64,000 bases of DNA, from contig JAGBTG010000031.1 in NCBI GenBank assembly GCA_017631435.1, positions 1 to 64,000 of the forward strand. Reading direction: 5' to 3'. Position numbers and translations under genes: made by a program. The notes beneath the pieces are model-generated. The model saw nothing but the letters and a program-made list of their open reading frames with translations. It was not told the DNA's origin and made no database searches. Positions 1 through 64,000 of the stretch are shown piece after piece. Every line of letters starts with the position of its first letter. Within the stretch, counting starts at the first letter, position 1. Source of the stretch: Bacteroidales bacterium (GTDB lineage Bacteria; Bacteroidota; Bacteroidia; Bacteroidales; UBA932).

Positions 1-1
1 A

Positions 2-82
2 ATGGTATTCGATATGGATACCCCTGGCAACTTGCAGAAGCTTATTGCCGGCGAGCAGATAGGTACCCTTGTACACAATTAA
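2..82 (+). CDS. pyrH: UMP kinase, C-terminal end (partial)
   Basis: The window opens inside a reading frame that runs to a TAA at 80-82. The 26 visible residues (VFDMDTPGNLQKLIAGEQIG near the end, then TLVHN) resemble the C-terminus of bacterial uridylate kinases, where a Met-Asp-x-Pro-Gly-Asn-Leu stretch precedes a Gly-x-x-Ile-Gly-Thr-Leu-Val ending. UMP kinase phosphorylates UMP to UDP in the cytoplasm. The gene lies 52 bp upstream of frr, and pyrH-frr is a very common bacterial pair, which supports the call. The catalytic part lies outside the window, so the assignment rests on the tail and the context. Confidence 0.75.
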   Translation: MVFDMDTPGNLQKLIAGEQIGTLVHN

Positions 83-134
83 GACAAAACTGTCGGGAAA
101 TAAAAAGAGAGAAATAAATTAAATATTAAGTACT

Positions 135-701
135 ATGGATATTAGTGTTTCAAAAGATTGTATTGCGCAAGCAAAAGAGAAAATGAGCAAAGCTCTTGCG
201 CACTTGGATGATGCGTTGAGAAACTTCAGAGCAGGTAAAGCTAACCCTGCAGTGTTCAATGCTGTAATGGTGGATTACTACGGTAGCCCAACACCTGTTC
301 CTCAAGTTTCAAGTATTACTACTCCTGATGCAAAAACAATTCTAATCCAGCCTTGGGAGAAAAAACTTATTGCTGCTATTGAGAAAGCTATCATGGATGC
401 AAATCTTGGCTTCACTCCTCAAAATAATGGCGAGCAGATCAGAATCAACATCCCTGCACTTACTGAGGACCGCAGAAAGGAGCTTGTAAAACAGGCTAAA
501 ACTGAGGGTGAGACTGCAAAAGTAAGCGTAAGAAATGCACGTAGAGATGTTATTGACGCTCACAAGAAATACCAGAAAGAGGGTCTTCCTGAGGATGTTT
601 GCAAAGATGCAGAGGCAGTGATCCAGAAAGAGACTGATGCTTTCAACAAGAAGATTGATGAGGTAATTGCAGCAAAAGAGAAAGAGATTATGACAGTGTA
701 A
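135..701 (+). CDS. frr: Ribosome recycling factor
   Basis: Encodes 188 residues, the usual length of ribosome recycling factor, which with EF-G splits the post-termination ribosome in the cytoplasm. Recognisable family features are the N-terminal helix with [14 protein letters not shown] (about residues 27-40), the [14 protein letters not shown] segment (48-61), the IQPWEK motif (71-76) and the charged C-terminal helices with RNARRDVID (133-141). The gene follows pyrH by 52 bp in the same direction, and a strong terminator follows directly, so pyrH-frr is probably the end of one transcript. A copy of the octamer TGTCGGGA lies upstream at 91-98. The start at the first ATG fits the family alignment. 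Confidence 0.97.
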
Positions 702-704
702 TTG

Positions 705-730
705 AAAAGCCGGCCCAGCCGGCTTTTTTT
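705..730 (+). terminator. Rho-independent terminator after frr
   Basis: A 9-bp perfect stem (AAAAGCCGG at 705-713 pairing with CCGGCTTTT at 719-727), a 5-base loop and a T run to 730, three bases after the frr stop codon. It ends the pyrH-frr transcript. Confidence 0.9.
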
Positions 731-803
731 ATTGCCATCCATGATGTGGATAGGATTCCCCCTGGAATTTTGTATTTTTGCACAGTAATTCAGGAGGCAG
801 AAG

Positions 804-2600
804 ATGATAGTTTGTATAGCAGAGAAGCCGTCGGTGGCAAGGGATATAGCGCAGGTGTTGGGTGCAACCACAAAAAGGGATGGATACATTGAGGGAAACG
901 GATACCAGGTAACCTGGACATTCGGCCATTTGTGCACCCTCAAGGAACCGCACGACTACACCCCGCAGTGGAAGGGATGGGACATATACAAGCTCCCCAT
1001 GATACCTCCCCGCTTTGGAATTAAGCTCATTGAGAACCCTACATATATAAAGCAGTTTAAGGTGATTGAGCAGCTGATGCAGAACGCGAAAATGATTGTA
1101 AACTGCGGTGATGCCGGCCAGGAGGGAGAGCTTATCCAGCGCTGGGTAATGCAGAAAGCCGGAGCCAAGTGTCCGGTAAAGAGACTCTGGATCTCCTCAC
1201 TTACAGAGGAGGCCATAAGGGAAGGATTCAACAGCCTCAAAGACGAGTCTGAGTACCAGCTTCTTTACGAGGCAGGCCTTGCCAGGGCCATTGGCGACTG
1301 GCTCCTTGGAATGAATGCCACCAGGCTCTATACATTAAAGTACGGCCTCAACAGGCAGGTCCTCTCCATTGGCAGGGTACAGACCCCAACACTTGCCCTC
1401 ATTGTTAACCGCCATCTTGAGATTGAGAACTTTGTACCGCAGGCCTACTGGGAACTCAAGACCGTATACAGGGATACAACATTCTCCGCTACAAAAGGAA
1501 AATTCAACTCGCAGGAGGAAGGCGAGGAGTTTCTCAAGACTGTTCAGCAGGAAGACTTTACAGTAACGGATGTAACCCACAAAAAGGGTACTGAATACGC
1601 TCCACGCCTGTTCGACCTCACCTCCCTGCAGGTTGAGTGCAACAAGAAGTTCGGCTACTCGGCCGAGGATACCCTGCAGACAATCCAGTCTCTGTACGAG
1701 AAAAAGATAACCACCTATCCAAGGGTAGATACCACATATTTGAGCGACGACATTTTTCCAAAATGTGCCGGCATCCTCAATGGACTCACTGAGTACCAGC
1801 ACCTTCTGCAGCCGCTCAGAGGAAAGAAACTTCCCAAGAGCAAGAAAGTGTTCGACTCCTCAAAAGTAACTGACCACCATGCAATTATCCCTACCGGAGT
1901 GCAGCCTCAGAACCTCTCGGACATGGAGAGGAAGGTGTTTGACCTGGTAGCCCGCAGATTTATTGCAGCTTTTTATCCCGACAGCAAAATCTCCACCACC
2001 ACAGTCCTTGGAAAAGTGGGGAAAGTGGAGTTCAAAGTGTCGGGAAAACAGATCCTTGAACAGGGATGGAGGGCAGTCTTTGCCCAGGGAGGCGCCTCAT
2101 CTGCCGAGGAGGGGGAAGAGAAGGAGCAGGAAAAGACACTTCCGGAATTCACTGTAGGAGAAAGCGGTCCGCATGCACCGCAGCTGCAGGAAAAATGGAC
2201 CCAGCCTCCAAAACCGTACACCGAGGCAACCCTGTTGAGGGCAATGGAGACCGCCGGCAAACTGGTGGATGATGAGGAGCTGCGCGATGCCCTTAAGGAG
2301 AACGGTATAGGCCGCCCATCAACCAGGGCCGCCATAATTGCCACGCTGTTCAAAAGGGAGTACATCCGCAAGGAGAAGAAGAATCTCCATCCAACCCCTA
2401 CCGGTATTGAGCTTATAGGCCTCATTAAGGAAGAGCTGCTCAAATCGGCCCAGCTCACCGGAATCTGGGAAAAGAAACTCCGCCAGATTGAGAAGAAAGA
2501 GTATCAGGCCGCGCAGTTCCTGCAGGAGCTCAAGGATATGGTTACCGGGATTGTAACCACAGTGCGCAGGGACACATCAAACAGAAGAAGTACATATTAG
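804..2600 (+). CDS. topB: DNA topoisomerase III-like type IA topoisomerase (short form)
   Basis: A 598-residue type IA topoisomerase of the TopB group, which relaxes and decatenates DNA by passing strands through a transient single-strand break. The Toprim domain begins at the N-terminus with EKPS (7-10) and the acidic motif DAGQEGE (103-109). The catalytic tyrosine is in TYPRVDT (Tyr305), and ENGIGRPSTRA lies near residue 505. A -7-like box TATTTTTG lies at 773-780, 23 bp upstream of the ATG. The protein ends soon after the core, without the C-terminal cysteine-rich ribbon found in many TopB proteins. The window also encodes topA, so the organism has at least two type IA enzymes. Confidence 0.93.
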   Translation: MIVCIAEKPSVARDIAQVLGATTKRDGYIEGNGYQVTWTFGHLCTLKEPHDYTPQWKGWDIYKLPMIPPRFGIKLIENPTYIKQFKVIEQLMQNAKMIVNCGDAGQEGELIQRWVMQKAGAKCPVKRLWISSLTEEAIREGFNSLKDESEYQLLYEAGLARAIGDWLLGMNATRLYTLKYGLNRQVLSIGRVQTPTLALIVNRHLEIENFVPQAYWELKTVYRDTTFSATKGKFNSQEEGEEFLKTVQQEDFTVTDVTHKKGTEYAPRLFDLTSLQVECNKKFGYSAEDTLQTIQSLYEKKITTYPRVDTTYLSDDIFPKCAGILNGLTEYQHLLQPLRGKKLPKSKKVFDSSKVTDHHAIIPTGVQPQNLSDMERKVFDLVARRFIAAFYPDSKISTTTVLGKVGKVEFKVSGKQILEQGWRAVFAQGGASSAEEGEEKEQEKTLPEFTVGESGPHAPQLQEKWTQPPKPYTEATLLRAMETAGKLVDDEELRDALKENGIGRPSTRAAIIATLFKREYIRKEKKNLHPTPTGIELIGLIKEELLKSAQLTGIWEKKLRQIEKKEYQAAQFLQELKDMVTGIVTTVRRDTSNRRSTY

Positions 2601-2652
2601 AATGTTCCTGCAATTCGTCTGCTACGCCAGATAGGGTAACCGGGTAAAAAAC

Positions 2653-2683
2653 AAAGAGGGCAACCTTTTGTTACCCTCTTTCT
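2653..2683. terminator. Bidirectional terminator between topB and pgk
   Basis: An inverted repeat (AAAGAGGGCAAC at 2653-2664 against GTTACCCTCTTT at 2670-2681, one mismatch) with A-rich sequence on the left and T-rich on the right. It sits between two convergent genes and can serve both strands. Confidence 0.75.
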
Positions 2684-2702
2684 ATATTCGTCGGGAGTAA
2701 GA

Positions 2703-3959
2703 TTACTCTCTGATAGCTTTGATACCTGGAAGCTCAATTCCCTCAAGGTACTCCAACATTGCACCACCACCTGTAGAAACGTAGCTTACTTTGTTTGCGT
2801 AGCCCATCTGGGTAACAGCTGCTACAGAGTCACCGCCACCTACAAGGGTAAACGCGCCTTTCTCTGAAGTAACTTTTGCAAGGATCTCAGCAATGTAGTT
2901 GGTGCCTTTTGCAAAGTTAGGCATCTCAAATACACCTACAGGACCGTTCCAAAGGATAGTTTTTGAGTTCATAAGAACCTCCTCCCATACTGCAAGGGTT
3001 GCAGGAGCGGCATCCATACCCTCCCAGCCCTCTGGGATCTCAAAGTTGTTTACAATCTGGGTGTTTGCATCGTTAGAGAAATCGTCTGCAATAACAACCT
3101 CTTTAGAGAAATAAAGCTTAACGCCTTTCTCCTCAGCTTTCTTCATGATGTTAAGAGCAAGCTCCATCTGGTCATCCTCGCAAAGTGAACGGCCAATCTT
3201 GCCGCCCTGAGCCTTAACGAAAGTGTAAACCATACCGCCACCAATGATCATGTTGTCAACTGCATCAAACAAGTGCTCGATGATACCAATCTTTGAAGAA
3301 ACTTTAGCACCGCCAACGATAGCAGTTACAGGGTGCTCAGCACCGTGAAGAACTCTGTCAATAGCCTTGATCTCGCCCTCCATGATGTAACCGAACATCT
3401 TGTCGTTAGGGAAATATTTTGCAATTAGTGCTGTAGAAGCGTGAGCGCGGTGAGCTGTACCGAATGCGTCGTTGATGTAGCAGTCTGCGTATGAAGCCAA
3501 AGTCTTCACAAACTCTTTCTGGCTCTCTTTAACCTGAGCCTTAGCCTCTTTCTTCTGCTCATCGGTAGCATCCTCAGCCAAACCGCGTGGTTTGCCCTCC
3601 TCCTCAGCGTAGAAACGCAAGTTCTCAAGAAGAAGAACCTCACCAGGTTTAAGGGCTGCAGCAGCCTCCTGTGCTTTCATGCAATCGTCGCAGAACTGAA
3701 CTTTGGTGCCAATAAGCTCCTCAATTCTGTAGATGATATGTTTTAGAGAGAACTTCTCGGTAACCCCTTTTGGTCTGCCAAGGTGAGACATTAGGATAAG
3801 TGCACCGCCACCTGCAAGAACCTTCTTGATGGTAGGGACAGCAGCACGGATTCTGGTGTCGTCAGTAATCTTGAACTCAGCGTTCAATGGAACGTTGAAA
3901 TCAACTCTGGCAATGGCCTTTTTGCCTGAGAAATCGTAAGTTTCAATACTCTGTTGCAT
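2703..3959 (-). CDS. pgk: Phosphoglycerate kinase
   Basis: A 418-residue phosphoglycerate kinase, which transfers phosphate from 1,3-bisphosphoglycerate to ADP in glycolysis. Family motifs are all present: RVDFNVPLN (about 18-26), SHLGRPKG (58-65), [11 protein letters not shown] (about 216-226), WNGPVGVFE and the C-terminal GGGDSVAAV. It is a single-gene unit facing topB and divergent from the methyltransferase at 4078. Upstream on its strand a TATTTTTG box at 4011-4004 fits a -7 element about 45 bp before the ATG. Nothing unusual was seen. Confidence 0.98.
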
Positions 3960-4003
3960 TTCTTGTACTATTTAATGTTATTGTCTTCTGTTTTTTTGCG
4001 TGG

Positions 4004-4041
4004 CAAAAATAAGAAAAAAATCAAAATTAAGCGTATCTTTG
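4004..4041. promoter_or_regulatory. Divergent -7 elements for pgk and the methyltransferase
   Basis: Two boxes match the Bacteroidota -7 consensus TAnnTTTG: TATTTTTG reading leftward (4011-4004) for pgk and TATCTTTG reading rightward (4034-4041) for the gene at 4078. No convincing TTTG -33 box was found at 18-21 bp spacing for either, so these are tentative. Confidence 0.4.
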
Positions 4042-4077
4042 AACTTTATAACCATTAGAAAGGCAATAAGTTGTAGT

Positions 4078-5028
4078 ATGCTTTTACAGTCACCGCAAAA
4101 TTGGAAGGATTACGAGCTTATAGACTCGGGTAATTTTGAGAAACTTGAGCGATTCGGCTCATTCATATTGGCTCGACCTGAGCCCAAGGCACTTTGGACC
4201 CCATCACTCTCTGCAAAAGAGTGGGACAAACTGGCACACACCAGGTTCACTGCCGGCGCAGGCTTTGGAAAAAGCGGCAAGGAGGATACCGGAACATGGA
4301 AAATGCTCAAGAAAATGCCTGAGCAATGGTATATCAGATATAATCTTCCCGACAGTTTCTTCAAGCTCCGCCTTGGACTCACCTCATTCAAGCATGTAGG
4401 TGTATTCCCCGAGCAGAGCCCCAACTGGGAGTTCATATATGAGCAGAGCAAACGCCTTGTTGAGAAATTTGAGGCCAAAGGGATAGACCCGGTAACCGGA
4501 ACCGTCCGCAAGCCTAAAGTACTCAACCTGTTTGCCTACACCGGTGCTGCATCATTGGCAGCAAGATGTGCCGGAGCTGACACAACCCATCTTGATTCTG
4601 TAAGACAGGTAGTTACCTGGGCAAAAGGAAACATGGAAAGCAGTGGCTTGGACAACATCCGCTGGGTAGTTGAGGATGCCCTCAAATTTGCAAAAAGGGA
4701 GGCAAAAAGGGGAAACAAATACAACGGCCTCATCATGGACCCCCCTGCATATGGCCATGGTCCCGACGGCGAAAAATGGAAACTTGACGAACTCCTTTAT
4801 GAGTTCCTTCAGGAGGTTGCAAAAATCCTTGATCCCGACGATGCATTCATGGTACTCAACCTGTACTCCAACGGATACTCCGCAATGTTGGGGGATACCG
4901 CAGTGAGAAGTGCATTCGGCATGCTCAACGGCAAGGGCAAAGGGGAACTTACTTGTGGTGAACTTCTTTTGAAAGACAATTTTGGCAAGGCAATACCTTT
5001 GAGCGTATTCAGCCGCCTTGTAAGATAA
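4078..5028 (+). CDS. Class I SAM-dependent RNA methyltransferase (RlmI-like)
   Basis: About 316 residues with a Rossmann SAM-binding core: NLFAYTGAASLAA is motif I, and IMDPPAYGHG followed by GEKW is the motif IV region typical of the RlmI/RlmK-like rRNA methyltransferase group. The N-terminal 70 residues are not a clear PUA domain. The open frame extends upstream to a GTG at 4000, but the ATG at 4078 is preferred because family similarity begins near LLQSPQNWKDY and the 4034 -7 box lies between the two. The gene is followed 15 bp later by lgt and may be co-transcribed with it. The exact target base cannot be read from sequence. Confidence 0.85.
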   Translation: MLLQSPQNWKDYELIDSGNFEKLERFGSFILARPEPKALWTPSLSAKEWDKLAHTRFTAGAGFGKSGKEDTGTWKMLKKMPEQWYIRYNLPDSFFKLRLGLTSFKHVGVFPEQSPNWEFIYEQSKRLVEKFEAKGIDPVTGTVRKPKVLNLFAYTGAASLAARCAGADTTHLDSVRQVVTWAKGNMESSGLDNIRWVVEDALKFAKREAKRGNKYNGLIMDPPAYGHGPDGEKWKLDELLYEFLQEVAKILDPDDAFMVLNLYSNGYSAMLGDTAVRSAFGMLNGKGKGELTCGELLLKDNFGKAIPLSVFSRLVR

Positions 5029-5043
5029 TAACAGTTTGCAGTT

Positions 5044-5880
5044 ATGATGTTATCAGTAAACTGGGATGTGAGTCCCGTAATATTCAATATAGGAAGCTTC
5101 CAGCTCCGCTATTACGGCGTCCTTTTCATTATAGGATTCTACTTGGGCTATTATATGTTCAGGCATTTCTTCCGCAGGGAGAACAAACCGCTTGAACTGC
5201 TCGATACCTTGCTGTGGACCCTTATGATCTGCACCATCGTTGGTGCAAGACTTGGACATGTGCTGTTCTACCAGCCCGATTACTACCTTGCAAACCCTCT
5301 GGAGATTCTGAAAGTATGGCATGGAGGTCTTGCCAGCCACGGCGGCACTATAGCCATAATGATTGGAATGTGGTGGTTCGTTAAAAAATATGGCCGCAAA
5401 CACAACTTCGGCTACATCTGGCTGCTGGACCGTCTGGCCGTTGCAACCGCCTTTGCAGCAATGTTCATCCGTCTGGGAAATCTCATGAACTCAGAGATTT
5501 ACGGCCATGAGACCTCGCTTCCTTGGGGATTTGTATTCCTGCAGAACGGCGAGACAGTGGCAAAGCACCCAACCCAGCTGTATGAGGCGCTTGCATACTT
5601 GTGCACAGGTGTAATCCTGTGGTGCATCTACAAATACGCCCTTCCAAAAATCAAAGAGGGACTTCTATTGGGCATTTTCTTTATAGGAATTTTCCTTTCC
5701 CGTTTCTTCATAGAGTTTGTTAAGGAGAACCAGGTAGGCTTTGAAGAGGGAATGGCCCTCAATATGGGACAGCTTCTCAGCATCCCGTTTGTGCTGCTGG
5801 GAATATTCCTGATTGTAAGGAGTTTCCGTTCTGGAACACCTGCGGCGTTGAGGGAAAGTGGCAGTAAGCCGAGAGGTTAA
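5044..5880 (+). CDS. lgt: Prolipoprotein diacylglyceryl transferase
   Basis: A 278-residue inner-membrane protein with about seven hydrophobic segments. Lgt moves a diacylglyceryl group from phosphatidylglycerol to the lipobox cysteine of prolipoproteins, the first step in making the many lipoproteins seen in this window. Diagnostic motifs are GGLASHGG (about 96-103), RLGNLMNSEIYGH (142-154) and HPTQLYEAL (about 176-184). The next codon is also Met, so the start could be 5047. It follows the methyltransferase by 15 bp. Immediately downstream the base composition becomes visibly AT-rich, marking the edge of an accessory island. Confidence 0.97.
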   Translation: MMLSVNWDVSPVIFNIGSFQLRYYGVLFIIGFYLGYYMFRHFFRRENKPLELLDTLLWTLMICTIVGARLGHVLFYQPDYYLANPLEILKVWHGGLASHGGTIAIMIGMWWFVKKYGRKHNFGYIWLLDRLAVATAFAAMFIRLGNLMNSEIYGHETSLPWGFVFLQNGETVAKHPTQLYEALAYLCTGVILWCIYKYALPKIKEGLLLGIFFIGIFLSRFFIEFVKENQVGFEEGMALNMGQLLSIPFVLLGIFLIVRSFRSGTPAALRESGSKPRG

Positions 5881-5913
5881 GAATGCCAATAAGCTTTGTC
5901 TACATCTGGTATT

Positions 5914-6720
5914 CTATTCAAACATATTCAGTTTATCTAATATTTTTGATTTGATATCATCAAAACCGGGTACTGCATTAATTTTACGTATAACAGTATC
6001 TTTATTTTCTTCTGGATACATCATGTCATCACACATTTTCTCTTTATATAAACAAGAATTAGTTTCCAATACACTTAGTAAAGTTGTGCAGTTGTTATAA
6101 TTCATAATGATTGATGCTATTCCCAAAGCCCTATATTGCGATAATTCAACATTGTTTTTATGCTCATTGTAAGATTTGAGCAATGTAATCATCTCATCTT
6201 CACTAATTTTTTGAGATGTATTTGCTTTATAGATAATGCTGTATATTTTCTGTAATGAATCAAGTACTGTGAGTTTGTCCAGTAATTTTATTTTTGCATT
6301 ATCAAAGCCTTCTACATGCTTTATATTGCTCATTACTATATCTCCTTCATTCGTTGACATCAAGTCATAACATATATCATCTCTCACCAAATTTGGGTTG
6401 TTTTCCAGTAAACGTAAAAAAGTTAAGCAGTTTTCGCGACTCTTTGTAATGGCAACTACTCCACAAGCCCTATTTTGCGCCAATTCTTCATCGTATTCTT
6501 GTAATTGATATGATTTCAGTAACTTTAACATTTCATCTTCGTTAATTACCTGAAAAACAATTACTTTATTTGTAATATGATATATTTCATTTATAGAATT
6601 GTCATGGTTGTTTATTGTTGTTTTGCAATTAGGTCTTTTGGTTGCATATTGTTCTGAATTGTTTGATTTGCAAGAAAGTGCCCCGCATAGTATTATTGTG
6701 AGTATGTATATTTTTTTCAT
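5914..6720 (-). CDS. Lipoprotein with two internal repeats, candidate immunity protein
   Basis: A 268-residue protein with a lipoprotein signal peptide (MKKIYILTIILCGALSC, lipobox Cys17) and no recognised domain. The mature part consists of two similar units of about 105 residues (45-150 and 158-264). Both contain EDEM, LLKSY, a Leu-Ser/Ala-Gln-x-Arg-Ala segment, a Cys near the middle and a GFD-x-x-K-x-x-x-LDKL ending, with a period of 113-114 residues. The ATG overlaps the stop of the upstream toxin remnant as ATGA, so translation was probably coupled. The position after a toxin end and an exported location suggest immunity against a cell-envelope toxin; this is inference. The region is much more AT-rich than its neighbours. 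Confidence 0.7.
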   Translation of the reverse strand: MKKIYILTIILCGALSCKSNNSEQYATKRPNCKTTINNHDNSINEIYHITNKVIVFQVINEDEMLKLLKSYQLQEYDEELAQNRACGVVAITKSRENCLTFLRLLENNPNLVRDDICYDLMSTNEGDIVMSNIKHVEGFDNAKIKLLDKLTVLDSLQKIYSIIYKANTSQKISEDEMITLLKSYNEHKNNVELSQYRALGIASIIMNYNNCTTLLSVLETNSCLYKEKMCDDMMYPEENKDTVIRKINAVPGFDDIKSKILDKLNMFE

Positions 6721-6901
6721 AGTGCATTACTCCGTGTAATAATTATTTTTCCTGTTGAAGTTCCAGTAATAGAATTGTTTTTATTCCATTTAAAATGCTT
6801 GAAAAAATCCTCTGCATCATCTGGATGAAAGTTACACAACCTTCAGATTCTCTACTTGTAGGGCCCTTTTTGTCACTATATCCACTGTGTACATTGACTA
6901 T
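6717..6901 (-). pseudogene. Rhs-type toxin C-terminus remnant (L,D-transpeptidase-like), frameshifted
   Basis: No intact gene lies here, but conceptual translation of the minus strand gives NVHSGYSDKKGP, then TSRESEGCV. After a one-base shift near 6825 it continues FHPDDAEDFFKHFKW and ends SNAL-stop (TGA at 6719-6717). His-x-Gly followed 15-17 residues later by Ser-x-Gly-Cys resembles the catalytic signature of YkuD/L,D-transpeptidase-like domains, which occur as polymorphic-toxin ends acting on peptidoglycan. There is no start codon and the 5' end abuts the stop of the gene at 6902. It is best read as a 5'-truncated, frameshifted toxin cassette. The family assignment rests on a short motif. 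Confidence 0.5.
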
Positions 6902-7480
6902 TTATTGGACACTGATGCTCTCTAATAAATTGGAATAAACAATCCCCTGTACCGGATTTTTTAGTTCAAATGATGATTTTATATCATCCCTATAATTCAA
7001 GATTAATTTTACACCGTAATAAGAATCCCAATTTAATGCACTAAGTTCACCCAACTTTATGGATAAAGTGTATTTAGTTGGCACCCCAGGATTTAATCCC
7101 AATATTTCATCCTTTTGCAGGATTGTTATATATGCCAATTGAGATGTTGTTACAGGAATATAAGACCTCACATTATTGTGCAACCTAAAATTTCTATCTG
7201 AATTTTTTTCTGGGAATATTTGAATAATTAATGTGGAACTTTCCAACATTGTGGTATCGGGCCTTATTAATGAAATTTCCACATCTGACATATTTGTAAA
7301 TTCCATATCCAAGTAAAAGGTTCCATTCATAACCCTAGCGTCCAATAATTCTATAGATACAGATTGGTTATTAATTTTATTAGCCCAATCATATGGATAA
7401 TAGTAGTTCTGACAAAAATCAGGAATCTCTATAAATTTGAAAATCAATAACAATAATATGATTTTTATTACTTTTACCAT
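6902..7480 (-). CDS. Hypothetical exported protein, candidate immunity to the metallopeptidase toxin
   Basis: A 192-residue protein of unknown family with a hydrophobic N-terminus (VIKIILLLLIFKFIEIPDFC, a likely signal peptide) followed by a mainly beta-rich soluble region. Its ATG lies inside the last codons of the upstream Rhs toxin remnant: the toxin stop is at 7474-7476, giving a 7-bp overlap in the same direction. This tight overlap directly downstream of a toxin domain is the usual place for the cognate immunity gene, so that role is proposed by context only. Base composition is AT-rich like the rest of the island. Confidence 0.6.
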   Translation of the reverse strand: MVKVIKIILLLLIFKFIEIPDFCQNYYYPYDWANKINNQSVSIELLDARVMNGTFYLDMEFTNMSDVEISLIRPDTTMLESSTLIIQIFPEKNSDRNFRLHNNVRSYIPVTTSQLAYITILQKDEILGLNPGVPTKYTLSIKLGELSALNWDSYYGVKLILNYRDDIKSSFELKNPVQGIVYSNLLESISVQ

Positions 7481-8323
7481 ATATCAACAACTTTATAAGG
7501 TTTAACTTCGGGGAGTTTTACTTTTTTCGAGTAATATGCGGGTCCTACATCTATTCCGTATGCACACATTTCAAATTCATCACCTGATTCAACATATATA
7601 CCATGTTCGGAATGAGTCTTTAAAAAATTCCCCACATGCGTTAATTCATGAAATATGGTTGATTCAACCAAAACTGTTGCAGCTTCTGTTTCCAATGCGT
7701 TTCGAGCCCTTCCCAAAAGTAAGCATATTTCTTACCTCCTCCTCATTCAAACTACTAGTGCGATAAAAGGCTTTTTTAAAATCATCTGATTTATTATCCC
7801 AATCATTTAGTATTTGTCTTAAATATGCTGCAAGCGCAGGGTATTTTTTCTCTGTACTTTCAAGGGAATTGTTGCTATATATCAAAGAACCTATGTAGTG
7901 GTATCCGTTGCCGCTGTTGTCCTGTACGCTGTACTTGCTTCCGTCTGCAAACCAGGTGTAGGTGGCTTTTGTGGTACCGCCCTGGGATACTTTTTGTGGC
8001 AAGTTAAGGATATTGTAGGTTATCTGCAAGTTTTTCAGGCCGTCAGTGGTGGCATTGCCGTTGTTGTCATAGCTATAGGTGGCTGATGCAATTGCCGTGC
8101 CGTTGTTTGTGCCGGTTATTGAGGTTATCTTGTTGCCGGTATAATTGTAAGTGTAGTCGTCTTGCAGAGATGACGCGTATCGCTGCAGGGTCTTTATGTT
8201 GCCGTTACGGTCGTAGGTTATTCCTTGCTCGGTGTAACTGTTCTGGGCGGATGCGGATGAACCTGAATATCGGGAAGAAAAGCCCTTCCTTTTAAAGTAG
8301 AAGGAGATACAATAGGACAACAA
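7474..8323 (-). pseudogene. Truncated Rhs/YD-repeat protein with C-terminal zinc-metallopeptidase toxin domain, frameshifted
   Basis: The minus strand encodes YD-repeat sequence (YDRNGNIKTL, YSYDNNGNATTDG, TYTWFADGSKYSV) typical of Rhs proteins, then jumps from YIGSLIYSNNSLEST to a toxin region starting EKKYPALAAYL. The conserved Rhs core end (DHLGS... to DPSG) is missing, so an internal deletion is likely. At about 7705-7716 a one-base shift in a run TTTTGGGAAGGG breaks the frame. Removing one base joins NMLTFG to RARNALETEAATVLVEST and then IFHELTHVGNF, an HExxH metallopeptidase motif. The 5' end overlaps the last 32 bp of the sigma-factor gene, with no Rhs N-terminus. The product was probably a contact-delivered toxin. 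Confidence 0.75.
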
Positions 8324-8825
8324 TTGATGGGATAAGGAGCCTGATGGCTTCTTTTCCTCTTTTAAGGTATGTCTTTACGGTGTTTTCTGATATGCCGAGT
8401 TCGTCGGCAACCTCCTTTATCTTCATTTTCTCTATATACACCATAACAAAGATGTCCTTGCATCTGCCGCCAAGTTCTCCAATTTTCCTGTATGCGGTTT
8501 CAACCTTGCGGAAGTATTCCATTGCCTCTTCAAAGGTCTGGTCGCTGCTTCTTCTGGGTGGAATTTCTTCCAGGCTTACCTGTTTGCCGGCAGTGCGGGC
8601 ATTGGATTTGAGCCAGTTGAGGGAGAGGTTCTTTACCGAGATGAAAAGATAGGCGGTGTGGTTGGTTACTGAATCCCTGTTTTCCCACAATTTAATGAAA
8701 CATTCCTGCACTATGTCCTTGGCCTGCTGGTACGGGACCCCAAGGCCTGTGGCGTATATGACCAGGTTGTTGAACCGGAGGTCATACAGTGCCCTGAAAT
8801 CTGAGATTGTGTTCAAACGGTACAT
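8292..8825 (-). CDS. ECF-type RNA polymerase sigma factor
   Basis: A 177-residue sigma-70 family factor of the ECF group. Region 2 includes QQAKDIVQECFIKLWENRD (about 34-52). Region 4 is the helix-turn-helix KIKEVADELGISENTVKTYL (about 136-155). The Leu-rich tail is common in Bacteroidota ECF factors. It is divergent from the FecR-like gene at 8937, only 111 bp away. In this phylum the sigma gene is usually co-directional with its FecR and SusC genes, so this inverted order is unusual. It probably controls the uptake operon at 8937-21196 after a signal from its receptor. A TATATTTG -7 box lies at 8852-8845. Confidence 0.93.
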   Translation of the reverse strand: MYRLNTISDFRALYDLRFNNLVIYATGLGVPYQQAKDIVQECFIKLWENRDSVTNHTAYLFISVKNLSLNWLKSNARTAGKQVSLEEIPPRRSSDQTFEEAMEYFRKVETAYRKIGELGGRCKDIFVMVYIEKMKIKEVADELGISENTVKTYLKRGKEAIRLLIPSIVVLLYLLLL

Positions 8826-8844
8826 GTGCGGGTAATTTTGACGG

Positions 8845-8852
8845 CAAATATA
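8845..8852 (-). promoter_or_regulatory. -7 element of the ECF sigma gene
   Basis: TATATTTG on the minus strand, a full match to TAnnTTTG, 20 bp before the sigma-factor ATG. No TTTG -33 box at standard spacing was seen. Confidence 0.45.
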
Positions 8853-8936
8853 GAGAAATTTCTAAATTCAGTGCCGTATGGGTGTCACCCGTTTTTTGAA
8901 ATAGTTGTCTTTTAAATGTAAGTAGAATGGTTTTTT

Positions 8937-9995
8937 ATGGAAAATAAGGATTTTGATACAGATTTTGATCATGCTTTCATCAAGGATATGGCCACATTGG
9001 GGCTGCTTGAGGAGGAGCATGAGAAGTGTTATGAAGAGATCGTTTCCAGGATAGCACGCAGGCGGAGGAGGAGGGGTATCCTGAAGTTCTCGGCATCTTG
9101 TGCTGCAGTGGCCATTATGGCTGCAGTGACAATTTTTTTATTTGATAAGGATGTGGCTGATGGGGCAACGGAGATTGAAGAACCCGTGCTTATCACTTCG
9201 GAGGGTGAGGTAGTGGCTTTGGGCAGCGGAAACGGCTATACGCTGGAGTATCCTGTTGCAGAGGCTGTTGTAGCCAAGCCTGCCGATGTTGAGGCGGAAG
9301 AGACAGTGCCTGATTTTGAAGAGCAGGAGCCTGTGCAGCAAAGTGTAAAGAGGAATACCGTGGTAATACCGCAAGGCTTTACCTATAATATAAAGTTTGA
9401 TGACGGTACTGAGGCGTTTCTCAATTCCGGAAGTTATATAGAGTATCCGCAGACCTTTGCAAACAAGGAGACCAGGACTGTTTCGCTTACCGGTGAGGGA
9501 TACTTCAAGGTTGCCGGTTCCCCAAAACCTTTTGTAGTAGATGCAGCCGGTGTGAAGGTGCAGGTTTATGGAACAGAGTTCAATATAAATACCAATAATG
9601 GTAAAGTTGTGGAGACTTTGCTTGTGGAGGGGTCTGTAGGGGTGAAGGCTGACGGATGCCCGGATGATGTGATGCTTGTCCCTAACCAGATGCATGTGTA
9701 TGATTTGGGGCTGGGAACCTCAGAGGTGAAGACAGTAGATCCGCAGGATTACCTGGGATGGATGAGAGGGGATTTCACATGCAGTAACCAGCCGCTGGGC
9801 CATTTGCTGGAGGAACTTGAATCCCATTATGGAATTTCCATAGAGGCAGATGCAGCCGTGAAGGAAAAGATGATTGCCATAAATCTGAGCAGAAAGTTGG
9901 GATTCAGACAGATAATGGAGATTCTGGAGGCGGCGTTCGGAGTTGATTTCCAAAGAACTGAAACGGGACACTATGTGTGCAAGAACAATTTATAA
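8937..9995 (+). CDS. FecR-family anti-sigma factor
   Basis: A 352-residue inner-membrane anti-sigma factor. It has a cytoplasmic N-terminal part ending in an Arg-rich stretch (RRRRRRG), one membrane segment at about residues 51-68, and a periplasmic FecR domain. That domain starts near VVIPQGFTYNIKFDDGTEAF, includes SLTGEGYFKVA and FVVDAAGVKVQVYGTEFNIN, and is followed by a C-terminal domain with DYLGWMRGDF and a secretin/STN-like ending. It should hold the divergent ECF sigma until the TonB-dependent receptor encoded next signals substrate binding. It heads the seven-gene operon and ends 17 bp before the SusC start. Confidence 0.95.
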   Translation: MENKDFDTDFDHAFIKDMATLGLLEEEHEKCYEEIVSRIARRRRRRGILKFSASCAAVAIMAAVTIFLFDKDVADGATEIEEPVLITSEGEVVALGSGNGYTLEYPVAEAVVAKPADVEAEETVPDFEEQEPVQQSVKRNTVVIPQGFTYNIKFDDGTEAFLNSGSYIEYPQTFANKETRTVSLTGEGYFKVAGSPKPFVVDAAGVKVQVYGTEFNINTNNGKVVETLLVEGSVGVKADGCPDDVMLVPNQMHVYDLGLGTSEVKTVDPQDYLGWMRGDFTCSNQPLGHLLEELESHYGISIEADAAVKEKMIAINLSRKLGFRQIMEILEAAFGVDFQRTETGHYVCKNNL

Positions 9996-10012
9996 ACCAA
10001 AAAATATATCCT

Positions 10013-13000
10013 ATGAAAAAAACTGAAAAGAGAACCGGTTTATCTGGCAGGATATTTATGATGGCAGTACTGTTTGGTATATGTGCATCATTTTTACCTG
10101 TAAACCGGTTGGTTGCAAAAGAGTCAACCCGTCTGGAAGTGGTTATAGACACTCATAAGGTGACTCTTAAATTTAAAGAAAAACCAGCCAAGGATGTACT
10201 GGATGCCATTAAGGAGCAGACAGGAATAGGTTTTGCCATTACATCCGAGGTGGTGAATGCTTTGGGCAAGGTTTCAATTGATGTGGCGGATGTTACAGCG
10301 GCTGAAGCATTGGACAAGCTTTTTGGAAACACTGATTACCAGTGGTCAACAGTGAACAACCAGATTGTGGTAACCCGCAGGGCTCCTCAGAGTGGCAAGG
10401 TGAAGGTTCAGGGAACTGTGGTAGACAACCATGGCGAGCCGGTGCCGGGAGCATCTGTGGTTGCAGTAGGCACATCAAAGGTTGCCATTGCAGACATTGA
10501 CGGAAACTTTGTACTGGAGATGCCCAAGGCCGGCCAGATAGAGGTAACCTTTATGGGTTACAAGCCTTATACAAAGGAGATATTGAGAAACCAGACCAAC
10601 TTTGAGGTTGTACTGGAGACAGACAATATGCTTGAGGCAGTAGTTGTTACAGGTATCTTCAGCAAGAGCAGGGAGTCATTTACCGGAGCGGTAAGTGTAG
10701 TTTCAGAGGATGCATTGAAGATGGTAGGCAACAAGAACCTCCTTTCTTCTGTAGGTAACATAGATCCATCATTCAACATGTTGGTGAACAATGAGTTCGG
10801 TTCAGACCCCAACCGTCTTCCCGACATCTCCATCCGTGGTACAGCAAACCTTCCTACCTTGGAGAACCTTCAGGATGAGAGCGGTGCAAGTCTGAATACC
10901 CCTCTTATAATTATGGACGGATTTGAGATTGACCTTCAGCGCATGATGGACCTCAACAGTGATGAGGTGGCATCAATTACTATTCTGAAGGATGGTACTG
11001 CTACTGCAATCTACGGTTCAAGAGGAGCCAATGGTGTTGTAGTAATTACCTCTAAGGAGCCTGAGGCCGGCAAACTCAAGATTACGTACAACGGAAGTTT
11101 GAACATTGAGTCTCCTGATTTGAGCGACTACAACCTTCTTGGTGCAAGGGAAAAACTTGAGCTGGAGAATCAGTTGGGCTATTATGAGAGTACCAACCTC
11201 AATATGGACCTGAAACTCAAGCAGAAGTATGCATCCCGCCTTGCCGATGTGGAGCGCGGTGTAAATACCGACTGGTTGTCAAAACCTTTGCGTACAGGAG
11301 TAGGACAGCGTCATGGCGTAAGACTTGAGGGTGGAGACAAGACATTCCGCTATTCAGGATCACTTCAGTACAACAACGTGCAGGGTGTTATGAAGAAATC
11401 TGAAAGAAGCAGCATCAATGCGGGTGTGAACCTTGCTTATTACCATAAGAAGGTGATTTTCCGCAACGATTTGTCAATCAGTACAACAGAGTCTGTAGAT
11501 TCTCCTTATGGCTCGTTCTCAGACTATACCATACTTAACTCATACTGGAAACCGTATGACGATAACGGAGAACTTATAAAGATGTTTGATGATGATATTG
11601 AGTTCTACGGAGGTTTCAGCAGGCTTCCAAGCAACCCGCTTTATAATGCTACGCTGAATACAAGATCTTCAAACAGTTATACCCAGATTACAAACAACTT
11701 CTCTATTGAGTGGAAACCTTTTGACGGATTCATCACACGCGGTAGGGCTACAGTGACTAGCAAGACTTCCGAGTCTGATTATTACAAGCCTGCTACCCAT
11801 ACGGATTTTGAGGATGATATCTATAAAACTTCTGACGGAATCTTCAGAAAGGGAAGTTACGATTACAGCACAGGAAAGTCGTTCGATTACGAACTTGCGT
11901 TGACTATGAGTTATTCCAAGATATTTGCAGACCGCCACTGGCTATATGCAGGTGTGAATATGGACATGGATTCCCGTACATCAAGAACCTACTATTTCGG
12001 AGTTGAGGGTTTCTTGGAGGAGTCACTTGATTTCTTGGGTTCTGCTTTGCAGTACAAACAGGGTGGTGTTCCGTCGGGAAGCGAGGCAACTACACGCCGT
12101 GTGGGTGTTGTAGGTAACGTGAACTACTCTTATGACAACAAATATTATGTGGATTTTGCATATAGGGTAGACGGTTCTTCACAGTTCGGTACCGACAAGA
12201 GATTTGCTCCTTTCTACTCTGCAGGTCTTGGATGGAATGTTGACAGGGAGGAGTTTATGGAGAATGTCAAATTCATTGACAGACTTAAGTTGAGGGCATC
12301 TTTCGGTCAGGCTGGTTCGCAGAAGTTCAGCGCTTACCAGGCAAAGGCAACTTACAACTATTACCTGGATGACAGGTATTACCAGTGGATTGGCGCTTAT
12401 CAGAAAGCACTTGAGAATCCGAATCTGGAGTGGCAGAAGACCGACAAGTACAATGCAGGTGTGGAGATTGAGATGTTCAGGAACCGTTTGAACCTGATGT
12501 TTGACGTGTATATGGAAAAAACTTCAAACCTTCTTTCTTCTATGGACCTTCCTTTGTCCAACGGTTTCACCTCGTATGTTGCAAACGTAGGAAAGAAAGA
12601 GGACAAGGGTTTTGAGCTTAAAGCTACTGCGTTCCTTGTGCGCAACGCAGAGAAAAGGCTTATGTGGTCTGTAACCGGAACTATGGTTCACAATAAGGAC
12701 AGGATCATTGAGCTTTCTCCGGCATTGGTTGAGATGTACAACAAGCTTTTGAGCGAGGGCGGCACTCTTCCTAACAACATCTTGAGAGAGGGTGAGTCAC
12801 AGAATACAATTTATGCCGTGCGTTCTTTGGGTATTGATCCAAGTACCGGTAATGAGCTGTTCCTTAAGAAGAATGGTGAGGTTACATATACTTGGGATGC
12901 CAATGACCGTGTTGCATGCGGTTTGAGCCAGCCAAAATTCCGTGGAAACTTGAGTTCCATGTTCCGTTGGAAAGACCTTTCATTGAATGTGACTTTTGCT

Positions 13001-13387
13001 TACCGTCTTGGCGGACAGCTTTACAACTCAACCCTTGTAAGCAAGGTTGAGGGAGCCGACATGAGATACAATGTGGATGAGAGGGTTTATACCGGCAGAT
13101 GGCAGAACCCTGGAGACAAGGCTGCATTCAAGTCCCTATACAATGAGAGCAGCACCTACTCTACATCAAGATTTGTGCAGGATGAGAGTACATTGAGTCT
13201 GCAGAATATCTATTTGAGCTATACTTTCCAGAACAACAGATGGCTCAAGAACAAACTTGGTGTACAGAATATGACTGTTGGTGCAAATATGAGCGACCTG
13301 TTCTATCTATCTACAGTAAAACAGGAAAGAGGTCTTTCATATCCGTACGCCAGAAGGGTTTCATTTACTTTGGGAATGCAGTTTTAA
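10013..13387 (+). CDS. SusC/RagA-type TonB-dependent receptor with STN signalling domain
   Basis: About 1124 residues from the ATG at 10013, chosen because a signal peptide follows it (MKKTEKRTGLSGRIFMMAVL); the frame is open to 9977. Order: signal peptide; STN domain (about 45-110, with FKEKPAKDVLDAIKEQTGI), used to talk to FecR; a carboxypeptidase-regulatory-like beta-sandwich (VQGTVVDNHGEPVPGASVV); a TonB plug with the SusC hallmark IYGSRGANGVVVITSK; then the outer-membrane barrel ending in TLGMQF. It forms the transport channel under the SusD lid. STN plus adjacent FecR and ECF sigma indicates trans-envelope substrate sensing. The peptidase at the end of the operon suggests peptides or glycopeptides as cargo. 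Confidence 0.96.
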   Translation: MKKTEKRTGLSGRIFMMAVLFGICASFLPVNRLVAKESTRLEVVIDTHKVTLKFKEKPAKDVLDAIKEQTGIGFAITSEVVNALGKVSIDVADVTAAEALDKLFGNTDYQWSTVNNQIVVTRRAPQSGKVKVQGTVVDNHGEPVPGASVVAVGTSKVAIADIDGNFVLEMPKAGQIEVTFMGYKPYTKEILRNQTNFEVVLETDNMLEAVVVTGIFSKSRESFTGAVSVVSEDALKMVGNKNLLSSVGNIDPSFNMLVNNEFGSDPNRLPDISIRGTANLPTLENLQDESGASLNTPLIIMDGFEIDLQRMMDLNSDEVASITILKDGTATAIYGSRGANGVVVITSKEPEAGKLKITYNGSLNIESPDLSDYNLLGAREKLELENQLGYYESTNLNMDLKLKQKYASRLADVERGVNTDWLSKPLRTGVGQRHGVRLEGGDKTFRYSGSLQYNNVQGVMKKSERSSINAGVNLAYYHKKVIFRNDLSISTTESVDSPYGSFSDYTILNSYWKPYDDNGELIKMFDDDIEFYGGFSRLPSNPLYNATLNTRSSNSYTQITNNFSIEWKPFDGFITRGRATVTSKTSESDYYKPATHTDFEDDIYKTSDGIFRKGSYDYSTGKSFDYELALTMSYSKIFADRHWLYAGVNMDMDSRTSRTYYFGVEGFLEESLDFLGSALQYKQGGVPSGSEATTRRVGVVGNVNYSYDNKYYVDFAYRVDGSSQFGTDKRFAPFYSAGLGWNVDREEFMENVKFIDRLKLRASFGQAGSQKFSAYQAKATYNYYLDDRYYQWIGAYQKALENPNLEWQKTDKYNAGVEIEMFRNRLNLMFDVYMEKTSNLLSSMDLPLSNGFTSYVANVGKKEDKGFELKATAFLVRNAEKRLMWSVTGTMVHNKDRIIELSPALVEMYNKLLSEGGTLPNNILREGESQNTIYAVRSLGIDPSTGNELFLKKNGEVTYTWDANDRVACGLSQPKFRGNLSSMFRWKDLSLNVTFAYRLGGQLYNSTLVSKVEGADMRYNVDERVYTGRWQNPGDKAAFKSLYNESSTYSTSRFVQDESTLSLQNIYLSYTFQNNRWLKNKLGVQNMTVGANMSDLFYLSTVKQERGLSYPYARRVSFTLGMQF

Positions 13388-13405
13388 CAAGAAATAAAAT
13401 AGGTT

Positions 13406-14821
13406 ATGAAGAGAATAATATATATGATAGCATTGTTGGGTGCAATTTTCTCAACAACTGCATGCAGCGACTGGCTGGATGTTTCTCCTGAGACCGAGAA
13501 GAAGAAGGAGGAGATGTTCAGCAAGGAGACTGGTTACAGAAGCGCCCTTATAGGTGCATATATCCGCCTGAAGTCCACATCATTGTATGGTGGGGAGATG
13601 ACTCATGGTACTGTTGAGATGCTTGCACAGCACTGGAACAATACCTCAAAAGGTTCAAAGGAGTACTTGTTGAGTCTGTTTGATTACAGGAACTCAACTG
13701 TAGAGTCTTCGTTCAGCGCAATATACAACAACCTGTATAAGGTAATTGCAGATGTGAATGCCGTGTTGGAGGATATTGATGCCAACAAGGATATTTTTAA
13801 GGAGAACAATTATGAGCTTATCAAGGCTGAGGCTTTGGCATTGAGGGCTTACTGTCACTTTGATATTTTGCGTCTGTTTGGCCCTATGCCTTCAAATGTG
13901 CCTGCTGATGCCATTCTTCCTTATGTGAAAGTGGTGTCAACAGCCCCTAATTCAAAGATTACCTACAGGGAGTTTACTGATAATCTTCTTGCAGACTTGA
14001 CTATGGCCGAGTCTCTTATGGAAGAGAGGGATCCGATCTGCAGCCGTTCAATATCAGACCTCAACAGCATTTCGTCTGCAGAAGACAATTTCTGGGGTTA
14101 CAGGCAGATGAGGATGAACTACTACGCTGTATGTGCAACTTTGGCGCGTGTGCAGCTGTGGATGGGAAACAAGGCTGAGGCTTTGAAATATGCAAGGAAA
14201 GTAATTGATGCCAAGGATAATACCGGTGCAAAAATGTACAGGTTGGGCAACAGTGATGACTGTGCACGTCTTGATTACACCTTGTCTTGCGAGCATATTC
14301 TTAACATAAATGTGCAGGATCTTGCAACCACATCATTGGGTACTGCAAGAGGCTATGAGAAGACAAAATCGCTTCTTACATCAAAACTTTACGGCAGCGG
14401 TTCTACTGATATCCGTCTTACTTACATGTGGGATTATGTATATGATTCATACAACTGGACATACAACAACTATTTCAAGAAGTATCTTCAGTCAGACAAC
14501 ATGCCTGCAATGGCAAAGGGAAGCATTCCGCTTGTAAGGCTTTATGAGATGTACCTGATTGCCATGGAGTGCGGTACGCTTGCTGAGGCCAATGCATTAT
14601 ATGCTCAGATGTGTGCTGCCCGCGATATTCCGGAGACAGCAATTGATGATATGAATGCTCTCAAGAACCTTCTTGTACTTGAGTACAACAAGGAGTTCTA
14701 TGGAGAGGGCCAGATGTTCTACGCATATAAACGTATGGGCATTGAGGATATTTTCTACGCATTGGAGAAAGGTTCTGTAGGGGCATATGTGATTCCTTTG
14801 CCTAAGGGAGAGACCATTTGA
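13406..14821 (+). CDS. SusD/RagB-family surface lipoprotein
   Basis: A 471-residue lipoprotein (MKRIIYMIALLGAIFSTTAC, lipobox Cys20) with SusD-like features: SDWLDVSPE after the cysteine, the N-terminal region with GYRSALIGAYIRL, TPR-like helices (EALALRAYCHFDILRLFGP, about 145-163) and the C-terminal RLYEMYLIAMEC and YNKEFYGEGQMFYAYKR segments. It caps the SusC channel on the cell surface and captures substrate. It lies 18 bp after SusC. Its stop (14819-14821) is followed within 30 bp by the DUF4843-type gene. Confidence 0.95.
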   Translation: MKRIIYMIALLGAIFSTTACSDWLDVSPETEKKKEEMFSKETGYRSALIGAYIRLKSTSLYGGEMTHGTVEMLAQHWNNTSKGSKEYLLSLFDYRNSTVESSFSAIYNNLYKVIADVNAVLEDIDANKDIFKENNYELIKAEALALRAYCHFDILRLFGPMPSNVPADAILPYVKVVSTAPNSKITYREFTDNLLADLTMAESLMEERDPICSRSISDLNSISSAEDNFWGYRQMRMNYYAVCATLARVQLWMGNKAEALKYARKVIDAKDNTGAKMYRLGNSDDCARLDYTLSCEHILNINVQDLATTSLGTARGYEKTKSLLTSKLYGSGSTDIRLTYMWDYVYDSYNWTYNNYFKKYLQSDNMPAMAKGSIPLVRLYEMYLIAMECGTLAEANALYAQMCAARDIPETAIDDMNALKNLLVLEYNKEFYGEGQMFYAYKRMGIEDIFYALEKGSVGAYVIPLPKGETI

Positions 14822-14850
14822 TTGTTGAACAGATAAAGATTATGGACTAT

Positions 14851-15714
14851 ATGAAAAAATTATTGATATTGTTGGGCTGCTGTATGTTTGCTGCGGGTTG
14901 TCAGGAGGATGTTCTGATGACTTATGAGGATGATGCACGCGTACAGTTCACTTCCGGAGTGGAAGATTTGCCTTATTCGTTTATATGGTTGGACAAGAGC
15001 CAGACCGAGGCTGTTGTAAAGTTGCCTCTAAGGGTGATTGGCGGACCTGCAGATGCAGACCGCATATTGAGAGTGTCCCAGGTAAGCGAGAGTACAGTTG
15101 AATATACTTACGACAATAAAGGGTATGTGATTGACTCTACAGTTACCCCTATCCCAAATCCTGCAAAGGCAGGTGTGCATTATGTTCCTTTCACTGATGC
15201 CAGGGCACAGGAACTCCTTAAAGTAAAGGCCGGTGCCGTGCAGGACTCTTTGGCAATCATACTTAAGCGTGATGCCTCATTGCAGCAGGATAAAGTACGT
15301 CTGAGGATTCAGTTGGAGGTTTCTGATGATTTCCAGTTGGGTGAGAGCAAATATCTTGCAAGGACCATTGTGTTCTCGGATATGCTTGAGCAGCCGTCGG
15401 GATGGTACTATAAGAACTATTACACTTATACTACTGCCTATTCGTATTTGGGCAATTACAGTGTTCCAAAGCATGAACTGATGATAAAGGTGCTCAAAAA
15501 GTTCCAGGGTGAGGATGCAAGGGTTGATGATGCATGGATCAACAAGGGCAATTCAGATCCTACAATCTTTGTTTATTGGAGAAGCAAGTTTGTAGAGGAA
15601 CTTGAGGCGTTCAACAATGATCCTGCAAATATTGCATCGGGTGCGGCTCCATTGAGGGAAGATCCGGCCAATCCTAACAGTGCATTGGTTTCATTCCCTT
15701 CAAAAGTTATGTAA
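14851..15714 (+). CDS. DUF4843-type lipoprotein of the SusCD locus
   Basis: About 287 residues. The ATG at 14851 is preferred since a good lipoprotein signal follows (KKLLILLGCCMFAAGC, Cys17 of this start); the frame is open back to a TTG at 14818. After the Cys come acidic residues (QEDVLMTYEDDARVQF), usual for Bacteroidota surface lipoproteins. Position and general features fit DUF4843 proteins, which lie between SusD and PKD-like lipoproteins in related loci; the exact function is unknown. It is likely a surface substrate-binding partner. Assignment is from memory of locus order and sequence style, not from a database search. Confidence 0.7.
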   Translation: MKKLLILLGCCMFAAGCQEDVLMTYEDDARVQFTSGVEDLPYSFIWLDKSQTEAVVKLPLRVIGGPADADRILRVSQVSESTVEYTYDNKGYVIDSTVTPIPNPAKAGVHYVPFTDARAQELLKVKAGAVQDSLAIILKRDASLQQDKVRLRIQLEVSDDFQLGESKYLARTIVFSDMLEQPSGWYYKNYYTYTTAYSYLGNYSVPKHELMIKVLKKFQGEDARVDDAWINKGNSDPTIFVYWRSKFVEELEAFNNDPANIASGAAPLREDPANPNSALVSFPSKVM

Positions 15715-15743
15715 TGATGTCTAACTAGAAAACTGAAATTGTT

Positions 15744-17267
15744 ATGAGATATTTATATTTCACTTTGCTCCTGTTGGGTGCCGGACTGTTTTCATCATGT
15801 ATTGACAGCGATGATGATTTGTTTGGTGAGAAACTGGAGGTGACCGTGGGAAATATTGAGAAGAACATCCGTGTGAACATTGGAGATGTGCTTCAGCTTA
15901 ACCCTACCATTTCCCCTGATGACAGGGAGTATGACTGCTTCTGGGGTGTTGCAAACAGGAACAACACATATTCTGTAATTGATACCATCTCGTTTGAGCG
16001 CAATTTGAATTATACGGTAACACTGAATACCGGCAACTATACATTGCGTTTCTGTGCCAAGGACAAGGAGACCGGTGTGTTTTCGTATACTGAGTACAAC
16101 CTTTCCGTTGAGACAGATATGTCTACAGGATGGTGGGTGTTGAAACAGGGTGCCAACGGTACTGATGTTGACCTTTTCACCCCTGAGAAAGCTATCCGTG
16201 ATGTTGTGTATTCACGCAACGGTGTGGCATTGCAGGGCAAACCTGTTGATTTGGCCTATACTCCAAACTATTTTGTCTTTGATCCGAAAACCGATACTGA
16301 CGTGAACCACAATATTGTTGTTCTTACAAGTGAGAGCGACATCATGTTTGTGGACTATTTCACAGGCAAGGTATTGAAGACATATGATGAGCTGTTTATG
16401 GAGGCTCCGGCAAACCGTTCCGTTCAGGGTGTATTCAAGGGCGCTTCTGATGTACACCTTATAGCAGACGGAAAACTGTACACTATGCCAATTTCAAGGT
16501 ATACCCCTCATTACAGACAGTTCATCATCCAGCATACCGGTGATTACAAACTTTCAAAATACAGGGTGGCATCGGGCTGGAGCAATCCAATGTTGTTTGA
16601 TGAGGCAAGCAGCTCATTCTGTATTGCCGACCGTGGTGCATCAGATCTGATCTATGGACTTGAGACAGCTTCTCCTGCCCACAGGAATCTCAATATGGAC
16701 CTTCTTTATATGGGTGGAAGAACTACCAGCTCCAGCGGTGGTGAGAACGGTTATGCATTGTTGAAGGAGAAGGGTGCGGATGAGTACCATCTGGCCTATA
16801 TAGATGCGACACGTTCCTCTTATGACCTTACCTCTTCTTCTCCTGATTACCATTGCGTGGTTCTTGAGAGCAAGACTTTGCCAAATTCTTTGGGATTGCT
16901 TTCTGCTGATGTGAGAGCATTGAGCCAGGATAACAATATCATGTATTTTGCAAAGGAGAACAAGGTGTATTTGTGCAACCTTGAAACACTTGAGGAGAGG
17001 GAACAGACTGCCGGCTATGGTGCAGGAGAGACTGTGACATATATGGAGTACGCAAAATTCATGCAGCCGTACAACGACCAGAGCAAGTGGTTCGGTTACC
17101 TTATGATAGGTACCGTCAGCGGTGACAGTTACAAACTGTATATGCATCCTGTACAGGGTGGCAACATCCAGCCTGCAGTTCAGGTGCTTGAGGGTAAAGG
17201 TGAGGTGAAGAGGGCAATCTACATTGCCAACCTGTCGGGAACAATTTATCCATCTGTTTATTTGTAG
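15744..17267 (+). CDS. PKD-like family surface lipoprotein
   Basis: A 507-residue lipoprotein (MRYLYFTLLLLGAGLFSSC, Cys19, then IDSDDD). The part after the signal (VGNIEKNIRVNIGDVLQLNP through YTVTLNTGNYTLRFCAKDKETG) looks like an immunoglobulin/PKD-type beta sandwich. The remainder (about 130-507) has repeated beta-strand segments that could form a propeller. In related Bacteroidota loci a PKD-like lipoprotein follows DUF4843 and precedes a TlpA-like protein, as here. The role is probably surface binding of the transported polymer. The next gene starts 3 bp after its stop. Confidence 0.7.
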   Translation: MRYLYFTLLLLGAGLFSSCIDSDDDLFGEKLEVTVGNIEKNIRVNIGDVLQLNPTISPDDREYDCFWGVANRNNTYSVIDTISFERNLNYTVTLNTGNYTLRFCAKDKETGVFSYTEYNLSVETDMSTGWWVLKQGANGTDVDLFTPEKAIRDVVYSRNGVALQGKPVDLAYTPNYFVFDPKTDTDVNHNIVVLTSESDIMFVDYFTGKVLKTYDELFMEAPANRSVQGVFKGASDVHLIADGKLYTMPISRYTPHYRQFIIQHTGDYKLSKYRVASGWSNPMLFDEASSSFCIADRGASDLIYGLETASPAHRNLNMDLLYMGGRTTSSSGGENGYALLKEKGADEYHLAYIDATRSSYDLTSSSPDYHCVVLESKTLPNSLGLLSADVRALSQDNNIMYFAKENKVYLCNLETLEEREQTAGYGAGETVTYMEYAKFMQPYNDQSKWFGYLMIGTVSGDSYKLYMHPVQGGNIQPAVQVLEGKGEVKRAIYIANLSGTIYPSVYL

Positions 17268-17270
17268 AAA

Positions 17271-18632
17271 ATGATGAAAAGGGCATTTGAGAGCATTATT
17301 TTAATTTGTATTTGTCTGATTGTAACCTCTTGCAGCAAAGAGGTTACAGTTGGCGGTACAGTATCCGGTGCCAGGAGCATAGGACTGTATTCATTCAATA
17401 AAGGTGCAGTTTCCCTCATTCAGGAGGCTCAACTGGAGAATGGTGACGGGTCATTTGAATTTGTACTTCCATTGCAGAAACAGGGGCTATATCTTATAGG
17501 AGCCAATCCCAATGCCCTGTATCCGGTTTTCCTGAAGAAGGGAGCTGTTCTCCAGTTGAATCTGGAGAATGGCATGCTTTCGCTTGCCGGTGGAGATGCC
17601 GGTGAAGAGAACGGTCTGCTCTTCAAATGGGAGAACGGTGTGAATGATCTGAAAATAGGGTCATTCATGCATAAGTTCATCCCCGGAGCCAACAAAATGA
17701 ATTATGAAAAATTCGTGGAGGAGGTTCAGAAGGCTTTGGCTTTGAAAGAAGAGATTCTTTCCATGATGCAAGGAGATGGGGGTGAGTTCCATACGCTCTT
17801 GAAAAACAAGATTCAGGCAGACCTTGATTTCTACATCATGAACTTCATGCGTACGGAAGGGGTGAACATCCCTGAGGGTACTGTGCTGCCAGAATTTTTG
17901 AACGGATATGAACCGGGGGCAATATTCCAGGATAATGCCCTTCTGGATATTCCATACGCAGGGGTAATGCTTGAAACCTATATCTGGCAAAAGGGGGGGG
18001 ATGAAAATGACGCAACACTGAAAGGGGAATACCGCAAGGAGTTCCTTGCCAGTGTTGAACTCCAGCAGGAGTATCTGCTGTGGCGTGCTGCCAATGCCCG
18101 CAGTTATGATGAACTGCTGCAGATTTATACGCATGCCGGAGAATTCCTCCCTCAGAACGTGGCAAGGATGACTCCATATGTGGAGAAACTCTCCTGGTCA
18201 AAACCAGGTTGCGAGGCTCCCCAGTTTACAGCTATGGCTCCCGACAGCACATGGATGAAACTCTCTGACTATAGGGGCAAAGTGGTTGTGGTGGATGTAT
18301 GGGCCACATGGTGTGAGCCGTGCAGGCGCCTGATGCCTCTCTACCATCAATTGCAGGAGGAGTTCAAGGGTAATCCGGATGTTGCATTCCTGAGTGTATG
18401 TGTAGGAGTGTGGGTTGAGGCGGATCTCTGGCTGAAGATGAGCAGGGAATTTGGAATAACGGAGAACAACTTCTTTGTTGAGGGATGGAAGAGCGACTTT
18501 GTAAAAGATTACCACATATCGGGAGTACCCCGTTATATGGTGATTGACCGTGAGGGCAAAGTTGTAAGCCTTGGGGCTCCAAATCCTGCCACTGAGGCGC
18601 TTAAGGAACTTATACTTAAAACCATAGGTTAA
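17271..18632 (+). CDS. TlpA-like thiol-disulfide oxidoreductase lipoprotein
   Basis: A 453-residue lipoprotein (ILICICLIVTSC, Cys about 21) with an N-terminal beta domain, a helical middle and a C-terminal thioredoxin fold carrying VDVWATWCEPCRRLMPLY, in which Cys348 and Cys351 form the redox pair. The cis-proline loop is in HISGVPRYMVIDREG. Such proteins are common in Bacteroidota uptake loci and probably reduce or isomerise disulfides in the periplasm or on envelope partners. It starts 3 bp after the PKD-like gene (a second Met at 17274 is possible) and is 26 bp ahead of the S9 peptidase. Confidence 0.93.
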   Translation: MMKRAFESIILICICLIVTSCSKEVTVGGTVSGARSIGLYSFNKGAVSLIQEAQLENGDGSFEFVLPLQKQGLYLIGANPNALYPVFLKKGAVLQLNLENGMLSLAGGDAGEENGLLFKWENGVNDLKIGSFMHKFIPGANKMNYEKFVEEVQKALALKEEILSMMQGDGGEFHTLLKNKIQADLDFYIMNFMRTEGVNIPEGTVLPEFLNGYEPGAIFQDNALLDIPYAGVMLETYIWQKGGDENDATLKGEYRKEFLASVELQQEYLLWRAANARSYDELLQIYTHAGEFLPQNVARMTPYVEKLSWSKPGCEAPQFTAMAPDSTWMKLSDYRGKVVVVDVWATWCEPCRRLMPLYHQLQEEFKGNPDVAFLSVCVGVWVEADLWLKMSREFGITENNFFVEGWKSDFVKDYHISGVPRYMVIDREGKVVSLGAPNPATEALKELILKTIG

Positions 18633-18658
18633 TTTTTTAATATTTTTGTAGGAAGGTA

Positions 18659-21196
18659 ATGAAAAGGAAATTTTTTCTGGCACTGGTTGCCTCTGTGGCG
18701 GTTTCGGCCCTTTGTGCGCAGAACAGGTCTGCCGGATTTTATGTAACATCACCTGTGGCAGTAAGGATGCCGCTGCAGGGAGACAGCATCAATTTCAAGG
18801 GAAACCGTTTTACCGTAAGGGAGCTTTTGAAATCTCCGGTAACCACTGATTTCAGCAGATTGGAATATACAACCATATCGGCCGATACCAGCGGTTATGT
18901 AACTGTACCCCGCGCCAGGGAAAATTACCTTTTCTACCTTTTCTCAACTAATGTGAGGGCTGAGAGATTCATGTATGCAAACTTGAAAGTTTACAGCACA
19001 ACCAGATTTGAGGTTTTTGTGAACGGGGAATCAATGCTCACAAGCACATCTTCAGTTGAAAGTGCGTCAAAAATAACCCCATCATCCGTTTCATTGAGGA
19101 TGGAGCCGCAAAAGGATTACAATGTGGTTATAAAACTCATGCCCGGAGCAGAAGACAAGGCTGATCCTATGCTCAAATGCGAATTGGAGAAAAAGGAGCA
19201 GTACAAGGATGTGGAGTGTTTCATGGCACCCGACCTGAAACGGAGGATGTCGCTATATGAAACAACCTATGGGGCAAAGACTGTAACCCTATCCCTCTCT
19301 CCAAGCGGAAAATACCTTCTTTTTGGTACAACCGACAGTTACTCAGTAAAATACGCATCATCAACATGTGAGATAAAGGATGCGGCAACAATGGAAACCA
19401 TTGCTTCAGACCTACCCGGTCTGGCAAAATGGATGCCCGCATCAGACTGTATCTACTATATGGAGAACGGTGAAAAGGGGAAGGATCTTGTAACATTTGA
19501 CCCCCAGGCCAGAAAAGAGACAATCCTTAAGAAAAATATTCCCGACGGAACCTTCCATTGGTCTCCTGACGAGGATTACCTTATCTATGTAAAAAGCGAC
19601 ATCAACCCCAAAGACGGAGGGGCCTTGAGGCGATATCTTATGCCTGATGACCGCCTTCCGGGGGGACGCAACCGCAATTATCTGGAAAAATATGATTTGG
19701 CAAGCGGGCTGCAGGAACGCCTTACATACGGTTCGCGCAGCGTACGCCTGGCAGATATATCTCCTTGTGGCAAAAAGCTCTTGTGCATCATAGACAAGCC
19801 GAACATTACTGAAAGGCCTTTCAACCTGTATTCATTGATGGAACTTGACCTTGAGACACTCAAGGCCGATACACTTATAAAAGAGGAGCCATTCTTCAAG
19901 AATGCATGTTATTCTCCCAGCGGCTCACAACTTCTGCTTGTAGCCTCAGCAGAGGCGTTTTCAGGCATAGGCAAGAACTGCGGGAATCACCCTATAGCCA
20001 ATGATTACGACAATCAGGCATATATAATGGACAGGCGTACCTTGAAGATAACCCCTATAACAAGAAACTTCAACCCTTCGGTTGAGATTCTCCAGTGGAA
20101 CAGGGGGGACGGAAATATATACTTTACCACCACAGATGAGGATTGCCGGAACATATACCGCTATCTGCCCGGCAGAGGCAAGTTTGAGAAACTCAATCTG
20201 GAAGAAGATGCAATAACATCATTCTCGTTGCCGCACCGTAACCCGTCAATGGCTGCCTATATAGGTGGCGGTTGTACCAGTACCGGTGTGGGATACCTGT
20301 ATGATGTAAAGAAAAAGAGATCGGAGAAGGTGTCAGACCCTATGGCACAAAGATACCATAACCTGCAGTTCGGCCAGATGGAAGAGTGGTATTTTACCTC
20401 ATCTGACGGAACAAGGATAAAAGGGTTGAAATGCCTCCCTCCAGATTTTGACCCGCAGAAAAAATACCCGCTAATTGTCTACTACTATGGAGGAACAACT
20501 CCTACTACCCGCAGCATGACAACCCCGTATGCGCCTCAGCTGTTTGCATCAAGGGATTATGTGGTATATGTAATCCAGCCAAGCGGTGCAATAGGTTTTG
20601 GACAGGAGTTTTCTGCCCGCCATGTGAATGCATGGGGCGAAAGGACTGCCGATGATATCATAGAAGGTACAAAGCAGTTCTGTAAAGAACATCCGTTTGT
20701 GGATGCAGAAAAGATAGGCTGCCTTGGGGCATCATACGGCGGATTCATGACACAGTATCTCCAGACCAGGACCGATATATTTGCTGCGGCAATATCCCAT
20801 GCCGGAATCAGTAATGTGGCAAGTTATTGGGGAGAGGGCTACTGGGGGTACTCCTACAACAGCACCGCCGCTGCAGGCAGTTATCCGTGGAACAACCCCG
20901 AACTCTTTACCTCACATGGCTCATTGTTCAACGCAGACAAGATAAACACTCCACTGCTGCTGCTTCACGGCACCAGGGATACAAATGTGCCTATAGGGGA
21001 GAGCGTACAACTGTTCAATGCCCTGAAGATTTTGGGCAAGGAGGTGGAATTTATCTCAGTAGATGGCGAGGACCACTACATTGCAGATTACTCATACCGC
21101 CTCAAATGGCACGATACCATAATGGCATGGTTTGCCAAGTGGCTGCAGGACAGTCCGCAGTGGTGGGATGAACTCTATCCAAAGAGGAACTGGTAA
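18659..21196 (+). CDS. S9-family prolyl oligopeptidase/DPP-like peptidase, exported
   Basis: An 845-residue exported serine peptidase with a signal peptide (MKRKFFLALVASVAVSALCAQ). A long beta-propeller-like N-terminal region with WD/DPP-type repeats (for example FHWSPDEDYLIYV, ISPCGKKLLCI, YSPSGSQLLLV) leads into a C-terminal alpha/beta hydrolase domain. The catalytic triad is Ser692 in LGASYGGF, Asp774 in HGTRDTNVP and His806 in DGEDHYI. It would cleave oligopeptides in the periplasm, often after proline. As the last gene of the FecR-SusC-SusD operon, it gives the best hint that this system imports peptides. A terminator follows at 21222. Confidence 0.95.
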   Translation: MKRKFFLALVASVAVSALCAQNRSAGFYVTSPVAVRMPLQGDSINFKGNRFTVRELLKSPVTTDFSRLEYTTISADTSGYVTVPRARENYLFYLFSTNVRAERFMYANLKVYSTTRFEVFVNGESMLTSTSSVESASKITPSSVSLRMEPQKDYNVVIKLMPGAEDKADPMLKCELEKKEQYKDVECFMAPDLKRRMSLYETTYGAKTVTLSLSPSGKYLLFGTTDSYSVKYASSTCEIKDAATMETIASDLPGLAKWMPASDCIYYMENGEKGKDLVTFDPQARKETILKKNIPDGTFHWSPDEDYLIYVKSDINPKDGGALRRYLMPDDRLPGGRNRNYLEKYDLASGLQERLTYGSRSVRLADISPCGKKLLCIIDKPNITERPFNLYSLMELDLETLKADTLIKEEPFFKNACYSPSGSQLLLVASAEAFSGIGKNCGNHPIANDYDNQAYIMDRRTLKITPITRNFNPSVEILQWNRGDGNIYFTTTDEDCRNIYRYLPGRGKFEKLNLEEDAITSFSLPHRNPSMAAYIGGGCTSTGVGYLYDVKKKRSEKVSDPMAQRYHNLQFGQMEEWYFTSSDGTRIKGLKCLPPDFDPQKKYPLIVYYYGGTTPTTRSMTTPYAPQLFASRDYVVYVIQPSGAIGFGQEFSARHVNAWGERTADDIIEGTKQFCKEHPFVDAEKIGCLGASYGGFMTQYLQTRTDIFAAAISHAGISNVASYWGEGYWGYSYNSTAAAGSYPWNNPELFTSHGSLFNADKINTPLLLLHGTRDTNVPIGESVQLFNALKILGKEVEFISVDGEDHYIADYSYRLKWHDTIMAWFAKWLQDSPQWWDELYPKRNW

Positions 21197-21221
21197 GAAG
21201 TAAAATGAGATATATTAATTG

Positions 21222-21250
21222 AAAAAGGCGACCGTTGAGGCCGCCTTTTC
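21222..21250. terminator. Terminator between the S9 peptidase and smpB (repeated sequence)
   Basis: Hairpin AAAAGGCG (21223-21230) with CGCCTTTT (21242-21249), and a short inner CC/GG pair. It lies between convergent genes and can act both ways. Bases 21224-21249 are identical, loop included, to the terminator at 24394-24419. Confidence 0.85.
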
Positions 21251-21252
21251 AA

Positions 21253-21702
21253 TTAGTATCTCTCCATATCCCTTTTCATGTCCTTCTCCTTAATGGTGTT
21301 GCGCTTGTCGTACTCGCGCTTACCTTTGGCAAGGGAGATATTCAGCTTTGCATAGCCGTTCTCGGCAATGAACAGGCGGGTAGCCACTATTGTGAGACCC
21401 TTCTCCTTGGTGGCACGCTCCAGTTTGCGGAGCTCCTTGCGGTTGAGGAGAAGTTTGCGGTCGCGGCGCGGGTCGTGGGCGTTGTAGGTGCCCCACCAGT
21501 ACTCGGCCACGTGCATGTTCTTCACATAAAGCTCATTCCTTACAAAATAGCAGTAGCTGTCTACCAGAGAGGCCTTGCCGGCTCTGATGGATTTGATCTC
21601 GGTACCTGTAAGTACTATTCCGGCGGTGTAGTTGTCCAGGAACTCGTACTCAAAAGAGGCCCTTTTGTTTTTTATCTCTATTTTACTTTTTGCTTTAGGC
21701 AT
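21253..21702 (-). CDS. smpB: SsrA-binding protein (trans-translation)
   Basis: 149 residues from the ATG at 21702 ([20 protein letters not shown]), the usual SmpB length; the frame is open further upstream to 21828 but that extension overlaps miaA. Family motifs: [22 protein letters not shown] (about 27-48), [21 protein letters not shown] and the basic C-terminal tail [18 protein letters not shown]. SmpB escorts tmRNA to stalled ribosomes. It is divergent from miaA with overlapping upstream regions; a TACATTTG box lies only 8 bp before the ATG, so the leader may be very short. Confidence 0.97.
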
Positions 21703-21709
21703 AACAGCG

Positions 21710-21736
21710 CAAATGTAGTAAAAAAAACTAACTTTG
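21710..21736. promoter_or_regulatory. Back-to-back -7 elements of smpB and miaA
   Basis: TACATTTG reads leftward at 21717-21710 (smpB) and TAACTTTG rightward at 21729-21736 (miaA, 16 bp before its ATG). Both match TAnnTTTG. The boxes are 11 bp apart, so the two promoters would compete for polymerase. No good -33 TTTG box was found for either. Confidence 0.45.
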
Positions 21737-21751
21737 TAAGGTTGTAAACGT

Positions 21752-22657
21752 ATGGAGAATATTCTGGGTTCAATAAAACAGGGGAACTGGGATGCGGTAT
21801 GCATACTTGGCCCAACAGCCAGCGGCAAGACAAAATTTGCCGTTGAACTTGCCCGTACCCTTACGGCGCAGTGGAAACCGTGCGAGATAATCTCGGCCGA
21901 CAGCCGTCAGGTATACCGCGGTATGGACATTGGTACCGGCAAGGATCTCTCCGAGTACGGCGAGGTTCCCGCACACCTTCTGGATATTGTGGACGCCGGT
22001 ACAAAATACAACATCTTTGAGTACCAGAAAGATTTCTCAAAAGCCTACACCAACATCCTGGAGAGGGGTTGCTTTCCTATAATCTGCGGAGGGTCAGGTC
22101 TCTACATTGAGGCGGCCACCCGTGGGTATGAACTCTATGAGGTTCTTCCCGACGAAGACCTCAGAGCCCGTCTGGAGCCAAAACCCATGGAGGAACTGGT
22201 GCAGATGCTCAAGGACCTGAAGGCAGCAAAGGGGGTGAAACCTCACAACGATACCGATTGGGATACAAAGAAGAGGGTGATAAGGGCAATTGAGATAGAG
22301 ATGGCCCAGACGGATCCCCGCGCTCCACTTCCGTTGCCGCAAAACGTTCTCTTTGTAGGTGTGAGTGTAGACCGCGATACCCGCAATGCCAGGATAGATG
22401 CCCGCCTGGAGGCAAGACTGCAGGAGGGGATGGTTGAGGAGGTAAAACGGCTGCTGGATAGCGGCATACCTGCCGAGGATCTTATCTACTATGGCCTGGA
22501 ATACAAGTTCCTCACCCAGTATCTTATAGGAGAGCTTTCGTATGAAGAGATGGTAAGCGGCCTCCGTACTGCCATCCATCAGTTTGCCAAGAGGCAGATG
22601 ACCTGGTTCAGGGGGATGGAGAGGAAAGGTGTTGAGATTCATTGGGTGGAGAGGTAG
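21752..22657 (+). CDS. miaA: tRNA dimethylallyltransferase
   Basis: A 301-residue enzyme that adds a dimethylallyl group to N6 of A37 in tRNAs reading codons that start with U. The P-loop GPTASGKT lies at about residues 20-27. Further motifs are [18 protein letters not shown] (about 49-66), [11 protein letters not shown] and the C-terminal [11 protein letters not shown] (about 281-291). It is divergent from smpB and followed after 51 bp by an SGNH hydrolase gene in the same direction. Confidence 0.97.
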
Positions 22658-22708
22658 GCCGCAGGGAAGAAAATGAGATAAACTGTCGGGAAGAAAATTT
22701 AAAAACAT

Positions 22709-23848
22709 ATGACTATGAAGAACATTTTTAAGCTGATGCTTGTGGCGGCGGCCATGATGGTTTCTGCAGGTGCTTTTGCACAGAAGGCTTCCGAGTTGAA
22801 GTATTATGATGTGAGGGAGCTGGGGCTTCCGGTTCTTGGAAAGGGCTTCCAGGATTGTGTGAGGGAGAATGATACAATCAGTGACGGATTCTACACCCGT
22901 CTGCCTGCCGATCTGCAGGGGGTTGTAAGAAAGGCTGTTTGGGATTTGGGTCAGAATTCCGCAGGTTTGGCCGTGAGGTTCCGCACAAACTCAAAATGTA
23001 TTGGAGCAGCGTGGAAACCGCTGAACAATTTTGGCATGAGCCATATGACCCCTACCGGAGTGAGAGGCCTTGACCTCTATTCCCTAACTGACGGCGAATG
23101 GCTGTTTGTGGGTGCAGGCCAGCCTAACGGAAAGAATTCAAGAAACGTGTTCATAAGGAGAATGAATGGCGATATGAGGGAGTATATCATGTACTTGCCT
23201 TTGTATGACGGTGTTATAGATTTGGCTATTGGCATTGATTCAACTGCGGTGATTGAGCAGCCGCAGGTGATGGACCTCGTTCCTTCTGCGCAGGACCTTC
23301 CAATTGTATTCTACGGCACCAGCGTAACCCAGGGAGGTTGTGCAACCCGTCCGGGAATGGCATACCCTTCAATCATTGAGCGTGAATTGCACAAGGAGAC
23401 AATCAATCTGGGCTTCAGCGGCAACGGCCGTATGGACAAATGCCTTGGAGAGAAAATTGCAAAGATTCCGGCATCAATGTATGTGATTGACTGCCTTGCA
23501 AACTGCACATCAAAGATTGTGAAGGACAGCACAGAGCATTTTATCCGTGCAATCGTTGAGGCTAACCCCGATGTTCCGGTACTTATGGTTTCAAACTACT
23601 GCTACCCGTACCAGTACCTTGATGCACAGTTCCACATTGATACCCAGGAGGAGAATGCCATCTGGAAGGAGTTTGCACAGAAGTTCAGGAAAGAGGGCTA
23701 TAATGTCCGTTACATTGATGCATACGCAAAAGGCAACATGAAGAAATCCCCTATTGGTCCGGATCATGAGGGAACCGTAGACGGCGTGCACATGACCGAC
23801 GTCGGTTTCCAGAGATTTGCAAAATTTTTGATGAAATATATTAAATAA
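22709..23848 (+). CDS. GxDLY-domain SGNH/GDSL esterase, exported
   Basis: A 379-residue exported hydrolase: signal peptide (NIFKLMLVAAAMMVSAGAFAQ), an N-terminal beta-sandwich containing GVRGLDLYSL (the GxDLY signature, about 112-121), then an SGNH catalytic domain. The nucleophile Ser is in FYGTSVTQGGC, the Gly and Asn blocks are in NLGFSGNG and VIDCLANCT, and the Asp/His pair is in DGVHMTDVGFQRF. It probably removes acyl or acetyl groups from glycans or glycopeptides in the periplasm. The start may be 22709 or the Met two codons later. TGTCGGGA occurs upstream at 22684-22691. The next gene begins 1 bp after its stop. Confidence 0.92.
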   Translation: MTMKNIFKLMLVAAAMMVSAGAFAQKASELKYYDVRELGLPVLGKGFQDCVRENDTISDGFYTRLPADLQGVVRKAVWDLGQNSAGLAVRFRTNSKCIGAAWKPLNNFGMSHMTPTGVRGLDLYSLTDGEWLFVGAGQPNGKNSRNVFIRRMNGDMREYIMYLPLYDGVIDLAIGIDSTAVIEQPQVMDLVPSAQDLPIVFYGTSVTQGGCATRPGMAYPSIIERELHKETINLGFSGNGRMDKCLGEKIAKIPASMYVIDCLANCTSKIVKDSTEHFIRAIVEANPDVPVLMVSNYCYPYQYLDAQFHIDTQEENAIWKEFAQKFRKEGYNVRYIDAYAKGNMKKSPIGPDHEGTVDGVHMTDVGFQRFAKFLMKYIK

Positions 23849-23849
23849 T

Positions 23850-24386
23850 ATGGAAGAACAAATACAGTCAGATCCTGTTGAGCAGCAGGAGCAATTGGCC
23901 CGCAGGCAGAAAGTATTGGACACATTGAATGAGTGGGGCATCCCGTTCACAATGTATGAGCACCCGCCGCTCCCAACAATTGAGCTGGCGCTTGAATACT
24001 GGAAAGACATTGACTCAACCCACTGCAAGAACCTTTTCTTCAGGAACCACAAAGGAAACAAACATTACCTTGTAGTGTTTGAGTGTCACCAGCAGATGGC
24101 CATCCACGACATTGAAAAGATGCTCAAGCAGGGCAAATTGAGTTTTGCATCAGAGCAGCGAATGGATAAATATCTTGGTCTCAGACCAGGTTCAGTTTCA
24201 CCGTTCGGACTTATCAATGATCCCGACAAACACGTGAAGCTCTTCCTTGACAAGAACCTGCAGAACGCACCAAGATTGAGTTTCCATCCAAACGACAACA
24301 CCGCAAGCCTTGTGGTAGAGAACTCGGACTTCATGAAGTTCCTTGAGCACTGGGGCGGTGAATATGAGTTTTTGGATTTGTATTAA
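23850..24386 (+). CDS. Prolyl-tRNA-editing (YbaK/ProXp) family deacylase
   Basis: A 178-residue single-domain protein of the YbaK/ProX family that hydrolyses mischarged prolyl-tRNA. Typical features are YEHPPLPTIELAL (about 31-43), CKNLFFRNHKGNKHYLVVF (about 55-73), the LSFASEQRMDKYLGLRPGSVSPFGLINDP segment (read in parts, about 97-125) and SLVVENSDFMKFL near the end. It is coupled to the SGNH esterase upstream (stop and start 1 bp apart). A terminator follows 8 bp after its stop. Its last 25 codons are duplicated as a fragment at 33320-33394. Confidence 0.93.
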   Translation: MEEQIQSDPVEQQEQLARRQKVLDTLNEWGIPFTMYEHPPLPTIELALEYWKDIDSTHCKNLFFRNHKGNKHYLVVFECHQQMAIHDIEKMLKQGKLSFASEQRMDKYLGLRPGSVSPFGLINDPDKHVKLFLDKNLQNAPRLSFHPNDNTASLVVENSDFMKFLEHWGGEYEFLDLY

Positions 24387-24393
24387 GAATAAG

Positions 24394-24421
24394 AAAGGCG
24401 ACCGTTGAGGCCGCCTTTTTT
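24394..24421. terminator. Terminator after the prolyl-tRNA-editing gene (repeated sequence)
   Basis: Hairpin AAAGGCG...CGCCTTT with a run of seven Ts. Bases 24394-24419 are identical to 21224-21249 including the loop ACCGTTGAGG. It lies between convergent genes. Confidence 0.88.
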
Positions 24422-24424
24422 TGT

Positions 24425-24488
24425 GTTATTGTTGCTCACAAAGTTGCTGGGAATTCCCATATATATCTTCCGGCAATTCGGTATCACC
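24425..24488 (+). repeat. Intergenic repeat, copy 1
   Basis: A stretch of about 64 bp containing CACAAAGTTGCTGGGAATT and CCATATATATCTTCCGGCAA. By eye it aligns at about 75% identity with 33836-33896, allowing one small gap. It has no coding potential and follows the terminator at 24394. Confidence 0.6.
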
Positions 24489-24498
24489 TTCTAAATCC

Positions 24499-25749
24499 TT
24501 ACTGCAATCTCAAATAAGTCTCTTCAATCTGCTTCTGGATGGTGTTGTAGAAGTTGTGGAAGAGCTCAGGGGTGTAAGGTTTTCCTTCGGTGGCTTTTAT
24601 CAGTGCTTCGCCTTGCTCAAAGATGGATTCTTCCAGTGGGGCCAGCTGTTGCATATAGCCGGTGCCTGAAGGGTTGTGCATCAATGAGAAGTTGTAGTAT
24701 TTGTAGCCGTTTCCTCTCTTTATCGGGAATACGTTGGCCTTAAGGGAGAGTGCAAGGTCGCACATGAGGGAGTTCTCCGGTTTCTGTTCCAGACCAAGGG
24801 TGGCCATTACAGGGTCTTGTCTGTTGCCCCTTCTGGTCATCAGCTGTGGCTGGTCCTCACCGGCTTTGATGAACAACGGTACTGCTACAGATACCGGTGG
24901 GTAGCCGAGCACTGTCCACATTACGGTCTCCATTGGGTCTTCCCCTTTTATTACCCCTTTGAATACCATTGCACAGGAGGTTGATTCGCGTGGGATGAAA
25001 TCCTGGTCTATGAACCATTCAATGTTCTCTTTTGTGAGGTCTATTCCCAGCAGCGAGTGGTAGAAGGAGCGTGAAAGGGCCTTGAAGATCCATTGTGGGG
25101 TTATTTCGCCGGCTCTGGTGATGTGGGTCTTAATTACGTTGTCGGCGTTGGTGTATCTGATGTAGCCGTAGCCTTCATCAAGTCTTCCGGTGTATGAGTG
25201 GTTTGAATATACAAGATATCCCTGTGGGGCCATCCTTGGGTCGTTCACGTCTATTTTTCTCCAGCCGGAGTTGTTCACCTCATAGTAAGCTGCTCCGCCC
25301 TGGGCATCTATTACTCCGTAGTTGCTCTCTACATACATGGGCCTTTTGAGGGTGTCGAGCATTTTTTCAAAATCGGCAAGTGTGGCGCATATCTCAAGGG
25401 CCCGGTAAATTATCTTGCCGTTGTTTACCATAAGGTCTTCGTCTATGTCATCATCCTTAAGGTTGTAGGATGCGGTGTTCATTATGCAGAACCCTGCCTC
25501 ATTGTTGCCGCCCCAGGCTTTTTTGGTCCCAATGGGGTACCATGCGTCGGTGAGGGCAAGGAAGCCGTATTTTTCCCCTCTGATGTAAGTTGTGAGGTTG
25601 TTCATCTCGTCGGTGTCGCGGTGTTTCCACATAAGTGGTTTTCCGTCGGGAGTAGACTTGCCTGTAAAGATGGCTGAGGTACAGGCTGTTGACTGGATGC
25701 TCTGCAGCAAAGAGGCCGCCAGTACAAGCAGAAGAAGGATTTTTTTCAT
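24499..25749 (-). CDS. Exported Ntn-type amide hydrolase (C45/C69-like)
   Basis: A 416-residue exported protein. The signal peptide (KKILLLLVLAASLLQSIQSTA) ends exactly before Cys23-Thr-Ser-Ala-Ile, placing a cysteine nucleophile at the mature N-terminus as in Ntn hydrolases of the C45/C69 and linear-amide hydrolase groups. Further support is DGKPLMWKHRDTDE (about 35-48, with the family Arg-Asp), and the GGAAYYEVN region. Members cleave amide bonds of dipeptides, acyl-amino acids or related compounds. It is divergent from the SusC gene at 25903 and may process what that system imports. The precise family is not certain. Confidence 0.8.
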   Translation of the reverse strand: MKKILLLLVLAASLLQSIQSTACTSAIFTGKSTPDGKPLMWKHRDTDEMNNLTTYIRGEKYGFLALTDAWYPIGTKKAWGGNNEAGFCIMNTASYNLKDDDIDEDLMVNNGKIIYRALEICATLADFEKMLDTLKRPMYVESNYGVIDAQGGAAYYEVNNSGWRKIDVNDPRMAPQGYLVYSNHSYTGRLDEGYGYIRYTNADNVIKTHITRAGEITPQWIFKALSRSFYHSLLGIDLTKENIEWFIDQDFIPRESTSCAMVFKGVIKGEDPMETVMWTVLGYPPVSVAVPLFIKAGEDQPQLMTRRGNRQDPVMATLGLEQKPENSLMCDLALSLKANVFPIKRGNGYKYYNFSLMHNPSGTGYMQQLAPLEESIFEQGEALIKATEGKPYTPELFHNFYNTIQKQIEETYLRLQ

Positions 25750-25769
25750 AGTGGGAAATTTTTGTTCTA

Positions 25770-25827
25770 CAAATTTAACATTTATATAAAAATAGGGGGA
25801 GGTTTACATGATTTTTTATTAAGTTTG
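25770..25827. promoter_or_regulatory. Divergent -7 elements for the amide hydrolase and second SusC
   Basis: TAAATTTG leftward at 25777-25770 (20 bp before the hydrolase ATG) and TAAGTTTG rightward at 25820-25827 (75 bp before SusC). Both match TAnnTTTG. Clear -33 boxes were not found. Confidence 0.45.
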
Positions 25828-25902
25828 TAGGAAGATGATGTTCGGCAGGAGTTTGTAGGATATTGGAGTAGAAACACTACGTTTTACTAAATACTTAAAG
25901 CT

Positions 25903-28900
25903 ATGGAGAGAACGAATTTCAAATTTGGAAGCAGGCTGCTGTGTATGTGCCTGGTTCTGCTTTTAGCGCTTCCTCATCAGCTGATGTCTCAGCAGATGGC
26001 CAATCAGAATTTACAGGACAAATGGGAATTGAAGGGAACTGTGAAGGATCCTCAGGGCGAGCCGCTCATTGGGGTGTCGGTAAAGGACAACACCACCGGT
26101 GTAGTGGCAATTTCCGATATTGACGGCCAGTATGCCATCATGGTTTCAGAAGGTGACGAGATAACCTGGTCATTTGTGGGCATGGAACCGCTTACCGTGA
26201 AGGCATATGCAGGAATGAGTGGTGATGTTGTTCTCAATTCCAGTACCGAGATGCTTGAGGAGATGGTTGTGGTAGGTTACGGTACTGCCAAGAAGATCAG
26301 TTCAATTGTAGGTGCGGCAACTACCGTAAAGAGCGAGGTGCTCAACAGTGCTCCTGCAGCCAGTGTGGGTGATGCTTTGCAGGGACAGGTGGCTGGTCTT
26401 CAGGTATTCAGCAGCACAGGTGAGCCTGGCAGTGATGTTACAATGCGCTTGAGGGGTGTGAACTCCATCAATGCATCAAATACTCCTCTTTTTATTCTCG
26501 ACGGTTCTCCGGTGGATGTTGGAATTTTTACATCCTTAAACCCGAATGACATTGAGAACATTACCGTATTGAAGGATGCCTCTTCTGCTGCTATTTACGG
26601 TTCAAGGGCTGCCAACGGCGTTATCTTCATTACAACCAAGAAAGGAAAGGGCGAGACTCCTGTTGTACAGTTCTCAGCTTCATACGGTGTGTCAAATGTT
26701 GCAAACTATCCTGTTGAGCTGATGAGTTCTGAGCAGTGGTTTGCATTCAGGGAGATGACCGATCCGTCACTTGTTTCAAATGCGCAGTTCCAGGCTCTGA
26801 AGAATTTCAGACTTTCAAACGGAATAAGCTATGACTGGAAAAAGTGGATTCTCAATGAGAATGCCCCTACATGGAAGGCTGATTTGAGCCTCTCGGGAAG
26901 AACCCAGAAAATGGACTATTATATCTCTATGGGTGCTTTTGACCAGGAGGGTATTGAGCATTTCTCGTTCCTGGAGAGATATAATCTGAGGAGCAACATC
27001 AATGTGATGGCTACAGAGTGGCTGAAAGTTGGCTTGAATACCACTTTGTCTTACCAGCAGCAGAAAACTGCCGGCTACTCTACATCCGGCACCAGTTACT
27101 ACAACCCTATGAACATTGCGTTGTGGTCACTCCCTTATGCTGTTCCTTTTGAGATTCTTACAGATGCTGCAGGAAACTTTACCGGATACGGGAAGGAGCA
27201 GGACTACATTTCAGATTTGGGGTTGTGGAACTACTTCAGAAGAATGGAGGCCCAGCCTTCATCATCCAACACATTCAAGATAAACATGAATGCGTATCAG
27301 GAGATAAGGCCTTTGGAGGGGTTGACAATCAGGGCAATGCAGGCTTTGGACGACAGTGAGTACAAGTATACCGGAAAAGTACTTCCTAATGATATGGGTT
27401 TGAGTACCGTAACTGAGGAGACATTCAGGAGGATCTACAGGCTAACCTCAACAAATACCATTGAGTACAAGTTCTCGCTTGCAGAGAAACATTTCATAGA
27501 CCTTTTGGGAGGACATGAGTCTATAGTATACAAGAGTCAGGGCTTTGGTGCGGCATCTTCAGGTCAGACCGACATAAGAATGACAGGTGTTAACCAGGGT
27601 ACAGACTTTAACCAGCCTTCTTACAGCTCGTCGGAAACATCACAGAATTCATTCTTTGTGAGAATGTCCTACAGCTTTGATGACAAATATTTCTTGGACG
27701 GTACATTCCGTACCGACGGCTCTTCATTGTTTGGTGAGAACAACAAATATGCAAACTTCTACTCGTTTGGCGGAATGTGGAACATGAAGAGGGAGGATTT
27801 CCTTAAAGATGTGCCATGGCTCGACAACTTGCAGGTGAAGGCATCTTACGGTACAATGGGTAACAGCGGTATTGACAATTACCTTTCATACGGCCTTACT
27901 GAGACAGGAAAACAGTATGACGGTATTGGCAGCTGGTATTTGAGTTCGTTGAACAATTCAAACCTTACCTGGGAGACTCTTGAGAACCTCAGTTTTGGTG
28001 TGAATGCTACAATGTTCAAGAACTTTACTGTAAACCTTGAACTTTACAACAAGCTTACCAAGAACATGCTCATGTATATCCCTTATTCTTTCCAGACCGG
28101 ATTCTCTGGCGGATGGGGTAATGTTGGAAACATGAGGAACAGGGGATTTGACCTTGAACTCAAATATGACTTCCTCAATACCAAGGACTGGTATATTACA
28201 GCGGCCCTCAATATGAACTACAACAAGAATGAGATTACAGAACTGTTTGGCGGACGCAGTGAGTTTGTGGACGGCAGAAGCGGTTTGAAATATGAGGTAG
28301 GCAAACCTTATGGTGAGTTCTATCTTGTAGACTATGCCGGCGTAGATCCAGCAACAGGTAAGCAGATCTGGTATGACAAGGACGGGAACCTTACCGGTTC
28401 ATACTCAGAAAGCGATGCGAAATTCATTGGAAAGAACAGGTTTGCACCTTGGTCGGGCGGTCTTAACATCAACGTATCCTACAAAGGTTTTGCATTGAGC
28501 GCGGCGTTCTCAGGTGTATTTGGAAAATACATTGAGAACTATGACAGATACTTTATTGAGAACCCTTCATTTGTGGATGAGTCTAATATGACAGCCCGCA
28601 TGATGAACATCTGGACAACTCCGGGACAGATTACAGATATCCCTAAGGCTGACGAGACCATCAAGCACGACAGCAGATGGATTGACAATGCATCTTTCGT
28701 ACGTTTGAAGAACTTGCAGCTTTCATATACATTGCCTGCAGCAATGGCCAGGAAGACCGGTTTCATCAATGGCATGAAGGTTTATGTAACAGGCCGAAAC
28801 CTTGTTACATTTACAGGGTATAAAGGTATTGACCCAGAGGTGGATTACGAGATTGCTTCCGGTGATTACCCTAATACCAAGCAGATTATTGCAGGTGTAG

Positions 28901-28914
28901 AGTTTACATTTTAA
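25903..28914 (+). CDS. SusC/RagA-type TonB-dependent receptor (second locus)
   Basis: A 1003-residue outer-membrane receptor: signal peptide (LLCMCLVLLLALPHQLMSQQ), carboxypeptidase-regulatory-like domain (LKGTVKDPQGEPLIGVSV, about 46-63), TonB box region EEMVVVGYGTAKK, plug with IYGSRAANGVIFITTKKGKG, then the 22-strand-type barrel ending GVEFTF. Unlike the first SusC it has no STN domain and no sigma/anti-sigma pair nearby, so it is controlled in another way. It is followed by SusD 23 bp later. Both sides of the locus carry secreted Ntn-type amide hydrolases, which suggests peptide-like cargo. Confidence 0.96.
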   Translation: MERTNFKFGSRLLCMCLVLLLALPHQLMSQQMANQNLQDKWELKGTVKDPQGEPLIGVSVKDNTTGVVAISDIDGQYAIMVSEGDEITWSFVGMEPLTVKAYAGMSGDVVLNSSTEMLEEMVVVGYGTAKKISSIVGAATTVKSEVLNSAPAASVGDALQGQVAGLQVFSSTGEPGSDVTMRLRGVNSINASNTPLFILDGSPVDVGIFTSLNPNDIENITVLKDASSAAIYGSRAANGVIFITTKKGKGETPVVQFSASYGVSNVANYPVELMSSEQWFAFREMTDPSLVSNAQFQALKNFRLSNGISYDWKKWILNENAPTWKADLSLSGRTQKMDYYISMGAFDQEGIEHFSFLERYNLRSNINVMATEWLKVGLNTTLSYQQQKTAGYSTSGTSYYNPMNIALWSLPYAVPFEILTDAAGNFTGYGKEQDYISDLGLWNYFRRMEAQPSSSNTFKINMNAYQEIRPLEGLTIRAMQALDDSEYKYTGKVLPNDMGLSTVTEETFRRIYRLTSTNTIEYKFSLAEKHFIDLLGGHESIVYKSQGFGAASSGQTDIRMTGVNQGTDFNQPSYSSSETSQNSFFVRMSYSFDDKYFLDGTFRTDGSSLFGENNKYANFYSFGGMWNMKREDFLKDVPWLDNLQVKASYGTMGNSGIDNYLSYGLTETGKQYDGIGSWYLSSLNNSNLTWETLENLSFGVNATMFKNFTVNLELYNKLTKNMLMYIPYSFQTGFSGGWGNVGNMRNRGFDLELKYDFLNTKDWYITAALNMNYNKNEITELFGGRSEFVDGRSGLKYEVGKPYGEFYLVDYAGVDPATGKQIWYDKDGNLTGSYSESDAKFIGKNRFAPWSGGLNINVSYKGFALSAAFSGVFGKYIENYDRYFIENPSFVDESNMTARMMNIWTTPGQITDIPKADETIKHDSRWIDNASFVRLKNLQLSYTLPAAMARKTGFINGMKVYVTGRNLVTFTGYKGIDPEVDYEIASGDYPNTKQIIAGVEFTF

Positions 28915-28937
28915 TTAACCGTTAATTGGAAGACATT

Positions 28938-30461
28938 ATGAAAAAGATATTATCGTTATTATTGGCAGTGCTGGTAGTTTCTTCCTGTGAACTTACAAAG
29001 ATGCCGGAAGGCTCCATCAACAGTGAGAACGCACTTACCACGCTTGATGATGCCAAGAAGTTCAGGATGGACATGTATCTTCAGCTGAGGGATTATTTGT
29101 GCTCGGGATATCCGGTATATGTTCAGGAAATCATGTCGGATTCGTTCCACGCGTCTGTGATGTTCGGAAACAGGAACGGTGAGTATTACAAATGGGAAGT
29201 GTCAAGCACATTCGGATATGTAGAGGGAATATGGAGTGCAGCTTACTATAATGTTACATTGGCCAACTTCCTTATTCAGGGAATTGAAAAGATGATGGCG
29301 GACGGTGCAATTGGAAGTTCTGATACAGAGATGGCAAATGTAATCATTGGAGAGGCCGCTTTCCTAAAAGCATACTCAATGTTCACATTGGCACAGCTTT
29401 ACTGCAAGAATTACAACGCTTCAACCGCAGATTCAGACCTTGGCGTAATGCTTCTGGAGGGTCCGGTTTCAAATCCTGGCGAAATTACCTCTTATGTGGG
29501 CAGGTCTTCGTTGAAGGCAACTTATGATTATATTGAGAGCAACCTTGCAATTGCTGAAACAAAACTTGCTTCTGTTGCAGGAGAGGTAGCATCTGAGTAT
29601 ATTACCGGTGATGCGGTTACAGCAATGAAGGCAAGGGTTGCCCTTACAAAAGGCGACTGGCAGGCAGCGGCAAGATATGCATCATCGTTGGTTGACAACA
29701 ACAAATATCCGTTGATTGACAATCTTGCAGAGTTTGACAACTTGTGGACAAATGATTCCGGCAAGGAGTGTATCGTACAGTACTGGGCCGGATTCAACGA
29801 GGGATCTCTTCCGGATACAAACAATTACGACTATATTGAGTACAGTACCAGTGGCACATATAGCCCTAACTACATTCCGGAGCAGTGGATCATTGATGCA
29901 TACGATGATGATGACATCCGTTTCCAGAGCTGGTTCAAGGAGCTTGAGGTTGTGTACGGAGCAATCAAGGGTGAGGTTTATGTATTCTTCAAATACCCTG
30001 GCAACCCTGCATTGAACAACAGCGGAGCAGCTGTATCAAACTATGTAAACAAGATTAAAGGATTCAGAATTGCGGAGCAGTACCTGATTGCAGCTGAGGC
30101 ATATGCAATGGCAGGCGGCCAGGAGACACAGGCAAACAAATACCTGAATGCCTTGAGGAGTGCCAGAATTCCGGGCTACGTTACCCAGGACTATTCCGGA
30201 GATGAGCTTATTGCGCAGGTGAAGGCTGAAAGAGCCAAAGAGCTATATGGTGAGGGCTTCAGATTTACAGACCTGAAACGCTGGAACGAGGGCTTTGCAC
30301 GTTCAGAGGCCCAGGACAGCCAGATTATCAATAATGCCGGCAGCAGCAATACCGAGTTCCTGCAGAAGAGTGCCTCGGACCCACGCTGGCTATGGCCTAT
30401 CCCGCAGTCTGAGATTGACGCAAACCCTCAGATGAAAGGTCAGCAGAACGCAGGATACTAA
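28938..30461 (+). CDS. SusD/RagB-family surface lipoprotein (second locus)
   Basis: About 507 residues from the ATG at 28938 (MKKILSLLLAVLVVSSC, Cys17); the frame is open to a TTG at 28926 that is not needed. SusD hallmarks: TLDDAKKFRMDMYLQLRDY, EAAFLKAYSMFTLAQLYCKNY (about 145-165) and the C-terminal FRIAEQYLIAAEAYAMAG, KELYGEGFRFTDLKRWNEGF and DPRWLWPIPQSEIDANPQM. It partners SusC of the second locus as the substrate-capturing lid. Confidence 0.96.
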   Translation: MKKILSLLLAVLVVSSCELTKMPEGSINSENALTTLDDAKKFRMDMYLQLRDYLCSGYPVYVQEIMSDSFHASVMFGNRNGEYYKWEVSSTFGYVEGIWSAAYYNVTLANFLIQGIEKMMADGAIGSSDTEMANVIIGEAAFLKAYSMFTLAQLYCKNYNASTADSDLGVMLLEGPVSNPGEITSYVGRSSLKATYDYIESNLAIAETKLASVAGEVASEYITGDAVTAMKARVALTKGDWQAAARYASSLVDNNKYPLIDNLAEFDNLWTNDSGKECIVQYWAGFNEGSLPDTNNYDYIEYSTSGTYSPNYIPEQWIIDAYDDDDIRFQSWFKELEVVYGAIKGEVYVFFKYPGNPALNNSGAAVSNYVNKIKGFRIAEQYLIAAEAYAMAGGQETQANKYLNALRSARIPGYVTQDYSGDELIAQVKAERAKELYGEGFRFTDLKRWNEGFARSEAQDSQIINNAGSSNTEFLQKSASDPRWLWPIPQSEIDANPQMKGQQNAGY

Positions 30462-30496
30462 AAACGCCTTGAAGTTTTAACTTAAAAATTGAAAGT

Positions 30497-31432
30497 ATGA
30501 AACGAATGAAATCAATATACAGGATATTGTTGTCTGCAGTGGCAACATTATCACTCCTTACGGCAGTTTCCTGTTCACAGGATGAGTATATCTATACTCC
30601 CGACAACAACTGCGTAACATTCCAGGACATACCTTCCAGCGGATTCAAGCTCGACGGCAATGTTCTTGTAGTTGAACTTACCAGAGGAGTGGCAGATGCA
30701 GACCTTGCGTTGGGTGTAACCCTTGAGCCGGGCAGCATCTACACAATAGACAAAACAACGGTAAACTTCCCTAAAGGGGAGTACAAGGCCATGGTAAACC
30801 TTTCATATGATGAGGATGCCCTTGAGGCTTTTGTTGAGTATCCGTTTGTGCTCAAGTTTGATGCAAATGAGGCTTCACCTACAGGCATAAGCACATTCAA
30901 GGCGGTTGGACAGGTTCCTTTCTCTTTGGATGACCTTCAATATGAGGATTACGGTACCGTATATTGCGAGAACTATATGTTCGGGTCGGGTTACGACTTT
31001 GAGGGTAAGACCTACACCCTTCAGGTTGCAAAATACACCAAAAACTACTACAGGATAAAGAATCTCCTTGGATCGGGCATTGATATGGACTTTTTCCTTG
31101 CAGCAGACGGAACACTGGAGATTACAGCCCCAATGGAGTCTCCTACTCCCGACGATATCAACAGTTATGACCTGTACAAGTTCCCTACAGAGTTTACCCA
31201 CAACGGCGAGCAGATTACCTTGTGGTTTGATACCGACGCCGATTATATCCAGGTAAGGGACCAGGGCGAAGAGGGCTATACAATGATTGAAGGTACATAC
31301 TTCAGCAACTATTCAGTATGTTCAATACCTTCGGTGGGTCTTCTTACAGCAGACCTTTTCAGAGATGATTATGCTCCGGGTGAGGATGACGGCTGGTGGA
31401 GGTTCTACATTAATGTAGATACTGTCTTCTAG
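30497..31432 (+). CDS. Surface lipoprotein of the second SusCD locus, function unknown
   Basis: A 311-residue lipoprotein (ILLSAVATLSLLTAVSC, Cys about 26, then SQDEYIYTPDNN). The body is beta-rich with many aromatic and acidic residues and no domain I recognise. The N-terminal half (CVTFQDIPSSGFKLDGNVLV, followed by VELTRGVADADLALGVTL) resembles Calx-beta or DUF4843-like sandwich repeats. Its position third after SusC and SusD fits an accessory substrate-binding protein on the cell surface. It ends 25 bp before a long palindrome. Confidence 0.7.
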   Translation: MKRMKSIYRILLSAVATLSLLTAVSCSQDEYIYTPDNNCVTFQDIPSSGFKLDGNVLVVELTRGVADADLALGVTLEPGSIYTIDKTTVNFPKGEYKAMVNLSYDEDALEAFVEYPFVLKFDANEASPTGISTFKAVGQVPFSLDDLQYEDYGTVYCENYMFGSGYDFEGKTYTLQVAKYTKNYYRIKNLLGSGIDMDFFLAADGTLEITAPMESPTPDDINSYDLYKFPTEFTHNGEQITLWFDTDADYIQVRDQGEEGYTMIEGTYFSNYSVCSIPSVGLLTADLFRDDYAPGEDDGWWRFYINVDTVF

Positions 31433-31456
31433 CAACATTTTTAACAGAATAACAAG

Positions 31457-31495
31457 AAAAGTGCCCATTATGACGTCGTCATAATGGGCACTTTG
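31457..31495. terminator. Long palindromic terminator, partner of 33287-33319
   Basis: A 17-bp perfect stem (AAAGTGCCCATTATGAC, 31458-31474) with a 3-base loop, followed by TTTG. It lies between convergent genes. Its 33-bp core (AGTGCCC...GGGCACT) has the same length and plan as the palindrome at 33287-33319 on the other side of the C69 peptidase gene. Confidence 0.85.
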
Positions 31496-31522
31496 TTGGT
31501 ATCGCTAGACTTTCCCTCCGGA

Positions 31523-33232
31523 TTATTTCTGTTTTGGAACAGCGGTAATGGCCGCATCGGGATCTGCTGCTATGGCCTCCTTTATCTTTTGTGTGTATCC
31601 CGGATACTTGGGTTTTGCAGGGATTCCAACACCGTAGCCGTTGTCTTTGAATGAGCCGTCGGGATTCTGGACTTTCACATTGCCGTCCATATATTTTATT
31701 AGAAGGAACTCATCAAGGTGTTTCCATGTGCTGAACATTTGGGCTGCCAGATGTTCGCCCCATCCGGTAAGGTACTCTTTTACCTGCTCAGGTGACGATT
31801 CCTGCATCTGCATGGCCTGCTGGTCTATAAGTTGGATCATCTGCTGCGAGGTGGCCATGTGGTTGTTGGCTGCAGCCCTGATCTCCGGTTCAAGAAGGCT
31901 GTATCTGAGGTATGCTGCCTGGGCCACCCTGTTGAAAAGCCAGAATGCCGAGGTTGGGGAGTAGGTTGTCATGTTGCCGTTGCCAACCCTGAAGCACTCG
32001 GGTACCCTTACAGATGAAGAATATATAGGAGTAAGGCAAGAAGTTGCCGCATCGTCAACACCAAACCAGATGATGCCTCCAATTTCGTCGGGAAGCCAGT
32101 TGCGGGCCTGGCCAAGCATCCAGAAACCTGTCTGTTGTGTGGCAATTGCCCTCTCAAAGGCATACTCTGTTTCCCCTACGGTAAAGGTCATGGGGCGCCA
32201 TCTGTATGGTGTTGAGTACCAGCCTGCACCAACATCCTTGCGCATATCCAGAGGAGTCCCCTCATAGTGGTCTTTCATCACATCCGCCACCTCTGCCATA
32301 GAGAGTTTGTCATACGGTTTTATATAAAGGGGCATCTTGTTGCCGGTTTCCAGGCCAAGCGCAAACTGGAAGTACTCTTGGGCATCCTTATCTCCAATTT
32401 TACCCTTTCCAAGGATGTTGAACGCACTCCAAACCCTTGTCTCACAGCCTCTCAAAGCGTCATAACTTGCAGGTGCGTAGGCGTCGCAGAAACTGAACTC
32501 CTCATCCTTGCCGTTGAAATATCCCATTTCTCTGGCAAAATCAATCACATCCTCCTTGTAGATGCAGTTCTGTGGGTCGTCCAATGGGAAACGGTCTATC
32601 CTTGAGCAGTTTGCATGTGCTGAGATGTATCCGTCGGGAATACGGATTGCCACCCATACAGCACCCTTGTTGATGTTTTTTCCTTTTTTATCCAGTTTGG
32701 TTCCCTTTCCCACCATCTCCATAATCCACACCTCGTCCTTGTCTGCAATTGAGAATGATTCTCCTCCCGACGGATATCCGTATTCCTCCACAAGAGAAGT
32801 CATTATCTCAATGGCCTCCCTGGCTGTACGGGCTCTCTGGAGGGTAACATATATCAGCGAACCATAGTCCATGATTCCGGTTGTATCAACCAGCTCGTCC
32901 CTGCCTCCGAAAGTGGTTTCGGTGATGATTACCTGGTGCTCGTTCATGTTGCCCATGGTTGAGAAGGTGCGTGGGACCTGGGCAATCTCTCCCATGTATT
33001 TGCCTGTATCCCATTCAAAAATCTTGAGTTTGCTGCCTGGAGGGAATATCCCGGCAGGAGTGTGGTACAGTTCGCCGTAGAGCACATGCGCATCGGCGGC
33101 ATAGGTTATCATTACAGATCCGTCCTTGCTGGCCCCTTTTGTTACCAGAATGTTGGTGCAGGCAAAAAGGTCTGTAACCTGCAGGATTGCCAGTATGACG
33201 GCCAGTGAGGTGATTTTTGCAAATGTTTTCAT
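31523..33232 (-). CDS. C69-family dipeptidase, exported
   Basis: A 569-residue exported peptidase of the C69 (PepD-like) family. The signal peptide (MKTFAKITSLAVILAILQVTDLFA) is followed directly by Cys25-Thr-Asn-Ile-Leu, the N-terminal cysteine nucleophile of this Ntn-hydrolase family. Other family features are SKDGSVMITYAADAH, RTFSTMGNMNEHQVIITETTF (read in parts) and YGSLIYVTLQRARTAREAI. It cleaves dipeptides in the periplasm. It faces the SusC/SusD locus from downstream and may act on imported peptides. A TTTG-N20-TAACTTTA promoter lies at 33286-33255. Homologous palindromes flank the gene. Confidence 0.93.
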   Translation of the reverse strand: MKTFAKITSLAVILAILQVTDLFACTNILVTKGASKDGSVMITYAADAHVLYGELYHTPAGIFPPGSKLKIFEWDTGKYMGEIAQVPRTFSTMGNMNEHQVIITETTFGGRDELVDTTGIMDYGSLIYVTLQRARTAREAIEIMTSLVEEYGYPSGGESFSIADKDEVWIMEMVGKGTKLDKKGKNINKGAVWVAIRIPDGYISAHANCSRIDRFPLDDPQNCIYKEDVIDFAREMGYFNGKDEEFSFCDAYAPASYDALRGCETRVWSAFNILGKGKIGDKDAQEYFQFALGLETGNKMPLYIKPYDKLSMAEVADVMKDHYEGTPLDMRKDVGAGWYSTPYRWRPMTFTVGETEYAFERAIATQQTGFWMLGQARNWLPDEIGGIIWFGVDDAATSCLTPIYSSSVRVPECFRVGNGNMTTYSPTSAFWLFNRVAQAAYLRYSLLEPEIRAAANNHMATSQQMIQLIDQQAMQMQESSPEQVKEYLTGWGEHLAAQMFSTWKHLDEFLLIKYMDGNVKVQNPDGSFKDNGYGVGIPAKPKYPGYTQKIKEAIAADPDAAITAVPKQK

Positions 33233-33254
33233 GTCCTGTGTTTTTTGTTGCTGT

Positions 33255-33286
33255 TAAAGTTAAGAAAAATTCCAAATGAGAACAAA
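33255..33286 (-). promoter_or_regulatory. Promoter of the C69 dipeptidase gene
   Basis: Reading leftward: TTTG (33286-33283), 20-bp spacer, TAACTTTA (33262-33255), close to the Bacteroidota consensus with one change in the last base. It lies 23 bp before the ATG and directly next to the palindrome at 33287. Confidence 0.55.
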
Positions 33287-33319
33287 AGTGCCCTTTAGGA
33301 CGTTGTCCCAAAGGGCACT
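33287..33319. repeat. 33-bp palindrome, partner of 31459-31493
   Basis: AGTGCCCTTT, a centre with GGAC-GTT-GTCC, and AAAGGGCACT form a near-perfect hairpin. It shares AGTGCCC, GACGT and GGGCACT at identical spacing with the palindrome downstream of the C69 gene. At least two stem pairs differ in both arms so that pairing is kept. Confidence 0.75.
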
Positions 33320-33394
33320 GTGGTTGAGAACTCGGACTTCATGAAGTTCCTTGAGCTTTGGGGCGGTGAATATGAGTTTTTGGATTTGTATTAA
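33320..33394 (+). pseudogene. Fragment duplicating the 3' end of the prolyl-tRNA-editing gene
   Basis: Bases 33320-33405 match 24312-24397 with about 4 differences in 86. The frame is kept and reads VVENSDFMKFLELWGGEYEF, then LDLY and stop at 33394, one residue different from the intact gene (Leu for His). There is no start codon or upstream gene body, so it is a dead tail. The match starts abruptly at the edge of the palindrome at 33287-33319. Confidence 0.85.
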
Positions 33395-33439
33395 GACTAA
33401 GAAAGAGGCTGAGTCAAAGAATCCCATTTTAGACAGGTA

Positions 33440-33469
33440 ACCCCCGCGAGAGTGTTTTCTAGCGGGGGT
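33440..33469. terminator. GC-rich hairpin
   Basis: ACCCCCGC (33440-33447) pairs with GCGGGGGT (33462-33469) across a 14-base loop. T-rich sequence follows at some distance. It may terminate the membrane-protein gene at 33527, which is transcribed toward it, or be part of a repeat. Confidence 0.5.
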
Positions 33470-33526
33470 ATTATCTTGTCGGGATTACTTTTTAGTCACC
33501 CTTGTTTTTTGTGTGAATGGTAACGG

Positions 33527-33826
33527 TTATAGACAAATTACGGTGATCAGCCACAACATTATTCCTCCCAGCAGAATATATCCGTTCCGTTTTGCGAAAT
33601 ATAAGTAAAGCGTTGTAAGCATTATTGCCGCCTGTACAATATGCGATGTAAGGTAAAAGAAATTGCTGGTATATTTCAATCCTCCAGCACTAATCATACT
33701 CTCTGATCCTATCATATACTTTGCGGGATCAAGTATAAATTCAATGCTGTCAGCAATATGTATAGCAAGCAGGAATATACATGATATTATACCTGTAAGT
33801 GTGAGTATATTTTTGAAAATTGACAT
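33527..33826 (-). CDS. Small membrane protein, hypothetical
   Basis: A 99-residue protein with about three hydrophobic segments (LTLTGIISCIFLLAIHIADS, FFYLTSHIVQAAIMLTTLYL, YILLGGIMLWLITVICL) and few charged residues. It is not a recognised family. It is isolated between repeats, and lies between two DNA blocks that are adjacent in the 24.3-24.5 kb region, so it may have been inserted there. The membrane-like composition makes a chance ORF less likely, but expression is unproven. Confidence 0.6.
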   Translation of the reverse strand: MSIFKNILTLTGIISCIFLLAIHIADSIEFILDPAKYMIGSESMISAGGLKYTSNFFYLTSHIVQAAIMLTTLYLYFAKRNGYILLGGIMLWLITVICL

Positions 33827-33835
33827 TTTGAGTGG

Positions 33836-33896
33836 GTGTTGTTGTTAACAAAGTTACTAAAAATTACCATATGTGTCTTCCTGCAAATCGGTGTTC
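33836..33896 (+). repeat. Intergenic repeat, copy 2
   Basis: Contains AACAAAGTTACTAAAAATTA and CCATATGTGTCTTCCTGCAA, aligning by eye with 24425-24488. The order and orientation relative to the duplicated gene tail are the same in both places. Confidence 0.6.
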
Positions 33897-34042
33897 CCGC
33901 AATATGGCCTGTAGCGCATCTAGATGGCGGGTTGTGGGGATTCATAGGGCAATTTGGCCCCGGTATCCCCAAAGCATGCGTTCTAGGGGTATGTGGCAGG
34001 GGGTATGGGGGATACCGATTTGCTGGAAGGGGTACCGGGGGC

Positions 34043-34081
34043 GCCAAGGGTGCCAAGGGTGCCAAGGGTGCCAAGGGTGCC
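34043..34081 (+). repeat. 9-bp tandem repeat (GCCAAGGGT x4)
   Basis: Four perfect tandem copies of GCCAAGGGT at 34043-34078, then a partial copy GCC. Length changes by slippage are possible. In one frame it would give Gly-Ala-Lys repeats, but no gene supports that. Confidence 0.9.
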
Positions 34082-34105
34082 GGGGATCGCGGGGATTTGA
34101 GGTTT

Positions 34106-34291
34106 GGGAACAAAGGATACTCTTTTTGTGCCCAGATGGGCAATTGTGGGCACGCTGGGGATCCGAAATGTTCCCGATAGGGGATTTTTTGATCTGTCGG
34201 GAACAAAAACAATGGAATATGTGCCCGACTGGTGCGCTATGGGCACATTGGGGCTCATTTTTGTGCCGGCCTTACTTTCGCTGGTATAAAA
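34106..34291 (+). repeat. Two diverged 93-bp direct repeats rich in palindromes
   Basis: Landmarks recur exactly 93 bp apart: GGGAACAAA at 34106 and 34199, GTGCCC at 34128 and 34221, GGGCAC at 34148 and 34241, TGGGG at 34156 and 34249. Between landmarks the copies differ strongly. GTGCCC and GGGCAC in each copy can pair. Across the junction TGTTCCCGATAG (34169-34180) pairs with CTGTCGGGAACA (34194-34205). Confidence 0.7.
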
Positions 34292-34312
34292 AAAGAGAGT
34301 AACCTTATTGTG

Positions 34313-34336
34313 ATGTGCCCCCTAAAAGTTGGACGT
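34313..34336. mobile_element. Possible IS3-family end remnant
   Basis: The sequence TGTGCCCCCTAAAAGTTGGA resembles the terminal inverted repeats of IS3/IS150-group insertion sequences, which often carry a C-run followed by AAAAGT-TGGAC. No transposase and no second end were found in the window, so at most this is a solo remnant. Confidence 0.35.
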
Positions 34337-34375
34337 AAGCATCCGATAAAGTACATTACCAACCAATAGTATACA

Positions 34376-34418
34376 ATTAGCCGCTATTACCATTGGATTG
34401 TAGGTAATAGCGGCTATT
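34376..34418 (-). terminator. Terminator of gcvP
   Basis: A perfect 14-bp stem (TAGCCGCTATTACC 34378-34391 with 34403-34416) and an 11-base loop, 17 bp after the gcvP stop on its strand. Confidence 0.75.
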
Positions 34419-34432
34419 AGTAGACCTTTGGA

Positions 34433-37249
34433 TTACTGGCAGTTGCAAACAAGGTTTCTGTCGCCGTAGCCGTTGTCTACGCGGGCTACTGCTGGCCAGA
34501 ACTTGTTCTCTCTCAACCACTCAAGTGGGAATGCGGCCTCTGTTCTGCTGTAAGGGTGGTTCCACTCGTCTGCGCAAACCTCGTCTGCGGTGTGTGGAGA
34601 CATTGTTACAGGGTTGTCTTTAGGGTCGTATTCACCTGCCTTAATCTTCTCGCACTCAATCTTAATCTGTTTCATTGCCTGGATGAAGCGGTCCATCTCC
34701 TCTTTTGGCTCAGACTCTGTAGGCTCAACCATCAAGGTCTCGTGTACAGGGAATGAAAGGGTAGGAGCGTGGAAGCCGTAGTCCATCAAGCGTTTTGCAA
34801 GATCGGTTGCATCTACGCCGTACTCAGATTTGAAGTGCTGGCAATCAATGATGCACTCGTGAGCTACGCGGCCGGTTGCACCAGAGTAAAGGGTCTTGAA
34901 CTCAGGCTCAAACTGTGCTGCCATGTAGTTTGCGTTAAGGATAGCAACCTGGGTAACTTTCTTAAGGCCTGCTGCGCCCAACAGTTTGATGTAGGCGTGG
35001 GTGATAGGCAACAATAGCGGGTTACCGTATGCTGCAGCAGAAACTGCACCCATATCTTTGCCGCCGCACTCAGGATCAAGCGGATGGCCTGGAAGGTATG
35101 GAGCCAATGCTTTTGTGCAGCAGATAGGGCCAACGCCAGGACCACCACCACCGTGAGGCATTGCAAACGATTTGTGAAGGTTCAAGTGGCATACGTCTGC
35201 GCCAATGAAGCCAGGGTTGGTAAGGCCAACCTGTGCGTTCATGTTTGCACCGTCCATGTAAACCAAACCGCCGTTCTGGTGGATGATGTTGCAGATCTCC
35301 TTGATCTGTACCTCAAACACACCGTGGGTAGAAGGATATGTGATCATCAAGCCTGCAAGGTTCTCTGCGTTTGCAATAGCTTTCTCACGCAACTCCTCAA
35401 CGTTGATGTTTCCGTTCTCGTCACATCCTACAAGTACAATGCTGAAACCTGCCATAGCTGCAGATGCAGGGTTGGTTCCGTGTGCAGATGTAGGGATGAT
35501 CATTACGTTTCTGTGGGCGCCGCCGTTTGCCATGTGGTATGCCTTGATGGTCTTCAAGCCTGCATACTCACCTGCTGCACCTGAGTTAGGCTGAAGTGAA
35601 CAGGCGTCAAAGCCGGTAATCACTGCCAAGTCGTGCTCAAGCTCCTTGATTAGCTCCATGTAACCCTCAACCTGGTCTTTAGGCTGCAATGGGTGTACGT
35701 TGCCAAGCTCGCCCCAGCTTAGTGGAAGCATCTCCACTGCTGCATTAAGCTTCATTGTACAAGAGCCAAGAGGAATCATTGAGTGGGTAAGCGATATGTC
35801 TTTTCTCTCAAGTTTCTTGATGAATCTCATCATTGCAGTCTCCGAGTGGTATGTGTTGAATACCTCGTGCTCAAGGAATGAGCTCTCCCTCTTCATGAAA
35901 GGATCCTCTGCAGGGGCACCAGGGCAACCTGAAGGCTGTGCGTCAAAGATGTTTGCAACTTTCATTGCCTCAACGCAGTTGGTAAGCTCGTCAAAGCTGA
36001 TTCTTACGCTGTCGGGAGCAGGATAGAAGAAGTTGATGCCGTCCAATTCCGCTCTCTGTTTGAGTTCTGCTGCGTTTACACCTTTTATCTCAATTGTGCC
36101 AAAGAAGTTCTCTGTTGCAAGGGTGTATCCTTTTGCTTTAAGAAGGCCTGCCACTGCGTGTGCGTAGTGGGAAACTTTCTGTGCAATTGATTTGATTCCC
36201 TGTGGTCCGTGGTATACTGCGTACATTCCGCTCATGGTTGCCATAAGGGCAGTTGCGGTACATACGTTTGATGTTGCTTTCTCTCTCTTGATGTGCTGCT
36301 CGCGGGTCTGCAGTGCAAGTCTTACTGCGCTGTTGCCCAAACGGTCAACTGATACACCAATGATACGTCCTGGAATCTGTCTCTTGTAGGTGTCTTTGGT
36401 TGCCATGAAACCTGCGGTAGGACCGCCAAAGCCCATAGGCAAACCGAATCTCTGTGCAGAACCCACTGCGCAGTCTGCGCCCCATGCTGCAGGCTCTTTA
36501 AGTACTGCAAGTGAAAGAAGGTCGCAGTATGCTGTTACAAGTCCGCCTGCTGCGTGCACTTTCTCACAGAATGCTGCGTAATCGCGTACCTCACCGTTTG
36601 CTGCAGGGTACTGTACCATTGCACCGTAGCATTTCTCGCTAAGTTCTGCAGTTTTATAGTCTCCAAGCTGGATCTCAATGCCAAGACCTGCTGCACGGGT
36701 CTGAAGAACAGAAAGTACCTGTGGGAAAATATTCTCGTCTACAAATACAACGTTCTTGCCTGCCTTTACAGCGTCTCTGCTTCTTACCTCAAACATCATT
36801 CTCATTGCCTCTCCTGCAGCCTGTGCGTCGTCAAGCATAGAGCAGTTTGAAAGAGGGAAGCCGGTAAGGCTGCTGATCATGGTCTGGAAAATAAGAAGAG
36901 CCTCAAGGCGGCCCTGGCTTATCTCTGCCTGGTATGGGGTGTATGAGGTGTACCAGCAAGGGTTCTCAAATATGTTTCTGGTAATTACCGGAAGGGTTCC
37001 GGTGCCGTAATTGCCCATTCCAATAAGGCTTCTGAACGGTCTGTTCTTTGAAACCATCTTTTTAAGATTAGCCAGATACTGGCTCTCGGATACGGCTGGT
37101 GTAAGTTTAAGCTCCTCCTCCAGAAGGATGTCTGAAGGAACAGTCTGTTTTGTCAGTTCGTCCAAAGTTTGGACATTCAATACCTTGAGCATCTCCTCAA
37201 TCTGGGAGTCTCTAGGGCCAATGTGTCTGTCAGTGAATGTTAGTGACAT
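34433..37249 (-). CDS. gcvP: Glycine dehydrogenase (decarboxylating), P-protein
   Basis: A 938-residue full-length P-protein with the two homologous halves fused, as in most Gram-negative bacteria. It decarboxylates glycine with pyridoxal phosphate and passes the aminomethyl group to the H-protein lipoate. The start MSLTFTDRHIGPRD is typical. The PLP lysine lies in HLNLHKSFAMPHGGGGPG in the C-terminal half. SMIPLGSCTMKLN marks the start of the second half. It stands alone, so gcvT and gcvH are elsewhere. A good promoter lies at 37326-37296. No glycine riboswitch was seen in the 47-bp leader region. Confidence 0.98.
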   Translation of the reverse strand: MSLTFTDRHIGPRDSQIEEMLKVLNVQTLDELTKQTVPSDILLEEELKLTPAVSESQYLANLKKMVSKNRPFRSLIGMGNYGTGTLPVITRNIFENPCWYTSYTPYQAEISQGRLEALLIFQTMISSLTGFPLSNCSMLDDAQAAGEAMRMMFEVRSRDAVKAGKNVVFVDENIFPQVLSVLQTRAAGLGIEIQLGDYKTAELSEKCYGAMVQYPAANGEVRDYAAFCEKVHAAGGLVTAYCDLLSLAVLKEPAAWGADCAVGSAQRFGLPMGFGGPTAGFMATKDTYKRQIPGRIIGVSVDRLGNSAVRLALQTREQHIKREKATSNVCTATALMATMSGMYAVYHGPQGIKSIAQKVSHYAHAVAGLLKAKGYTLATENFFGTIEIKGVNAAELKQRAELDGINFFYPAPDSVRISFDELTNCVEAMKVANIFDAQPSGCPGAPAEDPFMKRESSFLEHEVFNTYHSETAMMRFIKKLERKDISLTHSMIPLGSCTMKLNAAVEMLPLSWGELGNVHPLQPKDQVEGYMELIKELEHDLAVITGFDACSLQPNSGAAGEYAGLKTIKAYHMANGGAHRNVMIIPTSAHGTNPASAAMAGFSIVLVGCDENGNINVEELREKAIANAENLAGLMITYPSTHGVFEVQIKEICNIIHQNGGLVYMDGANMNAQVGLTNPGFIGADVCHLNLHKSFAMPHGGGGPGVGPICCTKALAPYLPGHPLDPECGGKDMGAVSAAAYGNPLLLPITHAYIKLLGAAGLKKVTQVAILNANYMAAQFEPEFKTLYSGATGRVAHECIIDCQHFKSEYGVDATDLAKRLMDYGFHAPTLSFPVHETLMVEPTESEPKEEMDRFIQAMKQIKIECEKIKAGEYDPKDNPVTMSPHTADEVCADEWNHPYSRTEAAFPLEWLRENKFWPAVARVDNGYGDRNLVCNCQ

Positions 37250-37295
37250 GTTTTTGTATTTAAAGTGTAATTATTTCCAATTTGTTAGGAGTTTA

Positions 37296-37326
37296 CAAAT
37301 ATATGATTATTTTTGTAAAAACCAAA
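37296..37326 (-). promoter_or_regulatory. Promoter of gcvP
   Basis: Reading leftward: TTTG (37326-37323), a 19-bp spacer, TATATTTG (37303-37296), a full match to the Bacteroidota housekeeping consensus, about 47 bp before the gcvP ATG. A TATTTTTG box for the divergent gene lies at 37308-37315 within the same spacer. Confidence 0.75.
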
Positions 37327-37337
37327 CCTACAAAATT

Positions 37338-38885
37338 ATGAGTTTATTAAGCAAAAAAATTTCTGAACTTCAGGAGAGGACAGCCCGTGTTTTGCAGGGA
37401 GGAGGAGATAAAGCCATTGCTAAACAGATAGCTATGGGCAAGCTTCCGGCAAGGGACAGGATAGGCAAGCTCCTTGATGAAGGGTCGTTTTATGAATACG
37501 ATCTTTTTATAGAGCACGATGCAAGGGAATTTGGTATGGAGAACAAGAGCCTTGCCGGTGATGGTGTAGTTATAGGAACCGGTACCATCAACGGAAAGCC
37601 TGTTGCAATTTATGCCCAGGACTTCACTGTTGCAGGCGGCTCGCTCGGATCGATGCATGCAAGAAAAATCACCAAGATAATGGATTATGCACTGAGAATG
37701 AGGATACCCCTTATCGGGATTAATGATTCCGGTGGAGCCCGTATTCAGGAGGGTGTGAACTCTCTGGCTGGATATGGTGAGATTTTCTTCAGAAATACCA
37801 TGGCCAGTGGTGTGATTCCGCAGATTTCGGTGATTTTGGGCCCTTGTGCAGGTGGTGCCGTATATTCCCCTGCCCTTACAGATTACGTGTTTGTGGTTGA
37901 CAAGATTTCCAAGATGTTCATCACCGGCCCGGAGGTTATCAAATCGGTGCTTGGAGAGGAGATAGATATGGAGTCTCTTGGAGGTGCCCGCGTACATTGC
38001 GAGACCACTGGAAATGCCCATTTCTTTGCAGAGAGTGAGGAGGAGTGCTTTGCGCAGATAAAGAAACTTTTGAGTTTTATTCCTGCCCATAATGCGGAGA
38101 AACCTGTACCTGTGAAAGGTGGTTCGCCTCTTAAAAAGTACAAGATTGACAAGATTGTTCCGGTAGACCCTACCACTCCATACGATGTGAGGGATGTGAT
38201 AAGGTCGCTTACCGATGATTCCGATTTCATTGAGATTCAGGAGATGTGGGCCCAGAATATTGTTATAGGCTACGGACGCATGGATGGCCGCACTGTGGGT
38301 TTTGTGGCAAACCAGCCCCTTTACCTTGCGGGTGTGCTTGATTGCGATTCTTCAGACAAGGCTGCCCGCTTTATCCGCTATTGTGATGCCTTTGAGATCC
38401 CTATCGTAACTCTTGAGGATATGCCCGGCTACCTTCCGGGAGTTGATCAGGAGCATGCCGGAGTTATCCGTCACGGGGCAAAGCTGCTGTATGCCTACTC
38501 CGAGGCATCCGTTCCAAAAATTACCATCATCCTTCGCAAAGCCTATGGAGGAGGATATATTGCAATGAACTCCCGACATCTCCGTGCAGACTTTGTCTTT
38601 GCATGGCCTACCGCAGAGATTGCCGTTATGGGACCTGAGGGAGCCGCAAACATCATCTTCCGCAAGGAGATTATGGAGGCTGAGAATCCCGACGAGATGC
38701 GTAAACTTAAAGTTCAGGAGTACAAGGACAAGTTTGCCAACCCGTATGTGGCAGCAGCCAAGGGATACATTGATTCTGTGATAACTCCACAGGATACCCG
38801 CAAGTTCATTTTGCATGCCTTGAACATTTCTGGCAACAAGACACTCAAGAGACCTGCCAAGAAGCACGGCATTCCACCATTTTAA
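37338..38885 (+). CDS. Acyl-CoA carboxylase/methylmalonyl-CoA decarboxylase, carboxyltransferase subunit
   Basis: 515 residues from the ATG at 37338; the open frame extends upstream to 37011 but only as antisense to gcvP. It is a crotonase-fold carboxyltransferase with N- and C-terminal halves. GDGVVIGTGTINGKPVAIYAQD, DSGGARIQEGV, GPCAGGAVYSPALTDY and LEDMPGYLPGVDQEHAGVI are hallmark segments of propionyl-CoA carboxylase beta or MmdA. It moves carboxyl between biotin and an acyl-CoA, here most likely the propionyl/methylmalonyl-CoA pair used in propionate metabolism. The biotin carrier follows after 20 bp. No biotin carboxylase or membrane decarboxylase subunit is adjacent, so the direction of the reaction is open. 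Confidence 0.93.
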   Translation: MSLLSKKISELQERTARVLQGGGDKAIAKQIAMGKLPARDRIGKLLDEGSFYEYDLFIEHDAREFGMENKSLAGDGVVIGTGTINGKPVAIYAQDFTVAGGSLGSMHARKITKIMDYALRMRIPLIGINDSGGARIQEGVNSLAGYGEIFFRNTMASGVIPQISVILGPCAGGAVYSPALTDYVFVVDKISKMFITGPEVIKSVLGEEIDMESLGGARVHCETTGNAHFFAESEEECFAQIKKLLSFIPAHNAEKPVPVKGGSPLKKYKIDKIVPVDPTTPYDVRDVIRSLTDDSDFIEIQEMWAQNIVIGYGRMDGRTVGFVANQPLYLAGVLDCDSSDKAARFIRYCDAFEIPIVTLEDMPGYLPGVDQEHAGVIRHGAKLLYAYSEASVPKITIILRKAYGGGYIAMNSRHLRADFVFAWPTAEIAVMGPEGAANIIFRKEIMEAENPDEMRKLKVQEYKDKFANPYVAAAKGYIDSVITPQDTRKFILHALNISGNKTLKRPAKKHGIPPF

Positions 38886-38905
38886 CAGCAGAGGAGGCTT
38901 AAGTT

Positions 38906-39283
38906 ATGAACGAGATAAAATCTATAAGTGCAGACTTGGGCGATGCTGTGCTCATGTCCAATGACCCCAACCTCTTCACCGACAAAATCCAGATCCACGA
39001 GTGCGGCCGCGTGTACAAGACCCGTTACACCCGCAAGTTTGTGGAGAGGAAAAAGTGGGAGGCTCCCAACCCTGCCGAGGTGAGGTCAATCATCCCCGGT
39101 TCGGTAACCGAGGTGCTTGTAAAGCCCGGCGATAAAGTAAAGAAGGGCTCCAGGCTTATGATATACGAGGCAATGAAGATGAAAAACGTAATTGTTTCAC
39201 CTTTTGATGCTGTTGTAGAAAGCGTTGAGGTTAAGGCGGGAGACAAGCTCCCCAAGGGAGCGTTGCTGGTAATTTTAAAGTAA
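38906..39283 (+). CDS. Biotin carboxyl carrier protein
   Basis: A 125-residue biotinyl-domain protein. The biotin attachment motif is EAMKM with Lys91, flanked by VLVKPGDKVKKGSRLM and the C-terminal AGDKLPKGALLVIL. The first 60 residues have no Ala/Pro-rich linker and no family I recognise. It carries carboxyl groups for the carboxyltransferase encoded just upstream. The stop codon (39281-39283) lies within the 5' arm of a large cloverleaf-like inverted repeat, so the end of its mRNA would be folded. Confidence 0.92.
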   Translation: MNEIKSISADLGDAVLMSNDPNLFTDKIQIHECGRVYKTRYTRKFVERKKWEAPNPAEVRSIIPGSVTEVLVKPGDKVKKGSRLMIYEAMKMKNVIVSPFDAVVESVEVKAGDKLPKGALLVILK

Positions 39284-39407
39284 CGTCGTCTTTTTGTACA
39301 ACTCTTTGTCCCACAAAGAGTTGGAAAACAGGGGTGCTGCCTTCTGCAGCATCCCTTGTTTTCTATTTGCCTCAGGATGAGGCAAATGTACAAAAAGACG
39401 ACGTTAC
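39280..39407. repeat. Cloverleaf-like inverted repeat with three internal hairpins
   Basis: The outer arms 39280-39300 and 39387-39407 are a perfect 21-bp inverted repeat (GTAACGTCGTCTTTTTGTAC... and its complement). Between them lie three hairpins: ACTCTTTGT/ACAAAGAGT (39301-39321, 3-base loop); AAAACAGGGGTGCTGC with GCAGCATCCCTTGTTTT (39325-39362, one bulge and one wobble); ATTTGCCTCA/TGAGGCAAAT (39365-39387, 3-base loop). Nearly every base is paired. It may be a terminator, a small mobile palindromic element or a structured RNA. Nothing in it codes for protein beyond the biotin-carrier stop codon. Confidence 0.9.
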
Positions 39408-39471
39408 AAAGTAAATTTGCTTTGCGAGGGAAGTTTTAGTAACTTGGTCCTTTGTGAAAAGGACTGGGAAA

Positions 39472-39858
39472 ATGGAGGATTTGTGGTGCAAAAACAGACA
39501 GGATTTGGGCAAAAGGGGAGAGGATGTGGCCTTGGAATATCTTTTGCGGAGAGGAATGAAGCTGCTGGAGCGGAATTGGCGCAGCGGGCACAAGGAACTG
39601 GATCTGGTGATGGAGGAGGAGGGGTTTATACGGATAGTGGAGGTGCGCAGCAGGAGTGTCCCGGCGCAGATTGATCCGTTGGAGAGCGTAGACCATGTAA
39701 AGAGAAAGAAAACCATACAGGCGGCAAAGGGGTATGTGGCGGCCAACCGGAGCAGGATAAAGGGGAAGGAGGTAGTTTTTGATGTGGTCTCAATCCTTTT
39801 CAACGGGGAGTTGTTTAAAGTTGAATATGTACGGGAGGCATTTGCCCCCACTTGGTAA
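39472..39858 (+). CDS. YraN/UPF0102-family endonuclease-like protein
   Basis: About 128 residues from the ATG at 39472 (a GTG at 39454 is also possible but falls in a GTCCTTT/AAAGGAC hairpin). Family features: LGKRGEDVALEYLLRRG (about 12-28), the nuclease-type motif GHKELDLVMEEEGFIRIVEVRSR in which Glu, Asp and a Glu-x-Arg line up as in restriction-endonuclease-like folds, and FDVVSI near the end. The exact role of this widely conserved family is not settled. The next gene starts 14 bp downstream. Confidence 0.88.
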   Translation: MEDLWCKNRQDLGKRGEDVALEYLLRRGMKLLERNWRSGHKELDLVMEEEGFIRIVEVRSRSVPAQIDPLESVDHVKRKKTIQAAKGYVAANRSRIKGKEVVFDVVSILFNGELFKVEYVREAFAPTW

Positions 39859-39872
39859 AATATAAAACAGAT

Positions 39873-40970
39873 ATGGGAAGAGAGAACAATTATTGTATCA
39901 TCATGGCCGGTGGCGTTGGAAGCCGTTTCTGGCCTGTAAGCAGAAATGACAAGCCAAAGCAGTTTCTGGATTTCTTTGGAACAGGAATTTCGTTCCTGCA
40001 GCAGACATACAATAGGTTTGCCAAGATTATACCTGCGGAGAACATATTGGTTGTTACAAGCGCCCAGTATGAGGAACTGGTAAAGGAGCAGTTGCCACAG
40101 ATGCTGCTGGAAAATATTCTCCTGGAGCCGCACAGGCGCAATACAGCCCCATGTATAGCATATGCAACATACAAATTGCAGAAGAAAAATCCCAACGCAA
40201 CAGTGGTGGTGGCCCCATCGGACCATCTCATATTGGATGAGGAGGTGTTTCTCAATACTGTGCAGGCAGCCTTGAACCATGCGCAGGGCAACGATGAACT
40301 GCTCACTTTGGGCATCAAGCCTACACGCCCGGAAACTGGATACGGATACATTCAGGTAAACCCTGCCAAAACCAAGCAGGTGGAGGGGAACAAGGTGTTC
40401 AGCGTAAAGACTTTCACTGAAAAACCCGATAAAGAGCTGGCAAAGGTATTCCTCCAGAGCGGGGAATTTTTGTGGAACTCCGGCATCTTCATCTGGAATA
40501 TCAGAACCATTGCCCAGGAACTTGAGAAATATCTTCCCGACATTGCCAACCAATTCAAGGACATTGTACCATTCTACTACACGGAAAAGGAGGAGGAGCT
40601 CATAAAGGGAATCTACGAGGGGTGCAACGGCATCTCAATTGATTACGGAGTGATGGAGAAGACCAGCTGCAGCTGGGTGTTTGAGACCTCGTTCGGATGG
40701 AGCGATGTAGGTACCTGGGATGCCCTTTATCATCTTGGGCAGAAAGATGAGGACGGCAACCTGATGAGCGTAGGTGACAGCATGATAGACAAAGTGCGGG
40801 GATCCATCATAGTGTCCAATGAGGACGACAAGCTTGTGGTGGTGAAAGGACTGGAGAATTTCATGGTGATAAACACAGACGATGTGCTCCTTATCTGCCC
40901 AAGGGACAACGTGAGATTCAAGAATGTGATTACAGACCTTACAGTAAACGAATTCAACAAATATCAGTAA
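39873..40970 (+). CDS. manC: Mannose-1-phosphate guanylyltransferase
   Basis: About 365 residues from the ATG at 39873 (the frame is open to a TTG at 39852, inside the YraN-like gene). The nucleotidyltransferase signature is IMAGGVGSRFWPVSRNDKPK (about 10-29), followed by EPHRRNTAPCIAYA (about 88-101), VVVAPSDHLI, FTEKPDKELA and FLWNSGIFIWN. It makes GDP-mannose from GTP and mannose-1-phosphate for fucose and mannose in surface glycans. Compared with bifunctional AlgA-type proteins it lacks the C-terminal isomerase domain. Confidence 0.94.
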   Translation: MGRENNYCIIMAGGVGSRFWPVSRNDKPKQFLDFFGTGISFLQQTYNRFAKIIPAENILVVTSAQYEELVKEQLPQMLLENILLEPHRRNTAPCIAYATYKLQKKNPNATVVVAPSDHLILDEEVFLNTVQAALNHAQGNDELLTLGIKPTRPETGYGYIQVNPAKTKQVEGNKVFSVKTFTEKPDKELAKVFLQSGEFLWNSGIFIWNIRTIAQELEKYLPDIANQFKDIVPFYYTEKEEELIKGIYEGCNGISIDYGVMEKTSCSWVFETSFGWSDVGTWDALYHLGQKDEDGNLMSVGDSMIDKVRGSIIVSNEDDKLVVVKGLENFMVINTDDVLLICPRDNVRFKNVITDLTVNEFNKYQ

Positions 40971-40994
40971 CCTATCATATAAAAACAGCATAAC

Positions 40995-42257
40995 ATGGCG
41001 GAGATATTGAGCCTTAATATACAGAGTGAAATTGGGGAACTGGAGGGGGTAATCCTCCATACTCCAGGAGCGGAGGTGGAGAACATGACACCAGGAACAG
41101 CCCAGAGGGCACTTTACAGTGATATCCTCAACCTCTCAATAGCAAAAACCGAATATGACCAGCTGCAGGGGGTGCTGGGGAAATATACCCGAACCTTCCA
41201 GGTAACGGATCTGCTTGAGCAGGTGCTTGCCAACTACAGCCAGAGGGAGATGCTCATAAAGAAAGTGTGCGAAAGCGAAGGGGCGCTGGAGTATTATGAA
41301 CAGCTGATGGCAATGCCGTCGGCGGAATTGGCAAAAGCCCTTATTGAAGGTGTACCTGCCAGGAAAAACACCCTTACTGCATTCCTGAGTGATGAATATT
41401 ATGCGTTGTATCCATTGTACAACTTCTATTTTACCAGAGATGCATCTGTAACTATCGGGAATAATGCCCTTATCTGCCGTATGGCCAACAAGGTGAGGAT
41501 GAGGGAGTCGTTGATTATGGAGGCAATCTTCAAAGGGTCCGGTGCATTCAGTGGCGGCATCATAAATGCCCATGAGTTCCAGCCAGGCTGCAACGACATT
41601 TACATGGAGGGTGGCGATATCCTTGTAGCCAGGGAGGACATCCTTGTAATAGGCAACGGTTGCAGAACCAGCACCAGGGGCATAGATCTTCTCATTGCAA
41701 GGCTCTGCAGGGAGCATACCCAGGGGACAAGGCACATCATTGTGCAGCAGCTCCCGTCGCAGCCGGAGTCTTTCATCCATCTTGATATGGTTTTCACTCT
41801 TCTCGACAGGGACAAATGTATGGTCTACGAACCCCTTGTCCTCCGCGACAACCAGTACCAGACCGTGCACATAACCATAGAGGACGGAAAAGTTTCAAAA
41901 ATAAGGAGCATCCCAACAATCCTTCACGCCCTCCGGGAGCTGGGAATGGACCTTGAGCCGGTAGCGTGCGGCGGAAGTTCAGATGAATGGAACCAGGAGA
42001 GGGAACAGTGGCACAGCGGGGCAAACTTCTTTGCCATAGCACCCGGAAAACTCCTTTCATACTCCCGAAATGTGAACACATTGGGAGAACTTTCAAAGCA
42101 TGGATTTGAGATAATCCCGGCGTGGGACATCATCCGCGGCAACAAGGACGCTGCAGATTACGCAAAATGTGTAATCACCATTGAGGGAAGTGAACTTCCC
42201 CGTGGAGGTGGTGGAGCCCGCTGCATGACAATGCCGGTGAGAAGGAAGAGCCTATAA
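40995..42257 (+). CDS. arcA: Arginine deiminase
   Basis: A 420-residue guanidino-group modifying enzyme that hydrolyses arginine to citrulline and ammonia. Features: ELEGVILHTPGAEVENMTP at the N-terminus, FYFTRDASVTIG, the EGGDILV loop, FIHLDMVFTLLDRD with the catalytic His, and the nucleophile Cys in GGGARCMTMPV near the end. No ornithine carbamoyltransferase or carbamate kinase gene is adjacent, so the rest of a deiminase pathway would be elsewhere. It follows manC by 24 bp. Confidence 0.93.
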   Translation: MAEILSLNIQSEIGELEGVILHTPGAEVENMTPGTAQRALYSDILNLSIAKTEYDQLQGVLGKYTRTFQVTDLLEQVLANYSQREMLIKKVCESEGALEYYEQLMAMPSAELAKALIEGVPARKNTLTAFLSDEYYALYPLYNFYFTRDASVTIGNNALICRMANKVRMRESLIMEAIFKGSGAFSGGIINAHEFQPGCNDIYMEGGDILVAREDILVIGNGCRTSTRGIDLLIARLCREHTQGTRHIIVQQLPSQPESFIHLDMVFTLLDRDKCMVYEPLVLRDNQYQTVHITIEDGKVSKIRSIPTILHALRELGMDLEPVACGGSSDEWNQEREQWHSGANFFAIAPGKLLSYSRNVNTLGELSKHGFEIIPAWDIIRGNKDAADYAKCVITIEGSELPRGGGGARCMTMPVRRKSL

Positions 42258-42328
42258 AGGATGTCTTTTAAAAAGTTATAGAATAAACCGATATTTTTCT
42301 GTAGATTTGCAACCTTAATTTGTTTGAT

Positions 42329-43357
42329 ATGCAGCAGAAAATAGATGATTTGCTAAATAAGATAGACTCCCTTACAGCTGGAAAGCTGCAGGAGGTTGAG
42401 GAAATAAGGGTTAAGCTTCTTGGAAAGAAAGGAGAGATTACTGCCCTTTTTGATGAGTTCAGAAATGTCCCTGCAGAGCAGAAGAGGGAGTTTGGCCAGA
42501 AGCTGAACGTCCTTAAGACAAAAGCTGCAGAGAAGATTGAGGAGTTGAGGCAGAAAGTTGAGGAGATGGGCGGTTCTGATGCCCCTTCATTTGACTGTAC
42601 AAAACCTGGAGACAAATATGATTTGGGTACAAGACACCCTATATCTGTAACAAGAGAGGAGATTATCTCAATTTTCAGCAAGTTCGGATATGCAGTGTCT
42701 GAGGGTCCGGAGATTGAGGATGACTGGCATGTATTCGGTGCCTTGAACTTCCCTCCTGAGCACCCTGCAAGAGACATGCAGGATACTTTCTTTATCTCTG
42801 CCGGCGGAGACAACCCTATCCTTCTTAGAACCCATACAAGTTCTGTTCAGGTAAGAAGTATGGAAAAGATGCCTCTTCCTATCAGAATCGTTTGTCCTGG
42901 CCGTGTGTTCAGAAACGAGGCAATCTCTGCACGTGCACACTGTATCTTCCACCAGGTTGAGGGTCTTTATATAGATAAGAATGTATCTTTTGCAGACCTT
43001 AAGCAGGCGGTATTGCTTTTTGCCAAGGAGATGTTTGGTGAGGAGACCCAGATAAGGTTGCGTCCTTCATACTTCCCGTTCACCGAGCCAAGTGCCGAGG
43101 TGGATGTAAGCTGCAATATCTGTAAAGGTAAAGGCTGTAACATTTGTAAAGGAACAGGCTGGCTTGAGATTATGGGCTGCGGTATGGTAGACCCTAATGT
43201 TCTTGAGGCTTCAGGCATAGATTCAAAGGAGTATTCAGGCTTTGCATTTGGAATGGGTGTGGAGAGAATTGCAATGCTAAAGTGGCAGGTTAAGGATTTG
43301 CGCCACTATTTTGAGAACGATGTAAGGTTCTTGAGAGAGTTTGAAACGGTAATTTAA
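42329..43357 (+). CDS. pheS: Phenylalanyl-tRNA synthetase alpha subunit
   Basis: About 342 residues from the ATG at 42329 (the frame is open to a TTG at 42320). An N-terminal coiled coil (about 1-85) is followed by the class II catalytic domain: DTFFISAGGDNPILLRTHTS (around motif 2 entry), RVFRNEAISARAHCIFHQVEG and GFAFGMGVERIAML (motif 3). The CNICKGKGCNICKGTGW segment looks like a Cys-rich loop common in Bacteroidota PheS. It pairs with PheT, encoded elsewhere. A TAGATTTG -7-like box lies at 42302-42309. Confidence 0.97.
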   Translation: MQQKIDDLLNKIDSLTAGKLQEVEEIRVKLLGKKGEITALFDEFRNVPAEQKREFGQKLNVLKTKAAEKIEELRQKVEEMGGSDAPSFDCTKPGDKYDLGTRHPISVTREEIISIFSKFGYAVSEGPEIEDDWHVFGALNFPPEHPARDMQDTFFISAGGDNPILLRTHTSSVQVRSMEKMPLPIRIVCPGRVFRNEAISARAHCIFHQVEGLYIDKNVSFADLKQAVLLFAKEMFGEETQIRLRPSYFPFTEPSAEVDVSCNICKGKGCNICKGTGWLEIMGCGMVDPNVLEASGIDSKEYSGFAFGMGVERIAMLKWQVKDLRHYFENDVRFLREFETVI

Positions 43358-43438
43358 GCTGTTTTTGCGGTTGAAAAGGGCAAAAAAGTGGCAAAAACCG
43401 GAAAAAATTGAATTTTTTTCAAAAAATTGTAAAAAAAT

Positions 43439-43469
43439 TTTGGAGGTTTAGAAAAAGTTACTACCTTTG
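43439..43469 (+). promoter_or_regulatory. Promoter of tRNA-Gly
   Basis: TTTG at 43439-43442, exactly 19 bp, then TACCTTTG at 43462-43469: a full match to the Bacteroidota housekeeping promoter, with the tRNA starting 19 bp downstream. Confidence 0.85.
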
Positions 43470-43487
43470 CAATCGCAAAACAGAAAC

Positions 43488-43563
43488 GCGGAAATAGCTC
43501 AGTTGGTAGAGCACAACCTTGCCAAGGTTGGGGTCGCGAGTTCGAGCCTCGTTTTCCGCTCCA
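43488..43563 (+). tRNA. tRNA-Gly (GCC)
   Basis: A complete cloverleaf: acceptor GCGGAAA (43488-43494) with TTTCCGC (43553-43559), D arm with GCTCAGTTGGTAGAGC, anticodon stem CAACC/GGTTG with anticodon GCC at 43521-43523, and a T arm with GTTCGAGCC. The discriminator base is T at 43560 and the CCA end is encoded (43561-43563). It has its own promoter and terminator, so it is a single-gene unit. Confidence 0.97.
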
Positions 43564-43597
43564 AAAGCCTCAGAGAAATCTGGGGCTTTTTCTTTTT
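43563..43597 (+). terminator. Terminator of tRNA-Gly
   Basis: AAAAGCCTCAGA pairs with TCTGGGGCTTTT (one G-T wobble) across a 4-base loop, followed by a T run. It starts at the tRNA 3' end. Confidence 0.88.
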
Positions 43598-43674
43598 ATA
43601 TCCTGTTAAAAAAAACATTACACTCTTTTTCGTAACTTTGTAGCTTAGTTCGCAATTTTAAATTATTCACAGAT

Positions 43675-44385
43675 ATGAAAAGATTTTTCCTTTTGGCTGT
43701 TGCTATGGTATTCACCACTGCGCTTCTTGCCCAGAAAAATGACAAGGACAAAGATTGGGCTCTGTACAGCCGTTATGCTCCCGCAAATGATACTGTAACC
43801 GTTGCACCCAAGGCGGTGTTTATGGGAAACTCCATTACAGAGAACTGGCTCAAGTTCCATCCGGAGTTTTTCCAGAAAAACAATTATGCGGCCAGAGGCA
43901 TCAGCGGCCAGACAACTTACCAGATGTTGGCAAGGTTCCACAATGATGTTGTGGCGCTGAATCCTAAAGTGGTTGTTATCCTGTCGGGAATAAATGACAT
44001 TGCCCGCAACAACGGATATATCTCTTTGGAGAATATTATGGGAAATATCATCTCAATGTGTGACATTGCCCGTGCAAACGGGATTGTTCCTGTGTTGTGT
44101 TCGGTTCTTCCGGCAGACTATTTTGTGTGGAGAAAGGATCTTAAGCCGGCGCCGCTGGTGATTGAGCTTAACGGCATGATAAGGAAGTATGCTGCTGAGC
44201 AGGGTTTTGAGTATGTGGATTACCATTCTTTCATGTCTGATGAGAAGGGTGCCCTCAAGGAGGGACTTTCAAAAGACCATTGCCACCCTTACCCTGATGC
44301 ATATTTTCCAATGGAGGAGGTTGTGGTTAAGGCCATTAATAAGGCGGCAAAACAGAAGTTGCCACGCAAACGTAATAGAAAATAG
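43675..44385 (+). CDS. SGNH/GDSL-family hydrolase, exported
   Basis: A 236-residue exported esterase (signal MKRFFLLAVAMVFTTALLAQ). SGNH blocks: AVFMGNSITENW with the Ser nucleophile (about 57-68), ARGISGQTT with the Gly, VVILSGINDIARN with the Asn (Asn111 region), and SKDHCHPYPDAYF with Asp and His. It likely deacylates a carbohydrate or lipid in the periplasm. A TAACTTTG -7 box lies at 43633-43640. It is distinct from the GxDLY esterase at 22709 and is followed by the DsbD-like gene 53 bp later. Confidence 0.92.
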   Translation: MKRFFLLAVAMVFTTALLAQKNDKDKDWALYSRYAPANDTVTVAPKAVFMGNSITENWLKFHPEFFQKNNYAARGISGQTTYQMLARFHNDVVALNPKVVVILSGINDIARNNGYISLENIMGNIISMCDIARANGIVPVLCSVLPADYFVWRKDLKPAPLVIELNGMIRKYAAEQGFEYVDYHSFMSDEKGALKEGLSKDHCHPYPDAYFPMEEVVVKAINKAAKQKLPRKRNRK

Positions 44386-44438
44386 CAGGAATTTATTATT
44401 TTTGCCCCCTTAACTGATTAAATTAAAATCAATTATAG

Positions 44439-46418
44439 ATGTTCAAAAAATTATTTCTTTCTACTGTAGCCCTGCTTGTGGGTTGCGTTGCTTTTGCGCA
44501 GATGGAGGAGAATCCGGTTTCATGGAGCGGAAAGGTTGAGAAACTTTCGGGAAACCTTTATGAGATTGTCCTTACCGGCGAGATTTCAGGTGACTGGCAT
44601 ATTTATGACCTTGGCCCTTATACAGACGGCCCTATTGCAACATCAGTTGTTGTTGCCGGCAAAGAGGTGAAGGCTGTGGGTGAGGCTTATCTTAAGACCG
44701 CAAGCCACAGGGCATATGATGAGAACTTCAAAATGGAGATAGGTACCTGTGAGTCGGGTGTGCAGGTTGCACAGAAGGTTGAGGTTACCGGTGAGGCTCC
44801 GGTTGCAAAACTTACCATTGAGTGGCAGACCTGCAATAATGGCGCATGTCTTCCTCCAACAGATGAGGAGATTACCGTAAAACTTCCTGCTGCTGAGGGT
44901 GCCGTTGTGGCTGCAGCAGAAGAGAAGGCTGCCCCAGTGAAAAAAGAGGGTGGCAAGTCTATTTGGGCTGTTATCCTTGAGGCTATTGCATGGGGTTTTG
45001 TTGCATTGCTTACCCCTTGTGTATTCCCGATGGTTCCTATGACAGTATCCTTCTTCATAAAGAGCAAGGATGGAAAAGGCAAGTTGTATGCTTCCCTTTA
45101 CGGTTTCTTCATTGTAGCCCTTTATACAGTTCCAATTGCTGTAATCATCCTTCTTACCTATATCTTGGGCGGTGATGCCGTTACAGCAGATATCTTCAAC
45201 TGGTTGGCTACACACTGGATTCCAAACATCATCTTCTTCATCATCTTCATGGTGTTTGCTGCCAGCTTTTTTGGTGCATTTGAGATTACAATGCCAAGCT
45301 GGATGGTTAACAAGACAGATGCAAAGAGTGACAAAGGTGGTCTTGTAGGTGTATTCTTCATGGCACTTACTTTGGTATTGGTTTCATTCTCATGTACTGG
45401 TCCTATTGTAAGTTCAGTACTTATCAAGAGTACCCAGGGTGAGATTTGGGAGCCTATCATTACAATGTTTGCATTCTCGGCAGCATTTGCACTTCCGTTT
45501 ACGGTGTTCGCATTTGCCCCTTCATTGCTTAAGGATCTTCCAAAGAGCGGCGGTTGGCTGAACTCGGTTAAGGTTGTACTTGGTTTCATTGAGGTTGCAT
45601 TGGGATTGAAATTCCTCAGCGTTGCAGACCAGGTGTACCAGTGGAACTTGCTCGACCGTGAGGTTTACCTTGCAATCTGGATTGTGGTGTTCTCCCTATT
45701 GGGTCTGTACCTTTTGGGCAAGTTGCGTTTTGCGCACGATACTCCGGAGGATCATATTTCAGTTAAGAGACTTTTCCTTGCAATTGCAGTGTTCTCATTT
45801 GTGGTTTATATGATCCCGGGTATGTGGGGAGCACCTTTAAAGGCGTTGAGCGGATATCTTCCTCCAATTGAGAGCATGGATTTCAACCTTTCAAAACAGA
45901 ATGTGGTGATGCAGCAGGTTGGTGCAGCAGACCATCACAACAACCCTTATCCTGCAAAGAAATTTACAGATATGGGATTGAAACACATAGACGGTATCCC
46001 TGGATTCTTTGATTTGCAGGAGGCATTGGAGTATTCAAAAACTGCAGGCAAACCGGTATTCATTGATTTTACAGGTGCTGCTTGTGTAAACTGCAGGGAA
46101 ATGGAGAGCAGGGTGTTCTCGGATCCACAGATTAAGGAGATTCTCAACAATCAGTTTGTGTTCGTTTCACTTTATGGAGATGTAAAGACCGAGGTGGCAG
46201 AGTCTGATTGGGTAACCCTTCCAAACGGCAAGGTGCTCAAGAGCCTTGGCAAGATAAACACCAACTTCATCATGGAGAAATACAAGGTGAACGCAATGCC
46301 TTATTATATCATAACAGATGCCCAGGGCAACCAGGTGGTTGAACCAAGAGGTTATGACCTTGACAAGGATGCGTTCAAAAAATTCCTTGAGAATGCTGTT
46401 GAAACCTTCAATAAGTAA
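44439..46418 (+). CDS. DsbD-like thiol:disulfide interchange protein
   Basis: A 659-residue inner-membrane protein: signal peptide (LFLSTVALLVGCVAFAQ), an N-terminal periplasmic DsbD-type domain with CNNGACLPP (about 131-139), a membrane domain of eight or so segments with ALLTPCVFPMVPMTV and FSCTGPIVSS holding the membrane cysteines, and a C-terminal thioredoxin domain with ACVNCREME (Cys549 and Cys552). It carries reducing power from the cytoplasm to periplasmic proteins such as the TlpA-like protein at 17271. YitT follows after 3 bp. Confidence 0.95.
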   Translation: MFKKLFLSTVALLVGCVAFAQMEENPVSWSGKVEKLSGNLYEIVLTGEISGDWHIYDLGPYTDGPIATSVVVAGKEVKAVGEAYLKTASHRAYDENFKMEIGTCESGVQVAQKVEVTGEAPVAKLTIEWQTCNNGACLPPTDEEITVKLPAAEGAVVAAAEEKAAPVKKEGGKSIWAVILEAIAWGFVALLTPCVFPMVPMTVSFFIKSKDGKGKLYASLYGFFIVALYTVPIAVIILLTYILGGDAVTADIFNWLATHWIPNIIFFIIFMVFAASFFGAFEITMPSWMVNKTDAKSDKGGLVGVFFMALTLVLVSFSCTGPIVSSVLIKSTQGEIWEPIITMFAFSAAFALPFTVFAFAPSLLKDLPKSGGWLNSVKVVLGFIEVALGLKFLSVADQVYQWNLLDREVYLAIWIVVFSLLGLYLLGKLRFAHDTPEDHISVKRLFLAIAVFSFVVYMIPGMWGAPLKALSGYLPPIESMDFNLSKQNVVMQQVGAADHHNNPYPAKKFTDMGLKHIDGIPGFFDLQEALEYSKTAGKPVFIDFTGAACVNCREMESRVFSDPQIKEILNNQFVFVSLYGDVKTEVAESDWVTLPNGKVLKSLGKINTNFIMEKYKVNAMPYYIITDAQGNQVVEPRGYDLDKDAFKKFLENAVETFNK

Positions 46419-46421
46419 TAT

Positions 46422-47312
46422 ATGAACCATAAAATGTTCAAAACAATAAAAGAGTACAGTGTAATGGCGGTAGCCCTTGCACTGTATGTCTTTTCCTGGA
46501 CAGCCTTCCTCATTCCAAACGGAATTACGGCGGGAGGCGTTACAGGTATGTCAACAATCCTCAATTTTGCATTCGGATGGCATATCTCCCACACATATCT
46601 CATCCTTAATGCGGTGCTTCTTATAGCCGGTACCATAATAATGGGAAAGGGATTCGGATTCAAGACAATCTACTGTATTCTTGTAAGTACCGTCTATTTT
46701 GAGTTCTTCCCTCTCATTCCTTGGGTTTCCAACATTGATGACAATCTCATCAATTCAATAGTTGGCGGCGCCATGAGTGCATGCGGTATAGCATTGGTCT
46801 TTACCCAGGGAGGAAGTACAGGAGGAATAGACATCATTGCCCTTGTGATAAACAAATACAGGGAGGTTTCTCCAGGCAGGGTGTTTATGGTTTCAGACTT
46901 CCTCATTATCTCGTCAGTACTTTTTCTTCCCGACAAATCCCTCCAGGACATTGTATACGGATATGTGGTTACAGTGGCATTCTCATACACGGTAGACCAG
47001 CTTCTTACCGGCAGCAAGCAGTCTGTGCAGATGCTCATCATTAGCAGCAAGTATGAGGAGATAGCCAACAGATTGTGTTTTGAGATGGATAAGGGTGTTA
47101 CCGCAATAAATGCCTTGGGCTGGTACAAGAAATCGCAGAGCATGATGATAATGGTGGTTACCCGCAAGGACAAGATGTATGAGGTAATGGCAGCAGTAAA
47201 GGAGATTGACAACAAGTCGTTCTTTACCGTATCTACAGTGATGGGCGTTTACGGAGAGGGCTTTGAGGAGTTCAAGGCCAAAAGGAAAAACAAGAAGAAA
47301 ATCGCAGCCTAG
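46422..47312 (+). CDS. YitT-family membrane protein
   Basis: A 296-residue protein with about five or six membrane segments, then a soluble C-terminal domain. The first half (SWTAFLIPNGITAGGVTGMS, TQGGSTGGIDIIALVINKY) has the paired Gly-rich signatures of YitT/DUF161. The end (about 205-290, GVTAINALGWYKKSQSMMIM, ITV-type beta strands) fits DUF2179. The substrate is not established. It starts 3 bp after the DsbD-like gene and overlaps the end of purN on the other strand by 4 bp. Confidence 0.9.
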   Translation: MNHKMFKTIKEYSVMAVALALYVFSWTAFLIPNGITAGGVTGMSTILNFAFGWHISHTYLILNAVLLIAGTIIMGKGFGFKTIYCILVSTVYFEFFPLIPWVSNIDDNLINSIVGGAMSACGIALVFTQGGSTGGIDIIALVINKYREVSPGRVFMVSDFLIISSVLFLPDKSLQDIVYGYVVTVAFSYTVDQLLTGSKQSVQMLIISSKYEEIANRLCFEMDKGVTAINALGWYKKSQSMMIMVVTRKDKMYEVMAAVKEIDNKSFFTVSTVMGVYGEGFEEFKAKRKNKKKIAA

Positions 47313-47881
47313 CGGCTGATGTATTTTTCAACAACGGCAGGGAAATGCTCCTTTTCAAGGGCATGGATTTTTGCGGCAAGAGACTCGGGGGTATCTGTCG
47401 GGATTACCGGACAGGTTGCCTGGAAGAGGATCTTGCCGTTGTCGTATACGGCATCCACAAGGTGGATGGTGATTCCTGATTCGGCCTCTCCCGCTTCAAT
47501 TACTGCCCTGTGCACATTCATTCCGTACATCCCTTTGCCGCCGAATTTCGGGAGGAGGGCAGGGTGGATGTTTATGATTCTCTCCTTGAATCTGATGGTG
47601 AGAGCCTCAGGTATCTTAAGAAGGTAGCCTGCAAGTACAATCAGGCTGATACCGTTCTCTTCAAGCAGGGTCAACAGCCTCTGCGGATCTGCGCAGGTGA
47701 GCTCTTCCCTTGGCAAAACAACTGATGGTACTCCAAGATTTGCAGCCCTTTCCAGTACTTGGGCGTTTTCCTTGTTGCATACCACAAGTTTTACTGAGGC
47801 GGTGTTGCCCCCGTTAAAATGTCTTATTATATTTTCCGCGTTGGAACCGCTTCCGGAGGCGAATACAGCAATATTGTCCAT
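47309..47881 (-). CDS. purN: Phosphoribosylglycinamide formyltransferase
   Basis: A 190-residue enzyme that transfers a formyl group from 10-formyl-THF to GAR in purine synthesis. Motifs: VFASGSGSNAENIIRHF (about 5-21, phosphate loop), VCNKENAQVL, and the catalytic stretch IINIHPALLPKFGG with Asn and His, followed by SGITIHLVDAVYDNGKILFQ with the catalytic Asp. It is divergent from acpP with 124 bp between and converges with the YitT gene. Confidence 0.96.
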   Translation of the reverse strand: MDNIAVFASGSGSNAENIIRHFNGGNTASVKLVVCNKENAQVLERAANLGVPSVVLPREELTCADPQRLLTLLEENGISLIVLAGYLLKIPEALTIRFKERIINIHPALLPKFGGKGMYGMNVHRAVIEAGEAESGITIHLVDAVYDNGKILFQATCPVIPTDTPESLAAKIHALEKEHFPAVVEKYISR

Positions 47882-47931
47882 CAGTTTTTTCGTTTATGTG
47901 CGCAAAAATAACCAATTTTTAATTTTTTTAT

Positions 47932-47939
47932 TACCTTTG
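47932..47939 (+). promoter_or_regulatory. -7 element of acpP-fabF
   Basis: TACCTTTG, a full match to TAnnTTTG, about 66 bp before the acpP ATG in a very AT-rich intergenic region. No exact -33 TTTG at standard spacing (a TTTT lies near the expected place). Confidence 0.55.
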
Positions 47940-48005
47940 TACTTTGTAGTTAGGTAAAAACAACTAAAATTATAAACTTATTTTATTAACTAATTATTTA
48001 AAATC

Positions 48006-48242
48006 ATGGCAGATATTACTTCTAAAGTTAAGGAAATCATCGTTGACAAATTGGGCGTTGATGCAGCTGAGGTTACACCAGAGGCTAGCTTTACTAAAGA
48101 TTTAGGAGCTGATTCACTTGACACAGTAGAGCTTATCATGGAGTTCGAGAAAGCTTTCGAGATTTCAATCCCTGATGAGGCTGCAGAGAAAATTGCAACA
48201 GTAGGAGATGCAATCTCATATATTGAGGCTAACCAGAAATAA
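48006..48242 (+). CDS. acpP: Acyl carrier protein
   Basis: A 78-residue acidic carrier of growing fatty acids. The phosphopantetheine Ser is Ser37 in [15 protein letters not shown], the standard motif. Length and the four-helix pattern are normal. It is followed by fabF after 18 bp, the usual acpP-fabF operon of fatty-acid synthesis. Confidence 0.98.
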
Positions 48243-48260
48243 TTTATCTTAAGAGAATTC

Positions 48261-49514
48261 ATGGAGTTGAGAAGAGTTGTCATTACCGGATTGGGTACTG
48301 TCAATCCGCTAGGTAACAGTGTAGAGGAGTATTTCAACAATCTGAACAATGGAGTCAGCGGCGCAGCACCTATCACCAGGTTTGATGCATCACTTTTTAA
48401 GACCAGATTCGCTTGTGAGGTAAAGAATTTCAATCCGGCAGATTACGGAATTGACCGCAAGGAGGCCAGAAAAATGGACCGCTTTGCACAGTTTGCACAG
48501 GTTGCAGCCGATCAGGCTGTGGCAGACTGCATGATTGATCTTGAGAAGATCAACCGTAAGCGTGTTGGAGTAATAGTTGGTTCAGGAATAGGTGGAATAG
48601 AGACACTTACTGACGAGGTTATGGGTTATAGCGAGGGAGGAAAAGTTCCTCGCTTTAACCCATTTCTTATTCCCAAGATGATTCCTGACATCATAGCTGG
48701 ACTTATATCCATCAAATATGGATTTATGGGTCCCAACTATACGACAGTTTCTGCGTGTGCATCTTCTGCCCATGCAATGTCCAATGCTTTTGACATGATC
48801 AGGTTGAACAAGGCCGACATGATTGTAACCGGTGGCTCTGAGGCTGGCGTTACAATTGCAAGTGTAGGCGGATTCAACTCGGCACAGGCTCTGTCAACAA
48901 ACAATGAGGAATATACTACAGCCAGCAGGCCTTTTGACGTAACCAGAGACGGTTTTGTTATTGGAGAGGGTTGCGGCATCCTTGTTTTTGAGGAGTATGA
49001 GCATGCTGTTGCGCGTGGCGCAAAGATTTATGCAGAGGTTTTGGGAACAGGCATGTCGGCTGATGCCCACCACATTACAGCTCCCCATCCCGAGGGTGAA
49101 GGTGCCATGGAGGCAATGAGGCTGGCTCTTGCAGAGGCAGGCTTGAAACCTGAGGATGTGGACTATATCAATGTTCATGGAACATCAACTCCGCTGGGAG
49201 ACAAGGCAGAGCTTAAAGCTGTTAAGGAAGTGTTCGGAGAGCACGCCTACAAGCTCAACATCAGTTCTACCAAATCCATGACCGGACACCTTTTGGGAGC
49301 AGCGGGTGCAATTGAGACTATGGCTTGCATAGATGCAATCTGCAACGGTATCATCCCTCCAACAATCAACTTTAAGGAGGAGGATCCGGAGATAGACTAC
49401 AAACTGAACCTCACATTGAACAAAGCTCAGCATAGGGAGGTAAAAGTGGCAATGAACAATACCTTTGGTTTTGGCGGCCACAACTCTTGTCTGATTTTGG
49501 GAAAGGTAAGATAA
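48261..49514 (+). CDS. fabF: Beta-ketoacyl-ACP synthase II
   Basis: A 417-residue condensing enzyme of fatty-acid elongation. The active-site Cys is in TVSACASSAHAM (about 163-174). The two catalytic His are in INVHGTSTPLGD and STKSMTGHLLGAAGA. The C-terminal NNTFGFGGHNSCLIL is typical. It uses acyl-ACP made by the carrier encoded 18 bp upstream. A terminator follows at 49539. Confidence 0.97.
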   Translation: MELRRVVITGLGTVNPLGNSVEEYFNNLNNGVSGAAPITRFDASLFKTRFACEVKNFNPADYGIDRKEARKMDRFAQFAQVAADQAVADCMIDLEKINRKRVGVIVGSGIGGIETLTDEVMGYSEGGKVPRFNPFLIPKMIPDIIAGLISIKYGFMGPNYTTVSACASSAHAMSNAFDMIRLNKADMIVTGGSEAGVTIASVGGFNSAQALSTNNEEYTTASRPFDVTRDGFVIGEGCGILVFEEYEHAVARGAKIYAEVLGTGMSADAHHITAPHPEGEGAMEAMRLALAEAGLKPEDVDYINVHGTSTPLGDKAELKAVKEVFGEHAYKLNISSTKSMTGHLLGAAGAIETMACIDAICNGIIPPTINFKEEDPEIDYKLNLTLNKAQHREVKVAMNNTFGFGGHNSCLILGKVR

Positions 49515-49538
49515 AAGTGCACTGATGCATTAAAGTAT

Positions 49539-49573
49539 AAGGCAGTTGTCCATAGGACGGCTGCCTTTTTTGC
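49539..49573. terminator. Terminator between fabF and rodA
   Basis: AAGGCAG (49539-49545) pairs with CTGCCTT (49561-49567), with an inner GTCC/GGAC pair and a T run to 49571. It serves convergent genes. Confidence 0.8.
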
Positions 49574-49586
49574 TTTTGGGCCCCTC

Positions 49587-51008
49587 TCAATATCTCCACC
49601 TCTCCATATCCAGCTTTATGAATATGAACAGCAGGATGGTAAAGCTCCACAAAGAAGAGCCTCCATAGCTCAGCAATGGTAAAGGAATTCCTATCACAGG
49701 GACAAGTCCCATAGTCATTCCAATGTTTATGAAGAAGTGCATGAAGAAGCAGCTCGCAACACAATAGCCATAAATGCGGGTAAAGCGGTCCTTTTGCCGT
49801 TCACTGAGTACAATAAGCCTGGTTATCAGAAAAATGTATATTCCCACAACAAGCACAGACCCTATAAATCCCCACTCTTCACCTACAGTGCAGAAGATGA
49901 AGTCTGTACTCTGTTCCGGAACAAAATCAAACTTTGTCTGGGTGCCGTTGAGGAATCCCTTCCCCGTAAACCCTCCGGAACCGATTGCAATCTTTGACTG
50001 GTGCACGTTGTATCCGGCTCCCATAAGATCCTCCTTAATTCCCAGCAGGTTCTCAATCCTCTCCCTCTGATGGTGCTGCAGGATATTGTTGAAGATGAAC
50101 TGCACGGAGAATACAAGAATTATTGAACAGATGAATCCGGTAATGAGGAACTTCAGGTGCTTCATCCTTTTTCCCGAGAATTTTACAATTGAGAATATTA
50201 CAGGAATGGCCATCAGAACCAAAGCCATATACTCTACCTCAACGGGAAATTCCGGTGCAACGGCATTCATGATGGCAGGGAGGAATCCGAGCAAAGTTGC
50301 CACAGGAATCAATATGGCCAAATGCAGCCACAATCTCCTGGTATATATCCCATTCACTATTCCCGACAGTACAAACAATATGATGAGGGCTGCCAAAGGG
50401 GATACGGCGAGGGTGACCACAAACAGAACTATGGAGAGGATGCCGAATATGAGGAACCATCCACTGAGCCCTTCCCTGTAAAGGAGGAATATGAATCCGC
50501 AGTAAACCAGTGCCGAACCGGTCTCCTTCTCCATTACAATTATGGCCATGGGAACAAGAATTGCCAGGGCAACAGAAATGGCGTCTCTGGGCCTGCTGAG
50601 CTTGAAACTGTATTTGCTCATCAGATGGGCCAGAAACAGCGATGTGCTTATCTTGGATATCTCTGCCGGCTGGAAACTTACCGGGCCGAACCTGAACCAG
50701 GAGTTTGAGCCGTTTACCTCCTTGCCCAGGAATATTACCGCAACCAGGAGTATACATACAAAGAAGTATATTGGTGGGGAAAGGACGCTGTATATCTTTG
50801 GATTGAGCACATATAATATGCACACGGCCAGTACCATGGCTGTGATTATCCATATGAACTGCATGCCATACCTCTGGCTCATGTCAAATATTGAACTGTG
50901 CTCCTCTGAATATATGGAGGCAAAAATATTTACCCACCCTATAAAAATCAGCAACAGCCAGCTCACCACAAGAGGTATATCCATTTTCCCAAACTTGTAT
51001 TCACCCAT
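49587..51008 (-). CDS. rodA: Rod shape-determining protein RodA (SEDS glycosyltransferase)
   Basis: A 473-residue polytopic SEDS protein that polymerises glycan strands in the elongasome, paired with PBP2. Typical parts: NGSNSWFRFGPVSFQPAEISKIS (read in two blocks) near the middle of the first half, the catalytic-Asp loop region near GINEx-type sequence, and the end VIGIPLPLLSYGGSSLWSF. It has about 10 membrane segments. It is the last gene of mreB-mreC-mreD-mrdA-rodA, starting 1 bp after mrdA. Confidence 0.96.
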   Translation of the reverse strand: MGEYKFGKMDIPLVVSWLLLIFIGWVNIFASIYSEEHSSIFDMSQRYGMQFIWIITAMVLAVCILYVLNPKIYSVLSPPIYFFVCILLVAVIFLGKEVNGSNSWFRFGPVSFQPAEISKISTSLFLAHLMSKYSFKLSRPRDAISVALAILVPMAIIVMEKETGSALVYCGFIFLLYREGLSGWFLIFGILSIVLFVVTLAVSPLAALIILFVLSGIVNGIYTRRLWLHLAILIPVATLLGFLPAIMNAVAPEFPVEVEYMALVLMAIPVIFSIVKFSGKRMKHLKFLITGFICSIILVFSVQFIFNNILQHHQRERIENLLGIKEDLMGAGYNVHQSKIAIGSGGFTGKGFLNGTQTKFDFVPEQSTDFIFCTVGEEWGFIGSVLVVGIYIFLITRLIVLSERQKDRFTRIYGYCVASCFFMHFFINIGMTMGLVPVIGIPLPLLSYGGSSLWSFTILLFIFIKLDMERWRY

Positions 51009-51009
51009 A

Positions 51010-52845
51010 TTATCGTCTCCTCTTTACTGGTACATATTGGATGAGGTTGGCATCCTTCATCCTTTTCTCAAGGTCTTTTCTTGTTATCTCACCGGTAAGG
51101 TATTTCTCCACCATAAGTGAGGCTATAGGGGCGGCCCATGTTCCGCCAAAGCCGGCATTCTCTATGTATGCGGCAATTGCAATTCTGGGGTTCTCCCTTG
51201 GGGCAAAGCAGATGAACACTGCATTGTCCTTTCCGTGGGGGTTCTGCGCAGTGCCTGTCTTGCCGCAGATCTCCAGTCCGGGAACATGTGCCAGGCGGGC
51301 TGTTCCTCCTGTTCCGGGTGCTGCATTTACTGCCTGGTACATACCTTCAATCACTTTATGGAAGTGGGTTGTATCTACAAGGGTGTAGTTCTTCTCCTTG
51401 AACCTTGCATCAATGGAATGCCCCGGAGAATCTTTTACAAGGTGCGGTATATAGTAATACCCCCTGTTGGCAAGTGTAGCAGCCAGGTTGGCCAAGTGCA
51501 GAGGGGTGGCACCAATTTCTCCCTGCCCTATGGAGAGCGAGATTACAGAATTGGCTTTCCATCTGTTCTTGCCGTGAATCTTGTCGTATGTTGAGGTTGA
51601 GGGCAATGTGCCGCCAAGCTCTGCAGGAAAATCACTCCCCAACTTGCGGCCGAATCCGAAACTCATGACCATCTCCTTCCAGTTGTTGAAAGCCTCTCCA
51701 ATGTTGTCATATTTCCTGTTTTCAAGGATGGCCCTGAAGGTGTAGCAGTAATATGCATTGCACGACATCATGATGGATTGTGTGAGGTCTGTTGGTGAAG
51801 GATGGGCATGGCATCCCAGCTTGCGGTTGCCGTAGTGGTAGCCCATGCTGCAGTTGTATCTTGTACTTGGGGTGATAACCCCTTCCTGCAGGCCTATAAG
51901 ACCGTTAACCAGTTTGAATACAGATCCTGGAGGGTATGATGACATCACAGCCCTGTTGAACATGGGCTTGTATGGGTCTGAGGCAATCTCCTTGTAGTGC
52001 TTGTTTATTGAGGCCAACTGCTCTATGTCTATTCCGGGGCTGGAGATGAGGGCCAGGATTTCTCCGGTAGAAGGTTCAATTGCAACAAGACTTCCTACCT
52101 TGTTCTTCATCAGTTCCTCTCCGTACTGTTGCAGATAGCCGTCTATGGTTGAGACTATATCCTGCCCGGGAACGGCTGCCTTGTCGTAGGCTCCGTCTTC
52201 AAAGCTCGACTGTATCCTGTTGTGCACGTCACGCAGCAGGATGCTGTACCCTTTTTCCCCTTTCAACAGGTGTTCGTAAGATTTTTCAAGGCCGCTGGCC
52301 CCCACATAGTCTCCGCTCCTGTATTCCGGGTTGTTCTTGAGAAATTTCTGGTCTACCTCTGTAACATAGCCGAACAGGTTGGCTCCGGCGGCAAAAGGGT
52401 AGTTGCGGGAGGTTCTTGAAACAGCGCTGAATCCCTTGAACTTGTATGCTTTTTCAATGAATATGCTGTATTGTATGCTGGAAACCTGCTTGAGGAATGT
52501 GAGTGACTGGTAGCCTATCCTCCTGCGGTATTTGCGGTACTCCTTGAATCTTTCCCTCACTTCAAGGGTGTCGAGCCCAAAGATGGAACAGAAATCAAGG
52601 GTGTCAAACTCCTTTACCTCAATGGGGGTAACCATAATGTCGTATGTGTTCTTGTTGCCCACAAGGATGTTGTTGTTCCTGTCGAGAATAAGACCCCTTA
52701 CCGGATAGCGGGTCACATATTTGTATGCGTTGTTCTCTGCGGTAATCTTGTACTCCTTCTTAAGTATCTGCAGGTTGAAGAGCTGCATTATAAGGATGAG
52801 GCCCACCGCAAGCACGCCAAATATGAGGATGTTCTTTTTCTCCAT
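51010..52845 (-). CDS. mrdA: Penicillin-binding protein 2 (elongasome transpeptidase)
   Basis: A 611-residue class B PBP: one N-terminal membrane anchor (ILIFGVLAVGLILIMQLFNL), a pedestal domain, then the transpeptidase domain with the active-site Ser in PPGSVFKLVNG, the SxN-type motif MSCNAYYC, and CGKTGTAQNPHG. It cross-links side-wall peptidoglycan with RodA. It lies between mreD (1 bp) and rodA (1 bp), so the set is tightly coupled. Confidence 0.97.
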   Translation of the reverse strand: MEKKNILIFGVLAVGLILIMQLFNLQILKKEYKITAENNAYKYVTRYPVRGLILDRNNNILVGNKNTYDIMVTPIEVKEFDTLDFCSIFGLDTLEVRERFKEYRKYRRRIGYQSLTFLKQVSSIQYSIFIEKAYKFKGFSAVSRTSRNYPFAAGANLFGYVTEVDQKFLKNNPEYRSGDYVGASGLEKSYEHLLKGEKGYSILLRDVHNRIQSSFEDGAYDKAAVPGQDIVSTIDGYLQQYGEELMKNKVGSLVAIEPSTGEILALISSPGIDIEQLASINKHYKEIASDPYKPMFNRAVMSSYPPGSVFKLVNGLIGLQEGVITPSTRYNCSMGYHYGNRKLGCHAHPSPTDLTQSIMMSCNAYYCYTFRAILENRKYDNIGEAFNNWKEMVMSFGFGRKLGSDFPAELGGTLPSTSTYDKIHGKNRWKANSVISLSIGQGEIGATPLHLANLAATLANRGYYYIPHLVKDSPGHSIDARFKEKNYTLVDTTHFHKVIEGMYQAVNAAPGTGGTARLAHVPGLEICGKTGTAQNPHGKDNAVFICFAPRENPRIAIAAYIENAGFGGTWAAPIASLMVEKYLTGEITRKDLEKRMKDANLIQYVPVKRRR

Positions 52846-52846
52846 T

Positions 52847-53368
52847 CTATCTCAAGATTTTGTCAAGCAGTACAATGTTGCATGCAAAGGTTATTGCGCT
52901 GTTTGCGGCAACGCAAAGAACTATCTTCAGAAGGGTGTATCCTGCAGAAAATGATACTGCAGAATCCAGAAGTACATATACGGTAAAGAAGACAGCCAGC
53001 AGCAGCGTGTTCAGCAGTGCCAGTTTGGGCAGTTCCACTGTACGTGGAATTAGGGGCTGGTTGTCGTAGCTCTCAAAACTGGTCTTTGGAACCGTAAATT
53101 TGAGGATGGCCGGGCGGACATATGCCATGGCGGTAAGGGCTGCGGCATTGAGCCCCAGCACTCCGTCGGCAAAGAGGTCTATGCTCAGGCCAAGGGCAAA
53201 GGCTATAAGCAGGTAAACGGACCTGTTGATGGTAGGGGGGAGAAGAATTATAAATTGGGGAAAAACGGCAACATACAATACAGCCCAAATATTTACATAC
53301 TCGCTCACCAATATCTGGCAAACAATCACAATTGCTCCAAGTGTAATGTATTTGAGGATGTTGTTCAT
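52847..53368 (-). CDS. mreD: Rod shape-determining protein MreD
   Basis: A 173-residue membrane protein with about five hydrophobic segments (for example YITLGAIVIVCQILVSEYVN, VYLLIAFALGLSIDLFADGV). Sequence conservation of MreD is weak, so position between mreC and mrdA carries much of the call. FALGLSIDLFADGVLGLNA is a familiar MreD stretch. Its ATG overlaps the mreC stop by one base. Confidence 0.9.
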   Translation of the reverse strand: MNNILKYITLGAIVIVCQILVSEYVNIWAVLYVAVFPQFIILLPPTINRSVYLLIAFALGLSIDLFADGVLGLNAAALTAMAYVRPAILKFTVPKTSFESYDNQPLIPRTVELPKLALLNTLLLAVFFTVYVLLDSAVSFSAGYTLLKIVLCVAANSAITFACNIVLLDKILR

Positions 53369-54177
53369 TATTTCTTTACGCTGTTTATCAGTTTTTCCAG
53401 TTCTTCCTTATTGTTGTTTTTTACCACCATAACGTGGTTTATGCTCCTGAAATCCTGCAGGAGTTTTATGCTCAGGCTCAGATGCACTCCATTTACAAGT
53501 TTTGAGCCGGTGACAATGCCTATGGGGATATCGGGAGGATAAAATGCTGAGAAACCGCTGGTGTATATGGTGTCATTCTGCTGTATCTCAAGATGTTGTG
53601 GAATCTCCTCCAAAATGGCCATTCCCGGATGGGCGGCATCCCAGCTCAGGGGACCAAAGGTTTCGCTCTTGCCAATTTTTGCACTTACCTGTTGGGATGT
53701 GTTCAGAAACGAGAGCACATAGGTGTAGTTCTCGCTTACAGCCCTGGTGATGCCAATGGCTCCAACGGGGGTTATCACACCCATATCTTCCCCAATCCCG
53801 TCTTTGGAACCTTTGTCTATGATAAGGTAGTTGTGGGGTGTACCCACAGTGTTCCTCACCACTTTGGCTCCAATGAACTCAAATGGCTGTTTCATCTCTG
53901 CAGGTTGGGGGGTATTCTCCTCAGTCTTGTTGTACAGACGGCTCATCAGCAGGGTGTTCTCCTGAGCCAGGGCGTCGTTGGTCTCCCTGAGTGACGAGTA
54001 TTCTTTCATTGAAGCATACTTCTCCCAGAAAAATCCCTGTACCTGACGCAGTTTCCCTATGAGCCTGTATCTCTGTACTATTCCGTTGTGGCTCACCATA
54101 TATATGCAGGCGGCCTCAAGGAGGATAAAAAGGAGAAACCTCCCCAATCCCAAAAGTAATGAAGGAGGTATTCTCAT
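53368..54177 (-). CDS. mreC: Rod shape-determining protein MreC
   Basis: A 269-residue protein with one N-terminal membrane segment (LGRFLLFILLEAACIYMVSH), a coiled coil (about 55-85, ending ETNDALAQENTLLMSRLYN) and a periplasmic beta domain with YLIIDKGSKDGIGEDMGVIT and GIVTGSKLV. MreC links MreB filaments to PBP2. It lies 5 bp after mreB and overlaps mreD by one base. Confidence 0.95.
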   Translation of the reverse strand: MRIPPSLLLGLGRFLLFILLEAACIYMVSHNGIVQRYRLIGKLRQVQGFFWEKYASMKEYSSLRETNDALAQENTLLMSRLYNKTEENTPQPAEMKQPFEFIGAKVVRNTVGTPHNYLIIDKGSKDGIGEDMGVITPVGAIGITRAVSENYTYVLSFLNTSQQVSAKIGKSETFGPLSWDAAHPGMAILEEIPQHLEIQQNDTIYTSGFSAFYPPDIPIGIVTGSKLVNGVHLSLSIKLLQDFRSINHVMVVKNNNKEELEKLINSVKK

Positions 54178-54182
54178 TTTTC

Positions 54183-55202
54183 TTATCTCATAAGGAATGT
54201 AAGCTTGTCCGCTTTTTTGAGGGCAATGCTGGTTCCCCTGGCAACCGCCCTTAGAGGATCTTCAGCAATGTGGAAAGGAATGTTTATCTTGTCCTGCAAT
54301 CTCTTGTCCAATCCCCTTATCATTGCACCTCCTCCCGACAGGAATATGCCTCTGTCAACAATATCAGAGTAAAGCTCTGGAGGGGTCTGCTCAAGCACCG
54401 AAAGGACTGCCGCTTCAATCTTGGCAATGGACTTGTCTAGACAATGGGCAATCTCCTGCGGTTTTACCGAAACCTCTACAGGATGTGCTGTCATAAGGTT
54501 AGGACCTTTTACAACATATGGCTCAGGGCCGTCCTCAAGGTCTGTAAGGGCAGAGCCCGCATTTATTTTAATGAGCTCTGCGGTAATCTCACCAATCTTT
54601 ATGTTGTGCTGCTGGCGCATGTACTGCTGGATCTCTGCTGTAAATACATCTCCGGCAACCCTGATGCTCTCCTTGCACACAATGCCTCCAAGGGAAATAA
54701 CTGCAATCTCGGTTGTACCGCCTCCAATATCCACAACCATGTGGCCGGTAGGAGCCTCAACGTCAAGCCCAATACCGAGTGCTGCTGCCATAGGCTCGTA
54801 GATGATATACACATCCCTTCCGCCTGCATGCTCTGAAGAGTCACGCACCGCCCTTATCTCCACCTCGGTACTTCCAGAGGGGATACATACCACCATCTTG
54901 AGGCTTGGACTGAAAATTGAGCGCTTGTTGTTTATCATCTTTACGAACCCCCTGATCATCATCTCTGCAGCGTTGAAGTCTGCAATCACGCCGTCTTTCA
55001 AAGGGCGGATAGTCTTGATATTGGGATGGGTTCTCTCGTGCATCAGCCTTGCCTTATGGCCGTACGCTATGGGTTTGCCCGTATGTTGGTCAATGGCTAC
55101 GATTGACGGCTCGTCCAATACAATCTTGTCATTCTGGAAGATGACGGTATTGGCTGTACCAAGGTCTATAGCCAGTTCTTGTGTCAAAAATGAAAATGCC
55201 AT
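54183..55202 (-). CDS. mreB: Rod shape-determining protein MreB (actin homologue)
   Basis: A 339-residue bacterial actin that guides side-wall synthesis. ATP-binding motifs: ELAIDLGTANT (about 9-19), MVVDIGGGTTEIAVIS (about 160-175), FLSGGGAMIRGLDK and the N-terminal FLTQELAI. It is the first gene of the five-gene shape operon; a TTTG-N18-TACATTTT promoter lies at 55244-55215. Confidence 0.97.
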   Translation of the reverse strand: MAFSFLTQELAIDLGTANTVIFQNDKIVLDEPSIVAIDQHTGKPIAYGHKARLMHERTHPNIKTIRPLKDGVIADFNAAEMMIRGFVKMINNKRSIFSPSLKMVVCIPSGSTEVEIRAVRDSSEHAGGRDVYIIYEPMAAALGIGLDVEAPTGHMVVDIGGGTTEIAVISLGGIVCKESIRVAGDVFTAEIQQYMRQQHNIKIGEITAELIKINAGSALTDLEDGPEPYVVKGPNLMTAHPVEVSVKPQEIAHCLDKSIAKIEAAVLSVLEQTPPELYSDIVDRGIFLSGGGAMIRGLDKRLQDKINIPFHIAEDPLRAVARGTSIALKKADKLTFLMR

Positions 55203-55214
55203 AAATCAGTGTTT

Positions 55215-55244
55215 AAAATGTATCAATATCACTAATGTATCAAA
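55215..55244 (-). promoter_or_regulatory. Promoter of the mreB operon
   Basis: Reading leftward: TTTG (55244-55241), an 18-bp spacer, TACATTTT (55222-55215), one base off the consensus, 12 bp before the mreB ATG. A TATATTTG box for the divergent ispD lies at 55279-55286. Confidence 0.5.
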
Positions 55245-55324
55245 GTGTAAAATTACAAAAAATAAGCCTATATTTTGGTATATTTGTACGCAAATTAATT
55301 ACATAATTCCAAAAGGGCGCAACC

Positions 55325-56041
55325 ATGGACTCCAGCAATCTTTACATAATCATTACAGCCGGCGGTGTAGGCCGCAGAATGGGCGGAACCACAGCAAAGC
55401 AATTCCTTGAACTTGAGGGGAAACCGGTTCTTCTCCGTACCATTGAGATGTTCAGGAAGTGGTACCCGCAGGCCAACATAATTGTAACATTGCCGCAGGA
55501 GTACAAGGAATACTGGAGAAACTACTGTTTCAACAACAACTTGTGGTTCAAGCATGTGATTGTGTCGGGAGGAATAACCAGATTCCATTCGGTGAAAAAT
55601 GCACTGGAGTATGTTCCGGCAGGGGCTACGGTGGCGGTGCATGACGGCGTAAGGCCTTTTGTGCCAAAGAAAATGCTTGAGGTGCTGTTCAACTTTGATT
55701 TTGCAAGGAACAAGGTTGCCGGAGTGATACCTGTAATGCCTTCGATAGAATCCATGCGCAAATATACTTACGGTACAGACGGCATGCCCAACGGATCCCA
55801 TACCGTAAACCGAGACGAGTACATGTTTGTGCAGACTCCCCAGGTATTTGACTCTACAATCCTTAAGGAGTGTTACGAAAAACCGTACTCCCCATCATTT
55901 ACAGACGATGCATCTGTTGTGGAGAGTAACGGCTATAAGGTTGCCACTTCTGAGGGGAGCAGGTTCAATATAAAACTTACAACTCCGGAGGATCTCACTA
56001 TGGCAAGGATATTCCTTTCATTGATGGAGGGGGAACTCTAG
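55325..56041 (+). CDS. ispD: 2-C-methyl-D-erythritol 4-phosphate cytidylyltransferase
   Basis: A 238-residue enzyme of the non-mevalonate isoprenoid pathway. Signature ITAGGVGRRMGGTTAKQFLEL (about 9-29 in two blocks) with the catalytic Arg and Lys, VAVHDGVRPFVPKK (about 102-115) and the C-terminal TSEGSRFNIKLTTPEDLTMA (about 214-233). It faces the Lrp-type gene, with ends 1 bp apart and no room for a separate terminator. A -7 box at 55279 gives a leader of about 35 bp. Confidence 0.95.
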   Translation: MDSSNLYIIITAGGVGRRMGGTTAKQFLELEGKPVLLRTIEMFRKWYPQANIIVTLPQEYKEYWRNYCFNNNLWFKHVIVSGGITRFHSVKNALEYVPAGATVAVHDGVRPFVPKKMLEVLFNFDFARNKVAGVIPVMPSIESMRKYTYGTDGMPNGSHTVNRDEYMFVQTPQVFDSTILKECYEKPYSPSFTDDASVVESNGYKVATSEGSRFNIKLTTPEDLTMARIFLSLMEGEL

Positions 56042-56042
56042 G

Positions 56043-56540
56043 CTATTTTTTTCTGGATCCGCCCTTTTTTTCGGGGTAACTTTTAACCCAAACCTGTCTT
56101 TCAATTGCCTGGTCCAATGATACCATGGTCTCTGTCTGCAATACGCCAGGAATGTTCTGGATGGTATTGATGAGAATCTCCATAAGGTGGTCGTGGTTTG
56201 TGCAATAGATTTTCAGCAACAGCGAGTGCTTGCCGGTTACGAAGTGGCACTCAACTACCTCTGATATCTGTTTCAGGCACTCAATAACCTCCGGGTACTT
56301 GTTGGCTTCGGAAAGGCTCACCTCTACAAATGCACATACATTAAGACCAAGTGTCTGTGGCTTTACCAGAAGTCTTGAACCTGTGATGATGCCAAGGCTC
56401 TCCATTTTTTTTACTCTCTGATGGATGGCCGCTCCAGAAACGCCGCACTCCCTGGCAATCTCAAGGAAAGGCATTCTGGCATTTTTAACCAGGAAGGAGA
56501 GTATCTTCTGGTCTATCTCGTCAATCTGGTGTTTAAGCAT
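56043..56540 (-). CDS. Lrp/AsnC-family transcriptional regulator
   Basis: A 165-residue regulator with an N-terminal winged helix-turn-helix (DEIDQKILSFLVKNARMPFL, then EIARECGVSGAAIHQRVKKM, about 6-50) and a C-terminal RAM/ACT-like effector domain (VCAFVEVSLSEANKYPEVIE, HSLLLKIYCTNHDHLMEIL). Such proteins form octamers that sense amino acids and often repress their own genes. A 13-bp perfect inverted repeat starts at its ATG, probably its operator. The target genes are not known from this window. Confidence 0.94.
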   Translation of the reverse strand: MLKHQIDEIDQKILSFLVKNARMPFLEIARECGVSGAAIHQRVKKMESLGIITGSRLLVKPQTLGLNVCAFVEVSLSEANKYPEVIECLKQISEVVECHFVTGKHSLLLKIYCTNHDHLMEILINTIQNIPGVLQTETMVSLDQAIERQVWVKSYPEKKGGSRKK

Positions 56541-56580
56541 ATTTTTGTAACGATTTGTTATTAATCCTTACAAAAATATG
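56538..56580 (-). promoter_or_regulatory. Candidate autoregulatory operator and -7 box of the Lrp-type gene
   Basis: CATATTTTTGTAA (56538-56550) and TTACAAAAATATG (56568-56580) are perfect complements with a 17-bp spacer. The left arm includes the start codon; the right arm contains a leftward TATTTTTG -7 box (56578-56571). Arm spacing of about 30 bp centre to centre fits three helical turns. Confidence 0.65.
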
Positions 56581-56591
56581 AAAATTTTTTA

Positions 56592-56632
56592 CAAAAAAGA
56601 AAAGAGACAACTGGAAATCAGCTGCCTCTTGC
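56592..56632 (-). terminator. Terminator of topA
   Basis: On the minus strand AAGAGGCAGCTG pairs with CAGTTGTCTCTT (two G-T wobbles) across a 5-base loop, followed by a T-rich run, about 22 bp after the topA stop. Confidence 0.8.
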
Positions 56633-56653
56633 CATAAAAAATATTGTAAATCC

Positions 56654-58972
56654 TTATTTCTTCGCCTTCTTGGCTTTGCTTCCCGACGGTTTTGAACTGC
56701 TTATAATCTCTAAGCATGCCGCAGCATCCAAGGTCTTGGCATCTGTTCCCTTAGGAATCTTGTAGTTTTCTCCGCCATGTTTGATGTATGCCCCAAAGCG
56801 TCCGTTGAGAACCTGGATGTCCTCTGCCTCAAAGTGTGCGATAAACTTCTCCGCCTCCTTCCTGGCATGCTCCTCAATAAGGGAGATTGCGGTCTCAAGG
56901 GTAACCGTGCGCGGGTCGTGGTCCTTGCCAAGTGAGATGAACTTGCCGTCGTGTCTGATGTACGGGCCAAAGCGTCCAATGGCTGCTACAATCACCTTGC
57001 CGTCCTTCTCGCCTATAGTGCGTGGAAGCTCAAACAGCTTCAATGCCTCCTCAAGGGTGATTGACTCAATCAGCTGTCCTTTCTGCAGTGATGCAAACTG
57101 CTTGTCGGGATCATCATTTGAACCTTTCTGTACAAGGGGACCAAATTTTCCAAGGCGTACAGTCATTGGCTTGCCGGTTGCAGGGTCTGTTCCCAACACT
57201 CTCTCTGCGTTGGTGTGGGTACTCTCCTGAAGGGTCTGGTCTACCTGTGCGTGGAAAGGGGTATAGAATGACTCAATCACTTTGTTCCATACAAGCTTGC
57301 CGGCTGCAATCTGGTCAAAGTCCTCCTCAACCTTGGCTGTGAAGCCGTAATCCAGGATATTCTCAAAGTTCTTGCCCAAGAAATCGGTTACAAGTATTCC
57401 AATGTCCTGCGGGAAAAGTTTCTTTTTCTCGGCACCGGTAATCTCCTTCTTGGTTTGGGTGGTTATCTTGCCCCCTTTAAGGAGAATCTGGGTGTACTCC
57501 CTCTCAACACCCTCGCGGCTGTCTATAAGGATATAGCCCCTCTTCTGGGTAATTGTAGAGATTGTAGGTGCGTATGTAGAAGGGCGTCCTATGCCCAACT
57601 CTTCAAGTTTCTTTACAAGGCTGGCCTCAGAGTAGCGTGGAGGTTTCTGGGTAAAGCGCTCTGTGGCGGTAATCTCAATCTGCTCCATAGCCTCATTCTC
57701 TGCAAGTGCAGGGAGAACCTGTGTCTCGTTCTCCATCTCCTCGTCATCCTTGCCCTCTATATACAGTTTGAGGAAGCCGTCAAATACAACCTGCTCACCC
57801 TGTGAGATGAACTTCTCGGCAATATTGCCGCTTCCAATGGTAATCTCTGTCTTCTCAAGCTCAGCATCAGCCATCTGGCTTGCCACTGCCCTTTTCCAGA
57901 TAAGCTCATAAAGTTTCTTCTCCTGAGCTGTACCCTCAATGGTCATGTTTGCAGGGAATGTAGGCCTGATTGCCTCGTGGGCCTCCTGTGCCCCTTTGGT
58001 CTTGGTCTTGTATGCCCTTACCTTAGAATATTCTGCACCAAAGTTCTCGGTAACTACCTGCTTGATTGTTCCAATTGCAAGGTTTGAGAGGTTGGTGGAA
58101 TCGGTACGCATATATGTAATAAGTCCGTCCTCATACAGTTTCTGGGCAATCCTCATTGTCTGTGAAACCGAGAAACCCAATTTGCGGGCTGCCTCCTGCT
58201 GTAGTGCAGAAGTTGTGAATGGGGGAGCCGGTGTTCTGGATATGCTCTTCTTCTCAATGTTTTCAATGGCAAACTGTGCACCGTTGCATTTTTCAATGAA
58301 TGCAAGTGCCTGCTGCGCATCGTTGAATCTGGTATTGAGTGTTCCGTTTACCTTTACGCTCTTCTTGGCGCTTGCAGGGTGGAAAACTCCGTTCACTCTG
58401 AAATAAGGGGTAGAATCAAAGGCCATGATCTCCCTCTCCCTCTCAACAATAAGCCTTACTGCAACAGACTGTACGCAGCCGGCAGAGAGTTTTGGAGCAA
58501 CCTTCTTCCACAGGATAGGAGAAAGTTCAAAACCCACAAGCCTGTCAAGGACACGGCGTGCCTGCTGTGCCATTACAAGGTTGTTGTCTATAGAGCGCGG
58601 ATTATCTACAGCATTGAGAATTGCGTCTTTTGTAATCTCTTGGAAAACAATACGTTTTGTATTCTCTTCCTTAAGGCCCAGGGTGTGGAAAAGGTGCCAT
58701 GCAATTGCCTCTCCCTCGCGGTCGGGGTCGGATGCAAGCCACACCATCTGCGCATTCTTTGCAAGCTTTTTCAGCTCCTCAACTACCGCCTTCTTGTCTG
58801 ATGAAACCTCGTAGTTGGGCTCAAAGCCTCCACTTATATTAATGCCAAGATTTTTCTTCTCAAGGTCTCTGATATGTCCGAAACTGGACTTTACAGTAAA
58901 CCCTTTTCCAAGGAACTTTTCAATTTTCTTTGCCTTTGCAGGCGACTCCACAATAACTAGATTCTCTCCCAT
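56654..58972 (-). CDS. topA: DNA topoisomerase I
   Basis: About 772 residues from the ATG at 58972 (the frame is open to a TTG at 58999). Toprim domain: LVIVESPAKAKKIEKFLG (about 4-21) and SDPDREGEAIAWHL. The catalytic Tyr is in LITYMRTDSTNL. ELGIGRPSTYAPTI follows. The C-terminal third carries repeats of the GRFGPYIRHDGK / GRFGAYIKHGGEN type rather than Cys4 zinc fingers, and ends in a Lys-rich tail (KAKKAKK). It relaxes negative supercoils behind polymerases. Confidence 0.97.
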   Translation of the reverse strand: MGENLVIVESPAKAKKIEKFLGKGFTVKSSFGHIRDLEKKNLGINISGGFEPNYEVSSDKKAVVEELKKLAKNAQMVWLASDPDREGEAIAWHLFHTLGLKEENTKRIVFQEITKDAILNAVDNPRSIDNNLVMAQQARRVLDRLVGFELSPILWKKVAPKLSAGCVQSVAVRLIVEREREIMAFDSTPYFRVNGVFHPASAKKSVKVNGTLNTRFNDAQQALAFIEKCNGAQFAIENIEKKSISRTPAPPFTTSALQQEAARKLGFSVSQTMRIAQKLYEDGLITYMRTDSTNLSNLAIGTIKQVVTENFGAEYSKVRAYKTKTKGAQEAHEAIRPTFPANMTIEGTAQEKKLYELIWKRAVASQMADAELEKTEITIGSGNIAEKFISQGEQVVFDGFLKLYIEGKDDEEMENETQVLPALAENEAMEQIEITATERFTQKPPRYSEASLVKKLEELGIGRPSTYAPTISTITQKRGYILIDSREGVEREYTQILLKGGKITTQTKKEITGAEKKKLFPQDIGILVTDFLGKNFENILDYGFTAKVEEDFDQIAAGKLVWNKVIESFYTPFHAQVDQTLQESTHTNAERVLGTDPATGKPMTVRLGKFGPLVQKGSNDDPDKQFASLQKGQLIESITLEEALKLFELPRTIGEKDGKVIVAAIGRFGPYIRHDGKFISLGKDHDPRTVTLETAISLIEEHARKEAEKFIAHFEAEDIQVLNGRFGAYIKHGGENYKIPKGTDAKTLDAAACLEIISSSKPSGSKAKKAKK

Positions 58973-59089
58973 TACATACTTATTTCCATGAATTTGCAAA
59001 GTAAGCCATAAAGTAGGTTAAAAACCAAATTTTTATTAGTAATTTTGCCAAAATTGGATGTTTTACAACAAATTGTCGGGAGAAAAGTT

Positions 59090-61450
59090 ATGGAAATAAA
59101 AAATAGAAAAAGGTTTGTCAAATGGCTGTGGATCTTGGCTTTCTCGCCAGTGCTGATGGTGCTTGCCGCACTGCTTTGCGTGGGAATTTTTGCAGATATC
59201 CCATCTTTTGAGGAGCTGGAGGATCCAAAGAGCAACCTTGCCACGCAGATCATTTCTGAAGACGGTACGGTGATAAACACCTTCCATATTGAGAACCGTT
59301 CTTATGTAACTTTTGATGAACTTTCGCAGCCCCTCAAGGATGCGATTGTGGCTACCGAGGATGTCCGTTTCTACAACCACAGCGGAATTGATGCCAAGAG
59401 CTTGGCCCGCGTGGTGGTGAAATCTTTCCTTATGGGCAACAGGACCTCCGGCGGTGGAGGAAGTACCCTATCGCAGCAGCTTGCAAAATCGCTTTTCCCA
59501 AGGGATACAGTCAAGTCTCGCATCCCGGGAGCGAAATACTTTGTGCTGGGAACCAACAAGTTCAAGGAGTGGATTACAGCTGTGAAACTTGAGAGGAACT
59601 ATACCAAACAGGAGATTCTGAGCATGTATATGAATACCGTATTCTTTGGCAGCAACGCATATGGTATAAAGGCTGCATCGCAAACCTTCTTTGGCAAACT
59701 CCCAATTGAACTTAACGTGGAGGAGAGTGCCCTCCTTGTAGGAATGGTGAACATGCCAACCCGCTACAATCCTGTCCGTAATCCCGACAAATCCCTTGTA
59801 CGCCGCAACCACGTGATTGGCCAGATGTGCAAGTACGGATATATAACCAAGGAGGAGAGGGATTCCCTCAGAGCCCTTCCAATCACCCTTTCTTACTCCC
59901 GACAAGACCACAACTCCGGTCTGGCACCACATTTCCGCGATATGATAAAGCGCGTGATGAATGCCAAGGAGCCGCAGAGGAAGAACTATAATAATATAGA
60001 GGACTATAGGGCTGATTCAACAGCATGGATGGATGATCCTCTATACGGCTGGCTGAACAAGAACCTCAAGCCGGACGGTACAAAATACAACCTTGACAAG
60101 GACGGTTTGAGAATCTATACCCCAATCAATGCCAAGATGCAGCAGTATGCAGAGGAGGCTGTTGCAGAGCATCTGGGCAAGGATTTGCAGAAACAGTTCA
60201 ACCGTGAGCTCCGCTGGAAGAACAACAAGCCTTTTGCCAATGACGTTCCAAAGAACGTGATTGAGTCAATAATGAGGCAGGCCCGCAGGTGGAGCGACCG
60301 TTACCGCTCATTGAAGAAGGACAACGCTACAGATGAGGAGATTCTCAAGAGTTTTGACACTCCGGTACCTATGAGGGTGTTTGCCTGGAATGACAAGGGG
60401 TATGTGGATACAGTGATGACCCCTAACGATTCCATCAGATACTACAAATCGTTCTTGAGAGCCGGTTTTATGGCAATGGAGCCTGGTACAGGTTATGTTA
60501 AGGCATATGTTGGCAGCGGCAACTACAGGTATTTCAAATATGACCAGGTTAAACAGGGCAAGAGGCAGGTAGGCTCAACCTTCAAGCCATTCCTTTATAC
60601 ACTGGCAATGCAGAACGGATATACCCCTTGCGACAAAGTGGTGAACGTGCCGCAGTCGTTTGTGATTGGAGAGGATATCTGGACCCCAAAAAGTACAGAC
60701 AAGGATGAGTGGATTGGAAAGACCGTAACCCTCAAATGGGGCTTGACCAAGAGTTCAAACAATATATCGGCATTCCTGATGAAGCAGTTCGGTCCCAAGG
60801 CTCTTGTAGATATGGCCCATACAATGGGTGTGAAGAGCTGGCTGGATCCGGTAGAGTCATTGTGCGTGGGATCTGCAGATGTGCCGGTTTACCAGATGGT
60901 ATCTGCATTCAATACATATCCGGGCAGGGGCGTTTACGCAGAGCCTGTATACGTAACCCGCATTGAGGACAAGATGGGCAATGTGCTTGCAACCTTCTCT
61001 CCACGTAGGAAGGAGGCTGTAAGTGAGCAGACCGCATACCTTATGGTGAACCTTATGAAAGGTGTTGTAAACGAGGGTACTGCAGCCCGTATCAGAAGCA
61101 AATATATGCGTGAGGGAGAGGTTGCCGGCAAGACCGGTACCACCAACGACCAGTCCGACGGCTGGTTCATTGGCTACACACCTAAACTTACTGCCGGTGT
61201 ATGGGTAGGAGCAGAGGACAGACAGGTGCACTTCAACAGCCTTGCATTGGGTGGCGGTTCAAACATGGCCCTCCCAATCTGGGGTATCTTTATGAAGAAG
61301 GTGCTTGAAGACGGCACCCTTGGCGTAACCGTATACGACCAATTTGTAGCACCGCAGGGCTTCAACCTTAACCTCAACTGCGACGGCAGCGACGAGGATA
61401 TGGCTACCCAGCAGCAGGCAGCAGAGGAGGAGAACTATTTCGGGTTCTAG
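59090..61450 (+). CDS. mrcA: Class A penicillin-binding protein (PBP1A type)
   Basis: About 786 residues from the ATG at 59090; upstream in-frame codons exist to 59045 but lie in the promoter region. One membrane anchor (ILAFSPVLMVLAALLCVGIF), then the glycosyltransferase domain (IVATEDVRFYNHSGID with the catalytic Glu, GGGGSTLSQQLAKSLF, then YMNTVFFGSNAYGIKAASQT) and the transpeptidase domain with the Ser in QVGSTFKPFLYTL, SSNNISAF, and AGKTGTTND. It both polymerises and cross-links peptidoglycan. TGTCGGGA lies just before the start (59074-59081). Ddl follows after 31 bp. Confidence 0.96.
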   Translation: MEIKNRKRFVKWLWILAFSPVLMVLAALLCVGIFADIPSFEELEDPKSNLATQIISEDGTVINTFHIENRSYVTFDELSQPLKDAIVATEDVRFYNHSGIDAKSLARVVVKSFLMGNRTSGGGGSTLSQQLAKSLFPRDTVKSRIPGAKYFVLGTNKFKEWITAVKLERNYTKQEILSMYMNTVFFGSNAYGIKAASQTFFGKLPIELNVEESALLVGMVNMPTRYNPVRNPDKSLVRRNHVIGQMCKYGYITKEERDSLRALPITLSYSRQDHNSGLAPHFRDMIKRVMNAKEPQRKNYNNIEDYRADSTAWMDDPLYGWLNKNLKPDGTKYNLDKDGLRIYTPINAKMQQYAEEAVAEHLGKDLQKQFNRELRWKNNKPFANDVPKNVIESIMRQARRWSDRYRSLKKDNATDEEILKSFDTPVPMRVFAWNDKGYVDTVMTPNDSIRYYKSFLRAGFMAMEPGTGYVKAYVGSGNYRYFKYDQVKQGKRQVGSTFKPFLYTLAMQNGYTPCDKVVNVPQSFVIGEDIWTPKSTDKDEWIGKTVTLKWGLTKSSNNISAFLMKQFGPKALVDMAHTMGVKSWLDPVESLCVGSADVPVYQMVSAFNTYPGRGVYAEPVYVTRIEDKMGNVLATFSPRRKEAVSEQTAYLMVNLMKGVVNEGTAARIRSKYMREGEVAGKTGTTNDQSDGWFIGYTPKLTAGVWVGAEDRQVHFNSLALGGGSNMALPIWGIFMKKVLEDGTLGVTVYDQFVAPQGFNLNLNCDGSDEDMATQQQAAEEENYFGF

Positions 61451-61481
61451 GGAGAGATTCAGATAAAAATTTGCAAGTAAC

Positions 61482-62501
61482 ATGAAGAAAAAGATTGCGT
61501 TGATATATGGAGGCAACTCTGAGGAGGCAGGAATTTCAATCCAGAGCGGAAGGAATGTTTCCCAAAATATCTGCAGAGAGAAATACGATGTGTATGAGGT
61601 GCTCCTTAAGGGGGTAGACTGGAGAGTGCTCAATCCTGCCGGTGATGAGGTGGAGGAGAGTCTTCCACAGAGATGCCTTGATGGGGCTGCTGGAGGTGTG
61701 CAGGTAGACAAGAGTGATTTCTCCTTTGTGCATGAGGGTGTAAAGGTGAAGTTTGATATGGCATTCATCATGATCCACGGCACGCCGGGTGAGAACGGCC
61801 TGCTGCAGGGATACCTTGAGATGATGGGTGTGCCGTACAACACCTGCAGCGCATATGTCTCTGCAATCACATTCGACAAACACTCATGCAAGCGCTTCAT
61901 TGAGCATGCAGGGGTAAAGATGGCCAAGGATGTGTTCATCCGCAGGGGGGCGGCTTATTGTGCTGAGGAGATTGTGTCTGAGCTAGGGCTGCCTGTGTTT
62001 GTAAAGCCAACCAATGGCGGCAGCAGCTTTGGCATTACCAAAGTGAAGCGTGTGGAGGACCTTGAGGCTGCGGTGGAGCTGGTGTTCAAGGAGTATGATT
62101 CAGTGATAATTGAGGAGAGCATTGTAGGCCGAGAGCTTACCAACGGAATATATGCCCGTGGCGGGGAACTGGTGAAACTTCCTGTAACAGAGATTGTAAC
62201 CACCAGGGAATTCTTTGATTATGAGGCAAAGTACCTTGGTGAGAGCCAGGAGATATGTCCGGCTCAGATTTCTGCAGAACTTACTGCCCAAATTCAGGAA
62301 ACTACAGAGAAAATCTACAAATATATGGGGTGCAGCGGTCTTGTGCGCATGGACTACATTGTCCGCGACGGGGAGATCTTCTTCCTTGAGACCAATACCG
62401 TTCCGGGCATGACCCCAATGAGCCTAGTCCCAGCCCAGGTACGTGCCGCCGGCATCTCAATGGAGGAGTTTGTGAATACCCTTATTGAGAATATTTGCTG
62501 A
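61482..62501 (+). CDS. ddl: D-alanine--D-alanine ligase
   Basis: A 339-residue ATP-grasp enzyme that makes D-Ala-D-Ala for peptidoglycan. IALIYGGNSEEAGISIQSG (about 5-23), MIHGTPGENGLLQGYLEMMG (in two parts), KPTNGGSSFGITKV (about 178-191) and the metal-binding end FLETNTVPGMTPMSLVP (about 305-321) are typical. The Ser-for-Glu-type variation at NSEEAGIS is seen in Bacteroidota. It lies between a class A PBP and prmC; its stop overlaps the prmC start by one base. Confidence 0.96.
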   Translation: MKKKIALIYGGNSEEAGISIQSGRNVSQNICREKYDVYEVLLKGVDWRVLNPAGDEVEESLPQRCLDGAAGGVQVDKSDFSFVHEGVKVKFDMAFIMIHGTPGENGLLQGYLEMMGVPYNTCSAYVSAITFDKHSCKRFIEHAGVKMAKDVFIRRGAAYCAEEIVSELGLPVFVKPTNGGSSFGITKVKRVEDLEAAVELVFKEYDSVIIEESIVGRELTNGIYARGGELVKLPVTEIVTTREFFDYEAKYLGESQEICPAQISAELTAQIQETTEKIYKYMGCSGLVRMDYIVRDGEIFFLETNTVPGMTPMSLVPAQVRAAGISMEEFVNTLIENIC

Positions 62502-63481
62502 TGACTTTACGCAATTTCATAGACCACGTGATGGAGCAACTAGCTCCCCTTTATCCGCAGCAAGAGTGTAAGGCGATGGCCGTGCGCATGCTTAAGGAAA
62601 TGCTGGCAGGGTATAAGGGGTATGAGCATCTGGTTGAGCCGGCAACGGAGTTGGATACTTTCCAGTTGGAGGGAACTGCAGAGAAAAATCAGTCTTCCCG
62701 GCAGCATTCCGGCACAGAAAAGTATCTCCTTTCATGCGTAGAGCGTCTTGCAACGGGAGAACCGTTGCAGTATGTGATGGGCTTTGAGTGGTTCTGCGGA
62801 CACAAGTTCAATGTGGCGCCGGGAGTACTGATACCCCGTCCGGAGACAGAGGAACTTGTGTACAAGGCGATTGGATTTGCGGAGAGTGCGCAGAAGGAGG
62901 CGCAGCAGCACCAGTCACCAACCCCTTTAAGAATCCTTGATATCTGCACCGGCAGCGGCTGCATTGCGTGGAGCATGGCGGCAGCGCTTCCCCAGTCAGA
63001 AGTTTACGCTTGCGACATCTCACAGCAGGCACTACAGATTGCCCGTGCGCAGCAGATTCAGTGCGCAGACAATATCCCCGCTAAAGTAAAATTCCTGGAG
63101 TGTGATATCCTCAGCCAGCAGGCGCAGCAGAAAATAGCGCAGGAGTGCGGCCAGGAACCTTTCCACCTCATTGTGAGCAATCCCCCATACGTGTGCGAGT
63201 GTGAAAAATCCCAGATGAGGGAGAATGTCCTTAACCACGAACCCCATCTGGCCCTCTTTGTTCCCGACAATGATCCGTTGAAATTCTACCGTGCAATCGC
63301 ACAACTGTCGGGAAGAATACTTGCCCCAGGCGGTGCCCTGATGTTTGAGATAAATGAGCGCTTTGGTGCAGAAACTGCCCAAATGATGCAGCAGATGGGC
63401 TACACCAACTGCCAGGTGCTGCAGGATCTGTTTGGGAAGGACAGGATGGTGGTGGGGTACAAGGAGAGCGTGAGCTTATAG
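62501..63481 (+). CDS. prmC: Release factor glutamine methyltransferase
   Basis: About 326 residues from the ATG at 62501 that overlaps the ddl stop (TGATG); the frame is open 6 bp further. It methylates the Gln of the GGQ motif of RF1 and RF2. SAM motif ILDICTGSGCIAWSMA (about 146-161), GVLIPRPETEELV before it, and the catalytic NPPY in IVSNPPYVCE confirm the family. Unusually Gln- and Ala-rich stretches occur in the middle. The DNA downstream turns AT-rich. Confidence 0.96.
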   Translation: MTLRNFIDHVMEQLAPLYPQQECKAMAVRMLKEMLAGYKGYEHLVEPATELDTFQLEGTAEKNQSSRQHSGTEKYLLSCVERLATGEPLQYVMGFEWFCGHKFNVAPGVLIPRPETEELVYKAIGFAESAQKEAQQHQSPTPLRILDICTGSGCIAWSMAAALPQSEVYACDISQQALQIARAQQIQCADNIPAKVKFLECDILSQQAQQKIAQECGQEPFHLIVSNPPYVCECEKSQMRENVLNHEPHLALFVPDNDPLKFYRAIAQLSGRILAPGGALMFEINERFGAETAQMMQQMGYTNCQVLQDLFGKDRMVVGYKESVSL

Positions 63482-63543
63482 GGGGTACCTGTATGGGAAC
63501 TGGCATCGTAAGGTTCCCTGAGGCAAGAATAAGGTATTGAAAT

Positions 63544-64000
63544 ATGAATATGATAACTGGAATAAAAGACCAAATAAATAGTATATACGCCAAACTCAAG
63601 AACTTACCACTTGAAGAGGTTGAACTATATCCACCTATTCCTAATGATAGGATTATAAAATTTGAGGAAATGTTCTGTGTTAAGTTGCCATTAGATTATA
63701 GGTCTTTATTATTACTAAGCAACGGTTTTTATTATGATGGTCACGAAATTCTTGGAATTTCATTGAACTCACAAGATACTAGATACGATTTAACGGCTAC
63801 ATATAAGTTTGAACATTACGAGACTACAAATATCATGTTCTCTCATATAGTCCCATTTTATCCTGATGGATTTGGTAATTTTGCATGTTTTGACACAAGA
63901 AAAATGGATGTAAATGGCATCTGTCCCATCGTGTTTTGGGAACATGATATTGAATATGATGAAAATAATGAGCCTAAAATCATAAGTACCTCTTTTATAG
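63544..64000 (+). CDS. SUKH/SMI1-KNR4-type protein, candidate immunity protein (partial)
   Basis: 152 codons are visible before the window ends. The sequence shows the SMI1/KNR4 (SUKH) pattern: an N-terminal PPIPNDRIIKFEEMFCVKLP, then DYRSLLLLSNGFYYDGHEIL, later FSHIVPFYPDGFGNFACFDT and PIVFWEHDIEYDEN. SUKH proteins are frequent immunity proteins of polymorphic toxins, especially nuclease types. The gene is AT-rich compared with prmC and begins 62 bp after it, so it may be the first gene of an acquired island outside the window. The toxin partner is not visible, apart from a possible short tail at 63493-63539. Confidence 0.8.
   Translation, partial: MNMITGIKDQINSIYAKLKNLPLEEVELYPPIPNDRIIKFEEMFCVKLPLDYRSLLLLSNGFYYDGHEILGISLNSQDTRYDLTATYKFEHYETTNIMFSHIVPFYPDGFGNFACFDTRKMDVNGICPIVFWEHDIEYDENNEPKIISTSFI

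Follow-up and report, generated by a model that had tools for sequence, protein, structure and literature searches.

What kind of sequence lies at the end of a biotin-carrier gene in an uncultured Bacteroidales bacterium (assembly GCA_017631435.1), where a stretch of 128 nucleotides can pair almost completely with itself, is the question raised by positions 39280-39407 of the window (i.e. the whole 64,000-nt stretch of contig JAGBTG010000031.1 that was analysed). An earlier note, made from the letters alone, had described near-complete pairing within perfect outer arms, and both features were recovered. The RNA fold paired 116 of the 128 bases and placed three hairpins within an outer stem of 20 bp (39280-39299/39388-39407), whilst the arms themselves (39280-39300 and 39387-39407) are 21 nt each and perfectly complementary. 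Folding was compared with shuffled sequences on 148 nt containing the 128-bp element. A minimum free energy of -82.1 kcal/mol was obtained for RNA, whilst shuffled sequences averaged -29.0 (sd 3.75; z = -14.2) and none of 200 equalled it, and the DNA fold gave -55.5 as compared to -13.7 (z = -14.5), bearing out the excess of structure that had been noticed.

The left outer arm (GTAACGTCGTCTTTTTGTACA; 39280-39300, plus strand), which recurs in other copies, contains the TAA stop codon (39281-39283) of the biotin-carrier gene, as had been pointed out; this ORF (125 aa; 38906-39283, plus strand) ends within the arm and is context outside the element proper. Three plus-strand hairpins follow, namely H1 (39300-39322; 39300-39309/39313-39322, 10 bp with a loop of 3), H2 (39323-39364; 39323-39340/39346-39364, 18 bp with one bulged base at 39356) and H3 (39365-39387; 39365-39374/39378-39387, 10 bp with a loop of 3), and the right outer arm (39387-39407, minus strand) is a perfect inverted copy of the left. 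The downstream ORF (134 aa; 39454-39858, plus strand), which we take to resemble YraN/UPF0102, has relatives that were used as a marker of the shared locus. A scan of the window against Rfam at gathering thresholds returned a tRNA at 43488-43560 as its sole match and nothing for the element; the suggestion of a tRNA-like fold was thus not supported, and identity with a tRNA or another known RNA family was rejected.

A BLAST search of the window's own genome (G000) with the element returned 87 matching pieces, so that the reading as a small palindrome repeated at other genomic sites was supported. Full copies numbered 21 in the loci fetched from this genome and 67 across five genomes of the genus, although these counts are not independent because many copies are orthologous. 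Core length was nearly fixed (121 nt in 40 of 50 cores; range 111-122), with conserved arms and highly variable interiors. Many copies had been found through the arm pattern and the arms are thus partly the search key; outer arm positions were also conserved in copies from genome G008 that were found by the inner pattern alone. Eight solo arms were present in the fetched loci of the window's genome, some of which (L039 and L042 among them) retained adjoining hairpin sequence, suggesting that the unit may be an arm plus a hairpin. In two cases (L039 near 1108 and L040 near 1086) an apparent start codon followed a solo arm at a distance of a few dozen bases, and two arm pairs in genome G006 (L109, 790-990; L110, 831-1198) stood further apart than the usual 121 nt, enclosing about 200 nt and 368 nt.

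The distribution of arms was examined in 39 genomes of the genus using a loose pattern with at most two mismatches, for which the reversed pattern gave 0 to 3 matches per genome. There were 53 matches in G000, 49 in G006, 16 in G008, 29 in G010 (where the arms are of a variant sequence) and 11 in G013; the two matches in G019 and the one in G034 were no higher than the reversed control, and the remaining 32 genomes had none. A strict inner-arm pattern requiring both arms occurred at 15, 13, 15 and 3 places per strand in G000, G006, G008 and G013, respectively, and at none in the other 35 of the 39 genomes, with a reversed control of zero. In named genome contigs, the exact two-arm pattern was found in 13 stretches, all belonging to two Bacteroidales MAGs, SIG161 and SIG149. 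No movement of the element was seen among the genomes compared.

The earlier note had also proposed a REP-type transposase as a partner, and this tie was strengthened by RAYT genes beside copies, by co-occurrence over the genus and by inverted repeats at other RAYT loci. Two Y1 transposase genes are present in the window's genome. The start of one of these, the RAYT gene P0001, lies about 90 bp from an element copy. Its product scored 37.7 bits against PF01797 (cut-off 23) and 26.6 bits, below the cut-off of 80, against the NCBIfam model REP_Tyr_transpos, which matched all 14 members of the RAYT alignment at E ≤ 0.01. Residues H58, H60 and Y115 were invariant in the 14 aligned RAYT homologs and are the putative catalytic HUH and Tyr positions, as assigned by motif (NHAH and YILRNA in P0001; YIL.NP in the orthologs). 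A profile search of P0001 against solved structures produced only four weak matches to GABA receptors, which are implausible and were judged spurious.

Homologs of P0001 at E ≤ 1e-10 were detected in 15 of the 39 genomes, but close orthologs, at 57-65% identity, were confined to G006, G008 and G010; arms were most abundant in these three carriers and in G000. The exception was G013, whose 11 arm matches were found without a close RAYT in an assembly that is 89% complete. Copies of the element flank the RAYT ortholog on both sides in G006, and one copy sits just upstream of it in both G008 and G010. The G008 gene (L055/L164) contained one TAG within the matched stretch of its reading frame. In G024, a 122-nt element with unrelated arms comes immediately after a RAYT of 38% identity, and the arm of this element occurred 32 times in that genome as compared to 0 for the control. 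Across the family, 30 of 299 genomes, belonging to 3 of 25 genera, carried RAYT homologs at E ≤ 1e-25. Inverted repeats spanning 105-148 nt were located within 1.5 kb, usually near the gene, at 16 of 33 RAYT loci, with none in five local shuffles of each locus, and their arm sequences differed between genomes. The search found nothing at the other 17 loci, one of which (L055 in G008) adjoins an interrupted element. Several of these repeats and the elements of G024 lacked clear inner hairpins, suggesting that only part of the genus may have the three-hairpin form.

The second Y1 transposase gene of the window's genome, P0002 (L050), is preceded at a distance of a few hundred bases by four GGGCACATT repeats. 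A second, short palindrome type (AAAGTGCCC/GGGCACTTT) was observed at five sites in the window as compared to 0.93 expected, including 31458-31494, 33281-33325, 6675-6683 and 41107-41115. This palindrome and P0002 are perhaps a second REP/RAYT pair.

We consider it probable that the element at 39280-39407 is a non-autonomous element of REPIN/TIR type belonging to an uncultured Bacteroidales genus, with arms that are recognised by a RAYT, that has been copied or converted and has settled at a gene end. Its architecture would be that of two inverted units, each of an arm and a hairpin (H1 or H3), around a spacer hairpin (H2). The arms would serve as recognition ends for the RAYT, which would copy or convert the element through single-stranded DNA. 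At the window's locus the element would have settled between two genes, ending the first, with H2 predicted to terminate transcription from both sides.

The general kind, i.e. a REPIN/TIR-type element beside a RAYT gene, is already known. Bertels and Rainey (2011, PMC3116915) described REPINs, REP doublets that form a hairpin. Their account lists conserved ends in inverted orientation and at a constant spacing, a variable spacer whose length and pairing both matter and which carries compensatory changes, and proximity to a RAYT. The family described here has a pair of inverted, conserved ends a fixed distance apart, a variable spacer with compensatory hairpin changes (H1 and H3 both being perfect in no more than 19 of the 67 copies) and, with the exception of G013, an association with a RAYT. 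It differs from the REPINs of that account (PMC3116915) in that arms of 20-21 nt pair mutually around two hairpins and a spacer hairpin, and in that arms are uniform per species at shared loci; moreover, no tag of GTAG/GTGG type was found at a conserved position in an alignment of 47 copies.

Another comparable group is that of the TIRtron/TIRYT repeats (Di Nocera et al. 2013, PMC3733652), in which long inverted repeats with no relation to GTAG REPs stand on either side of RAYT-like genes and form families of copies, some of the copies being dimeric and others self-complementary. A RAYT, long non-GTAG inverted repeats at its flanks and dispersed copies were all found here. The TIRtrons were described in other organisms, and a fixed three-hairpin unit and the behaviour at orthologous loci are absent from the portions of that account available (PMC3733652). 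Subclass 2.6 of the TnpA-REP proteins, from Bacteroidetes, is reported in the sections covered to have flanking structures that lack GT[AG]G and have copies elsewhere in the genome (PMC6006769), and the present family resembles it in having a Bacteroidetes RAYT, structures without GT[AG]G and copies elsewhere. The structures of this subclass are weaker as reported there, and P0001, for which Y1_Tnp, HUH and Tyr features of RAYT/TnpA-REP proteins were all identified (the HUH and Tyr roles by motif), departs from the subclass motifs NH[LIV]H and YIH[QN]NP given in the same sections. CGTC REPs, a class found in Bacteroidetes, are outlined in the available text as having an unpaired tag, a stem of 8-9 bp, a loop of 4-5 nt, a short tail and no associated transposase gene (PMC3733652). 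The element arm does contain CGTC; however, as compared to that outline, this motif is paired in the outer stem, reads CGTT in G006 and has a RAYT adjacent. No report of the element family or of arm conversion at orthologous loci was recognised in the literature covered, from which subscription papers were mostly absent. What is new here is the form, with its long arms and three hairpins, the near all-or-none Watson-Crick hairpins and the species-wise uniformity of arms at shared loci.

This last feature was examined using flanking proteins, by which many copies were found to occupy loci common to several genomes. For 47 copies in 17 locus groups (including the window's own locus but leaving out L136, which is interrupted, and L169, whose locus is uncertain), arm identity was 0.911 within genomes as compared to 0.812 between orthologous and 0.823 between unrelated copies. 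Interiors of the same copies had identities of 0.527, 0.595 and 0.526, respectively. When genome labels were shuffled within groups, arm identity reached at most 0.882 in 500 trials, and the result also held in a smaller set of 44 copies in 16 groups. Arms follow the species and interiors follow the locus, i.e. the arms evolve in concert. Type A arms numbered 47 in G008, two in G006 and none in six other genomes searched; the sets of matches to types A and B overlap because the types differ by 3 bases. The reading ACGTT was present in 48 of 49 G006 matches and in four among the 43 matches listed of the 53 in G000. Exceptions to this uniformity were the G006 copy at the window's locus (L135), which is of a non-G006 type, and a G000 copy (L044) of the G006 type; G008 also retains some old-type arms. 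Orthologous interiors of G006 and G008 were 0.71 identical over 10 pairs, which by our estimate is about that expected from the synonymous divergence of two neighbour genes (dS 0.37 and 0.53). One G006/G008 pair (L097 801-921 and L118 801-921) had interiors that were 99% identical, above the other pairs, perhaps reflecting a recent exchange.

The RAYT genes of G006 and G008, at the same locus, were only 68% identical with saturated synonymous sites, whilst their neighbours were 95-96% identical, pointing to either allele replacement or very fast evolution. Species-wide uniformity of arms could arise by arm conversion, through RAYT cleavage and strand transfer or through repair, or by selection to fit a changed RAYT. 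We tentatively propose that the arms of old inherited copies have been rewritten, one arm at a time, to match the resident RAYT allele, and that this process at the level of DNA also maintains some of the copies as perfect Watson-Crick cloverleaves. A RAYT at a fixed locus would be exchanged or evolve fast, and dozens of arms would follow by strand transfer or conversion. That REP sequences could evolve by gene conversion is reportedly an old idea, going back to Higgins et al. in 1988.

A conceivable, if somewhat doubtful, alternative holds that a sequence-specific protein, the RAYT or one of the host, binds the arms, and that a shift in its specificity between species was followed by point mutations in both arms of each copy. 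Substitutions in 25 ortholog pairs bear on this reading. In the outer stem, 35 double and 5 single changes kept a pair as compared to losses by 25 single and 5 double changes, and the pair-keeping double changes, together with the existence of single-step arm variants, are as selection on binding sites would predict. The divergence of the two RAYT genes amid conserved neighbours also suggests that RAYT specificity may differ between G006 and G008. Against this, arm types differ at several adjacent bases together, and the left and right arms of a single G008 copy can be of different types, both of which are better fitted by exchange of whole arms than by stepwise change.

The interior hairpins behaved differently from the outer helix, in which 97.3% of cells were paired over 47 copies. 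Paired substitutions in relatives, which the earlier note had named as a check, were present in H1, H2 and H3. Over the 47 copies, 77.2% of cells were paired as compared to 69.5% in shuffles and 40-47% when slid, and double changes numbered 293 as compared to 160; none of 500 shuffles reached any of the five measures. Both H1 and H3 were perfect or nearly so in 19 of the 67 copies and neither in 46, with one alone in only two (L132 and L135), and a similar division was seen among the 46 copies of 121 nt (both perfect in 13, neither in 32, one in 1). This joint perfection disfavours quasipalindrome template switching acting hairpin by hairpin. Where H1 was open (25 copies), H1 and H3 paired at the level of chance (6.0 of 10 each), H2 had 9.8 of 14 pairs as compared to 8.5 by chance and the outer stem retained 15.6 of 16. 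Between orthologs, H2 pairs were kept by 46 double and 14 single changes and lost by 86 single and 30 double changes, loss being commoner than retention by double change. A long stem between the left side of H1 and the right side of H3 was rejected as a general structure, its pairing being at chance (6.65 of 10 as compared to 6.62); three copies (L106, L100 and L124) had this pairing in full.

RNA helices tolerate G-U pairs. The inner hairpins H1, H2 and H3 of the 19 perfect copies comprised 599 Watson-Crick and 5 G-T pairs, and the formed H1 and H3 pairs of 30 imperfect copies comprised 308 and 61, respectively. The near absence of G-T pairs from perfect copies favours upkeep at the level of DNA over that of RNA, pointing to maintenance of the perfect inner hairpins as DNA and disfavouring RNA-level conservation as the main cause of their perfection.

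The link to gene ends that had been drawn from the biotin-carrier stop codon extended to the family, since stop codons of neighbouring ORFs recur at element ends across copies. Stop codons of ORFs of at least 100 aa lay within the searched range on 62 of the 124 sides of 62 copies; 20 were at one exact register (TAACG/TGACG), 10 at -5 and 6 at -3. The ends of GTAG REPs can likewise supply stop codons, according to the sections of PMC3733652 covered. With genes called by ORF length alone, neighbours of the 62 copies were co-directional in 34 cases, convergent in 19, divergent in 8 and undetermined in 1. One copy at a locus common to three genomes (L032 near 1014, L096 near 801 and L166 near 823) sits within a long ORF (398-442 aa) on the opposite strand of the locus. 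H2 has conserved A and T tracts and scored as terminator-like on both strands, matching the pattern of a GC-rich stem with a T run behind it, with three pattern sites in the 1 kb scanned as compared to 1.2 expected; judged by its sequence, it probably ends transcription from both sides at the biotin-carrier locus.

At this locus an orthologous element was present in G006 (L135), and G008 (L136) had the start of an element that is broken in the H2 region by a stretch resembling an insertion sequence. The element is missing here from G013 and G019, in which the biotin-carrier protein is several codons longer and is followed by an ordinary terminator-like hairpin, and neither genome offered a clean empty site. 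The tree places G000, G006 with G008 and G013 with G019 without a resolved order, and gain and loss of the element could not be distinguished.

That the family is a host RNA element, retained for two-way termination or as structures at mRNA 3' ends, with the RAYT link as a relic, would agree with the location of copies at gene ends, with the conserved tracts and two-stranded terminator likeness of H2 and with the replacement of an ordinary terminator hairpin at the biotin-carrier locus. We nevertheless regard this as unlikely given the ratio of 599 Watson-Crick to 5 G-T pairs in the 19 perfect copies, the long species-uniform arms that a terminator does not need, the frequent loss of H2 pairing in orthologs and the different arms found beside different RAYTs. 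A MITE whose arms are the terminal inverted repeats of a classical (DDE) transposon, moved by another transposase, would also be short, with perfect terminal inverted repeats and dispersed copies, and MITEs are said to occur in Bacteroidales such as Porphyromonas gingivalis, but the adjoining gene in four genomes is a Y1/RAYT gene and the inner hairpins covary, making this explanation highly improbable.

The structure at 39280-39407 is a clear case of a repeat at a gene end that carries both a stop codon and a terminator-like hairpin. The genus provides a natural experiment, in which the same sites are occupied across species by arms that are species-specific and the RAYT diverges fast. If arms are converted in place, these repeats would persist by rewriting and not by new insertion alone; if the proposed rewriting to the resident RAYT allele is true, the family would be a self-updating system of dispersed repeats.
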